Positions 1 through 37,561 of a stretch of DNA of 37,561 nucleotides are shown piece after piece (positions within the stretch are counted from its first letter, which is position 1; each line of letters begins with the position of its first letter). The position numbers and the translations under genes were made by a program. This DNA comes from Phycisphaerae bacterium (GTDB lineage: Bacteria; Planctomycetota; Phycisphaerae; Phycisphaerales; SM1A02). The stretch lies in NCBI GenBank assembly GCA_016873335.1, contig VGXN01000013.1, positions 1-37,561 on the forward strand. Direction: 5' to 3'. The notes beneath the pieces are model-generated. The model worked only from the letters and a program-made list of their open reading frames with translations, had not been told where the DNA came from and ran no database searches.

Positions 1-1447
1 TGCGCGTTTCCCCGCTCTCCACGTCGAAGAGTGAAATCTGGTTCGACCGGCCGGTGGGATCGCTGTTCGCGAAGGCGATCCAACTCGAGTCATGGCTCCA
101 CCGCGGATTCGGTGGGTTGTCGTTCCACGCCTCACGGATGACCAGCTTGCTCTCGCCCGATGCAACGTCCACGAGATAGAGAGAGTTGTTGCTTCCTGCG
201 TAGGCGATCCACTTCGAGTCAGGACTCCAATTGATGTCGCTCTTGAACGTTCCTTCCTTTGTCAACTGCTTGCGCTCGCCCGATCCATCGGTTGCCAGCG
301 CAAAGAGGTCGTAGCCACCTTCCGCATTGTCGCCGCAGTACGCGATCCACTTGCTATCGGGGCTCCAGGTCGGCTCGCGTTCGAACACGCCGTTCGTGCC
401 GGTGAGATTTCTGGGAATGCCGTTCTCGGCCGGCAGCGTCCAGATGTCGCCGCGCGCACTGACGACAGCGCGTTTGCCCGAAGGGGAGATGTCCCACGCA
501 TCGATGAAGTTGCCCGCTTCAACGACTTGCGGTCGCAGTCGCGCGCGCGCCCCCGGCACCTGCACGGGCACCACGCGCACCTTCCGGTTGGCGAGGTCGA
601 GCACCTTCAGATCGGATCCCTGCTGGAAGACGATCTCGCCACCGCTGCCGTCGTCCGGACCGACCGATGGCCACTTCACATCGAAGTCGCTGAAGTTGGT
701 GATTTGCTTGCGGTTGCCGCCGCGCGCATCACAGCTCCAAATGTTCAAGCGATGCTCGGGACCCGCATCGCTCAGGTAGTAGAGCGTTGACCCATGCCAC
801 ATTGGGATGGTGTCCGTGCCCTCCCACTGCGTGACGCGCTGTGCCGTGTTTTCCTTCAGGTCGTACACCCAGATGTCCGTCGCCATGCCGCCGCGGTACC
901 GCTTCCATGTGCGCGTATCCGTGGAATGCGGCGTGTAGGCGAGATACCGCCCATCGGCGCTGACCGTGGGATTTGCACCGTAAGGAACAGGAAACTCATC
1001 GGGCAGTCCGCCGGCGGCGTTCACCGCGAAGATCTGCGGTGCGCGGGGATAGGTGCCCATGCCGCTTGCACTGAAAAGAATGCGACCATCTGCCATCCAA
1101 TCGGTGGGCAGTTCGGTGGTTGGGTGATAGGTCACGCGCACGGGAATGCCGCCCGTGATCGGCGTCACATAAATGTCGCGGTTGCCTTCGTAGTTGCCGA
1201 GGAACGCGATCGACTTTCCATCGGGCGAGAATCGTGGGAACGCCTCGGTGCCTGGTGGATCCGCGACAGGCTGCGCGGTGCCGCCATTTCGATCGACCGT
1301 CCATAGGCCATTGGCGTACGCGAAGACGATTCGATCGCCACTGATGTCGGGGTAGCGCAGCATGGCGGCTGCGGGCGGTGCCGCGGTTGGATCAGGCGAC
1401 TGAAGCAGAGCGCATGCGGCGACAAGAGTGGCGTGTGTGTGGATCAT
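1..1447 (-). CDS. Tricorn-like protease, N-terminal part (cut by window edge)
   Basis: Partial gene running off the left edge; about 482 codons are visible. The translation repeats WD40/TolB-like beta-propeller strands such as FPRFSPDGKSIAFLGNYEGN, WSPDSKWIAYCGDN and WSPDSKWIAYAGSN, with the Tricorn-type opening MLRYPDISGDRIVFAYANGLW. Tricorn-family peptidases (S41) trim oligopeptides; bacterial homologues carry a PDZ and a Ser protease domain after the propeller, which here would lie outside the window. The N-terminus holds a short hydrophobic stretch ending in LVAAC, so export, perhaps as a lipoprotein, is possible, but the n-region has no positive charge. ATG at 1447 is chosen; an in-frame GTG at 1489 is an alternative, and neither has a clear Shine-Dalgarno sequence. 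The gene starts 65 bp downstream of a tRNA-Ser on the same strand. A plain TolB-like propeller protein cannot be excluded. Confidence 0.8.
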   Translation of the reverse strand, partial: MIHTHATLVAACALLQSPDPTAAPPAAAMLRYPDISGDRIVFAYANGLWTVDRNGGTAQPVADPPGTEAFPRFSPDGKSIAFLGNYEGNRDIYVTPITGGIPVRVTYHPTTELPTDWMADGRILFSASGMGTYPRAPQIFAVNAAGGLPDEFPVPYGANPTVSADGRYLAYTPHSTDTRTWKRYRGGMATDIWVYDLKENTAQRVTQWEGTDTIPMWHGSTLYYLSDAGPEHRLNIWSCDARGGNRKQITNFSDFDVKWPSVGPDDGSGGEIVFQQGSDLKVLDLANRKVRVVPVQVPGARARLRPQVVEAGNFIDAWDISPSGKRAVVSARGDIWTLPAENGIPRNLTGTNGVFEREPTWSPDSKWIAYCGDNAEGGYDLFALATDGSGERKQLTKEGTFKSDINWSPDSKWIAYAGSNNSLYLVDVASGESKLVIREAWNDNPPNPRWSHDSSWIAFANSDPTGRSNQISLFDVESGETR

Positions 1448-1512
1448 GTGAGGAATGAAGATGGTGGTGTGATCGAGTACGAGGCGCACTCGGTTGCTCG
1501 GCGAGGCGAAAG

Positions 1513-1599
1513 CGGTGGGGGTGGGATTCGAACCCACGATGCCCTTTCGGGCATACCGGATTTCAAGTCAGGCGCGTTCAACCGCTCTGCCACCCCACC
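1513..1599 (-). tRNA. tRNA-Ser (anticodon TGA)
   Basis: An 87-nt class II tRNA. The acceptor stem GGTGGGG pairs fully with CCCCACC, the discriminator base is G, and no CCA is encoded. The T arm is GTGGG-TTCGAAT-CCCAC, the long variable arm is ATGCCC-GAAA-GGGCAT, and the anticodon loop is CTTGAAA with TGA at 1563-1565. The long variable arm and the loop identify serine, reading UCA/UCG-type codons. The anticodon stem CCTGA/TCCGG contains one U-C mismatch, and the D stem GCA/CGC an A-C mismatch. It sits 17 bp after the sensor kinase stop codon and before the Tricorn-like gene, so it may be co-transcribed or act as a processing point. Confidence 0.93.
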
Positions 1600-1616
1600 G
1601 AGGGGAAGACCGAAGT

Positions 1617-4529
1617 CTAGCAATCGTGCGCTGCGGCGTTCGGAGCGCACAAGCGAAGAAGCCGCGCGCGCGGCACGGGCAGGATGCCCTGATCGTCGAA
1701 GCCTGCCGCGGTGCAGCGGTCGCGGTCATCGACCGCCCCGTCCTCGGTGAGGGCAATCAGCCTGCCGCGGAACCCGCTTGCACGAAGTTCGCGTGCCGTG
1801 TCATAGCCGGCGAGGTCTGGCAATCGCATGTCGACGAGAATCGCGTTGAAGCGCTCATGGTGGCTCGTGAGGTCCGCGGCAGCGAATGCCTCGGACGGCG
1901 TGCTCACCGAAAGTACGGATGCACCCGCCTGCCTCAGCACCGCTGCGATTTCCGCCGCGTGCTCCTGCAGACCCACGAGGAGCACATCGCGTCCGTCGAG
2001 GCGGATGGGCTGATCCACGTCCTCGGTGGCGACCGCGATTGCCGAAGTGGCCAGCGGCGCGCGCATGGAGAAGGTGAACGCGCTGCCGCTGCCGAGTTCC
2101 GAGTGCAGCGCGATGCTGCCGTCGAGCAGATGCGCCAAACGCTGCGAAATGGCAAGGCCGAGTCCCGTGCCGCCGTGGCGCCGCGCCGTCGATGGAGTTG
2201 CCTGTGCAAAGTCGACGAACAGAGATGCCGCTTGCTCGGGGGAAATGCCGATCCCCGTGTCGCGAACGATGAAGTCGGCGCAGAGGGTGTCGCCCTCGAT
2301 TCGCGTGCGAAGGTCCACGGTCACGGATCCTCGCTCGGTGAACTTGATCGCGTTGCCGATGAGGTTCACGAGCACCTGTCGGATGCGCAGCGGATCCGTC
2401 AGCACCGCAGGATCGTCCTCCGTCTCGCGGCGGATTGTGAATGCCAGCCCGCGCGCCTTCGCGCGCGCTGCCATGAGCGTGCTCACCTCATCGAGCACTT
2501 CGCCCAGTTTCACCTCGATGCGTTCGATGCGAAGGCGACCTGCCTCGATGCGCGTGATATCCAGAATGTCGTTGAGCACCTCGAGCAGGTGTTCGCCATT
2601 TCGGCGGATCGTGCGCGCGAACTCCGCGCGTTCCACTTCTGGCGCGCCCTCTTCGAGCAGAAGATCTGCGCAGCCGAGGATGCTCGTCATGGGCGTCCGG
2701 ATTTCGTGGCTGACATTCGACAGGAACGAGGTCTTGAGCGTGTTGGTTCGTTCCAAGTCGATGCGCGCGCGGTCGAGTGCGCGCATGGCCGCCTCGCGCT
2801 CGGTGACATCGACCGCCACGAGCAGATAGCCGAGCAGTTCGCCGCGTACATCGCGCCATGGGCTCGCCGCCACATTGACTCGGCGCGAACCGCCGGATGG
2901 GCGTTGCCATGTCCAGTCAGCCGAGAAGCCGCGCACATCTTGCGCAAGTGCGGCGAGCGCCTCCTGCGCCGATGCGCTGCCGTGCGGCTCCAATGCCTTT
3001 CGCAGTTCCGCCGCATCGAAGAGGTCAGCCGCGTGCATGCGACGGATCACCTCGGGTGCGGTGCGACCCGTCAGCCGTTCCGCGCCGCGATTGAAGATGG
3101 TGATGCGACCGTCCGTGTCGGTGGCGATGATGGCGACCTGTCCACCGCCCGCAATGAGCTGTTCGAGTTGGCTTCGTGCGCGCGCGCTTCCGCGCGCCTT
3201 CTGCGAGGAGACCTGCGCGAAGTAGGTGGTCGATCCAAGCAATGCGGATGTCGCGAGCATCGCTGCGAACAACAAGTTCGGGAGCGTCGATGCTTCGCCT
3301 GCAATGAGGGTCTCCGCGGGTGCGACGCGCGCCTGCAGCGTGTTGCCGCCGACGGTGATGTCCTGTCCGGGCGTCACGATGGAAGGACCGTCTTTGCCGC
3401 CGCGTTCCCAAACCATCCTGCCCTCAAAGAACACCTCGGTTTCGTAGGGCTCGTTGAACGATGTGGACCAGGGACCCATGCCGCGGCGCATGCTGAGGAG
3501 CGCCACGAGACTGCCGCGCGATCCTGCGGGCGTTGCAGCCACGAGCGCGGAGTCGTCGCCGCCTGTGCTGATGGGGCCGACGAACGCGACCTCTCGTGAA
3601 GAGTGCGCACGCGCGATCGCTTCATCGGCTGAGGCGCTGGGAACGCTGGTGCGGGTGTCCGAGGCAGCCTCGTTTGCCCAGGTGATCTTGCCGTTGTTTT
3701 CAACCCACTGGAGCATCACGAGCGAGGGATGCGCACCGCGCAGCAGAGTGGACTGCTGTTCCAGATCGCCCTCTTCACTCGGGACGGGCGCATCGAGCGT
3801 CTTGCTGAACTGCAGCATCGAACTGGCGAGCCGCGCGAAGTTTTCGCGCACGAACGCCGCGAGCGCACGCTGATTCGCCGTCGTCTCGCGGCGGATCGAG
3901 TTGAGCGATTCAGTCCGCAGGCGATGCCATGCTGACGTCGACAGCGCGGCAAGCAGGATCACGAGGCTGAGTCCTGCCCACCGTGGAAGTCCGAGGCTGC
4001 GCTCAGGCGCGCTCGCCCAACTGCCCAGAAGCAGTGCGAGACCTGCAGCAAGCCCTGAGAGCGCGATCGCGCCATGCATCTCGCCGAGGTGGTCGATGGG
4101 CGTGACTGCCAATGGAGATGGCGTCGGCGCAAGCAGCGAGAGGGTTCCGACCGCAATCACGCCACTTGCGAGCGCTGCGGTGATCCAACGTCCGCGCGCC
4201 GCGTCCAATGCGGCGAGCATGCAGGTGCCGCTCAGGAGCCCCAGCAGCAGCGCCAGCGCTCCTGCCGCTTGACCTGCCGCGATCCAGCCGATGGTCGCCG
4301 CCGTCAGGAATGCGGCGAGCCATGGACGCAGCGCGAGCCACGCGCGCCAGCGGGGGAGCGCAACGAGTGCACACGAAAGCAGAAGAACGAGACCGAGGAG
4401 CAGACGACCGGATCGCGCATCGATGCCGGCGACACTGTGGGTGTACCGCACCGTGAGGAGGAAGGACACGCCGCCGATCAGCGCGGCACCCGCAGCACAG
4501 CGCCCGGTGAAGAGCGCAAAGCGGTTCAT
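1617..4529 (-). CDS. Membrane-bound hybrid sensor histidine kinase
   Basis: 970 aa. The N-terminal ~205 residues contain several hydrophobic segments (roughly 7-8 helices), followed by a CHASE-like extracytoplasmic region to about residue 410. A further membrane segment, a PAS domain (about 455-580, with ITIFNRGAERLTG), HisKA, HATPase and a receiver-like domain follow. The phosphoacceptor His is in SHEIRTPM at about residue 608; the N box VNLIGNAIKF and the G boxes DTGIGIS and GGTGLGLAIS are intact, so autokinase activity is expected. The C-terminal receiver keeps a candidate Asp (ILVDMRLPD, about D900) but lacks the usual N-terminal acidic pair and the conserved Lys. ATG 4529 overlaps the upstream glucosidase stop (ATGA) and has GGAG 8 bp upstream. 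Stop codon TAG. No separate response regulator is nearby; the signal sensed is unknown. Confidence 0.9.
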   Translation of the reverse strand: MNRFALFTGRCAAGAALIGGVSFLLTVRYTHSVAGIDARSGRLLLGLVLLLSCALVALPRWRAWLALRPWLAAFLTAATIGWIAAGQAAGALALLLGLLSGTCMLAALDAARGRWITAALASGVIAVGTLSLLAPTPSPLAVTPIDHLGEMHGAIALSGLAAGLALLLGSWASAPERSLGLPRWAGLSLVILLAALSTSAWHRLRTESLNSIRRETTANQRALAAFVRENFARLASSMLQFSKTLDAPVPSEEGDLEQQSTLLRGAHPSLVMLQWVENNGKITWANEAASDTRTSVPSASADEAIARAHSSREVAFVGPISTGGDDSALVAATPAGSRGSLVALLSMRRGMGPWSTSFNEPYETEVFFEGRMVWERGGKDGPSIVTPGQDITVGGNTLQARVAPAETLIAGEASTLPNLLFAAMLATSALLGSTTYFAQVSSQKARGSARARSQLEQLIAGGGQVAIIATDTDGRITIFNRGAERLTGRTAPEVIRRMHAADLFDAAELRKALEPHGSASAQEALAALAQDVRGFSADWTWQRPSGGSRRVNVAASPWRDVRGELLGYLLVAVDVTEREAAMRALDRARIDLERTNTLKTSFLSNVSHEIRTPMTSILGCADLLLEEGAPEVERAEFARTIRRNGEHLLEVLNDILDITRIEAGRLRIERIEVKLGEVLDEVSTLMAARAKARGLAFTIRRETEDDPAVLTDPLRIRQVLVNLIGNAIKFTERGSVTVDLRTRIEGDTLCADFIVRDTGIGISPEQAASLFVDFAQATPSTARRHGGTGLGLAISQRLAHLLDGSIALHSELGSGSAFTFSMRAPLATSAIAVATEDVDQPIRLDGRDVLLVGLQEHAAEIAAVLRQAGASVLSVSTPSEAFAAADLTSHHERFNAILVDMRLPDLAGYDTARELRASGFRGRLIALTEDGAVDDRDRCTAAGFDDQGILPVPRARLLRLCAPNAAAHDC

Positions 4530-7216
4530 GACGCGGCTCCACGCCGACCGAGTTGCCCGATCAGCCACACGACCATGGCTGTCCATCCGGTCTGGTGCGA
4601 TGCGCCGCACCCACGCCCCGTGTTGCCGTCGAAGTACTCGTGAAAGAGCAGTTTGTCGTTGAAGTGCGGATCGTTCTGCAGTTTGGAGTGCTCTCCAAGA
4701 CAGGGCCGCTTGCCGGCAGCATCCTTTCGGAAGAGTTGGAGCAGCCGATTCGCCACCTCGCGCCCTGCGTCGGCGAGCGTCACCATGCGCCCCGAGCCGA
4801 CAGGGCACTCGATCTTGAACTCATCGCCGTAGTAACTGTGGAATTGCTGCAGACTCTCGATGAACAGGAAGTTGACGGGCATCCAGATCGGTCCACGCCA
4901 GTTGCTGTTGCCGCCGAATGTCGTCGTGATGCTCTCACTTGGGGAATAGCGCACATCCATCGTCTTGCCTTCATGCCAGAAAACGAAAGGGTTGTCCTCG
5001 AGTGTGCGCGACATCGAACGCACGCCAAACGGCGAAAGGAACTGCTTCTCATCGAGCATGCGGCTCAGCAGGCACTTCATGCGGTGTCCACGCAGCAGCG
5101 AGAACAGCCTGAGGTCGCCGCTGCCGCCGACATTCCAGTGCGAGACAAGCTTCGCCAAGTCCGGATGCGTTGCGAAGACGCGTTCGATATGCGCGGCGAA
5201 CACGGGGGCCAGTGCGATGCGCCGCGGATCCATCACCGATACGGCCGTCATGGGCAGAAGCCCAACCACCGACTGAAGTCTCATGACAAGGACTGAACCA
5301 TCCTCGAATCGAAGTCGGTCGTAATAGAACCTGTCCGTCTCGTCCCACAGCCCTGTGCCAGTGCCCGCGAAGTCGGCCATGGCACCAGCGATCTCGAGGA
5401 AGTGATCGAAGAACTTGATCGCCATGTCCTGATACGCAGGCTCATGCAGCGACAGTTCGACAGACAGTCGCATCATGTTCAGCGCGAACATGCCCATCCA
5501 TCCAGTGCCATCGGCCTGCTGCAAGGTGGCGCCTGCGGGCAGATCCGCGCTGCGATCAAAGACGCCGACATTGTCGAGCCCAAGGAAGCCGCCCGCGAAC
5601 AGGTTTCGGCCATCCATGTCCTTGCGATTCACCCACCAAGTGAAGTTCAGCAGCAGGCGGTGGAACGCGCTTCGCAGGAAGTCGAGATCGTCGGCGCGCC
5701 CCGCCGCACGATCACACTCCAGTATGCGCAGTACGGCCCAGGCGTGCACGGGCGGGTTCACATCGCTCAACGCCCACTCGTAGGCGGGGATCTGTCCGCT
5801 CGAGTGCATCGAGCCTTCACCGAGCAGTTGCAGCAGTTGTCGTTTGCTCTCGACCGGATCGATGGGTGCGAGCGCCGCACAGTGGAATGCAAGATCCCAT
5901 GCCGCGTACCAGGGGTACTCCCAGGAGTCGGGCATGAGGTACACGCCATCGTTCTCCAGGTGTCGCCACTCCGCGTTGCGACCCTTGCGGCGGACATCGG
6001 GTGGTGGCGGGAGCCCCGGATCGCCATCGAGCCAGCGCGCGACATCGAAGTGGTACGCCTGCTGCGACCAGAGAAGTCCCGCCCACGCCTGCCGCTGGAT
6101 CAGGCGCAGTTCCGCGTCATCGATGCCGTGCTGGACGGCGCCGTAATAGTCGTCCGCATCCTTCGCGCGCGCAGCCCGTACTCCATCAAAGTCCTTGAAC
6201 GCATCCGCCGACCCATCCGGATGCAGCCGCATGCGCACGGTGACGGACTTGCCCGCAGGAATGTCGAACACATGGTGCGCAGACATCTTGGTGCCACTTC
6301 TGGAGGACGCCACGCACTGCTGTGAGCCCGAGATGACAAAGTCCCCGATCCCGTCCTTGAATGTCCTTCCATCGCGCGGCTTGCCGAACAGACGCTCGAT
6401 GTTGGTGTCGTTCTCGCAGAACAGCAGTTCGGGCGAGCCATCGAAGCGCGCGCGCATCGGTGCCCAGCCGCTTCGCTGCACCAGCACATCCTTGCCATCG
6501 GCGCGGAGCACAGGACGCTCGGTCGAGCCGGTCCAGGTCCATGTGTTTCGCCAGACGATCGTCGGCAGCACATGGATGCTTGCGCGCTCCGGCGCGCGGT
6601 TGGTGATCGTCACCGTCATCAGGATGTCGTCGGGCGCAGCCTTCGCGTACTCCACCTCGACATCGAAGTAGTAGTCGTCATCGAGCACGCCCGTGTCGAG
6701 CAGTTCGAATTCACGCTCCAGTTTGCTGCGCGAGGCGTTCACGCGCACGAGTTCGTCGTAGGGGAAACGCCGCTGCGGGTACTTGTAGAGCATGCGCGCG
6801 AGTGCTCCGCTCGGCAGCGCATCCAGGAACCAGTAGAGCTCCTTCACGTCCTCCCCGTGATTGCCTTGGCTGTTGGTGAGTCCGAAGAGCCGTTCCTTCA
6901 GGATCGGATCGCGACCATTCCAGAGCGCGACCGAGAGGCAGAGCAACTGTTCACGGTCGCAGAAGCCTGCCAGTCCGTCTTCGCCCCAGCGGTACGCCCG
7001 ACTTCGCGCGTGGTCATGCGGGAAGGAGTCCCATGCGGCACCTTCGGCCGAATAGTCCTCGCGCACGGTGCCCCATTGGCGGTCGGCGAGAAATGTTCCG
7101 AAACGGCGCCATGCAGCGCGCCCCGCATCCGCGTCGGCGAGTCGCGCATGCTCCGCGGTGGTGCGTGTCGCTGCCGTGTTCACGACTCGCTTTGCATCAC
7201 GTTTGGCATCGCTCAT
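4526..7216 (-). CDS. GH63-type alpha-glucosidase (MGH1-like)
   Basis: 896 aa. The C-terminal half is an (alpha/alpha)6 glucosidase domain of the GH63/MGH1 type. PDSWEYPWYAAWDLAFH (about 428-445) holds the likely catalytic acid Asp, QIPAYEWALSDVNPPVHAW follows, and near the end (about 864-881) DGNTGRGCGASHQTGWT flanks a conserved Glu in HEYFDGN. The N-terminal part is beta-rich and begins after an RLADADAGRAAWRRFG-type helix. This long bacterial form is usually labelled only glucosidase; whether it acts on glycogen fragments, glucosylglycerate or other alpha-glucosides cannot be read from sequence. ATG 7216 overlaps the debranching enzyme stop (ATGA) and has AGGAG 7 bp upstream, so I reject the open frame further upstream. 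No signal peptide, so cytoplasmic. Its placement with a debranching enzyme supports a role in intracellular alpha-glucan breakdown. Confidence 0.88.
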   Translation of the reverse strand: MSDAKRDAKRVVNTAATRTTAEHARLADADAGRAAWRRFGTFLADRQWGTVREDYSAEGAAWDSFPHDHARSRAYRWGEDGLAGFCDREQLLCLSVALWNGRDPILKERLFGLTNSQGNHGEDVKELYWFLDALPSGALARMLYKYPQRRFPYDELVRVNASRSKLEREFELLDTGVLDDDYYFDVEVEYAKAAPDDILMTVTITNRAPERASIHVLPTIVWRNTWTWTGSTERPVLRADGKDVLVQRSGWAPMRARFDGSPELLFCENDTNIERLFGKPRDGRTFKDGIGDFVISGSQQCVASSRSGTKMSAHHVFDIPAGKSVTVRMRLHPDGSADAFKDFDGVRAARAKDADDYYGAVQHGIDDAELRLIQRQAWAGLLWSQQAYHFDVARWLDGDPGLPPPPDVRRKGRNAEWRHLENDGVYLMPDSWEYPWYAAWDLAFHCAALAPIDPVESKRQLLQLLGEGSMHSSGQIPAYEWALSDVNPPVHAWAVLRILECDRAAGRADDLDFLRSAFHRLLLNFTWWVNRKDMDGRNLFAGGFLGLDNVGVFDRSADLPAGATLQQADGTGWMGMFALNMMRLSVELSLHEPAYQDMAIKFFDHFLEIAGAMADFAGTGTGLWDETDRFYYDRLRFEDGSVLVMRLQSVVGLLPMTAVSVMDPRRIALAPVFAAHIERVFATHPDLAKLVSHWNVGGSGDLRLFSLLRGHRMKCLLSRMLDEKQFLSPFGVRSMSRTLEDNPFVFWHEGKTMDVRYSPSESITTTFGGNSNWRGPIWMPVNFLFIESLQQFHSYYGDEFKIECPVGSGRMVTLADAGREVANRLLQLFRKDAAGKRPCLGEHSKLQNDPHFNDKLLFHEYFDGNTGRGCGASHQTGWTAMVVWLIGQLGRRGAAS

Positions 7217-9252
7217 GCCTGTGCTCCTGCCCTTCCTCCCGCTGCGAACCCGCTGCCGACGAAGTCGACAATCTCGAGCAGCGATGCGACGCTCCATGCT
7301 TGCCAAGGACAACCTCCCGGTTCGTGGGGCGGATCGCCGCTGAAGACTTCGCTGACGGATCCAAGTCCACTTTCGCGCAGGTGGTTCAAGAACGGATAGA
7401 TGAAATCGATGATGGATTCGCGATTGCCGCCGACCTGCACGTGTGCGCGGACGGCGAGCACGAACAGCCAAGGCCACACGGTGCCTTGGTGGTACGCGCC
7501 GTCGCGCGTGGCGACATCGCCTCCGTAATGTCCACAGTAGCGGGGATCGCGCGGGACCAGCGTGCGAAGTCCCACGGGTGTCCACAGGCGCGACATGCAG
7601 GTCTCCACCATCGTGCTCACCTGACCGCGCGGCAGAAGCTCATCCAGCACGCAGATCGCGAGCAACTGGTTCGGTCGGACGGAAGCATCGCGTCCTGTGG
7701 TGCCATCCAGCGTGTCGAAACAGCAGGAGGTGTCTTCGTTCCAGAACTTTGTGAACGACTTTCGGGCGCGCTCGAGGTCGGCACTCCACTTGCCGTCTGG
7801 TGCGTTCGCATGAGGAGCGAGGTCGGACATTGCCGCGAGTGCGCCGCACCAGAGCGCGTTCACCTCGACCGCCTTGCCGTCGCGTGGCGTGATCGGTCGC
7901 GTGCCGACGCGCGCATCCATCCAGGTCAGCTGTGTTGTCGCATCGCCACCGCGCACAAGTCCATCCGCAGGATCGACGCCGATCCCGTGCAGCGTGCCGC
8001 TTCGGTAGCCCTCGATCACCGCGACAAGGGCGGGCCAGAGCGATCGCAGCCACGCCTCATCCTTCGTGCGCTCGAAGACGCGGCGGGCCATCACCACAAG
8101 CAACAGCGGCGCATCAATGCTGTTGCGTTCCACCTGTTCATCGACACGATCGGGAAAGCGGTTGGGCAGCAAGCCTCCCTCGACCCAGTCGGCAAGCGTG
8201 GACAGGACATCCTTCGCTTCGGCGTGGCGACTCGTGGCGAGCAGCAATCCGTGGACGGACAGCAGCGCGTCGCGGCTCCAATCGGCGAACCAGGGATATC
8301 CCGCAATGATCGAGCAGCCCATGCGTGTGCCGTCGCGGCGTTTGCGGCGGACGATGAACTGATCCGCGGCGCACACAAGCTGTTCGAGCGCGGGGGCTCT
8401 CTCTGGGCACTTCGCCTGCAGAAGCAGCGCATCGATGCGCGCGCGTTCGGCTTCCAAGACCATGCTGCCCGAACGCGACTCCTGCAGTGCCGTCGATGCG
8501 GTCAGCACCACCGAGGTGCCCGGATTGAGGACGACATCGAATCGGACCGCGTTCCAGAGTTGATCTTCAAAGTCGTAGCCGCGCGACTGCTCCTCGGTCA
8601 GCAGCATGCGGGTCCACCAGGTCCCGACAGGTGTCGGCACGGAACGGTCGCACTGAAGGAAGAGGTCCAGCGGTCCGCTGCCGACGCCCAGCGGCCAGCG
8701 GAGGCGCACGCCGCGCTCGATCCTCTCGATCGTGGGAGTTGGTGCGCCCACCCGCCCAAGCGCGTGATGATTGCGGCAATCAACGAGCATGTCGAAGGAG
8801 AGTTGCACGGGACTCGAGGACTGCACGACGCTCCAGATCTGGCAAAGCGTGTCTTCGCCATGCACCATCACGATGCGGCGCTCGAGGAGCGCATCACGCA
8901 GCGACCAGCGCCATGTGGGGACTGATCCGTCGAGGAGAAAGCGCTGGAGCCAAAGGTGTCCACGCGGATTGACCGTGCCATCTGTCCAGCGCGCGGTGGA
9001 GAGTTGGTACGTGCCGTTGCGGTAGTGCGCCGTCGGCACCGCAGCGCCAAGCAGCATGGTGCGGACCGCTGGCGCCTGCGTCGCCACGATGAAATCACCG
9101 TGGTACCGACGGTTGCGTGCCCCAGCGATGGTGCCGCACGCGTAGCTGCCGAGCCCATTCGTGACAAGCCACTCCTGCCGCAGTGCCTGATCACTGTTGC
9201 AAACGCCGCGACCAAAGTCAACGACGCGGAGGTGATGGTTGTCATGTCGCAT
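7213..9252 (-). CDS. Glycogen debranching enzyme (amylo-alpha-1,6-glucosidase, GDE type)
   Basis: 679 aa, with the two-domain layout of archaeal/bacterial GDE (GDE_N_bis plus GDE_C, GH133-like). Family signatures are visible: NGLGSYACGTIAGARNRRYH (32-51), GYPWFADWSRDALLS (about 317-331), TTQLTWMDARVG (about 440) followed by PRDGKAVEVNALW, then GAYHQGTVWPW and DPPHEPGGCPWQAW near the end. The enzyme hydrolyses alpha-1,6 branch points in glycogen; it is cytoplasmic. It begins 6 bp after the prfB stop without a Shine-Dalgarno sequence, so translation probably depends on ribosomes finishing prfB. Its own stop overlaps the glucosidase start. Together with the next gene it suggests glycogen recycling. 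Confidence 0.92.
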   Translation of the reverse strand: MRHDNHHLRVVDFGRGVCNSDQALRQEWLVTNGLGSYACGTIAGARNRRYHGDFIVATQAPAVRTMLLGAAVPTAHYRNGTYQLSTARWTDGTVNPRGHLWLQRFLLDGSVPTWRWSLRDALLERRIVMVHGEDTLCQIWSVVQSSSPVQLSFDMLVDCRNHHALGRVGAPTPTIERIERGVRLRWPLGVGSGPLDLFLQCDRSVPTPVGTWWTRMLLTEEQSRGYDFEDQLWNAVRFDVVLNPGTSVVLTASTALQESRSGSMVLEAERARIDALLLQAKCPERAPALEQLVCAADQFIVRRKRRDGTRMGCSIIAGYPWFADWSRDALLSVHGLLLATSRHAEAKDVLSTLADWVEGGLLPNRFPDRVDEQVERNSIDAPLLLVVMARRVFERTKDEAWLRSLWPALVAVIEGYRSGTLHGIGVDPADGLVRGGDATTQLTWMDARVGTRPITPRDGKAVEVNALWCGALAAMSDLAPHANAPDGKWSADLERARKSFTKFWNEDTSCCFDTLDGTTGRDASVRPNQLLAICVLDELLPRGQVSTMVETCMSRLWTPVGLRTLVPRDPRYCGHYGGDVATRDGAYHQGTVWPWLFVLAVRAHVQVGGNRESIIDFIYPFLNHLRESGLGSVSEVFSGDPPHEPGGCPWQAWSVASLLEIVDFVGSGFAAGGRAGAQA

Positions 9253-9258
9253 GGTGAA

Positions 9259-10384
9259 TCAGCCCGTGATGGCGATGCCGTCTCGTTCCCGCCGCCGACG
9301 CTTGAGTTCCGCATCGATGAACGCCTCGAGATGCCCATCGAGCACACGCTGCGGGTTGGGCTCCTCGTAGTTTGTGCGGTGGTCCTTCACGCGGTTGTCG
9401 TAGAACACATAGGAACGGATCTGCGTTCCCCAGCCGCGCTCCACCTTGCCGCCCTTCGCAGCCTGAATCTCCGCTTCACGCTTCTCCTGCTCAAGCTGTT
9501 CCAGTTTGGACATGAGCACGGTCAACGCCTGCTTTCGATTCTGCAACTGATCGCGGTAGGTGCTCGCGACAACCTGAATCCCCGTGGGGATGTGCACGAC
9601 ACGGATCGCCGACGCGACCTTGTTGACGTTCTGCCCGCCCGGTCCGCTCGCACGAACGAACGCGGTCACTTCCATGTCGCGCTCGGGGATCTGCAGATCT
9701 GTCTCCTCGAACTCGGGCGTGACATCGACCGTGGCGAAGGATGTCTGGCGCTTGCCTTCCGCGTTGAATGGAGAGACTCGCGCAAGTCGGTGTGATCCCG
9801 CTTCGCAGGAGTTGTAGCCGTAGGCGAAGGGGCCGCGCACGGCATACGTCGCTTCCGCGATCCCCGTCTCTGTGCCATAGGTTCGACTGAGTTCTTCCAC
9901 CTTGAACCCCATGGTGTTCCACCAGTAGAGGTACATGCGCTCCAGCATCTCCGCCCAGTCGTTTGCCTCCGTACCGCCGACGCCCGCCTGAATCGCGAAG
10001 AAGCAGTGGCGGTGGTCATGCTTGTCGGAGAGCAACGATTGCCGCTCGCAGCGCTCCATCTGTTGCACGAGCGAGTGAAGCGACTCATCCGTCTCCTTCA
10101 GAAGATCAGCATCGTTTGACTCGCGGGCAAGATCGAGTCCAACTTGCGCATCCTGCAAGCCCTTCTCAATCTCGAGGACGGGATCGATGGTGGCGCGAAG
10201 CGTCTTCAGTTCTGCGATGGACTTCTGCGCCTCCCTCTGGTCATCCCAGAATCCCGTCTCGCCCATGCGCGCCTCAAGCCGATCCTTGTGCGAAATCTTG
10301 TCAGGCCAGTTAAAGAGAGTCGCGGATGGCGATGATCCGCGCCGAAAGATCGTTGATGACGGGCTGATGGCTCTCGAAGTGCAT
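9259..10384 (-). CDS. prfB: Peptide chain release factor 2, expressed by +1 frameshift
   Basis: RF2 reads UGA and UAA stop codons and releases the peptide. Codons 1-24 run from ATG 10384 to CTT (10315-10313) in frame zero, giving MHFESHQPVINDLSARIIAI then RDSL, and end at an in-frame TAA (10312-10310). Skipping one base continues with NWPDKISHKDRLEARMGETG and on to the TGA at 9261-9259, total 374 aa. The shift at codon 25 matches the E. coli site at codon 26. The SPF stop-recognition motif (VSPFNAEGKRQTSF) and the catalytic GGQ at about residues 249-251 are present. The shift stop is TAA, not the usual TGA, and no SD-like sequence precedes it. A shorter product from ATG 10266, which has GAGG upstream, is an alternative. 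It heads the debranching enzyme operon and diverges from lysS. Confidence 0.9.
10309..10315 (-). promoter_or_regulatory. prfB +1 frameshift site CTT TAA C
   Basis: Heptamer CTTTAAC at codons 24-25 of prfB. The P-site Leu codon CTT can slip to TTT, leaving AAC as the next codon. The C after the stop keeps the weak termination context of classical sites. Two differences from the known E. coli-type element (AGGGGG, 3 nt, CUU UGA C) are seen: TAA replaces TGA, and the preceding ATCCGCGACTCT contains no Shine-Dalgarno-like stimulator. Confidence 0.85.
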
Positions 10385-10390
10385 GTGTGG

Positions 10391-10420
10391 AATCTACTCG
10401 CGCGCGCAGCGATGCGTCAG
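10391..10420 (-). promoter_or_regulatory. Putative prfB promoter
   Basis: On the minus strand CTGACG (10420-10415), an 18-bp spacer and TAGATT (10396-10391) resemble a sigma70-type promoter. The -10 box ends exactly 6 bp before ATG 10384, which would place the transcript start at or next to the start codon. No Shine-Dalgarno sequence precedes the ATG, in keeping with a leaderless transcript. Inferred from sequence only. Confidence 0.45.
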
Positions 10421-10423
10421 GCG

Positions 10424-10429
10424 TATATT
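10424..10429 (+). promoter_or_regulatory. Putative lysS -10 box
   Basis: TATATT lies exactly 6 bp upstream of ATG 10436, mirroring the prfB side. No recognisable -35 box is found 16-18 bp upstream, where the sequence is CG-repeat rich. Transcription would begin at about the ATG, giving a leaderless lysS mRNA. Confidence 0.4.
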
Positions 10430-10435
10430 CGGGCG

Positions 10436-12005
<1,570 letters not shown>

Positions 12006-12019
<14 letters not shown>

Positions 12020-13478
12020 GTGGCGCGCGTGGTGCGCGGCGATCATCGCGCTGCTCGCGTCGATGGCGCGAGCGGGCGATGCGGTCGAGCCGCGCGATGA
12101 GTGGTTCATCGTGTCGATCGCGGGGAGCGACTGCGGTTGGCTGCACGAGCAGGTGCGCGTGGAAGGCGAGCGAGTCGTCACGCTGTCGCACATGCAGTTC
12201 ACGCTCGGGCGCGCCGGCGCATCGGCGGTGATGGAGGTGGGCTGGGACTTCGAGGAGTCGCCTGCGGGAACGCCGCGCGTCTGTTCGGTGCGTCAGCGTT
12301 CAGGTGATGCGAGGTCGAGCGTGCGCTACCGCTTCGGCGCGGATCAGGTGGAGATCGAGGAACAGGCGGGCGGGCGTGACGTTCGCCGCAGCATGCCGCT
12401 GCCGCCGCGCCCGTGGCTGACACCAGCCGAAGTGGAACGTGAGACGCAGCGTGCACGCAGTGGCAGCGCAGGCCAACTGGCGTATCGCACGATCGACCCA
12501 GCCGCGGGTTTGCGCATCGTGGACATGACATCGACGCGGGAGTCGGTTGCAGCAGACGGTTCAAGCGTCTGGAAGACCACCAACAGTGCGCTGCCGATCC
12601 CGTCGCGCGAGGAACTCGATGGGTCGGGGCGTGTGGTGCGGTCGGTGACGCCGCTGCCCGTGGGGGAGATGGTCGCGCGGCGTTCCACGGAACGCGCAGC
12701 ACGCGCCGCAGCGAAGGGCGGCGCGCAACTCGATCTCATTGGGCGCAGCGTGGTGGAGGTCGGTGCGGCGGGGGAACGCCTCCCGCGTGCTTCGCGCGCG
12801 GTGATGAAGGTGCGCAGTGTGCAAGGCGCGCCGCCAACGCTCGAGAGTTCCGGTGCGCAAGTGGTGAGCGCGGTCGAGGACGGGGCTGTCGAGGTATCCG
12901 TGGATGCGTCGCGCTCGAGCGAGGCAACAGCGGCTGAGCGGAAGGACATGGGGCTGCTCCGCGCATCGGTCCTGATCGACTGCGACGAGCCTGTGGTGCG
13001 TGAACTTGCTTCAAGCATCCTGCGCGCTGCGGGGCTGTCGGCGGAGTCTGCGGAAGCGGCGCGGGCAGAGGCGCTCCGCGCAGGAGTCTTCCGATTCATC
13101 ACGAACAAGTCGATGGCGACCGCGTTTGCTGGCGCGAGCGAAGTGGTCCGCACAAAGTCGGGAGACTGCTCCGAGCATGCCGTGCTCCTCGCGGCACTGC
13201 TTCGCGCACAAGGCATCCGCGCACGCGTGGCGAGCGGGATGGTGTATGCCGATCACTTTGCGGGCGGCGATCACGTCTTTGTCTGGCACATGTGGACGCA
13301 GGCGATGCTGGGAGGTCGTTGGCATGACCTTGACGCGACACTCGATTCGCGTGCATTTCATCCCGGACATCTGCTGCTCGCCACCAGCGTTCAGGATGAT
13401 GCGCAGTTGGATGCGGATTTCAGCGCAATCGTTGCCGTCATGGGCAATGTGAAGATCGAGGTGCTGCGTGTCGATTGA
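12006..13478 (+). CDS. Secreted transglutaminase-like protein
   Basis: 490 aa. A Sec-type signal peptide is seen (MRRPEWRAWCAAIIALLASM with likely cleavage after ARA, about residue 23). The C-terminal third is a transglutaminase-like (papain-fold) domain with an apparent triad: Cys in SGDCSEHAVLLAALLRAQGI (C388), His in FVWHMWTQ (H428) and Asp in RWHDLDATL (D443, or D441). The middle part is not recognised. Such domains in bacteria act as proteases or cross-linking enzymes in the envelope; substrate unknown. The start overlaps lysS by 14 bp and the end overlaps the next gene by 11 bp, so it is probably translated in a coupled way. The function has no obvious link to lysS. Confidence 0.82.
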
Positions 13479-14409
13479 TGCGCTCGTCGAGGGCATCTGC
13501 GGTGAAGGCGTCAGCCCCTGTCCGCCGCTTCCGCCGCGCGACAGTGCGGGTCACAAGGGAACATTCGGTCGCGTCCTTGTGCTGGGTGGCTGTGCACGGC
13601 TGCCGCGCATGATGCTCGGTGGTCCAGTTCTCTCGGCACGAGCCGCGATCCGCGCAGGGTGCGGACTCGCGGAGTTGGCTGTTCCCGAACCGCTCGCGGC
13701 GGCAGCGCTTGCGAGCCTTGAGAGTGCGACGGGTCACGCTCTGCCCGTCGATGCGGAGGGGAATCTGCTCCCGTCCGCGTGTGCGGAGGTGATCGATCCT
13801 GTGCTTGCGCGCTCGGATGCGGCGGTTGTCGGTCCTGCCCTCGGCGAGGGATTCGCGGCGGAGCAGTTGGTGATTCGTTTGGTTGCGCATGCGGAGGTTC
13901 CGTTGGTTGTGGATGCGGATGCGCTGAACGCTCTGGCGCGGCTGGTCGACTTCACTCGCGACATGCGCGGCGGCCCCATCGTGATGACGCCGCATCCTGG
14001 CGAGTTCCTGCGGCTCGCGAAGGCGCTCAACATCGATGGCGATCCAATCGGCGAGGGCGCTGGTGCTGCTGCGGCTGCGCTTGCGCAGCGCTGCGGCTGC
14101 GTGGTTGTGCTGAAAGGGGCTCGCACCTTCGTCAGTGATGGCATTCGGTACTGGTCCTGTCGCGCGGGCACCGCCGCACTTGCCACGGGCGGGAGTGGGG
14201 ATGCGCTTTCTGGGGTCATCGCATCCTTCGCTGCGCAGTTCATGCGGTCGCCACACCGCGCATCGCTCTTCGACTGCGCGCGGTGGGGCGTTGCTGCGCA
14301 TGGGCTTGCTGCGCGGCTTTGGTCGGCGCGTCATGGATCCGCGGGAATGCTCACCACGGAACTCTGCGACCTCATTCCAGATGTGCTCGGCGACTTGCGC
14401 GCTGCCTGA
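13468..14409 (+). CDS. nnrD: ADP/ATP-dependent NAD(P)H-hydrate dehydratase
   Basis: 313 aa, matching the C-terminal (ribokinase-like) YjeF domain. It repairs hydrated NADH/NADPH (NADHX) using a nucleotide triphosphate or ADP; cytoplasmic. Motifs: GTFGRVLVLGG, then VLSARAAIRAGCGLAELAVP, VVDADALNAL, MTPHPGEFLRLA, VVLKGARTFVSDG and GTAALATGGSGDALSG (234-249), with the catalytic Asp in GSGD (D245). The start is GTG 13468, the only one that keeps the full fold; it overlaps the previous gene by 11 bp. The epimerase (NnrE, YjeF N-terminal) domain, often fused in front, is absent, so the epimerase should be encoded elsewhere. Confidence 0.9.
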   Translation: MSIDALVEGICGEGVSPCPPLPPRDSAGHKGTFGRVLVLGGCARLPRMMLGGPVLSARAAIRAGCGLAELAVPEPLAAAALASLESATGHALPVDAEGNLLPSACAEVIDPVLARSDAAVVGPALGEGFAAEQLVIRLVAHAEVPLVVDADALNALARLVDFTRDMRGGPIVMTPHPGEFLRLAKALNIDGDPIGEGAGAAAAALAQRCGCVVVLKGARTFVSDGIRYWSCRAGTAALATGGSGDALSGVIASFAAQFMRSPHRASLFDCARWGVAAHGLAARLWSARHGSAGMLTTELCDLIPDVLGDLRAA

Positions 14410-14434
14410 CAGTGACGGGTTCAACCGATAGGCT
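14406..14434 (+). promoter_or_regulatory. Putative promoter of the YhaM-like gene
   Basis: CTGACA (14406-14411), a 17-bp spacer and TAGGCT (14429-14434) fit a sigma70-type promoter. The -10 box is 9 bp from ATG 14444, so the leader would be only a few bases. The -35 box overlaps the nnrD stop codon. Sequence match only; the -10 box is 3/6 to consensus. Confidence 0.4.
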
Positions 14435-14443
14435 CCACGCGAC

Positions 14444-15481
14444 ATGACCCGACCGCACATGCATATCCGTGATCTGAAGTCTGGTTCGCTGATTGACAGC
14501 GTGTACAGCCTGGTCAATCCACAGACAGGTGTCACTCGAAACGGCAAGTGCTATTTCAAGGTGCTGCTTCGTGATGCGACGGGCGAGACGGCCGCCCGCA
14601 AGTGGACCTTTGAGGAATCGATGCTCGGTGAAGTGTCAGCGACCGGCTACGCGCGCGTGCTAGGGCGTGTGGAACTTTATTCGGGGCAATTGCAGGTGGT
14701 GATTGATCAGATCGAGGCGGTGCAGATTTCGCGCGAGGAGCTGATCGCGCTGCTGCCTGCAACCACCAAGGACATTCCGAAAATGTTCGGGGAGGTTGCC
14801 GCGCTGCTTCGTTCGATGGAGGATTCGTCGATGCGGGCTCTCGCGGAGGCGTATCTCGGCGACGAGACCATGATGGCGGCGTTTCGGCAGGCTCCTGCGG
14901 CGACCAATGTCCATCACGCGTGGATCGGCGGACTGCTTGAACACACGCATCAGTTGATGCAACTCGCAGAGCGCATGCTGCCGCTCTACCCAGGACTGAA
15001 CCGCGACCTCGTCCTCATGGGGCTTTTCCTGCACGATCTCGGCAAGACGGCTGAACTCGAGTGGGAGCGTGGCTTCAACTACACCACGGATGGCAATCTC
15101 GTCGGGCACCTCGTTCGTGGCGCGGTGTGGCTGCAGGTGAAGTCGATGGTCGCGGCTCGCAGCGGATCGAAACTGCCGCCCGATGCCCTGATTGCCTTGC
15201 AGCACATCATCGTTTCGCACCATGGACAGCTTGAGCATGGCGCGGCGAAGTTGCCATCGACGCCAGAAGCGATCTTCGTTGCGGCACTCGACAACCTTGA
15301 AGCGAAGACGACACTGTCGATCGTCGCCGTCGCGCGTGAACGACTCCGCGCCGGCAACGCAGACTTCACCGAACGTGTATGGAGCCTCGATACGCGTCTC
15401 TACCGACCAGATCCGCTCAAACACGCCGCTCATCACGGGGAATCTGCGGGTCACGCCGGGCACGACGCACCGCACGCGTGA
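14444..15481 (+). CDS. YhaM-like 3'-5' exoribonuclease (OB fold plus HD domain)
   Basis: 345 aa. An N-terminal OB-fold nucleic-acid binding domain (CYFKVLLRDATGETAARKW) precedes an HD metal-dependent domain: NVHHAWIGGLLEHTHQLMQL, then LFLHDLGKTAELEW with the HD pair at H197-D198, then IIVSHHGQLEHGAAKLPSTP and ALDNLEAK. This is the layout of B. subtilis YhaM, a 3'-5' exonuclease acting on RNA and ssDNA. The C-terminus is extended by a His-rich tail (KHAAHHGESAGHAGHDAPHA). There is no clear Shine-Dalgarno sequence ahead of the ATG. The final 65 bp overlap the convergent gene on the other strand. Confidence 0.88.
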   Translation: MTRPHMHIRDLKSGSLIDSVYSLVNPQTGVTRNGKCYFKVLLRDATGETAARKWTFEESMLGEVSATGYARVLGRVELYSGQLQVVIDQIEAVQISREELIALLPATTKDIPKMFGEVAALLRSMEDSSMRALAEAYLGDETMMAAFRQAPAATNVHHAWIGGLLEHTHQLMQLAERMLPLYPGLNRDLVLMGLFLHDLGKTAELEWERGFNYTTDGNLVGHLVRGAVWLQVKSMVAARSGSKLPPDALIALQHIIVSHHGQLEHGAAKLPSTPEAIFVAALDNLEAKTTLSIVAVARERLRAGNADFTERVWSLDTRLYRPDPLKHAAHHGESAGHAGHDAPHA

Positions 15482-16838
15482 TCGCGGCGGCAAGCGCATC
15501 GACCGACGCGCGCTCGAGCAGCAGGAACGGCCAGGTGCGGTCGTGCGCGAGGGAAGCCTGCGCGTGCCGGGAGCGGTTCATGCCTTCCTCGCGAAGGATC
15601 TGATCGAGTTCGGCTGCCGCGACGCTTCGATCTCGCGCGATGCACTCGTGCAGAGCCGCGTACCGCGCCGCACGCTCCGCGGAACGGCGTGGTGCCTGCG
15701 CGATGCGTTCCACGAGAGCTGCGCGTGCGTCATGCTGCGAGCGGTCACTCGACAGAAGGTGTGGGTTCCACCAGAGCCGTCGATGGGAGATGCGCGGACG
15801 GGCAGGCGCGGCTTGGAGACCAAGCGCGGATGGCGTCGGCAGCAGCGTTGCGGTTGCCACGCCAAACGGCGGGAGATCGATGCCGAAGAATCGGCGCCAC
15901 CAGTGTTCGCTCACGCGCTCGTACCGGGCGCCGCCGGTGCCGTGATAGAAGCAGTCGCAGCAGATTCGAAGCAGCCCCGATGCAAGGAACGCGCGCGGGA
16001 GCAGCAGTTCGCCAGCGCGGATCGCGCTGCGCGCCTCTTCTGCGCGGACGCGTTCACGCAAACCGCTGCTCGCCACGCGCCAGAGCGGCACCTCGGATCG
16101 GTCGCCCGCCACGCGCAGGGGCCGTGCAGCGTGCGGATCCTCGCGAAGCGCTTCGTTGAATGCCACTGCAGACCGTTCTGGTTCGCGCAGGATCTGGTCG
16201 ACCAGCGGCGCTGCGGCGCGCAGGAGCGCTGCGCTGCCGATCACCAGTGCGGGCTGGCCCGTCCATGCGTGCGCACACGAGCCGACTGCCTTTGCGAACT
16301 GCAACGCCGCAGATGATTCACGCTGATTCGCCCCGAGTTGGCACATGAACGCATCCCGCGCAGCGGTCGCCATCTCGCTTGCACAGACAGCCGACGGCGC
16401 ACTTGGCGCGAACGGCGGATACCACGCGGATGTGCAGCGGTCATTGCTGCGCGCCCACGCCGTGCTGTACTGCAGCGACGATCGGCGAACCGCTCCGCCC
16501 ACCTCGCGTACGGGAAGTTCGATCCGCGATGGTTCGACGAGATCCTGATCGCTGACGAAGTGCAGCCAAACGCCCTTCTTCTCGGCGGGAGCAAGCGCCG
16601 CCGCATCAGCCGATGCGGCAATGAACTTTGCCAACAGTCCTGCGTGCCACACCACGGGCTGATGTCCGGCACCCATGACCACTCCCGGCGAGAGTCCAAG
16701 TTCCCTCCGCACGTGCGCGCGGATTTCTGCGGCAAATCCTTTCAGGGGCGCAGGCGCCTGCGGGACGTCGATGCGGAAGTCGATCGCATCAGCTTCAACC
16801 ATGACGCGGTTCGGTTCTACGCGCAGCGCACGGCACAT
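15417..16838 (-). CDS. Conserved hypothetical protein with BshC-like N-terminus
   Basis: 473 aa, no signal peptide. The N-terminal GAGHQPVVWHAGLLAKFIAA followed by VWLHFVSDQDLVEPSRIELP resembles the opening of BshC (bacillithiol cysteine-adding enzyme), which has a G-Q/H-Q-P motif and an SDxD/SEDHD motif. Later FYHGTGGARYERVSEHWWRR then FFGIDLPPFGVATATLLP is well ordered and looks conserved. The middle is Ala/Arg-rich. A thiol-ligase function is inference only. ATG 16838 overlaps the upstream glycosyltransferase by 22 bp; ATG 16802 is an alternative. The 3' end overlaps the YhaM-like gene by 65 bp tail-to-tail. It is the last gene of the four-gene minus-strand set from 20073. Confidence 0.6.
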   Translation of the reverse strand: MCRALRVEPNRVMVEADAIDFRIDVPQAPAPLKGFAAEIRAHVRRELGLSPGVVMGAGHQPVVWHAGLLAKFIAASADAAALAPAEKKGVWLHFVSDQDLVEPSRIELPVREVGGAVRRSSLQYSTAWARSNDRCTSAWYPPFAPSAPSAVCASEMATAARDAFMCQLGANQRESSAALQFAKAVGSCAHAWTGQPALVIGSAALLRAAAPLVDQILREPERSAVAFNEALREDPHAARPLRVAGDRSEVPLWRVASSGLRERVRAEEARSAIRAGELLLPRAFLASGLLRICCDCFYHGTGGARYERVSEHWWRRFFGIDLPPFGVATATLLPTPSALGLQAAPARPRISHRRLWWNPHLLSSDRSQHDARAALVERIAQAPRRSAERAARYAALHECIARDRSVAAAELDQILREEGMNRSRHAQASLAHDRTWPFLLLERASVDALAAAITRAVRRARRDPQIPRDERRV

Positions 16839-17635
16839 GTCTTCGGCTGCAGGTGCCGAAGGCGGGCGGCACAGCGCTCAACTTCCGTGGCGAGCGTCGA
16901 TCGATAGACGGCGAGGCGCCGCGTCGGATCGTCGAGTTCGCTGCCGAACGACCGCTTCACATCCAAGTAGATGCGCACGACGGGAATCTCGCGAACGCGA
17001 AGGCGATTGGCTGCAGCCTGCACCCAGAACTGCATGGGGAAGTCGTAGCCCGTCGCAGTCAGTCGCAGCGCGTGGCACGCGTGGACGCGGTATGCCTTGA
17101 ATCCACAGAATGAATCCGTGAGTGGACGCTCGAATGCGCCGCACAGCACTTCATTGATCTCCGCGGTGATGGTGCGGTTGATTGTCGAACGATCGGCGGG
17201 CGCGGCAACATCGCCCGGCAGCGAAGTCAGATATCGACTGCCAGAGACCACATCGACATCGCCGAGCGCGATCTCCCGAAGGAAATCCGGGATGAACCCC
17301 GGCTCGTGCTGGTCATCGCAGTCCATCGTGATCACCCAGTCGAAGTCGCGGTGCGCTGCCCACGCGAAAATCGCACGCATCACGACGCCATAGCCCTCGT
17401 TGCGCGCATGCCGCACCAGTTCGACCGGATGCGCCGCAACCTTGGCCGCCGTGCTGTCGCTCGATCCGTCGTCGATCACCAGCGTCGGCAATCCGAATGC
17501 CGAGATCCGCTCAAGGACTCGGTCCACCGTGCGTTCTTCGTTGAACGCGGGTACTGCGATGAGAACGCGGGGAGGCATCACACTGGAGAGGGTAGGCGCG
17601 AGCCGCCGATCCGGCGTGCTCGATTGTGCGGTCAC
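16817..17635 (-). CDS. Family 2 glycosyltransferase (dolichol-phosphate-mannose synthase-like)
   Basis: 272 aa. GT-A fold of GT2: VLIAVPAFNEERTVDRVLER, TLVIDDGSSDSTAAKV, and the DxD-like region WVITMDCDDQHEPGFIPDFL, then VSGSRYL and a conserved TDSFCGFKAYR. No membrane segment is evident, so it probably works at the cytoplasmic membrane face on a lipid or nucleotide-sugar substrate. GTG 17635 (3 bp after the lipoprotein stop) suits a coupled operon; ATG 17578 (MPPRVLIAV) gives a 253-aa protein that begins at the fold and is equally plausible. Stop codon TAG. Acceptor unknown. Confidence 0.85.
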   Translation of the reverse strand: MTAQSSTPDRRLAPTLSSVMPPRVLIAVPAFNEERTVDRVLERISAFGLPTLVIDDGSSDSTAAKVAAHPVELVRHARNEGYGVVMRAIFAWAAHRDFDWVITMDCDDQHEPGFIPDFLREIALGDVDVVSGSRYLTSLPGDVAAPADRSTINRTITAEINEVLCGAFERPLTDSFCGFKAYRVHACHALRLTATGYDFPMQFWVQAAANRLRVREIPVVRIYLDVKRSFGSELDDPTRRLAVYRSTLATEVERCAARLRHLQPKTCAVRCA

Positions 17636-17638
17636 GCT

Positions 17639-18430
17639 TCAGCGCGGTGCATGCGGTTGTGGCGCTTGGAGTTGATCGGGCAGGGGGTCGATACGAACTG
17701 CCGTACCGCGGTCTCTGGGGACTGGAACGCCGAGCACCTTGACCGATGCCTCCCAGCGCTCGATCACCGGACCAACGTCTGGCACGATCCAGAGAGTGGT
17801 TCGATGCGTTGCGACTGCCATGCCGAGTGTTGCCGTGAATACGCTCTCCACAACGGTGGCATCCCATTCGCCGATGGGTGTGCGGATGCGCTCACCTCGA
17901 ACGACCCGCAGCGTGCGGCGTGCGCTCCCCTTGTCCCGCTCGCGCCCGGAGGACATGGCATCCACTTGCATCGACGCGTCCGAGATGAACTCGCTCTCGC
18001 CGCGCAGCACAGGCGGAGCGAGAAGCAGTGGGGGATCGAATGTCGTTCGCGCATCATCACGAACCGAGTCCGTTCGCAGAAGTTGCAGGGAACCGTCGGA
18101 ACGGAACGAAAGAGAGTCGATAGTGCCGTCGATGCCATCGGCGCACAACTCTCTCCCGCCGCCCTCTGCCGCAGTGGCGGCAAGAATCGTCGGTGTCCCT
18201 CCGGTTGGGCGCCACTGTGCGTCCACATGCTGCCAGCGCGTGGAGCCGATCAACCGGGGCGCGAGGTCTTCGGCCGAAATCGCGGTGGGCTGCACGGGAG
18301 CAAGGATCTCCACAATGGGGACCGCATGCGCTGATGCCTGCGGTGCCGAGCTGCACGAAATGCACGCGAGGTGGCAGAGCAGAAGCGCACCACCACACCC
18401 CCGCGCCAAGGAACGAGTGATCGCTCGCAT
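17639..18430 (-). CDS. Possible lipoprotein, unknown function
   Basis: 263 aa from ATG 18430. The N-terminus [20 protein letters not shown] continues LACISCSSAP, a basic n-region, hydrophobic core and Cys-rich end that suggest export with lipid attachment, although no perfect lipobox is present. The rest is soluble and beta-rich; no family recognised. The start codon shares one base with the upstream gene stop (TGATG), and the open frame further upstream (to 18487) is inside that gene. It is followed after 3 bp by the glycosyltransferase. Expected location: envelope. Confidence 0.65.
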   Translation of the reverse strand: MRAITRSLARGCGGALLLCHLACISCSSAPQASAHAVPIVEILAPVQPTAISAEDLAPRLIGSTRWQHVDAQWRPTGGTPTILAATAAEGGGRELCADGIDGTIDSLSFRSDGSLQLLRTDSVRDDARTTFDPPLLLAPPVLRGESEFISDASMQVDAMSSGRERDKGSARRTLRVVRGERIRTPIGEWDATVVESVFTATLGMAVATHRTTLWIVPDVGPVIERWEASVKVLGVPVPRDRGTAVRIDPLPDQLQAPQPHAPR

Positions 18431-20073
18431 CACTGTTGCGGCAGACCCTTCTGCAGCCAAATCTCCTGAAGTTGGCGGGGCAGGCACAATTCGGTGGTGA
18501 TGTCGCCCGGCTCGGTCCGCTTCACGCGCTTTCCAGCCGCATCAAACCACGTGATGGTGGTGGGTTCATCAAGACCAGGCTGCGTCACCAGCATCCAGCG
18601 ACCGTCCTGCATGCGCGTGAAGGAATCGGTGCGCTGTGGCATCGACAGGAGCGCCGGATCGAAGCAGTAGGTCGAGAATTCGAGCGGCACCGCATCATCG
18701 GCGCGCGGCAGAAGTTCACCGAGCACGAGACTGACCGCCTGCGGCATGTACACGCCAATCGGAATCGTCCACTGCTGTTCGTCACGCATGCGCGACTCCT
18801 TGTTGCCAAGAACGACCGTCAGCAGCTGCACCGGATTGCCTTCGTTCCGTTCGCCGCGGATGCCAGTCTGCGCGAGCGAGCGATCCGGCAACTGGCCGCC
18901 ACGCTCTGTCACTCGGCTCGTCCACGCCTCACTGCCGTGATCCCATGCCGACCAGAAGCGCGCTTCCAGATCGCTCACTCGCTGCGTGCCAGCATCCACC
19001 AATGTGCGTCCCTGCAGGACCACCAGAATGCCCGTGGGATCCTTCGGCATGCTTGGTGGGCGGTCACAGGATGCGTCGTTCATGACGCCGGGCAGCACAG
19101 TGATTGTGTAGTAACCAAGTTCCTCTTCGCTGCCGTTCTGTCCCTTGCGCCAGACGCGGTAGAGGCGAGGCGGTGTGCCGCAGAGCGCTCGCAGGCGTTC
19201 TGGGGTGAGCGCCGTCAGCAGCTCACTTCCAGCGACCAGCCGTGCACGACGCTCGCCCGCAAGGCGTTCCATGTCCGCGAGCTCGATCGTTCGAAAGCTT
19301 GCCTCAAGAAGTGGGCGCACGCCATCAAAGTCGATCCCCGATGAAAGCAGCGTGAAGACGACGAAGTCGAACTCGCCCGTTTGCAGAATGAGCCAGCCTT
19401 GCACGGCGATCAATCCGTCGCCGAGATCGGTACTCGTCAGCAGATAGTGCGCGGGCACGCGCGCGCTTGTCCACGGCTCGTTCGCAAGGATCGTGAACGC
19501 TTGCCCGCGATCCTTCATGCCCCGCAGGTATTCGTCAACTTGTGCTGCCGGCGTCGGCGTCGCGAGCGACGAAACCAATGCCTGCACCTGCATCCGAAAG
19601 CGCGGCGGCGATGCACCATCGTCAATGGAGTAAATGGGCATGTCTCCAACGATGGGCTTCGACAGTTGCGCTCCCTTGGGGGCGCGCAGGCGGATGCCAA
19701 AGGACGCAAGATCGAGGTACTCAACGTCCAGGTCGCTCGAGCCCGCCGTGCGCGCGGGTGCGGGGGGACTCTGTGTCGCAGGCTTCGAGACCGTGGGAGT
19801 CGGCGCACTCGGCAGCGGTGCTTGCGGTGGGGTGCGAGGCTTTGTTTCGGCAGTAGGAAGGGGGAGAGCGGGGCCGGCGGGTTGCCCCGTTGCCTTCGAG
19901 CCATTCTTGGAAGGTCCTATATCCCGCCGAGGTATCGGACGCTGCGGAGGCGTCGGTGGCGGCGACTGTTGGGCGCTCTTGGAAGCGGAATCACCCGCTT
20001 GCAAGGGCAACTCAGATGCGGCGGTGGACAGCGCAATCGCGAGGGCGCCGCATACTGCCACGAGGGGGCGCAT
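18430..20073 (-). CDS. Secreted proline-rich protein, unknown function
   Basis: 547 aa from ATG 20073. Signal peptide [20 protein letters not shown], then a roughly 100-residue Pro/Ala/Ser/Lys-rich linker ([15 protein letters not shown] and similar), then a globular region starting near [20 protein letters not shown]. The globular part has no motif I recognise; the segment from there to [12 protein letters not shown] resembles a ligand-binding or PsbP-like beta/alpha layout only loosely. ATG 20133 would add 20 residues without a better signal. It heads the four-gene minus set and diverges from the S10 operon; a single nucleotide overlap couples it to the next gene. Confidence 0.65.
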
Positions 20074-20137
20074 CGTCCGAGAATCAGCGCACTGCTGCAG
20101 AGGAAGTTGCGTGTTCACAGGCAGGTGCCGCATGGCG

Positions 20138-20165
20138 TTGACAGAGTCGGCGTGGAGAGTACCAT
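20138..20165 (+). promoter_or_regulatory. Putative promoter of the S10-spc-alpha cluster
   Basis: A perfect TTGACA (20138-20143), a 16-bp spacer and TACCAT (20160-20165, 4/6 to TATAAT). Expected start near 20172, giving a leader of about 26 nt before the S10 ATG, too short for an E. coli-type L4-controlled leader hairpin. No other promoter of this quality was seen in the cluster. Confidence 0.6.
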
Positions 20166-20197
20166 CGGCGATTCGCCTCCAAGCGAGGCAAACGACC

Positions 20198-20503
20198 ATG
20201 AACGGAACCATTCGCATCCGACTTGAAGCGTACGACCACCAGGTGCTCGATGCGAGCGCCAAGGAGATCGTTGAGCAGACCAAGATCAGCGGCGCACGCG
20301 TTGCAGGTCCGGTGCCTCTGCCGACGCGCCGCGAGATCTACACCGTGAATCGCTCGCCGTTCATCGACAAAAAGAGCCGCGAGCAGTTCGAGATCCGCAC
20401 GCACAAGCGCATTATCGACATCACCGATCCAAACGCGAAGACGGTTGATGCGCTCAACCGACTCGTCGTCCCTGCGGGCGTGTTCGTGAAGATCAAGGCT
20501 TGA
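20198..20503 (+). CDS. rpsJ: 30S ribosomal protein S10
   Basis: 101 aa, normal length. 30S head protein, also the NusE subunit of antitermination complexes. Diagnostic features: [14 protein letters not shown] at the N-terminus, a [14 protein letters not shown] loop and [22 protein letters not shown] 20198 is preceded by GAGG at 9 bp; the frame is open upstream but antisense to another gene. First gene of the long ribosomal cluster, just after the TTGACA promoter; L3 follows after 39 bp. Confidence 0.97.
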
Positions 20504-20542
20504 CGCCAACCCCAATCCGAAGAGACCCCAAGCGAGCTTCAC

Positions 20543-21232
20543 ATGACAACGGCAATCATCGGACGCAAGGTGGGCATGACGCGCTGGTTCCTCGAGGACG
20601 GCCGCAATATCCCCGTGACCGTGATCGCAGCTGGTCCGTGCCAAGTCACGCAGGTCAAGACGGCGGAAAAGGACGGCTACAGCGCGATTCAGCTGGCTTT
20701 CGAGGACATCAAGCCGCGTCGCTCGACGATGGCCGAGATGGGACATGATGCGAAGGCGGGAGTTTCGCCCAAGCGCATCCACCGCGAAGTGCGGCTCGCA
20801 AGCGACAAGGATGCGGAGCAGTTCACGCTCGGTCAGGTGATCGATGCGTCCGCGCTCGAGGGTGCAAAGTTCGTCGATGTGATCGGCACATCGAAGGGCA
20901 AGGGCTTCGCGGGCGTGATGAAGGCGTACAACTTCAAGGGCATGTGCGCATCGCACGGCACCGAGCGCAAGCACCGTTCGCCTGGCTCGATCGGCAGCCA
21001 CGGCACGGACCGTGGTCACGGAGCAAAGATCAAGAAGGGCAAGCGCATGCCAACTCGTCTCGGCGACGAGCGCGTCACCGTGCGCAGCCTCGATGTCATC
21101 AGCATTGATGCAGGCAAGAACCTGCTCATCGTGAAGGGGGCGGTCCCCGGCGCGAATACAGGAATCCTCACCGTTCGGGCCGCGACGCGGCTCTACAAGC
21201 CAAAGGCGAGAATCCAAGCCAAGAAGGCATAG
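20543..21232 (+). CDS. rplC: 50S ribosomal protein L3
   Basis: 229 aa. An early-assembly 50S protein whose loop reaches the peptidyl transferase centre. It starts TTAIIGRKVGMTRWFLEDG; the tip loop reads GSIGSHGTDRGHGAKIKKGK, where the E. coli Gln that is methylated is not obvious and the loop is basic and slightly longer. LLIVKGAVPGANTGILTVRA closes the family pattern. Stop codon TAG, one of few non-TGA stops here. The 174-bp gap to L4 is the largest in the cluster. Confidence 0.97.
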   Translation: MTTAIIGRKVGMTRWFLEDGRNIPVTVIAAGPCQVTQVKTAEKDGYSAIQLAFEDIKPRRSTMAEMGHDAKAGVSPKRIHREVRLASDKDAEQFTLGQVIDASALEGAKFVDVIGTSKGKGFAGVMKAYNFKGMCASHGTERKHRSPGSIGSHGTDRGHGAKIKKGKRMPTRLGDERVTVRSLDVISIDAGKNLLIVKGAVPGANTGILTVRAATRLYKPKARIQAKKA

Positions 21233-21284
21233 GCGCACGAGTGCGCCGTGCCTCGTCGTGAAGGCCTTGGCGGCAGCCGCCGCC
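21232..21284 (+). promoter_or_regulatory. Two GC-rich hairpins in the L3-L4 spacer
   Basis: GGCGCA-CGAG-TGCGCC (21232-21247) and GGCGGC-AGCC-GCCGCC (21269-21284) are perfect 6-bp stems with 4-nt loops. The first begins in the L3 stop codon. No T-run follows, so they are not ordinary terminators. They could be a control or RNA-processing element inside the S10 operon. Function is inferred from position only. Confidence 0.35.
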
Positions 21285-21406
21285 GGGAACCACGCGACAG
21301 GGACAACCCAACAGCATCCAAGTCGGTGCTTGCCTGAAGCCTGTTGTGATTGGCGATCAGGAAGCGAAGGCGAAAGACGGCGCAACGCGCCGAAGGAACA
21401 CGAGAC

Positions 21407-22057
21407 ATGATTGACTTGCCCATCTACTCGAACGACGGAAAGAAGGTCGACTCCCTGCAGATCGACCCCGCCACACTCGGCGGAGAAGTGCGCTTTGCGC
21501 TGCTGAAGCAGGCATACGTCGCGGTTCACCTCAACCAGCGCCAAGGCTCTGCGCGCACGCGCAGCCGCGGCAGCGTGGAAGGTTCGACGCGAAAGCTCTA
21601 CAAGCAAAAGGGAACGGGAAACGCCCGCGTGGGTGCTTCGCGCGTGCCCAACCGCAAGGGCGGTGGCGTGGCGTTCTCCAAGACGCGCACCCGCGACGAT
21701 CTGCGCTCGGCGCTGCCGCGGCAGATGCGTGTGCTCGCCAACCGCAACGCGCTGCTCGCAAAGCTCGTCGATGGCGAGGTGAAGTGCTTCGACAAACTCG
21801 ACTTCCCGAAGCCGCGCACGGCGGATTTTGCCCGCATGCTCAAGGGCGTCGGGATCGATCGCACCTGCCTCGTGGCGCTCGACCCAGCGAATGAGAACGC
21901 TCGCCGCAGTGCGAGCAACCTCACCTCGGCGTCAACGATCCGCGTGGACCAGTTGAATGCGTTCGAACTGCTGAATCACCGCTTCCTCGTGATCGACCGC
22001 GCGACGCTGCGGTCGTTCCTCGACGGCAGCTGCTTCGCGACGGAGGTCCACCCATGA
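21407..22057 (+). CDS. rplD: 50S ribosomal protein L4
   Basis: 216 aa. Lines the exit tunnel; in E. coli it also represses its own operon. Features: the long basic loop RQGSARTRSRGSVEGS followed by KQKGTGNARVGASR, then VPNRKGGGVAF. The C-terminal RVDQLNAFELLNHRFLVID is typical. ATG 21407 has AAGGA about 11 bp upstream and matches the family start; the in-frame open stretch before it (from 21350) lies in the spacer. Its TGA overlaps the L23 ATG by 4 bp. Confidence 0.96.
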   Translation: MIDLPIYSNDGKKVDSLQIDPATLGGEVRFALLKQAYVAVHLNQRQGSARTRSRGSVEGSTRKLYKQKGTGNARVGASRVPNRKGGGVAFSKTRTRDDLRSALPRQMRVLANRNALLAKLVDGEVKCFDKLDFPKPRTADFARMLKGVGIDRTCLVALDPANENARRSASNLTSASTIRVDQLNAFELLNHRFLVIDRATLRSFLDGSCFATEVHP

Positions 22058-22332
22058 TTGCAACGGAAGTCATCCGCCGACCGATCATCACCGAAAAGGC
22101 GAACGCCGCCGCGAGCGATCAGAATCGCTACACCTTCGAGATCGATGCGCGTGCCTCGAAGACGGATGTCAAGGACGCCGTCATCGCGCTCTACAAGGTC
22201 CGCGTGCTCGATGTCAGCGTCGTGAACCGCAGGGGTGAGGATCGCCGCAACAAGTTCGGGCTGATCCCGGCCAAGACCACACGCCGTGCCGTGGTGCGCG
22301 TGCACCCCGACGACAAGATCGAGCTCTTCTGA
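22054..22332 (+). CDS. rplW: 50S ribosomal protein L23
   Basis: 92 aa, normal length. Sits at the tunnel exit and docks trigger factor and SRP. VIRRPIITEKANAAASDQNR at the N-terminus and YTFEIDARASKTDVKDAVIA are family features, with the basic loop RRGEDRRNKFGLIPAKT. Starts by ATGA overlap with L4, so translation is coupled; L2 follows after 25 bp. Confidence 0.96.
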   Translation: MIATEVIRRPIITEKANAAASDQNRYTFEIDARASKTDVKDAVIALYKVRVLDVSVVNRRGEDRRNKFGLIPAKTTRRAVVRVHPDDKIELF

Positions 22333-22357
22333 TCGCGACCGCGCAAAGGAACGAACC

Positions 22358-23212
22358 ATGCCCATCCGCGTCTACAAGCCCATCACGAACGCTCGGCGCA
22401 ATGCGTCGGTGAACCTGCATGCCGAAGTGACGAAGAAGAGCCCTGAAAAGAGCTTGCTCCGTCCGCTGCAGCGCAGCGGCGGTCGCAACTCGCAGGGCAA
22501 GTTGACGGTGATCCAGCAGGGAGGCGGTCACAAGCGCCGCTACCGACTGATCGACTGGCGCCGACAGAAGGACGACCAGCCCGCGCAAGTGGTTGGCATC
22601 GAGTACGACCCCAACCGCACCTGCCACATCGCGCTGCTGCGCTATCCCGATGGCGAACTCCGCTACGTGATCGCGCCGCGCGGATTGACCGCAGGGCAGA
22701 CCGTGGTGAACTCCAATTCGCAGATCGATCCGAACGTGGGCAACTGCATGCCGCTGCGCTTCATTCCCACGGGACTTGAAGTGCACGCGGTCGAGATGGT
22801 TCCGGGTGGCGGTGCGAAGCTCGTGCGCTCCGCCGGCATTGCGGCGCGTCTGACCAACAAGGAAGGACGCTTCGCCACGCTCGTCATGCCATCGGGCGAA
22901 ATTCGTCAGGTGTCACTCGATTGCCGCGCGACGATCGGCTCGGTCGGCAACCCGGACCACGCGCTCGTGAAACTCGGCAAGGCAGGACGCGCTCGTTGGA
23001 TGGGACGTCGGCCGCGCACGCGCGGCATGGCGATGAGCCATCACCAGCACCCGCACGGTGGTGGTGAAGGTCGTTCCAAGGGCGGACAGATTCCGTCGAA
23101 CGCAAGCAACACTCCAGCCAAGGGCGGGCGCACACGCGTGCGCGGCAAGGCGAGCGACGAGCGCATTCTGCGCCGCCGATTCAGCCGCCGCTACGGCCAA
23201 CTGAAGATCTGA
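22358..23212 (+). CDS. rplB: 50S ribosomal protein L2
   Basis: 284 aa. Needed for subunit joining and the peptidyl transferase centre. It starts [20 protein letters not shown] and shows [40 protein letters not shown] and GEGRSKGG. The otherwise conserved [13 protein letters not shown] segment reads [13 protein letters not shown] here, keeping the functionally important His in HPHGG. ATG 22358 has AAAGGA upstream. Slightly longer than the E. coli protein (273). Confidence 0.97.
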
Positions 23213-23243
23213 TCCACGAACACAGCACAGGAGAACGCAAGAC

Positions 23244-23540
23244 ATGTCCCGCTCATCCAAGAAAGGTCCCTCGGTCGACGAGAAGTTGTTCCGCCGCGCC
23301 GAGGCTGCCCAAGCATCGCAGCGTCGCTCGCCACTCAAGACGTGGCGCCGCGCTTGCACCATCGTGCCCGAGTTCGTCGGACTGACCTTCCAAGTCCACA
23401 ATGGTCGTTCATTCGTGGATGTCTTCGTGACCGAAGACATGGTCGGCCACAAGCTTGGCGAATTCTCGCCCACGCGCGTGTTCAAGGGGCATACGAACAA
23501 GAAGGAAGGCATCGCCGGCGGCGAGAAGGTCGAAGTCTGA
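23244..23540 (+). CDS. rpsS: 30S ribosomal protein S19
   Basis: 98 aa. 30S head protein near the A-site finger. [20 protein letters not shown] starts it, then [20 protein letters not shown] and [18 protein letters not shown] short insertion after the N-terminus makes it a few residues longer than E. coli S19. CAGGAG precedes the ATG. L22 follows after 24 bp. Confidence 0.96.
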
Positions 23541-23564
23541 CCGCGCGCGTCCTGAGGAGCACCT

Positions 23565-23900
23565 ATGGCATTCACCGCATCACACCGTTACTGCCGCATC
23601 GCGCCACGCAAGGCGCGCTTGGTTGTGGACATGATCCGTGGACTTGATGTCGCGAGCGCGATGACGCGCCTCGACTTCAGCCCGCGCCGTGGCGCTGCCT
23701 TCGTCAAGGTGGTGCTCAAGAGCGCCATCGCCAACGCCGAAGAACGCGAGGCGGACATTGCCACCCTCTTCGTCCAGGAGACCAAGGTGGACGAAGGTCC
23801 GACGATCAAGCGGTTTCAACCGAAGGATCGCGGGCGTTCACATCCGATCATGAAGCGCACCTGCCACATCGCCGTGACGGTCGCGGAGCGCAAGGCCTGA
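23565..23900 (+). CDS. rplV: 50S ribosomal protein L22
   Basis: 111 aa. Lines the exit tunnel with L4 through a beta-hairpin loop. ASHRYCRIAPRKARLVVDMI is the N-terminal signature; KSAIANAEE, the long hairpin QPKDRGRSHPIMKRTCHI and IAVTVAE complete it. The tip residues GRSHPIMKR replace the common GRANRILKR. GAGGAG precedes the ATG; S3 follows after 10 bp. Confidence 0.96.
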   Translation: MAFTASHRYCRIAPRKARLVVDMIRGLDVASAMTRLDFSPRRGAAFVKVVLKSAIANAEEREADIATLFVQETKVDEGPTIKRFQPKDRGRSHPIMKRTCHIAVTVAERKA

Positions 23901-23910
23901 GGAGCACACC

Positions 23911-24618
23911 ATGGGACAGAAGACACATCCATTTGGTTTCCGAGTCGGCATCACCGAGGCGCACAAGAGCCGCTGGTTCGCCCCCAAGGCGCTCTTCGGC
24001 GAGTTGCTCGTCGAGGATTTCAAGATCCGCAAGTTCCTCGACAAGCGGCTGAACCGCACGCCACCGTTCGCGGCCGTCAGTGACATCCTGATTGAGCGCA
24101 CGCGAGAGGAACTCACGGTCGTCATCAAGACGGCGCGCCCTGGGCAGGTGCTTGGGCTCAAGGGTTCCGGCAAGGATCAGCTCATCAACGAGCTGCAGGC
24201 GCTGACGGGACGCAAGGTCGCGCTGAATGTCGTGGAAGTGCGAAATCCCGAGATCGATGCGCGACTGATCGCGGAGACGATGGCCGAGCAACTGAAGAAG
24301 CGCGCGAACTTCCGTCGTCTCATCAAGCAGCGCTGCGAGAGCGCGATGCAGAACGGTGCCAAGGGCATTCGCATTCTGTTGGCCGGTCGCCTTGGTGGCG
24401 CCGAAATGAGCCGCACGCTCGACATGCGTCTTGGGTCGATCCCGCGTTCGACGCTGCAAGCGCAGGTGGACTACGCGCTCGCGCATTCGTTCACCACCTA
24501 CGGCGCACTCGGCGTCAAGGTGTGGGTGTACCGCGGCATGTTCAGCGCACAGGATCAACAGGCTGAATACCAGTCGACTGCGGCTGGCGGACGCGCGCGT
24601 GCCCGAGGACGCCGCTGA
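23911..24618 (+). CDS. rpsC: 30S ribosomal protein S3
   Basis: 235 aa. Part of the mRNA entry channel and helicase activity. An N-terminal GQKTHPFGFRVGITEAHKSR is followed by a type II KH domain (VLGLKGSGKDQLINELQ) and the S3 C-terminal domain (GIRILLAGRLGGAEMSRTLD, then GVKVWVYRGMF). The tail is Ala/Arg-rich (AAGGRARARGRR). CTGAGGAG precedes the ATG. L16 comes after a 49-bp A/C-rich spacer. Confidence 0.96.
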   Translation: MGQKTHPFGFRVGITEAHKSRWFAPKALFGELLVEDFKIRKFLDKRLNRTPPFAAVSDILIERTREELTVVIKTARPGQVLGLKGSGKDQLINELQALTGRKVALNVVEVRNPEIDARLIAETMAEQLKKRANFRRLIKQRCESAMQNGAKGIRILLAGRLGGAEMSRTLDMRLGSIPRSTLQAQVDYALAHSFTTYGALGVKVWVYRGMFSAQDQQAEYQSTAAGGRARARGRR

Positions 24619-24667
24619 GTCAAGCACTGAACCACGGAAACACTGAACTACTGACTGAAGGAATGCA

Positions 24668-25087
24668 ATGAAACTTCTCCCATCACGAGTCAAGTTCCGC
24701 AAGCAACAGCGCGGCAAGATGAAGGGCAACGCGACCCGCGGCAACTATGTCGCGTTCGGCGAGTTCGGTCTTCAGTCGCTCGAGACGGTGTGGCTCAGCG
24801 GTCGACAGATCGATGCAGGTCGTATCGCAGCGCAGCACTTTCTCCGCCGTCAAGGCAAGCTGTACATCCGAGTCTTCCCCGAGAAGCCAATCTCGAAGAA
24901 GCCTCTCGAAACGCGAATGGGTACTGGAAAGGCCGATGTGGATTACTGGGCGGCGCGCGTCAAGCCCGGCACGATCCTCTTCGAAGTGGAAGGCGTGAGC
25001 GAAGACCTGGCAAAGCAGGCGCTCGCGCGCGTGGCGCACAAGATGCCGATCCGCTGCCGCATGGTTGGGCGTCGTCTCGCGGTGTAA
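24668..25087 (+). CDS. rplP: 50S ribosomal protein L16
   Basis: 139 aa, normal length. Contacts the A-site tRNA elbow. LLPSRVKFRKQQRGKMKGNA, then FGEFGLQSLETVWLSGRQID, IRVFPEKPISKKPLETRMGT and GKADVDYWAARVKPG. The Arg in ETRMG corresponds to the residue hydroxylated in some bacteria. Start preceded by GAAGGA at close spacing. Stop codon is TAA, rare in this window. L29 follows after a 56-bp spacer made of A/C/G-rich short repeats. Confidence 0.96.
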   Translation: MKLLPSRVKFRKQQRGKMKGNATRGNYVAFGEFGLQSLETVWLSGRQIDAGRIAAQHFLRRQGKLYIRVFPEKPISKKPLETRMGTGKADVDYWAARVKPGTILFEVEGVSEDLAKQALARVAHKMPIRCRMVGRRLAV

Positions 25088-25143
25088 GGACAAGGAAGAA
25101 TCAACGGAAGACACGGAATCACGAGGAACACGCAGGAACACAC

Positions 25144-25392
25144 ATGGACACGAAAGAGATCAAGAAGCTGAAGGACGAGGAAATCGGCGAGGAGACGGCG
25201 CGTCTGCGCCGCGCGCTGTTCAACCTCCGTGCGCAGGTTGTGACCGAGAAGGTGAAGGACACCTCGCAGTTCCGAAAGATGCGCGGCGATCTCGCCCGCG
25301 TTCTGACCGAAGCGTCCGCCAGACGCCGTGCAACGCGGACTGCAGCGGGAACCCCCAAGGCCGGCGGGAGCCGGAGGAAGGTGAAGTCGTGA
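25144..25392 (+). CDS. rpmC: 50S ribosomal protein L29
   Basis: 82 aa, longer than the usual 63-70. Two-helix protein at the tunnel exit. MDTKEIKKLKDEEIGEETAR, then LRRALFNLRAQVVTEKVKDT and KMRGDLARVLTEA match the family; the last ~20 residues (ASARRRATRTAAGTPKAGGS) form a basic Ala/Gly tail. ATG 25144 gives the family N-terminus; AGGAA lies upstream. The stop overlaps the S17 GTG by 4 bp (GTGA). Confidence 0.93.
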   Translation: MDTKEIKKLKDEEIGEETARLRRALFNLRAQVVTEKVKDTSQFRKMRGDLARVLTEASARRRATRTAAGTPKAGGSRRKVKS

Positions 25393-25796
25393 GTCGAAAG
25401 TCACCCGTCGTCATTCCAGAGCGAAGTCCGCGCCTTGTTGGCGTGGTGGACCGCGATGGACAGGACCGCACACGCCGTGTGGTCATCTCGTATTCCGCAC
25501 GTCATCCGCGCTACGGCAAGTACATCCGCAAGCGCACCGTGCTCCACGTGCATGACGAGACCAATGAGAGCCACATGGGCGACCGTGTGGAGATCGCCGA
25601 GTGCCGCCCGGTGTCGCGCATGAAGCGGTGGGCGCTTGTGCGCATCGTGGAAAAGGCACCTGTGAAGGCGGACATCGTGTACGGCGAGGCCGTTCCAGAT
25701 CGAAGCGCTGACGGCAAGTCGGGTGGCAAGGCAGATCGGAAAGGCGAGTCCAAGACCGCGGGAAGCAAGTCCCGCGCCGAGGGCAGCAGCAACTGA
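25389..25796 (+). CDS. rpsQ: 30S ribosomal protein S17 with C-terminal tail
   Basis: 135 aa from GTG 25389. Primary 16S-binding OB-fold protein. [40 protein letters not shown] and [19 protein letters not shown] are typical, as is [13 protein letters not shown]. The family normally ends near 85-90 residues; here about 40 more follow, rich in Lys, Ser and Gly ([20 protein letters not shown]). GTG is the only start that keeps the fold and overlaps L29 by 4 bp, so coupled translation is likely. Confidence 0.93.
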
Positions 25797-25827
25797 CGGC
25801 CTCAAGCCGTCCGAGGAGATATCAGAG

Positions 25828-26214
25828 ATGATTCAGAAGGAATCCAGACTTGAAGTCGCGGACAACAGCGGCGCGCGCGAGGCAATGGTCATCGGCGTGC
25901 TCGGCTCAAGCACCGCACGTGGGCGTTTCACGCGCCTCTCGATGTCGGTGGGCGACCGCGTTCGCGTGGCGATCAAGGACGCCATGCCCAACGGCGATGT
26001 CAAGTCGGGCGACAAGGCTCTCGCCGTCATTGTTCGAGTGAAGTACCCAGTCCGTCGGGCTGATGGTTCGTATGTCCGGTTCGACTCCAATGCCTGCGTT
26101 CTCATCGATGACGACGGCAATCCCAAGGGCACGCGCATTTTCGGCGCCGTGGCGCGCGAGCTCCGAGAGAAGAACTACATGAAGATCGTGTCGTTGGCGC
26201 CGGAGGTGGTCTGA
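25828..26214 (+). CDS. rplN: 50S ribosomal protein L14
   Basis: 128 aa. Binds 23S rRNA and forms a bridge to 16S rRNA; docks Rsf[21 protein letters not shown] is the family start, with [40 protein letters not shown] and [23 protein letters not shown] 25828 has a strong GAGGAG upstream; the open frame further upstream belongs to the S17 tail region in another frame. L24 follows after 3 bp. Confidence 0.97.
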
Positions 26215-26217
26215 CCT

Positions 26218-26571
26218 ATGCCGCAGCATGTCAAGAAGGGTGATGTCGTTCTGGTGACCGCGGGCAATCACCGCGGATCGACTGGCGAGATCCTCGAAGT
26301 GGATCTGAAGTCGAACCGCGTGATCGTGAAGGGCGTGAACGTGCGCAAGCGCCGTGTCCGTCCGACCCAGGCGCAGCCGAAGGGTTCGATCATCGAGAAG
26401 GAACTCTCGATCCATATCTCCAACGTCAGCCCGGTGGTTGGCGGCAAGGCAACGCGCGTGCGCTTCGTGACCCGTGCCGATGGCTCGAAGGTCCGCGTCG
26501 CTGCGCGTGACGGAAGCGAACTGCACATGCTTCGCAAGAGTTCAGGCGGAAAGAGCGCGGCCAAGCGCTGA
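26218..26571 (+). CDS. rplX: 50S ribosomal protein L24
   Basis: 117 aa. Assembly initiator with a KOW domain. HVKKGDVVLVTAGNHRGSTG is the KOW motif, followed by NRVIVKGVNVRKRRVRPTQA and the GSIIEKELSIHISNVSPVVG stretch. The tail SSGGKSAAKR makes it slightly longer than the usual 103-105. It begins 3 bp after L14 with only GGTGG upstream, so coupling is likely. Confidence 0.95.
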   Translation: MPQHVKKGDVVLVTAGNHRGSTGEILEVDLKSNRVIVKGVNVRKRRVRPTQAQPKGSIIEKELSIHISNVSPVVGGKATRVRFVTRADGSKVRVAARDGSELHMLRKSSGGKSAAKR

Positions 26572-26618
26572 ATGATCAGACACCACGCTCACCCACACCA
26601 GATCAATCAGGAGCATTC

Positions 26619-27248
26619 ATGAGCACCAAGACCCACAAAGCCTCCATGCCAGAGCCGCGCCTCCGGCGCTTCTACCGCGACCAGGTCGGGCCGCGCGTTC
26701 TGCAGGCGTTCGAGTTGAAGAATGCCCATCAGCTTCCGCGCATCGAGAAGATCGTGGTGAATGTCGGTGTCGGACGCCATCTGGAGAACCAGAAGCTGAA
26801 GCCCGAGTACCGCGACGCGGTCATCGGCACCCTGACGACGATCACTGGGCAAAGGCCGATCATGATTGCCGCAAAGAAGGCCGTGTCGAACTTCAAGGTT
26901 CGTGAAGGCGCGCCGAGCGCGTTCATGGTCACGCTGCGCCGCGAGCGCATGTGGAACTTCCTCGACCGTCTGATCAACCTCGCGATGCCCCGTATCAAGG
27001 ACTTCCGCGGCGTGTCGGACAAGACCTTCGATCGTCAGGGGAACTTCGCGACAGGCCTCACCGAGCAGGCGGTGTGGCCTGAGATCAACATGGCTGCGGT
27101 CAACCACTCGCACGGCATGAACATCAACATCGTTTTCACGAACAGCGATCCGAAGATGAGCCGCATGGTGCTGGCTGAACTCGGGATGCCGTTCGTGCGC
27201 CCGGAAGTGAACACGAAAGCGGCGTCTGTCAAGCCAGCCGGCAACTGA
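26619..27248 (+). CDS. rplE: 50S ribosomal protein L5
   Basis: 209 aa, about 30 longer than E. coli L5. Binds 5S rRNA and contacts P-site tRNA. A family-like core starts PRLRRFYRDQVGPRVLQAFE and includes PRIEKIVVNVGVGRHLENQK, ITGQRPIMIAAKKAVSNFKV and REGAPSAFMVTLRRERMWNF. FATGLTEQAVWPEINMAAVN matches the usual F-G-x-x-EQ-x-FPEI region, and the C-terminal tail (VNTKAASVKPAGN) is extra. CAGGAG precedes the ATG. Confidence 0.95.
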   Translation: MSTKTHKASMPEPRLRRFYRDQVGPRVLQAFELKNAHQLPRIEKIVVNVGVGRHLENQKLKPEYRDAVIGTLTTITGQRPIMIAAKKAVSNFKVREGAPSAFMVTLRRERMWNFLDRLINLAMPRIKDFRGVSDKTFDRQGNFATGLTEQAVWPEINMAAVNHSHGMNINIVFTNSDPKMSRMVLAELGMPFVRPEVNTKAASVKPAGN

Positions 27249-27316
27249 TCGCGCCACCCTGACCATTCACCACTGCACTTCACACACCATCTCCAAGGAT
27301 CCAAGAAAGAACAACC

Positions 27317-27502
27317 ATGGCCAGCAAGCGAGTCTTCGCCAAGATGGGCAGCACCCCAAAGTTCTCCTGCCGCAAGCGCAATCGGTGTGAACTCACCGGT
27401 CGTTCGCGCGGGTATTTCCGCAAGTTCCGCATCAGCCGCCACATGCTCCGTGAGTTGGCGCTGCAGGGAATGATCCCCGGCATGCGCAAGGCGTCTTGGT
27501 AA
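27317..27502 (+). CDS. rpsN: 30S ribosomal protein S14, short form lacking zinc ligands
   Basis: 61 aa, the length of the type Z (zinc-ribbon) S14. [40 protein letters not shown] and [20 protein letters not shown] align with the short form along its whole length. The zinc motif CxxC...CxxC is reduced: C24 remains, but the second Cys is Thr (CELT) and the second pair reads ISRHM. Zinc binding is therefore not expected. Stop codon TAA. Spacers of 68 bp before and 69 bp after. Confidence 0.93.
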
Positions 27503-27571
27503 TCCGATTCATCTCCACCGTCATCACGCACTTTTCCACAAGCGCAACCCAGGAACACACGAGAAACGACC

Positions 27572-27970
27572 ATGTCACTGCAAGATCTGACCGCCGACAT
27601 GCTCACACGGATCCGCAACGCCGTTGCGATCCGCCGCAAGAGCGTCACCTGTCTCAACAACCGCCTCAATCGCGGCGTGCTCGATGTGCTGCGCGACGAG
27701 GGCTACATCACCGGTTTCGAACTGGTGGAGGATGGTCGCCAAGGACTGCTGCGCGTTCAACTGAAGTATGGACCGCGTGGCGAGTCGCTGATCAATCGGA
27801 TTGATCGCGTCTCGCATACCGGATGCCGCGTCTATGTGCGCTCGCGCTCGATGCCACGGCAGCTTGAAGGTCTCGGCATCACGGTGGTGTCGACAAGTCG
27901 AGGAGTCATGAGTGACCGCAAGGCACGCGAAATGAAGGTCGGCGGCGAGGTCGTTTGCGCGGTCTCCTGA
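27572..27970 (+). CDS. rpsH: 30S ribosomal protein S8
   Basis: 132 aa, normal length. Primary 16S-binding protein and, in E. coli, repressor of the spc operon. TADMLTRIRNAVAIRRKSVT, VLRDEGYITGFELVEDGRQG and VVSTSRGVMSDRKAREMKVG with GGEVVCAVS at the end. ATG 27572 has CAGGAA at a long spacing of about 19 bp, with a weaker GAGAAA nearer. Confidence 0.96.
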   Translation: MSLQDLTADMLTRIRNAVAIRRKSVTCLNNRLNRGVLDVLRDEGYITGFELVEDGRQGLLRVQLKYGPRGESLINRIDRVSHTGCRVYVRSRSMPRQLEGLGITVVSTSRGVMSDRKAREMKVGGEVVCAVS

Positions 27971-28049
27971 TCGCAAGCACACGACAGGATGCACGAACAG
28001 ATTCAGGACACGCACGATTGAGAGACACCGCGCAGAATCGAGGAACACC

Positions 28050-28613
28050 ATGAGCCGAGTTGGAAAGCAGAGCATCTCAGTCCCATCCGCCGTCAAGGTC
28101 GCCGTGAACGCGAGCAGCCGGACCGTGGACATTCAGGGTCCAAAGGGCAAGAACTCGTTCACCCACCGACCCGAAGTCGTGGTCTCCTATGACGACAAGA
28201 GCCGCACGATCTCCTGCACACTCGATGACCCTGCCCGCATCGAGGAAGGCAATCGTCGCGCGTGCTGGGGTGCCACCCGTGCGGTGCTGAACAAGATGGT
28301 CCGAGGATCCGCGGAGGGCTATTCGCGCAAACTCGAAGTGATCGGTGTGGGTTGGAACGCGCGCGCGCAAGGCAAGAAGCTCGTGCTGACCATTGGCTTT
28401 TGCAACCCGATCGAGTTGGCCATTCCCGAGGGCGTTGCCGTCACCATCGAAAACAACACGCTCATCACCGTCGCAGGCTGCGACGCGCAGAAGGTTGGCG
28501 CGTTCGCGTCGCTGATCCGAAGCCAGCGCAAGCCCGAGCCCTACAACGGCAAGGGCATCAAGTACATCGACGAAGTCATCGCCCGCAAGAAGGGCAAGGC
28601 ATTCGGCGCCTGA
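28050..28613 (+). CDS. rplF: 50S ribosomal protein L6
   Basis: 187 aa. Near the sarcin-ricin loop and factor-binding site. [20 protein letters not shown] at the start, GPKGKNSF, then [20 protein letters not shown] and [20 protein letters not shown] at the end. Slightly longer than E. coli L6 (177). CGAGGAA precedes the ATG; a 79-bp A/C-rich spacer separates it from S8. Confidence 0.96.
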
Positions 28614-28636
28614 TCGGGCGCAGAAGGAGAACCGAC

Positions 28637-28999
28637 ATGAACACCAGCGTTCAGAAATGGCAGCGCCGCGATCGGCGACGAAAGGGCATGCGCAAGACAC
28701 TGCGCGGGACGCCCGATCGTCCGCGTTTGGCTGTCTTCCGATCCCCGCGTCACATTTACGTGCAGGTCATCGACGATCTTGCAGGTCGCACCCTCGCAGC
28801 CGCATCATCAACCGACAGCGAACTCAAGACCGCGAGCGGTGGCAATGTGGCTGCCGCCACGGCCGTGGGTCGCGCGGTCGCGGAGCGCGCGCGCAAGGCG
28901 GGCGTGAATCAAGTCGTGTTCGACCGCGGTGGCTACATCTATCACGGTCGCGTGAAGGCGCTCGCCGATGGCGCCCGCGAAGGCGGACTGAAGTTCTGA
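28637..28999 (+). CDS. rplR: 50S ribosomal protein L18
   Basis: 120 aa, normal length. Binds 5S rRNA. The N-terminus is basic ([20 protein letters not shown]), then [40 protein letters not shown] and [23 protein letters not shown] 28637 has GAAGGAG upstream and gives the expected N-terminus; the open frame upstream lies inside L6. Confidence 0.96.
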
Positions 29000-29021
29000 G
29001 CAGACGAATCCAGGAAACACC

Positions 29022-29756
29022 ATGAGCGAATCCTTTGACGACAGTGGTATTGACGCGACGACCGTAAAGGTCTTCCGCACTTCATCCACCGTGGCTGGCG
29101 GCCGCCGCTTCAGCTTCGGTGCGTTGGTCGTGGTCGGCGATCGGCACGGCAAGGTCGCCGTTGGCTATGCCAAGAGCAATCAGGTGCCCACGAGCGTGGA
29201 GAAGGCAACCCGCGAGGGTCGCCGAAAGCTTCGGCAGTATCCGCTGCAGGGTCGCACGATCCCGCATTCTGTCGAGGGTCGTTTTGGTGCATCCTCTGTT
29301 CGTCTTGTGCCCGCAAGCCCCGGCACGGGCGTCATCGCAGGCGCATCGGTGCGTGCGGTGCTTGACATGCTCGGTGTGCAGGATTGCCTGACCAAGGCGT
29401 ATGGATCGACGAACGCGAAGAACCTGGTGAAGGCGACTTTCGCTGCGCTCGACACGCTGCGCACACGCGAAAGGGTGGAACAACTGCGCGGTGTCGGGCT
29501 CGGTACGACCAGCGTGGAAGATGCCATCGCGCGTGGAATGGCTGCCATGCCAAGCAAGAAGTCTGGTGAACGCGCCGCAGCACCCGTGAACACCGTCGGT
29601 GACGAGCGTCGCCGAGGCGGCGGCGGTCGCGGTGGACGATTCGGCGGCGGTCGTGGCGGACGTGGTGATGCGGCGGGCGGAGCTTCAGGTGCGGCACCTG
29701 CAGCAGCAGCGGTCGCAGCCCCTGCGGCCGATGCGTCCACTCCACCGAGTGCCTGA
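29022..29756 (+). CDS. rpsE: 30S ribosomal protein S5 with Gly/Arg-rich tail
   Basis: 244 aa against 160-170 typical. Helps decoding accuracy and mRNA entry. TTVKVFRTSSTVAGGRRFSF matches the usual KVVxVxRVxKVxKGGRRFSF region with changes; GDRHGKVAVGYAKSNQVPTS and VRAVLDMLGVQDCLTKAYGS, SVEDAIARGMAAM follow. From about residue 180 a tail of Gly, Arg and Ala begins (RRRGGGGRGGRFGGGRGGRG), resembling RGG RNA-binding tails, and ends in an Ala/Pro-rich segment. No L30 gene follows in the 94-bp spacer before L15. Confidence 0.95.
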   Translation: MSESFDDSGIDATTVKVFRTSSTVAGGRRFSFGALVVVGDRHGKVAVGYAKSNQVPTSVEKATREGRRKLRQYPLQGRTIPHSVEGRFGASSVRLVPASPGTGVIAGASVRAVLDMLGVQDCLTKAYGSTNAKNLVKATFAALDTLRTRERVEQLRGVGLGTTSVEDAIARGMAAMPSKKSGERAAAPVNTVGDERRRGGGGRGGRFGGGRGGRGDAAGGASGAAPAAAAVAAPAADASTPPSA

Positions 29757-29850
29757 CCACAGGGCGAACGACGAAGGCAAGACACTGAATCAAACGAAAG
29801 CACGCTGAACCACACAGAGTCAGATTGACCGAGACAGGAGACGAACGACC

Positions 29851-30441
29851 ATGATGATTCATGACATCACAAGGAAGGTTGGCAAGCACAAGCTTCGCAT
29901 GCGCGTTGGGCGCGGTGAGGGCAGTGGCAAGGGCGGCACAAGCGGCCGCGGTCACAAGGGTGCAAAGAGCCGCGCCGGTTGGACAAGCCGTCCTGGCTAC
30001 CAGGGTGGTTCGACTCCGCTGCTTCGCCGCTTCCCCAAGCGGGGTTTCAAGAACGCGCCGTTCCGCGTGGACTACCACGTCGTCAATGTGTGCGACCTTG
30101 CGAAGCACTTCACAGCTGGTTCGGCGGTGGACATCGCGGCCCTCGTGAAGGTTGGGCTCGTGCGCGATGCGGACATGCCGCTGAAGGTGCTCGGCACGGG
30201 TGATGTGACGCTCAAGCTGAATGTCACGGCGGATCGCTTCTCGGCGCAGGCGCGCACCAAGATTGAGGCGGCGGGTGGCTCTGCAACGCTGACCCCGAAG
30301 GCTGCTGCTGCCGCGCAGGCGGAGCAGGCTGCGGCTGAAGCCGATGCCGCAAAGAAGGCGCAGACCGAGAAGGTCGCGCAGTTGAAGGCAAAGGACAAGG
30401 CCGCGAAGACCGCACCCAAAGAGGGCGACGCGCAGGGCTGA
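29851..30441 (+). CDS. rplO: 50S ribosomal protein L15 with C-terminal tail
   Basis: 196 aa against about 145 typical. Late-assembly 50S protein. KHKLRMRVGRGEGSGKGGTS, RGHKGAKSRAGWTSRPGYQG and STPLLRRFPKRGF are the Gly-rich N-terminal signature. The core ends near SATLTPKAAAA; the remaining ~50 residues are Ala/Lys/Glu-rich and probably helical (AEQAAAEADAAKKAQTEKVA). AGGAG precedes ATG 29851; ATG 29854 is possible. SecY follows after 21 bp. Confidence 0.95.
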   Translation: MMIHDITRKVGKHKLRMRVGRGEGSGKGGTSGRGHKGAKSRAGWTSRPGYQGGSTPLLRRFPKRGFKNAPFRVDYHVVNVCDLAKHFTAGSAVDIAALVKVGLVRDADMPLKVLGTGDVTLKLNVTADRFSAQARTKIEAAGGSATLTPKAAAAAQAEQAAAEADAAKKAQTEKVAQLKAKDKAAKTAPKEGDAQG

Positions 30442-30462
30442 TCGCCGGATGAACCACCACTG

Positions 30463-31875
30463 ATGCTGCAGGCATTCGCCAACATCTTCAGGATCAAGGA
30501 ACTCCGCAACAAGGTGTTTTTCACCTTCGGCGTTCTGGTGGTCTACCGCATCGGGTTCTGGATTCCGCTTGTTGGCGTTGATCAGTCCGAACTTGCCCGC
30601 GCCGCGGAACGCGCCGCTGCCGACCAGAGTGGATTTGGGCGCCTGCTTGAGTATGCGTCGATCTTCTCTGGCGGATCGCTGCAGCAGAGCACGATCTTCG
30701 GTCTGGGCATCATGCCGTACATCACGGCGAGCATCATCTTCCAGATTCTGCAGACCATCGTTCCAGCGCTGCAAGACCTGAAGAAGGAGGGGATGTCCGG
30801 GCAACAGAAGCTGATGGAATGGACGCGCCTCGCCGCGGTGGGGCTGTGCGTTCTGCAGGGGGCCATGTGGCTCGGGTATCTCCGCACACAGAATCTTGTG
30901 CAGCCCGAATTCCAAACGGGCGGCGCGATGTGGATGTTCTACATCTCCGGCATCACAGGGCTGACCGCAGGAAGCCTCTTCCTCATGTGGCTCGGCGAGC
31001 AGGTGGACAAGTACGGCATCGGCAATGGCGTGTCGATCATCCTGACTGCCGGCATCCTCTCGCGTGTGCCAAGCGCGATTCAATGGGTCGTCAAGAGTTT
31101 CAATCCAAGCCTTCAGGGCGGCGATGGCACCCTGGGTGTGGCCGGACTTCTCGTGCTGATTGCAGGGTTCCTCTTCGTCATCGGTGGAGCGATCGTCATC
31201 ACGGTTGCTCAGCGACGCATTCCGATCCAGCAGGCAAAGCACACCCGTGGGCGGAAGGTCTACGGCGGACAGCGCCACTATCTGCCCCTTCGAATCAACC
31301 ATGCGGGTGTCATGCCGATCATCTTTGCGAGCACACTGATGATGTTCCCGTCGTCCGCATGCGCGTGGCTGGCGGCGCGTGCGGCGGCGACCGACGCGAC
31401 CTCGACCTGGTCATCGATCACCAGTTTTGTCGCACAGAACCTGCAGATCGGTTCGTACCCGTACGTGATCATCGAGATTCTGATGATCTACTTCTTCTCG
31501 TACTTCTGGACGACCGTGCAGCTGTCGCCGACCGACATGTCGAAGCAGCTGCGTGAGCACGGGTCGTTCATTCCTGGACTTCGCCCGGGTCCGCGCACGG
31601 CGGAGTATCTCGAAACGGTCATTTCGCGCATCACGTACGTGGGTGCAGGTGCACTCGCCGTGATCGCGATCATCCCAACGATCGTGACGCAGCAACTTGG
31701 CATTCCCTTCTTCGTGGCGCAGTTCCTTGGTGGGACTGGACTGCTCATCGTCGTCAGCGTCGCGTTGGACATCGCGCAGCGACTGGAAGCGAGCTTGATG
31801 ATGCGCAACTACTCGGGGTTCCTCTCGAGCGGCGCATCGGAGACGGGTCCTCGCATCCGTTCCGCACGAGGCTGA
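30463..31875 (+). CDS. secY: Protein translocase subunit SecY
   Basis: 470 aa, ten expected membrane helices. The channel of the Sec translocon. FANIFRIKELRNKVFFTFGV at the start, then GLGIMPYITASIIFQILQTI, GIGNGVSIILTAGIL, and the conserved cytoplasmic loop region REHGSFIPGLRPGPRTAEYL. A hydrophilic insertion of about 15 residues (AATDATSTWSSITSFVAQNL) sits in the last external loop area. In many bacteria adk follows; here map follows at 25 bp. Confidence 0.96.
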   Translation: MLQAFANIFRIKELRNKVFFTFGVLVVYRIGFWIPLVGVDQSELARAAERAAADQSGFGRLLEYASIFSGGSLQQSTIFGLGIMPYITASIIFQILQTIVPALQDLKKEGMSGQQKLMEWTRLAAVGLCVLQGAMWLGYLRTQNLVQPEFQTGGAMWMFYISGITGLTAGSLFLMWLGEQVDKYGIGNGVSIILTAGILSRVPSAIQWVVKSFNPSLQGGDGTLGVAGLLVLIAGFLFVIGGAIVITVAQRRIPIQQAKHTRGRKVYGGQRHYLPLRINHAGVMPIIFASTLMMFPSSACAWLAARAAATDATSTWSSITSFVAQNLQIGSYPYVIIEILMIYFFSYFWTTVQLSPTDMSKQLREHGSFIPGLRPGPRTAEYLETVISRITYVGAGALAVIAIIPTIVTQQLGIPFFVAQFLGGTGLLIVVSVALDIAQRLEASLMMRNYSGFLSSGASETGPRIRSARG

Positions 31876-31900
31876 TACGAAGCACTGATTGAAAGCGACC

Positions 31901-32935
31901 ATGGTCACCATCCGCACAACCGCCGACGAACTGCTTGCCGAGGCGCGCTCCCAATCGGGGACGGTGCGTTCGGTGTCGCTGTCATCACTCGGTGGCAAGA
32001 CGGGTGGCGCGTCTGCGGGTCGGCGTCCCACCGTTGGCGGCGGCCGACAGGTGGAACTCCGAACATCCGATGAAATCGAGGCGATCCGCGCGGCGGCATT
32101 GGTGGCGCGCGGCGCCATCGATGCGGCGCTGCGAAGTGCGGTCATCGGAGCCCAGCCCGAAACGCTCGCGGCGATCGTGGCAGGTGTGGTTGCCGCCGCG
32201 CGCGCCGAGAGCGCGTTGCAGGTGCTTCCGTTTGATGCGGTCGACGGTGGCGATCGTCCCTTCCCCGCAGCATGCTGCGTGGCAGTGAATGAGCGACTGA
32301 TTCACGCGGTGCCGACGGATCGTCCGCTTCAGGACGGCGATGTGGTGACGGTCGATGCGGCGGTGCGGCTTGGCGGTTGGTGCGCGGATGTGGCGGACTG
32401 CGTTGTGGTCGGTCGCGGCGAAGCTCGTTCCGTGTCCATGGTGCAGGGGTGCCGCGAGATGATGGAAGTTGCCGTTTCCATGATTGCGCCTGGCGTCCGT
32501 TGGTCGCGTGTGGCCTCTGCCATGCAGGCGATCGCACAGGTGCGCAGCCTTGGGATCGTGACGAAGTATGCGGGTCACGGAGTCGGTCGATCGCTGCACG
32601 AGGCACCCGTTGCGCCGTGCGGACTCGATGAGGCGTTCCTTGAGCGCGGTGACTTCACGCTGCTGCCAGACATGGTGCTCTCGATCGAGCCCACCGTGGT
32701 CGCTCGGCCCGATGGTCTCCAGACAGTCGATGGGCGTGGCTTTGCGCTCGGCTGCGAACTGATCGCCGATGCGGATGGTTGGACGATGTGCACTCGCTCG
32801 GGCCAGCCCGGCTGCTCGGTGGAGCGCACGGTGCTTGTGACCCGCAGCGGATGCGAAGTGCTCGATGAAGAGCCGACCGTCGTGTCGGCGGCGGTTCTTG
32901 GGCGGCGCGGTGCCGTCCCCGCAGTTTCGAACTGA
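31901..32935 (+). CDS. map: Methionine aminopeptidase, type I, N-terminally extended
   Basis: 344 aa from ATG 31901, versus about 264 in E. coli. Removes the initiator Met. All metal and catalytic residues appear: H135 (LIHAVP), D152 (VTVDAAV), D163 (WCADVADC), H233 (GHGVGRSLHEAP), E263 (LSIEPTVV) and E308 (CSVERTVLVT). The first ~50 residues are extra, low in order (SLSSLGGKTGGASAGRRPTV) and without a zinc-finger Cys motif. A TTG 12 bp upstream keeps the frame but ATG is preferred. IF-1 follows after 9 bp. Confidence 0.92.
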   Translation: MVTIRTTADELLAEARSQSGTVRSVSLSSLGGKTGGASAGRRPTVGGGRQVELRTSDEIEAIRAAALVARGAIDAALRSAVIGAQPETLAAIVAGVVAAARAESALQVLPFDAVDGGDRPFPAACCVAVNERLIHAVPTDRPLQDGDVVTVDAAVRLGGWCADVADCVVVGRGEARSVSMVQGCREMMEVAVSMIAPGVRWSRVASAMQAIAQVRSLGIVTKYAGHGVGRSLHEAPVAPCGLDEAFLERGDFTLLPDMVLSIEPTVVARPDGLQTVDGRGFALGCELIADADGWTMCTRSGQPGCSVERTVLVTRSGCEVLDEEPTVVSAAVLGRRGAVPAVSN

Positions 32936-32944
32936 GGTCCCACG

Positions 32945-33160
32945 ATGGCAAAGGAAGACAAGATCGAGTTGGAAGCCGAGGTCACCGAGGCGCTCCCCGA
33001 TGCGATGTTTCGCGTGCGACTTCAGAATGGCCAGGAAATCATCGCCTACGTGAGCGGCAAGATGCGGAAGTTCTTCATCAAGATCCTCCCCGGCGACCGC
33101 GTGAAGATCGAGATGAGCCCGTACGACATGACGAAGGGACGCATCACCTACCGCGCGTGA
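32945..33160 (+). CDS. infA: Translation initiation factor IF-1
   Basis: 71 aa, normal length, S1/OB fold. Binds the ribosomal A site during initiation. [40 protein letters not shown] and [20 protein letters not shown], then GRITYRA. One substitution of note: the common NIRILPGD/HIAGKMRK region reads [17 protein letters not shown] here. GAGG precedes the ATG. Confidence 0.97.
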
Positions 33161-33236
33161 CGCAAGCCAGCACAGTCCGACACACCCACGAAACGACCAA
33201 AGCGACCGAAAGAAACCACAGACACTGGAGCATGCC

Positions 33237-33353
33237 ATGAAAGTCAGGAGCAGCATCAAACGAAAGACACTCGACTGCCAAATCGTTGTCCGCAAGGGCA
33301 AGCGTTTCGTCATCAACAAGAAGAACCCGAGACTGAAGCAGCGGCAGGGTTGA
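33237..33353 (+). CDS. rpmJ: 50S ribosomal protein L36, zinc ligands lost
   Basis: 38 aa, the exact family length. [20 protein letters not shown] then [18 protein letters not shown]. In the zinc form the ligands are C11, C14, C27 and H33; here they are T11, C14, N27 and L33, so only one remains and no zinc should bind. CTGGAG precedes the ATG. It lies between infA and S13, the usual place, with a 76-bp A/C-rich spacer before it. Confidence 0.94.
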
Positions 33354-33457
33354 TGATTCCCCGCTCATCCCTCTCGAACAGACCTCCAACACCACGCACC
33401 AACCAACAAGCAATCGGCACTGAACTCAAGTAGACGCCTCGACGGAGCACACAAACT

Positions 33458-33835
33458 ATGCCACGTATCGCCGGAATCGACATCCCCGAGAAGAAGAAGA
33501 TCCTCTTCTCACTGCAGTACATCCACGGAGTCGGACCCAAGATCGCTGCCGCCATTCTCACGAAGTCCGGCATCGACCCCGACCGTCGCACGAACACGCT
33601 TGGCGATCAGGAACTCGCGGCGATCTCGAAGGTGATCGACGAGCACTACGTCGTGGAGGGCGCGCTTCGCCGTCAAGTGTCGCAGGACATCCAGCGACTG
33701 AAGGACATTCATGCGTACCGCGGTGAACGCCATCGCCGCTCGCTGCCCGCGCGCGGTCAGCGCACTCGAACCAATGCCCGCACGCGCAAGGGCAAGAAGA
33801 AGACCGTTGCAGGCAAGAAGGGCGTGAACGGCTGA
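33458..33835 (+). CDS. rpsM: 30S ribosomal protein S13
   Basis: 125 aa, normal length. 30S head protein contacting P-site tRNA and L5. [38 protein letters not shown] and the basic C-terminus [20 protein letters not shown] then [20 protein letters not shown] 33458 is preceded by CGGAG at 10 bp. The preceding 104-bp spacer after L36 is A/C-rich with no gene. Confidence 0.96.
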
Positions 33836-33842
33836 TCCCAAG

Positions 33843-33860
33843 CGCCCCGAAAGCGGGGCG
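33843..33860 (+). promoter_or_regulatory. Perfect GC hairpin between S13 and S11
   Basis: CGCCCCG-AAAG-CGGGGCG is a 7-bp perfect stem with a 4-nt loop, 7 bp after the S13 stop codon. The following bases GGCACCCCCCAG contain no T-run, so it is not a standard terminator. It may stabilise or process the transcript, or bind a ribosomal protein. Position-based inference. Confidence 0.4.
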
Positions 33861-33893
33861 GGCACCCCCCAGTCACCCAACAGGCACAACACC

Positions 33894-34268
33894 ATGTCGA
33901 AGAAGCCAAAGATCCGAAAGAACATCATCAAGGGCATCGTGCACGTCAACGCGACGTTCAACAACACGATTGTCACCATCACCGACACGAACGGCGAGAC
34001 CATTTGTTGGGACTCGGCGGGAAGCGTCGGGTTCAAGGGCGCCCGCAAGAGCACGCCGTTCGCCGCCAGCCGCGCCAGCGAGCGCGCAGCTGGCAAGGCG
34101 CGCCGCGTGGGCATGCGCGAGGTCGAGGTCCGCGTTCGCGGAGCTGGTCCTGGGCGCGAATCAGCCGTCACGGCACTGCAGGCGAATGGCCTGAAGGTGC
34201 TCAGCATCGAGGATCAGACACCGCTGCCCTTCAATGGTTGCCGTTCACCGAAGAAGCGCCGCGTCTAA
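33894..34268 (+). CDS. rpsK: 30S ribosomal protein S11
   Basis: 124 aa, normal length. Lines the platform near the Shine-Dalgarno helix. [20 protein letters not shown], then [20 protein letters not shown] and [20 protein letters not shown]. The end [15 protein letters not shown] has Phe where His is usual (PHNGCRPPKKRRV), while the Asn-Gly that can form isoaspartate is kept. AACAGG upstream is a weak ribosome site. Stop codon TAA. Confidence 0.96.
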
Positions 34269-34302
34269 CATTCGCATTTCTGCCTCGCCCACAGCAGGGC
34301 CA

Positions 34303-34326
34303 CGGTGCCGATTCGGCAGGGCACCG
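34303..34326 (+). promoter_or_regulatory. Hairpin in the S11-rpoA spacer
   Basis: CGGTGCC (34303-34309), a 10-nt loop and GGCACCG (34320-34326). It lies in the 122-bp gap where rpsD (S4) normally sits. No T-run follows. Function unknown. Confidence 0.3.
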
Positions 34327-34390
34327 CGGATCCGATCAGGGCAAGGCTTCCCACCTGTTTGGAACACTGCCGACGCAAGGAGACCTGAAC

Positions 34391-35377
34391 ATGCACATTC
34401 GTTGGAGAGGACTTGAGATTCCCGGTCGCGTTCTCGTGGACAAGGCCAGCCTGACGCCGACCTTTGGTCGCTTCTCGGCGGAACCGTTCGAGCGCGGCTA
34501 CGGCACAACCATCGGCAACAGCCTGCGCCGCATCCTGCTTTCGAGCGTGGAGGGTGCTGCCGTGACCAGACTGCAGATCAGCGGCGTGACGCACGAGTTC
34601 ACATCGATCCCCGGGGTGAAGCAGGATGTCACAGACATCCTCCTGAACATCAAGGGTCTTGTCGTGGAGATGGACGGCGATGAGCCGAAGACCGTTCGCA
34701 TCAACGTCACCGGACCCGGCGAGGTGACGGGCGCGTCGATCGAGTCCGACGCCTCGGTGCGCATCCTGAATCGGGATCATGTGATCTGTGAAGTCACCGA
34801 CAAGGTGCGCTTTGAGGCGACCCTGACCGTCGCGCGTGGGCGTGGATACATGCCTGCCAGCGAGCAACTTGGCAACAACGAGGAGCAGGTCATCGGCGAT
34901 ATCCCTGTCGATGCGATCTTCACGCCAGTGCAGCGTGTGCGATACCGCGTCGAGGACACGCGCGTCGGACAGCGCATCAACTACGAGCGTCTGGTGCTGG
35001 ACATCTGGACCAATGGAACGGTGTCGCCGGAGATGGCGCTCGTGGAAGCCGGCAAGATCCTCCGCAAGCATGTCAATCCCTTCGTGCAATTCGATGCGGC
35101 TGGGCAGGACACGGTGGAGGAGGGCATCGGCGCCGAAGTGGCGGTTGAGGAAGATCATGCGCGCAAGTTGCTGATGACCCTTGAGGACCTTGGACTCGGC
35201 GTCCGCGCGACCAACTGCCTGCATACCGCGGGCGTCACCACGGTTGGACAGTTGATCCTCAAGACGGAAAGCGAACTGATGGAACTGCGGTCGTTCGGCA
35301 GAACGTCGCTGAGCGAGATCGAGTCGCGGTTGCGCGACATCGGGCTTTCCCTCGGCATGCCGGCGCAGTCGATCTGA
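34391..35377 (+). CDS. rpoA: RNA polymerase alpha subunit
   Basis: 328 aa, normal length. Assembles RNA polymerase and contacts UP elements and activators. N-terminal domain: RGLEIPGRVLVDKASLTPTF, then FERGYGTTIGNSLRRILLSS and the GAAVTRLQISGVTHEFTSIP segment. C-terminal domain: LGLGVRATNCLHTAGVTTVG then LMELRSFGRTSLSEIESRL. In E. coli the DNA-contact loop is RSxNCLKAEx; RATNCLHTAG keeps Arg and Asn but not the Lys. ATG 34391 has AAGGAG; the open frame upstream overlaps S11. S4 is missing ahead of it. Confidence 0.97.
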   Translation: MHIRWRGLEIPGRVLVDKASLTPTFGRFSAEPFERGYGTTIGNSLRRILLSSVEGAAVTRLQISGVTHEFTSIPGVKQDVTDILLNIKGLVVEMDGDEPKTVRINVTGPGEVTGASIESDASVRILNRDHVICEVTDKVRFEATLTVARGRGYMPASEQLGNNEEQVIGDIPVDAIFTPVQRVRYRVEDTRVGQRINYERLVLDIWTNGTVSPEMALVEAGKILRKHVNPFVQFDAAGQDTVEEGIGAEVAVEEDHARKLLMTLEDLGLGVRATNCLHTAGVTTVGQLILKTESELMELRSFGRTSLSEIESRLRDIGLSLGMPAQSI

Positions 35378-35430
35378 CAAAGACCATCGAAGGACCCCAC
35401 GGACTTCATCCGACGCAAGGAGTTTGAACC

Positions 35431-36072
35431 ATGAGACATCGTGTAGCAGGACGACAGCTCTGTTTGCAGAGCGACCATCGCAAGGCCATGCTGCGGAACT
35501 TGGCGGCAGGGCTGTTTGAGCATGGGCAGATCACCACCACCACGGCCAAGGCCAAGGCGGTGCAGCCCTATGTGGAACGCCTGATCACCATCGCACGCAA
35601 GCGCTCGCTCGCGTCGCGGCGGCTCTTGCAGCGCAAGTTGACGGACCGCAATGTGATGGCGTGGATCGCCGACGAGAAGATGCCCGAGAGCCGCAAGACC
35701 AGCGAGTTCTGGACGTTGCCTGCGGCGAGCGAGATCGAGTTCAACCGCTATGGTGAACTTCGCAAGGCGCCGCGGCTCGTGCATCACTTGATGACGCGCG
35801 TCGCTCCGCTCTTTGCGGACCGTGCAGGCGGCTACACGCGCATCATCAAGACGGATCGTCGTCGACTCGGTGACGCGACCGATCTGGTGGTGCTGCAGCT
35901 CGTGGGCCGCGAGGGCGGCTCGCAGGTCTCGGGTGGTTCGTCGGGTCGCCGAGCAGCGGCGGATCGTCGGACTGCTTACGCCGCGAAGCTCCGCAAGGAG
36001 GCGGCGGGCAAGGCTGACAAGTCTGAGAAGACTGAGAAGCCCGCAGATCCGCCGAGCGAGTCACCGAGCTGA
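35431..36072 (+). CDS. rplQ: 50S ribosomal protein L17 with C-terminal tail
   Basis: 213 aa against 116-130 typical. Tunnel-exit protein. RHRVAGRQLCLQSDHRKAML (usual form RHRxxGRKLGRxxxHRKAL), then RNLAAGLFEHGQITTTTAKA, KAKAVQPYVERLITIARK and GGYTRIIKTDRRRLGDATDL. The middle has an insertion, and the last ~55 residues are Ala/Lys/Glu-rich (KAAGKADKSEKTEKPADPPS style composition). AAGGAG precedes the ATG. It is the last gene of the ribosomal cluster; no clear terminator is seen in the 58 bp before the convergent pheS stop. Confidence 0.95.
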   Translation: MRHRVAGRQLCLQSDHRKAMLRNLAAGLFEHGQITTTTAKAKAVQPYVERLITIARKRSLASRRLLQRKLTDRNVMAWIADEKMPESRKTSEFWTLPAASEIEFNRYGELRKAPRLVHHLMTRVAPLFADRAGGYTRIIKTDRRRLGDATDLVVLQLVGREGGSQVSGGSSGRRAAADRRTAYAAKLRKEAAGKADKSEKTEKPADPPSESPS

Positions 36073-36130
36073 TTCGACAATGGACGCAGCTGTCGGTGTG
36101 CGAGTCGGCGCGGCGATGGCACCGCTCAAT

Positions 36131-37120
36131 TCAGAATTGGCGCAGGAAACGCGCGTCGTTTTCGAAGAGCCAGCGGATATCGCTGATGCCGTAGCGGCGC
36201 ATGGCGATCCGCTCGACGCCGAGCCCGAACGCGAATCCGCGCCACTGCGTGGGGTCGATGTCGACAGCGGAAAGGACGTTCGGATCGACCATGCCGCAGC
36301 CGCCGATCTCCACCCACTGCCACTGCTCTCGAATGCGCATCTTCATGTCCACTTCAGCGGAGGGTTCAGTGAAGGGGAAGAAGCTTGGTCGCATGCGCAC
36401 TTCGGCGTCTTCGCCGAAGTAGGCATGCGCGAAGTGCAGCACTGCGGCCTTGAGATCGCGCATCGAGAGATCACGATCGACGCAGAGCCCCTCGACCTGA
36501 TGGAACATTGAGAAGTGCGTGGCATCGTGCGTGTCAGGTCGATAGACACGACCCACGGCGACCACCTTGAGCGGCGGGGGAGTGGATTCCATTGCGCGGA
36601 TCTGCACCGTCGAAGTTTGTGTGCGAAGGAGCCGCTTCACGCCGCCCTGATCGCCCATATAGAAGTTGTCAGTCGCATCTCGAGCGGGGTGACCTTCTGG
36701 AATGTTCAGCGCGGTGAAGTTGTGCCACTCGTCCTCGATCTCCGGACCGTCCGCGACGGCGAATCCCATCTGTCCGAACACGTCAAGGATTTCGTCGATC
36801 GTGCGCGAGAGAATGTGCCGACGGCCTTCCCCCATCGGCAGCCCTGGTTCGGTGAGATCGATTCCCGTCACCTCCTCGGCGGGCACCGCCTGCTTGCGGG
36901 TTTCCCAGGCGGACTCAAGGGTCGACTTCAGCGCGTTTAGGCGCTTGCCCACCTCGGGCTTCACATCCTTTGGAACGCCCTTCAACTGCTGCATCAGGTC
37001 CTTGAGGCGTCCGTTCATGCCCAGCCATGCGGTGCGCCAACGCTCGAGGTCATCAGCGTTCGTCGCGCCTTGCAGTGCCGCGAGTGCCTGCAACTCTGTT
37101 TCAGCGATGAGTTCGAGCAT
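36131..37120 (-). CDS. pheS: Phenylalanyl-tRNA synthetase alpha subunit
   Basis: 329 aa, normal length. Charges tRNA-Phe with PheT in an alpha2-beta2 enzyme. The N-terminal coiled-coil part (LQALAALQGATNADDLERWR) precedes the catalytic domain: GRRHILSRTIDEILDVFGQM, PARDATDNFYM, LRTQTSTVQIRAM, VGRVYRPDTHDATHFSMFHQ and GFAFGLGVERIAMRRYGISD. ATG 37120 matches the family start; the open frame reaching 37237 reads into a hairpin. No Shine-Dalgarno sequence is seen (CCACCTCCC). pheT is not adjacent: the 3' neighbour is L17 on the other strand, and nothing like L20/L35 lies upstream. Confidence 0.96.
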   Translation of the reverse strand: MLELIAETELQALAALQGATNADDLERWRTAWLGMNGRLKDLMQQLKGVPKDVKPEVGKRLNALKSTLESAWETRKQAVPAEEVTGIDLTEPGLPMGEGRRHILSRTIDEILDVFGQMGFAVADGPEIEDEWHNFTALNIPEGHPARDATDNFYMGDQGGVKRLLRTQTSTVQIRAMESTPPPLKVVAVGRVYRPDTHDATHFSMFHQVEGLCVDRDLSMRDLKAAVLHFAHAYFGEDAEVRMRPSFFPFTEPSAEVDMKMRIREQWQWVEIGGCGMVDPNVLSAVDIDPTQWRGFAFGLGVERIAMRRYGISDIRWLFENDARFLRQF

Positions 37121-37184
37121 GGGAGGTGGACAGGAGCAGCCCTGCCTGAGCGGCGAGTCTAATGCGGTGCTGAGAAATCCGCCC

Positions 37185-37257
37185 AAAAACGGCATTCGGT
37201 CGCATGCGCCTCCAAAACGCAACCTCTGCCAACTCAAGGAGGAGCATGCGACCGAAT
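37185..37257 (-). terminator. Terminator-like hairpin in the pheS leader (possible attenuator)
   Basis: Arms 37194-37213 and 37238-37257 pair at 19 of 20 positions (core ATTCGGTCGCATGC perfect over 14 bp) around a 24-nt loop. Reading leftward, the stem is followed after 4 bases by TTTTT (37189-37185), like an intrinsic terminator, and pheS starts 65 bases further on. It could end an upstream transcript or act as an attenuator for pheS. On the plus strand the right arm contains AAGGAGG and an ATG. Confidence 0.55.
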
Positions 37258-37289
37258 CACACCGACACCAAGATTTACTGCGCTTACCG

Positions 37290-37317
37290 AACTGCTCTCA
37301 CTGAACTGCTCTCACTG
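37290..37317. repeat. 14-bp tandem duplication
   Basis: AACTGCTCTCACTG occurs twice in direct succession (37290-37303 and 37304-37317), followed by a partial third copy AACTG. The unit length is not a multiple of three, so it shifts any reading frame. Confidence 0.85.
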
Positions 37318-37368
37318 AACTGACGCCCCCGGAAAGGCGCCTGATCGCGCCCCCGGCAGCCCCAGAAA

Positions 37369-37423
37369 GCCAACCCACGGAAACAGACGGCCAACCCACG
37401 GAAAATGCCCACGGAAAATGCCC
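37369..37423. repeat. Short direct repeats, 21-bp spacing
   Basis: GCCAACCCACGGAAA is found at 37369-37383 and 37390-37404, followed by the shorter GCCCACGGAAAA at 37407-37418. The unit ATGCCC also repeats around the third copy. No CRISPR-like spacing or size. Confidence 0.75.
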
Positions 37424-37471
37424 CCGAGAAATGGGATCAAGCAAGACCCGATCCTCTGACAAAGGAGATAG

Positions 37472-37495
37472 TGTCAAACGGCGATTTCATTGACA
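37472..37495. promoter_or_regulatory. Palindrome TGTCAA-N12-TTGACA
   Basis: Perfect 6-bp inverted half-sites separated by 12 bp. The right half equals a -35 consensus, but no -10 box lies 16-18 bp further on. It could be an operator for a gene starting beyond the right edge or for the pheS transcript. Weak evidence. Confidence 0.25.
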
Positions 37496-37561
37496 GGAAT
37501 CTCAATATTTTTTCCAGACCGACCTTCCGCATCCGATCGTCTCGCGCAATAATTCACTTGC

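Follow-up and report, generated by a model that had tools for sequence, protein, structure and literature searches.

The prfB gene of the planctomycete DNA analysed here encodes release factor 2 (RF2) in two reading frames, and the +1 frameshift needed to join them is probably stimulated by a 7-bp mRNA hairpin instead of the pairing between a Shine-Dalgarno (SD) element and the anti-SD of the ribosome. Judged from comparative sequence data, we put the probability of this reading at about 0.77. The presence of a hairpin in place of the SD element is the main anomaly of the locus, and was overlooked by the first-pass annotation. The window, meaning the whole stretch of 37,561 nucleotides, is contig 13 of a draft genome of 1,996,029 bases in 228 contigs, about 90% complete.

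Organization of prfB

The gene lies on the minus strand. Its ATG (10384-10382) opens 24 sense codons, MHFESHQPVINDLSARIIAIRDSL, which are followed by TAA, and a +1 shift gives access to an open frame of 350 residues from AAC at 10311 to TGA at 9259. Reading of the minus strand thus confirms the first-pass claim that prfB requires a +1 shift after 24 codons, at a TAA within CTTTAAC. The features of the locus are as follows.

10391..10396, minus strand: TAGATT, a -10-like hexamer 6 nt before the ATG (sequence)
10310..10384, minus strand: zero-frame leader ORF of prfB, 24 codons and TAA at 10312-10310 (sequence reading)
10335..10341, minus strand: 5' arm of the hairpin, CGCGGAT (predicted fold, covariation)
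10328..10334, minus strand: 7-nt loop of the hairpin (predicted fold)
10321..10327, minus strand: ATCCGCG, 3' arm of the hairpin, near the position of the SD in other bacteria (predicted fold, alignment)
10316..10320, minus strand: 5-nt spacer ACTCT between stem and CTT (alignment anchored at CTT)
10309..10315, minus strand: shift heptamer CTT TAA C, with CTT at 10315-10313, TAA at 10312-10310 and C at 10309 (sequence, family comparison)
9259..10311, minus strand: +1 frame encoding RF2, 350 codons and TGA (translation, TIGR00020)

RF2 is split over the two frames, and its complete synthesis requires the +1 shift. The +1 frame read from 10383 scores 388 bits against the NCBIfam model TIGR00020 (cut-off 370), and the product contains the tripeptide SPF, which we take to be that of RF2. 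The shift site carries the slippery CTTT, and CTT is present in all 108 frameshift sites of the family; the premature stop, TAA, is one that RF2 can read, and C follows it directly. The arrangement is that of the Escherichia coli prfB cassette in having a stop after about 25 codons within CTT-TRA-C, a +1 shift, RF2 in the new frame and C after the stop. It differs from that cassette in lacking AGGGGG three nucleotides before CTT, in having a hairpin about there, and in using UAA rather than UGA.

Divergently from prfB, lysS lies on the plus strand with a probable start at 10412 or 10436, leaving a gap of about 30-50 nt (10384-10436); in E. coli, prfB and lysS form one operon. Two contigs of the metagenome assembly JAJTGZ01 (L188 and L194) both carry the prfB pattern, representing either a second copy or a mixed bin.

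Absence of an internal Shine-Dalgarno element

E. coli-type sites carry AGGGGG three nucleotides before CTT, and a survey of 12,753 genomes describes the SD element as almost universally conserved where the prfB frameshift exists (PMC12421855). The corresponding segment of the window, ATCCGCGACTCT, contains no SD-like element. The same holds throughout the window's order: an AGGGGG-like element about 3 nt before CTT is found in 0 of 122 sites at a threshold of -4 kcal/mol, and the mean anti-SD pairing of these sites is -0.18 kcal/mol, against -10.7 kcal/mol for a reference sequence of E. coli type. Of 15 sites outside the class, 14 pair with the anti-SD at -4 kcal/mol or better. Sixteen such sites exist, and the sixteenth (G293), where the shift site has TGA, 3 of 7 hairpin pairs form and the SD energy is -5.8, likewise pairs; its addition changes no conclusion. 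Loss of the anti-SD itself is ruled out for the family, 87 of whose 151 genomes yielded a 16S 3' end with an anti-SD; the pattern search of the family genomes' 16S ends did not find that of the window's own genome.

The alternative that survives best, and is still unlikely, is that a distant SD drives the shift: GAGG just upstream of the 5' arm would pair with the anti-SD, and the hairpin would only shorten the path to CTT. GAGG does occupy positions -30 to -27 in 104 of the 122 order sites, anti-SD energies of -4 or better occur between -34 and -18 in 108 of them, and the Glu codon preceding the 5' arm is always GAG (94 of 94). The window's own stretch 5' of the stem, however, pairs with the anti-SD poorly (-3.3 kcal/mol), and GAGG is present in only 1 of 10 sequences of its genus and 9 of 44 class sites with the C-G type of stem, where both hairpin and shift site are kept. 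GAG may instead extend the stem by pairing with CTC; this GAG/CTC extension appears in predicted folds and covaries weakly, and we retain it as an option only.

The hairpin and its association with frameshifting

The inverted repeat CGCGGAT-N7-ATCCGCG forms a predicted 7-bp stem with a 7-nt loop that ends 5 nt before CTT and lies between 6 and 26 nt 5' of the shift codon. Predicted fold and covariation place it next to the position of the ribosomal E site upstream of the shift site. The 45-nt window segment has a predicted folding energy of -12.4 kcal/mol (z -2.1); z-scores of single-sequence folding are modest, from -2.5 to -0.1 in eight sequences, and RNAalifold alone recovers five of the seven pairs. 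A known Rfam element was rejected, as a scan of 9200-10700 returned three matches up to an E-value of 1, none of them near the gathering score.

The hairpin arms share columns in an ungapped alignment anchored at CTT, and all 122 order sites tested have 6 or 7 hairpin pairs and no SD. Across 222 shift sites of the class, 188 keep all seven pairs and 209 keep both pairs that join synonymous positions. The 11 measurable loci that have lost the frameshift (9 in family f4 and 2 in f1) present a different picture: none keeps all seven pairs, two keep both synonymous pairs, and most retain the 4 or 5 pairs that the peptide dictates. Both synonymous pairs are thus present in 135 of 137 f1 and f4 shift sites versus 2 of 11 lost loci (Fisher p 4e-11, kinship ignored). 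Family f4 contains both states, the frameshift being lost in 10 of the 39 prfB genes read, and here all seven pairs are found in 25 of 29 shift sites versus 0 of 9 frameshift-lost loci, again with kinship ignored. One genome with a lost frameshift, G444, is unalignable and stands outside the 11. The f4 loci are listed below.

Frameshift-lost prfB loci of f4: L412, L415, L418, L422, L424, L427, L428, L432, L440, L447

These observations bear on the possibility that the repeat serves as a DNA operator, or acts in the mRNA on transcription, initiation or decay rather than on frameshifting. In favour, it is palindromic and lies about 45 nt after a leaderless-looking start. Its set distance from CTT and its decay where the frameshift is lost though the gene remains argue against this explanation, which we rate slightly below that of the distant SD.

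Hairpin and SD together account for nearly all sites: at least one of them, with a minimum of 6 pairs for the hairpin and an energy of -4 kcal/mol or better for the SD, is present at 206 of 210 shift sites. Nine class sites have 5 pairs or fewer, and six of these have an SD. Neither a good hairpin nor an SD is found at four sites in all, three of them in the class, with 4 or 5 pairs each. Families f75, f78 and f83, among others, carry CCCGGAT/ATCCGGG, a stem whose 3' arm includes the weak SD CGGGA. The full stem CCCGGAT/ATCCGGG also occurs outside the class in G229 (L388), and the hairpin is therefore not strictly confined to the class; the other outside-class shift sites read have 1 to 5 pairs. 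In another outside-class genome, G236 (L393), a CGCGC/GCGCG repeat occupies about the hairpin's place and no SD is present.

The class-wide listing comprises 133 genomes, 80 of which were taken from it, some of the others being already in the set. In the phylum, 151 genomes have a match, of which 30 were read at the locus: the window's own, 10 more in the class and 19 outside it. The remaining phylum genomes were covered by an RNA model, among whose matches 19 outside-class loci were read. Among the matches listed, a pattern scan gives at least 119 records, with at least 112 from Planctomycetota (at least 64 of them Phycisphaerales), at least 6 without lineage and at least 1 labelled Leptolyngbya. 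Labels such as Singulisphaera or Leptolyngbya on metagenome assemblies may be wrong.

Covariation and codon choice in the stem

The amino acid sequence A-R-I-x-x-I-R-D dictates five of the seven pairs, and the other two join third codon positions. In the first of these, the third bases of the Ala and Arg codons are paired in 168 of 170 cases, against a shuffled mean of 68% and a maximum of 79% (0 of 2,000 shuffles reach the observed value). The codon pairs are GCG-CGC (110), GCC-CGG (31), GCG-CGT (25), GCA-CGT (1) and GCT-CGG (1), with GCA-CGC and GCT-CGT as the two unpaired cases; GCA/CGT forms occur in G008, G458, G452 and G459. The third-position pair between Arg and Ile/Leu is formed in 95.7% of 188 cases versus 90.4% upon shuffling. 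Both counts draw on 191 loci and weight related sequences equally.

Alignment A1 contains 127 sequences (126 distinct), drawn from 195 class sites by reducing f1 to about one sequence per genus; 94.9% of its cells are paired, versus 19-45% when the arms are slid by 1-3 columns. Its covariation score is 0.230 versus 0.099 for shuffled alignments, with none of 500 shuffles as high; pairs with double changes number two, which does not exceed the shuffles (353 of 500). On the RF2 tree, pair 2 changes at least four times between G-C or G-U and C-G. An independent-pairs test of pair 2 gives 3 to 4 concordant, 0 discordant and 3 to 4 uninformative comparisons, which is not significant (sign test p 0.125-0.25).

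Codon choice within the arms is narrow. Third-base entropy is 0.00-0.29 bits in the arm codons for Ala, the first Arg, the second Ile and Asp and in the preceding GAG, and 0.74-1.49 bits for the loop codons and those farther 5'. The exception within the arms is the second Arg codon, on the 3' side, with 0.76; it alternates between CGC and CGT, both of which pair with G.

An ordinary RF2 frameshift of the known TAA variant, at which CTTTRAC suffices and the repeat is a by-product of ARIxxIRDSL and codon bias, is improbable, more so than the two alternatives above. TAA is reported in 1.4% of motifs (PMC12421855), and the peptide accounts for most of the stem. Covariation nevertheless exceeds that of shuffled controls, and resampling of synonymous codons from f1 RF2 genes with the amino acids fixed produces all seven pairs in only 6.7% of sequences (maximum 13.9%, 300 draws), versus the 89.8% observed in the 108 family sites. 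The two synonymous pairs, together with the choice of residues in A-R-I-x-x-I-R-D, carry the comparative case for an RNA structure.

The premature stop codon

The first-pass annotation presented the TAA stop as the novelty of the locus. We dropped it as the main novelty, as the survey of 12,753 genomes had already found the prfB motif in 8,164 of them with TGA in 98.6%, TAA in 1.4% and TAG in none, the TAA-type motifs occurring in several phyla; its authors consider TAA not broadly fixed in particular clades and argue that a TAA site would go on sensing RF2 levels (PMC12421855). The string 'Planctomycet' is absent from the main text of that paper. The site of the window shares the CTTTAA premature stop with those motifs and differs in its setting, with TAA at 77 of the 149 sites read in a single order and at 24 of 29 in f4. 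By family of the order, the counts are 43 of 108 in f1, 7 of 8 in f2, 3 of 3 in f3, 24 of 29 in f4 and 0 of 1 in f70. Elsewhere in the class TAA is found at 3 of 73 sites, and outside the class at 0 of 15, the sixteenth site (G293) also having TGA.

On an RF2 tree of 85 rows, obtained by a quick search and with 20 forks left open, the stop codon must have changed 15 times or more within the class, which rules out clade-wide fixation of TAA. TAA is present in 8 of 10 sequences of the genus (the window counted in) and at about half of the sites read in the order, where it is common but labile. Loss of the SD as the cause of TAA was considered and rejected: TAA is present at 56 of 146 sites without an SD versus 1 of 64 with one, but this difference is confounded by kinship, and independent pairs give 1.1 for and 0.4 against, which is not significant.

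The nearest relative, G070, whose protein is 98% identical, has an identical CTTTAAC, and this together with the prevalence of TAA in the genus makes a miscalled base at the shift site unlikely. A sequencing error or decayed gene, with RF2 made from the ATG at 10266, is by far the least credible alternative, for even though the draft is in 228 contigs and the ORF from that ATG alone scores 382 bits against TIGR00020 (cut-off 370), 108 of the 110 prfB loci read from the family, out of 133 genomes with a match, preserve the whole arrangement of zero frame, shift site and +1 frame. The gene is intact by sequence, in agreement with the first-pass view that it is unlikely to be dead.

UAA is readable by both RF1 and RF2. 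The window's genome also encodes RF1, with best NCBIfam matches to PRK00591.1 (360 bits) and prfA (358 bits), which fall below the cut-offs of 400 and 423; the protein contains the tripeptide PAT, presumably that of RF1. UAA therefore has two readers here, as the first-pass annotation had supposed, and a loss of RF1 that would make UAA specific to RF2 is ruled out. That competition by RF1 might weaken the feedback at UAA is plausible. UGA dominates stop usage: among the 27 stops of a crude ORF call in the window, 24 are TGA, 3 TAG and 0 TAA, in line with the 35 TGA of 41 stops noted at first pass. A comparison of 14 species found that UGA is used more, relative to UAG, where RF2 has a larger share, and that this share falls with AT bias (PMC4989110); by this analogy, RF2 may still be the dominant reader at UAA in a genome as rich in GC and UGA as this one. 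Elsewhere, L005:1480-2352 (contig 12 of G000) encodes a rescue factor resembling ArfB, with a long N-terminal extension, scoring 99 bits against a cut-off of 100.

Initiation of prfB and use of SD pairing

Of 122 order loci, 93 have a TANNNT hexamer ending 5-9 nt upstream of the prfB start codon, and 21 have an SD-like motif. The position of this -10-like hexamer suggests that the prfB mRNA is leaderless. Planctomycetes are described, from one genome, as being among the phyla in which few genes have an SD and initiation tends to be leaderless or S1-based (PMC5397173). We would guess that reliance on SD pairing fell and the hairpin took over.

Proposed mechanism

At known sites, the SD:anti-SD helix adjoins the E site and helps Leu-tRNA to slip on CUU as the stop codon waits (PMC12421855, PMC6321510). 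Huang et al. report that, at CUUUGA, a stable artificial hairpin placed upstream stimulated +1 shifting to about 60% of the level reached with the SD; the effect was seen in cell-free E. coli reactions, and only when RF2 was absent, the hairpin presumably refolding behind the ribosome (PMC6321510). The natural stem resembles that construct in adjoining the E site upstream of an RF2 shift site. The artificial hairpin was a designed GC-rich 12-bp stem assayed by in vitro +1 shifting on 70S ribosomes (PMC6321510), whereas the one described here is a natural, predicted 7-bp stem conserved in evolution. As it sits at about the same place, we infer by analogy that it would act in the same way. Among the open-access papers listed in searches by title and start of abstract, none described a natural upstream hairpin at prfB or dealt with prfB frameshifting in Phycisphaerae.

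Once CTT occupies the P site and the stop codon the A site, the 7-bp hairpin would refold behind the ribosome, and its duplex would abut the latter roughly where the SD:anti-SD helix lies at known sites. There it may strain or free the contacts between E site and P site, and Leu-tRNA would slip from CUU to UUU while the stop codon awaits a release factor. The hairpin is present in most sampled families of Phycisphaerae, in many sister families alongside a weak SD (CGGGA) within the 3' arm, and stands alone in Phycisphaerales, where the SD is lost. The stop flips between UGA and UAA, and a UAA switch would read RF2 and RF1, probably still mainly RF2 since UGA dominates stop usage. A wider reading, to which we give somewhat less than even odds, is that a class-wide cis hairpin replaces pairing with the rRNA and has freed the switch of Phycisphaerales from an RF2-only stop, so that about half of its sites read would sense pooled RF1 and RF2 at UAA.

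RF2 frameshifting is the textbook case of recoding stimulated by an SD. If our main reading is true, the natural hairpin would point to a duplex at the mRNA exit of the ribosome, whatever its partner, as the stimulator, and the hairpin variants across Phycisphaerae would constitute a natural mutant series for testing the stimulator. The TAA sites show that an RF2-specific stop is not indispensable. To lineages that rely little on SD pairing, the hairpin would offer a way of keeping the autoregulation of RF2.
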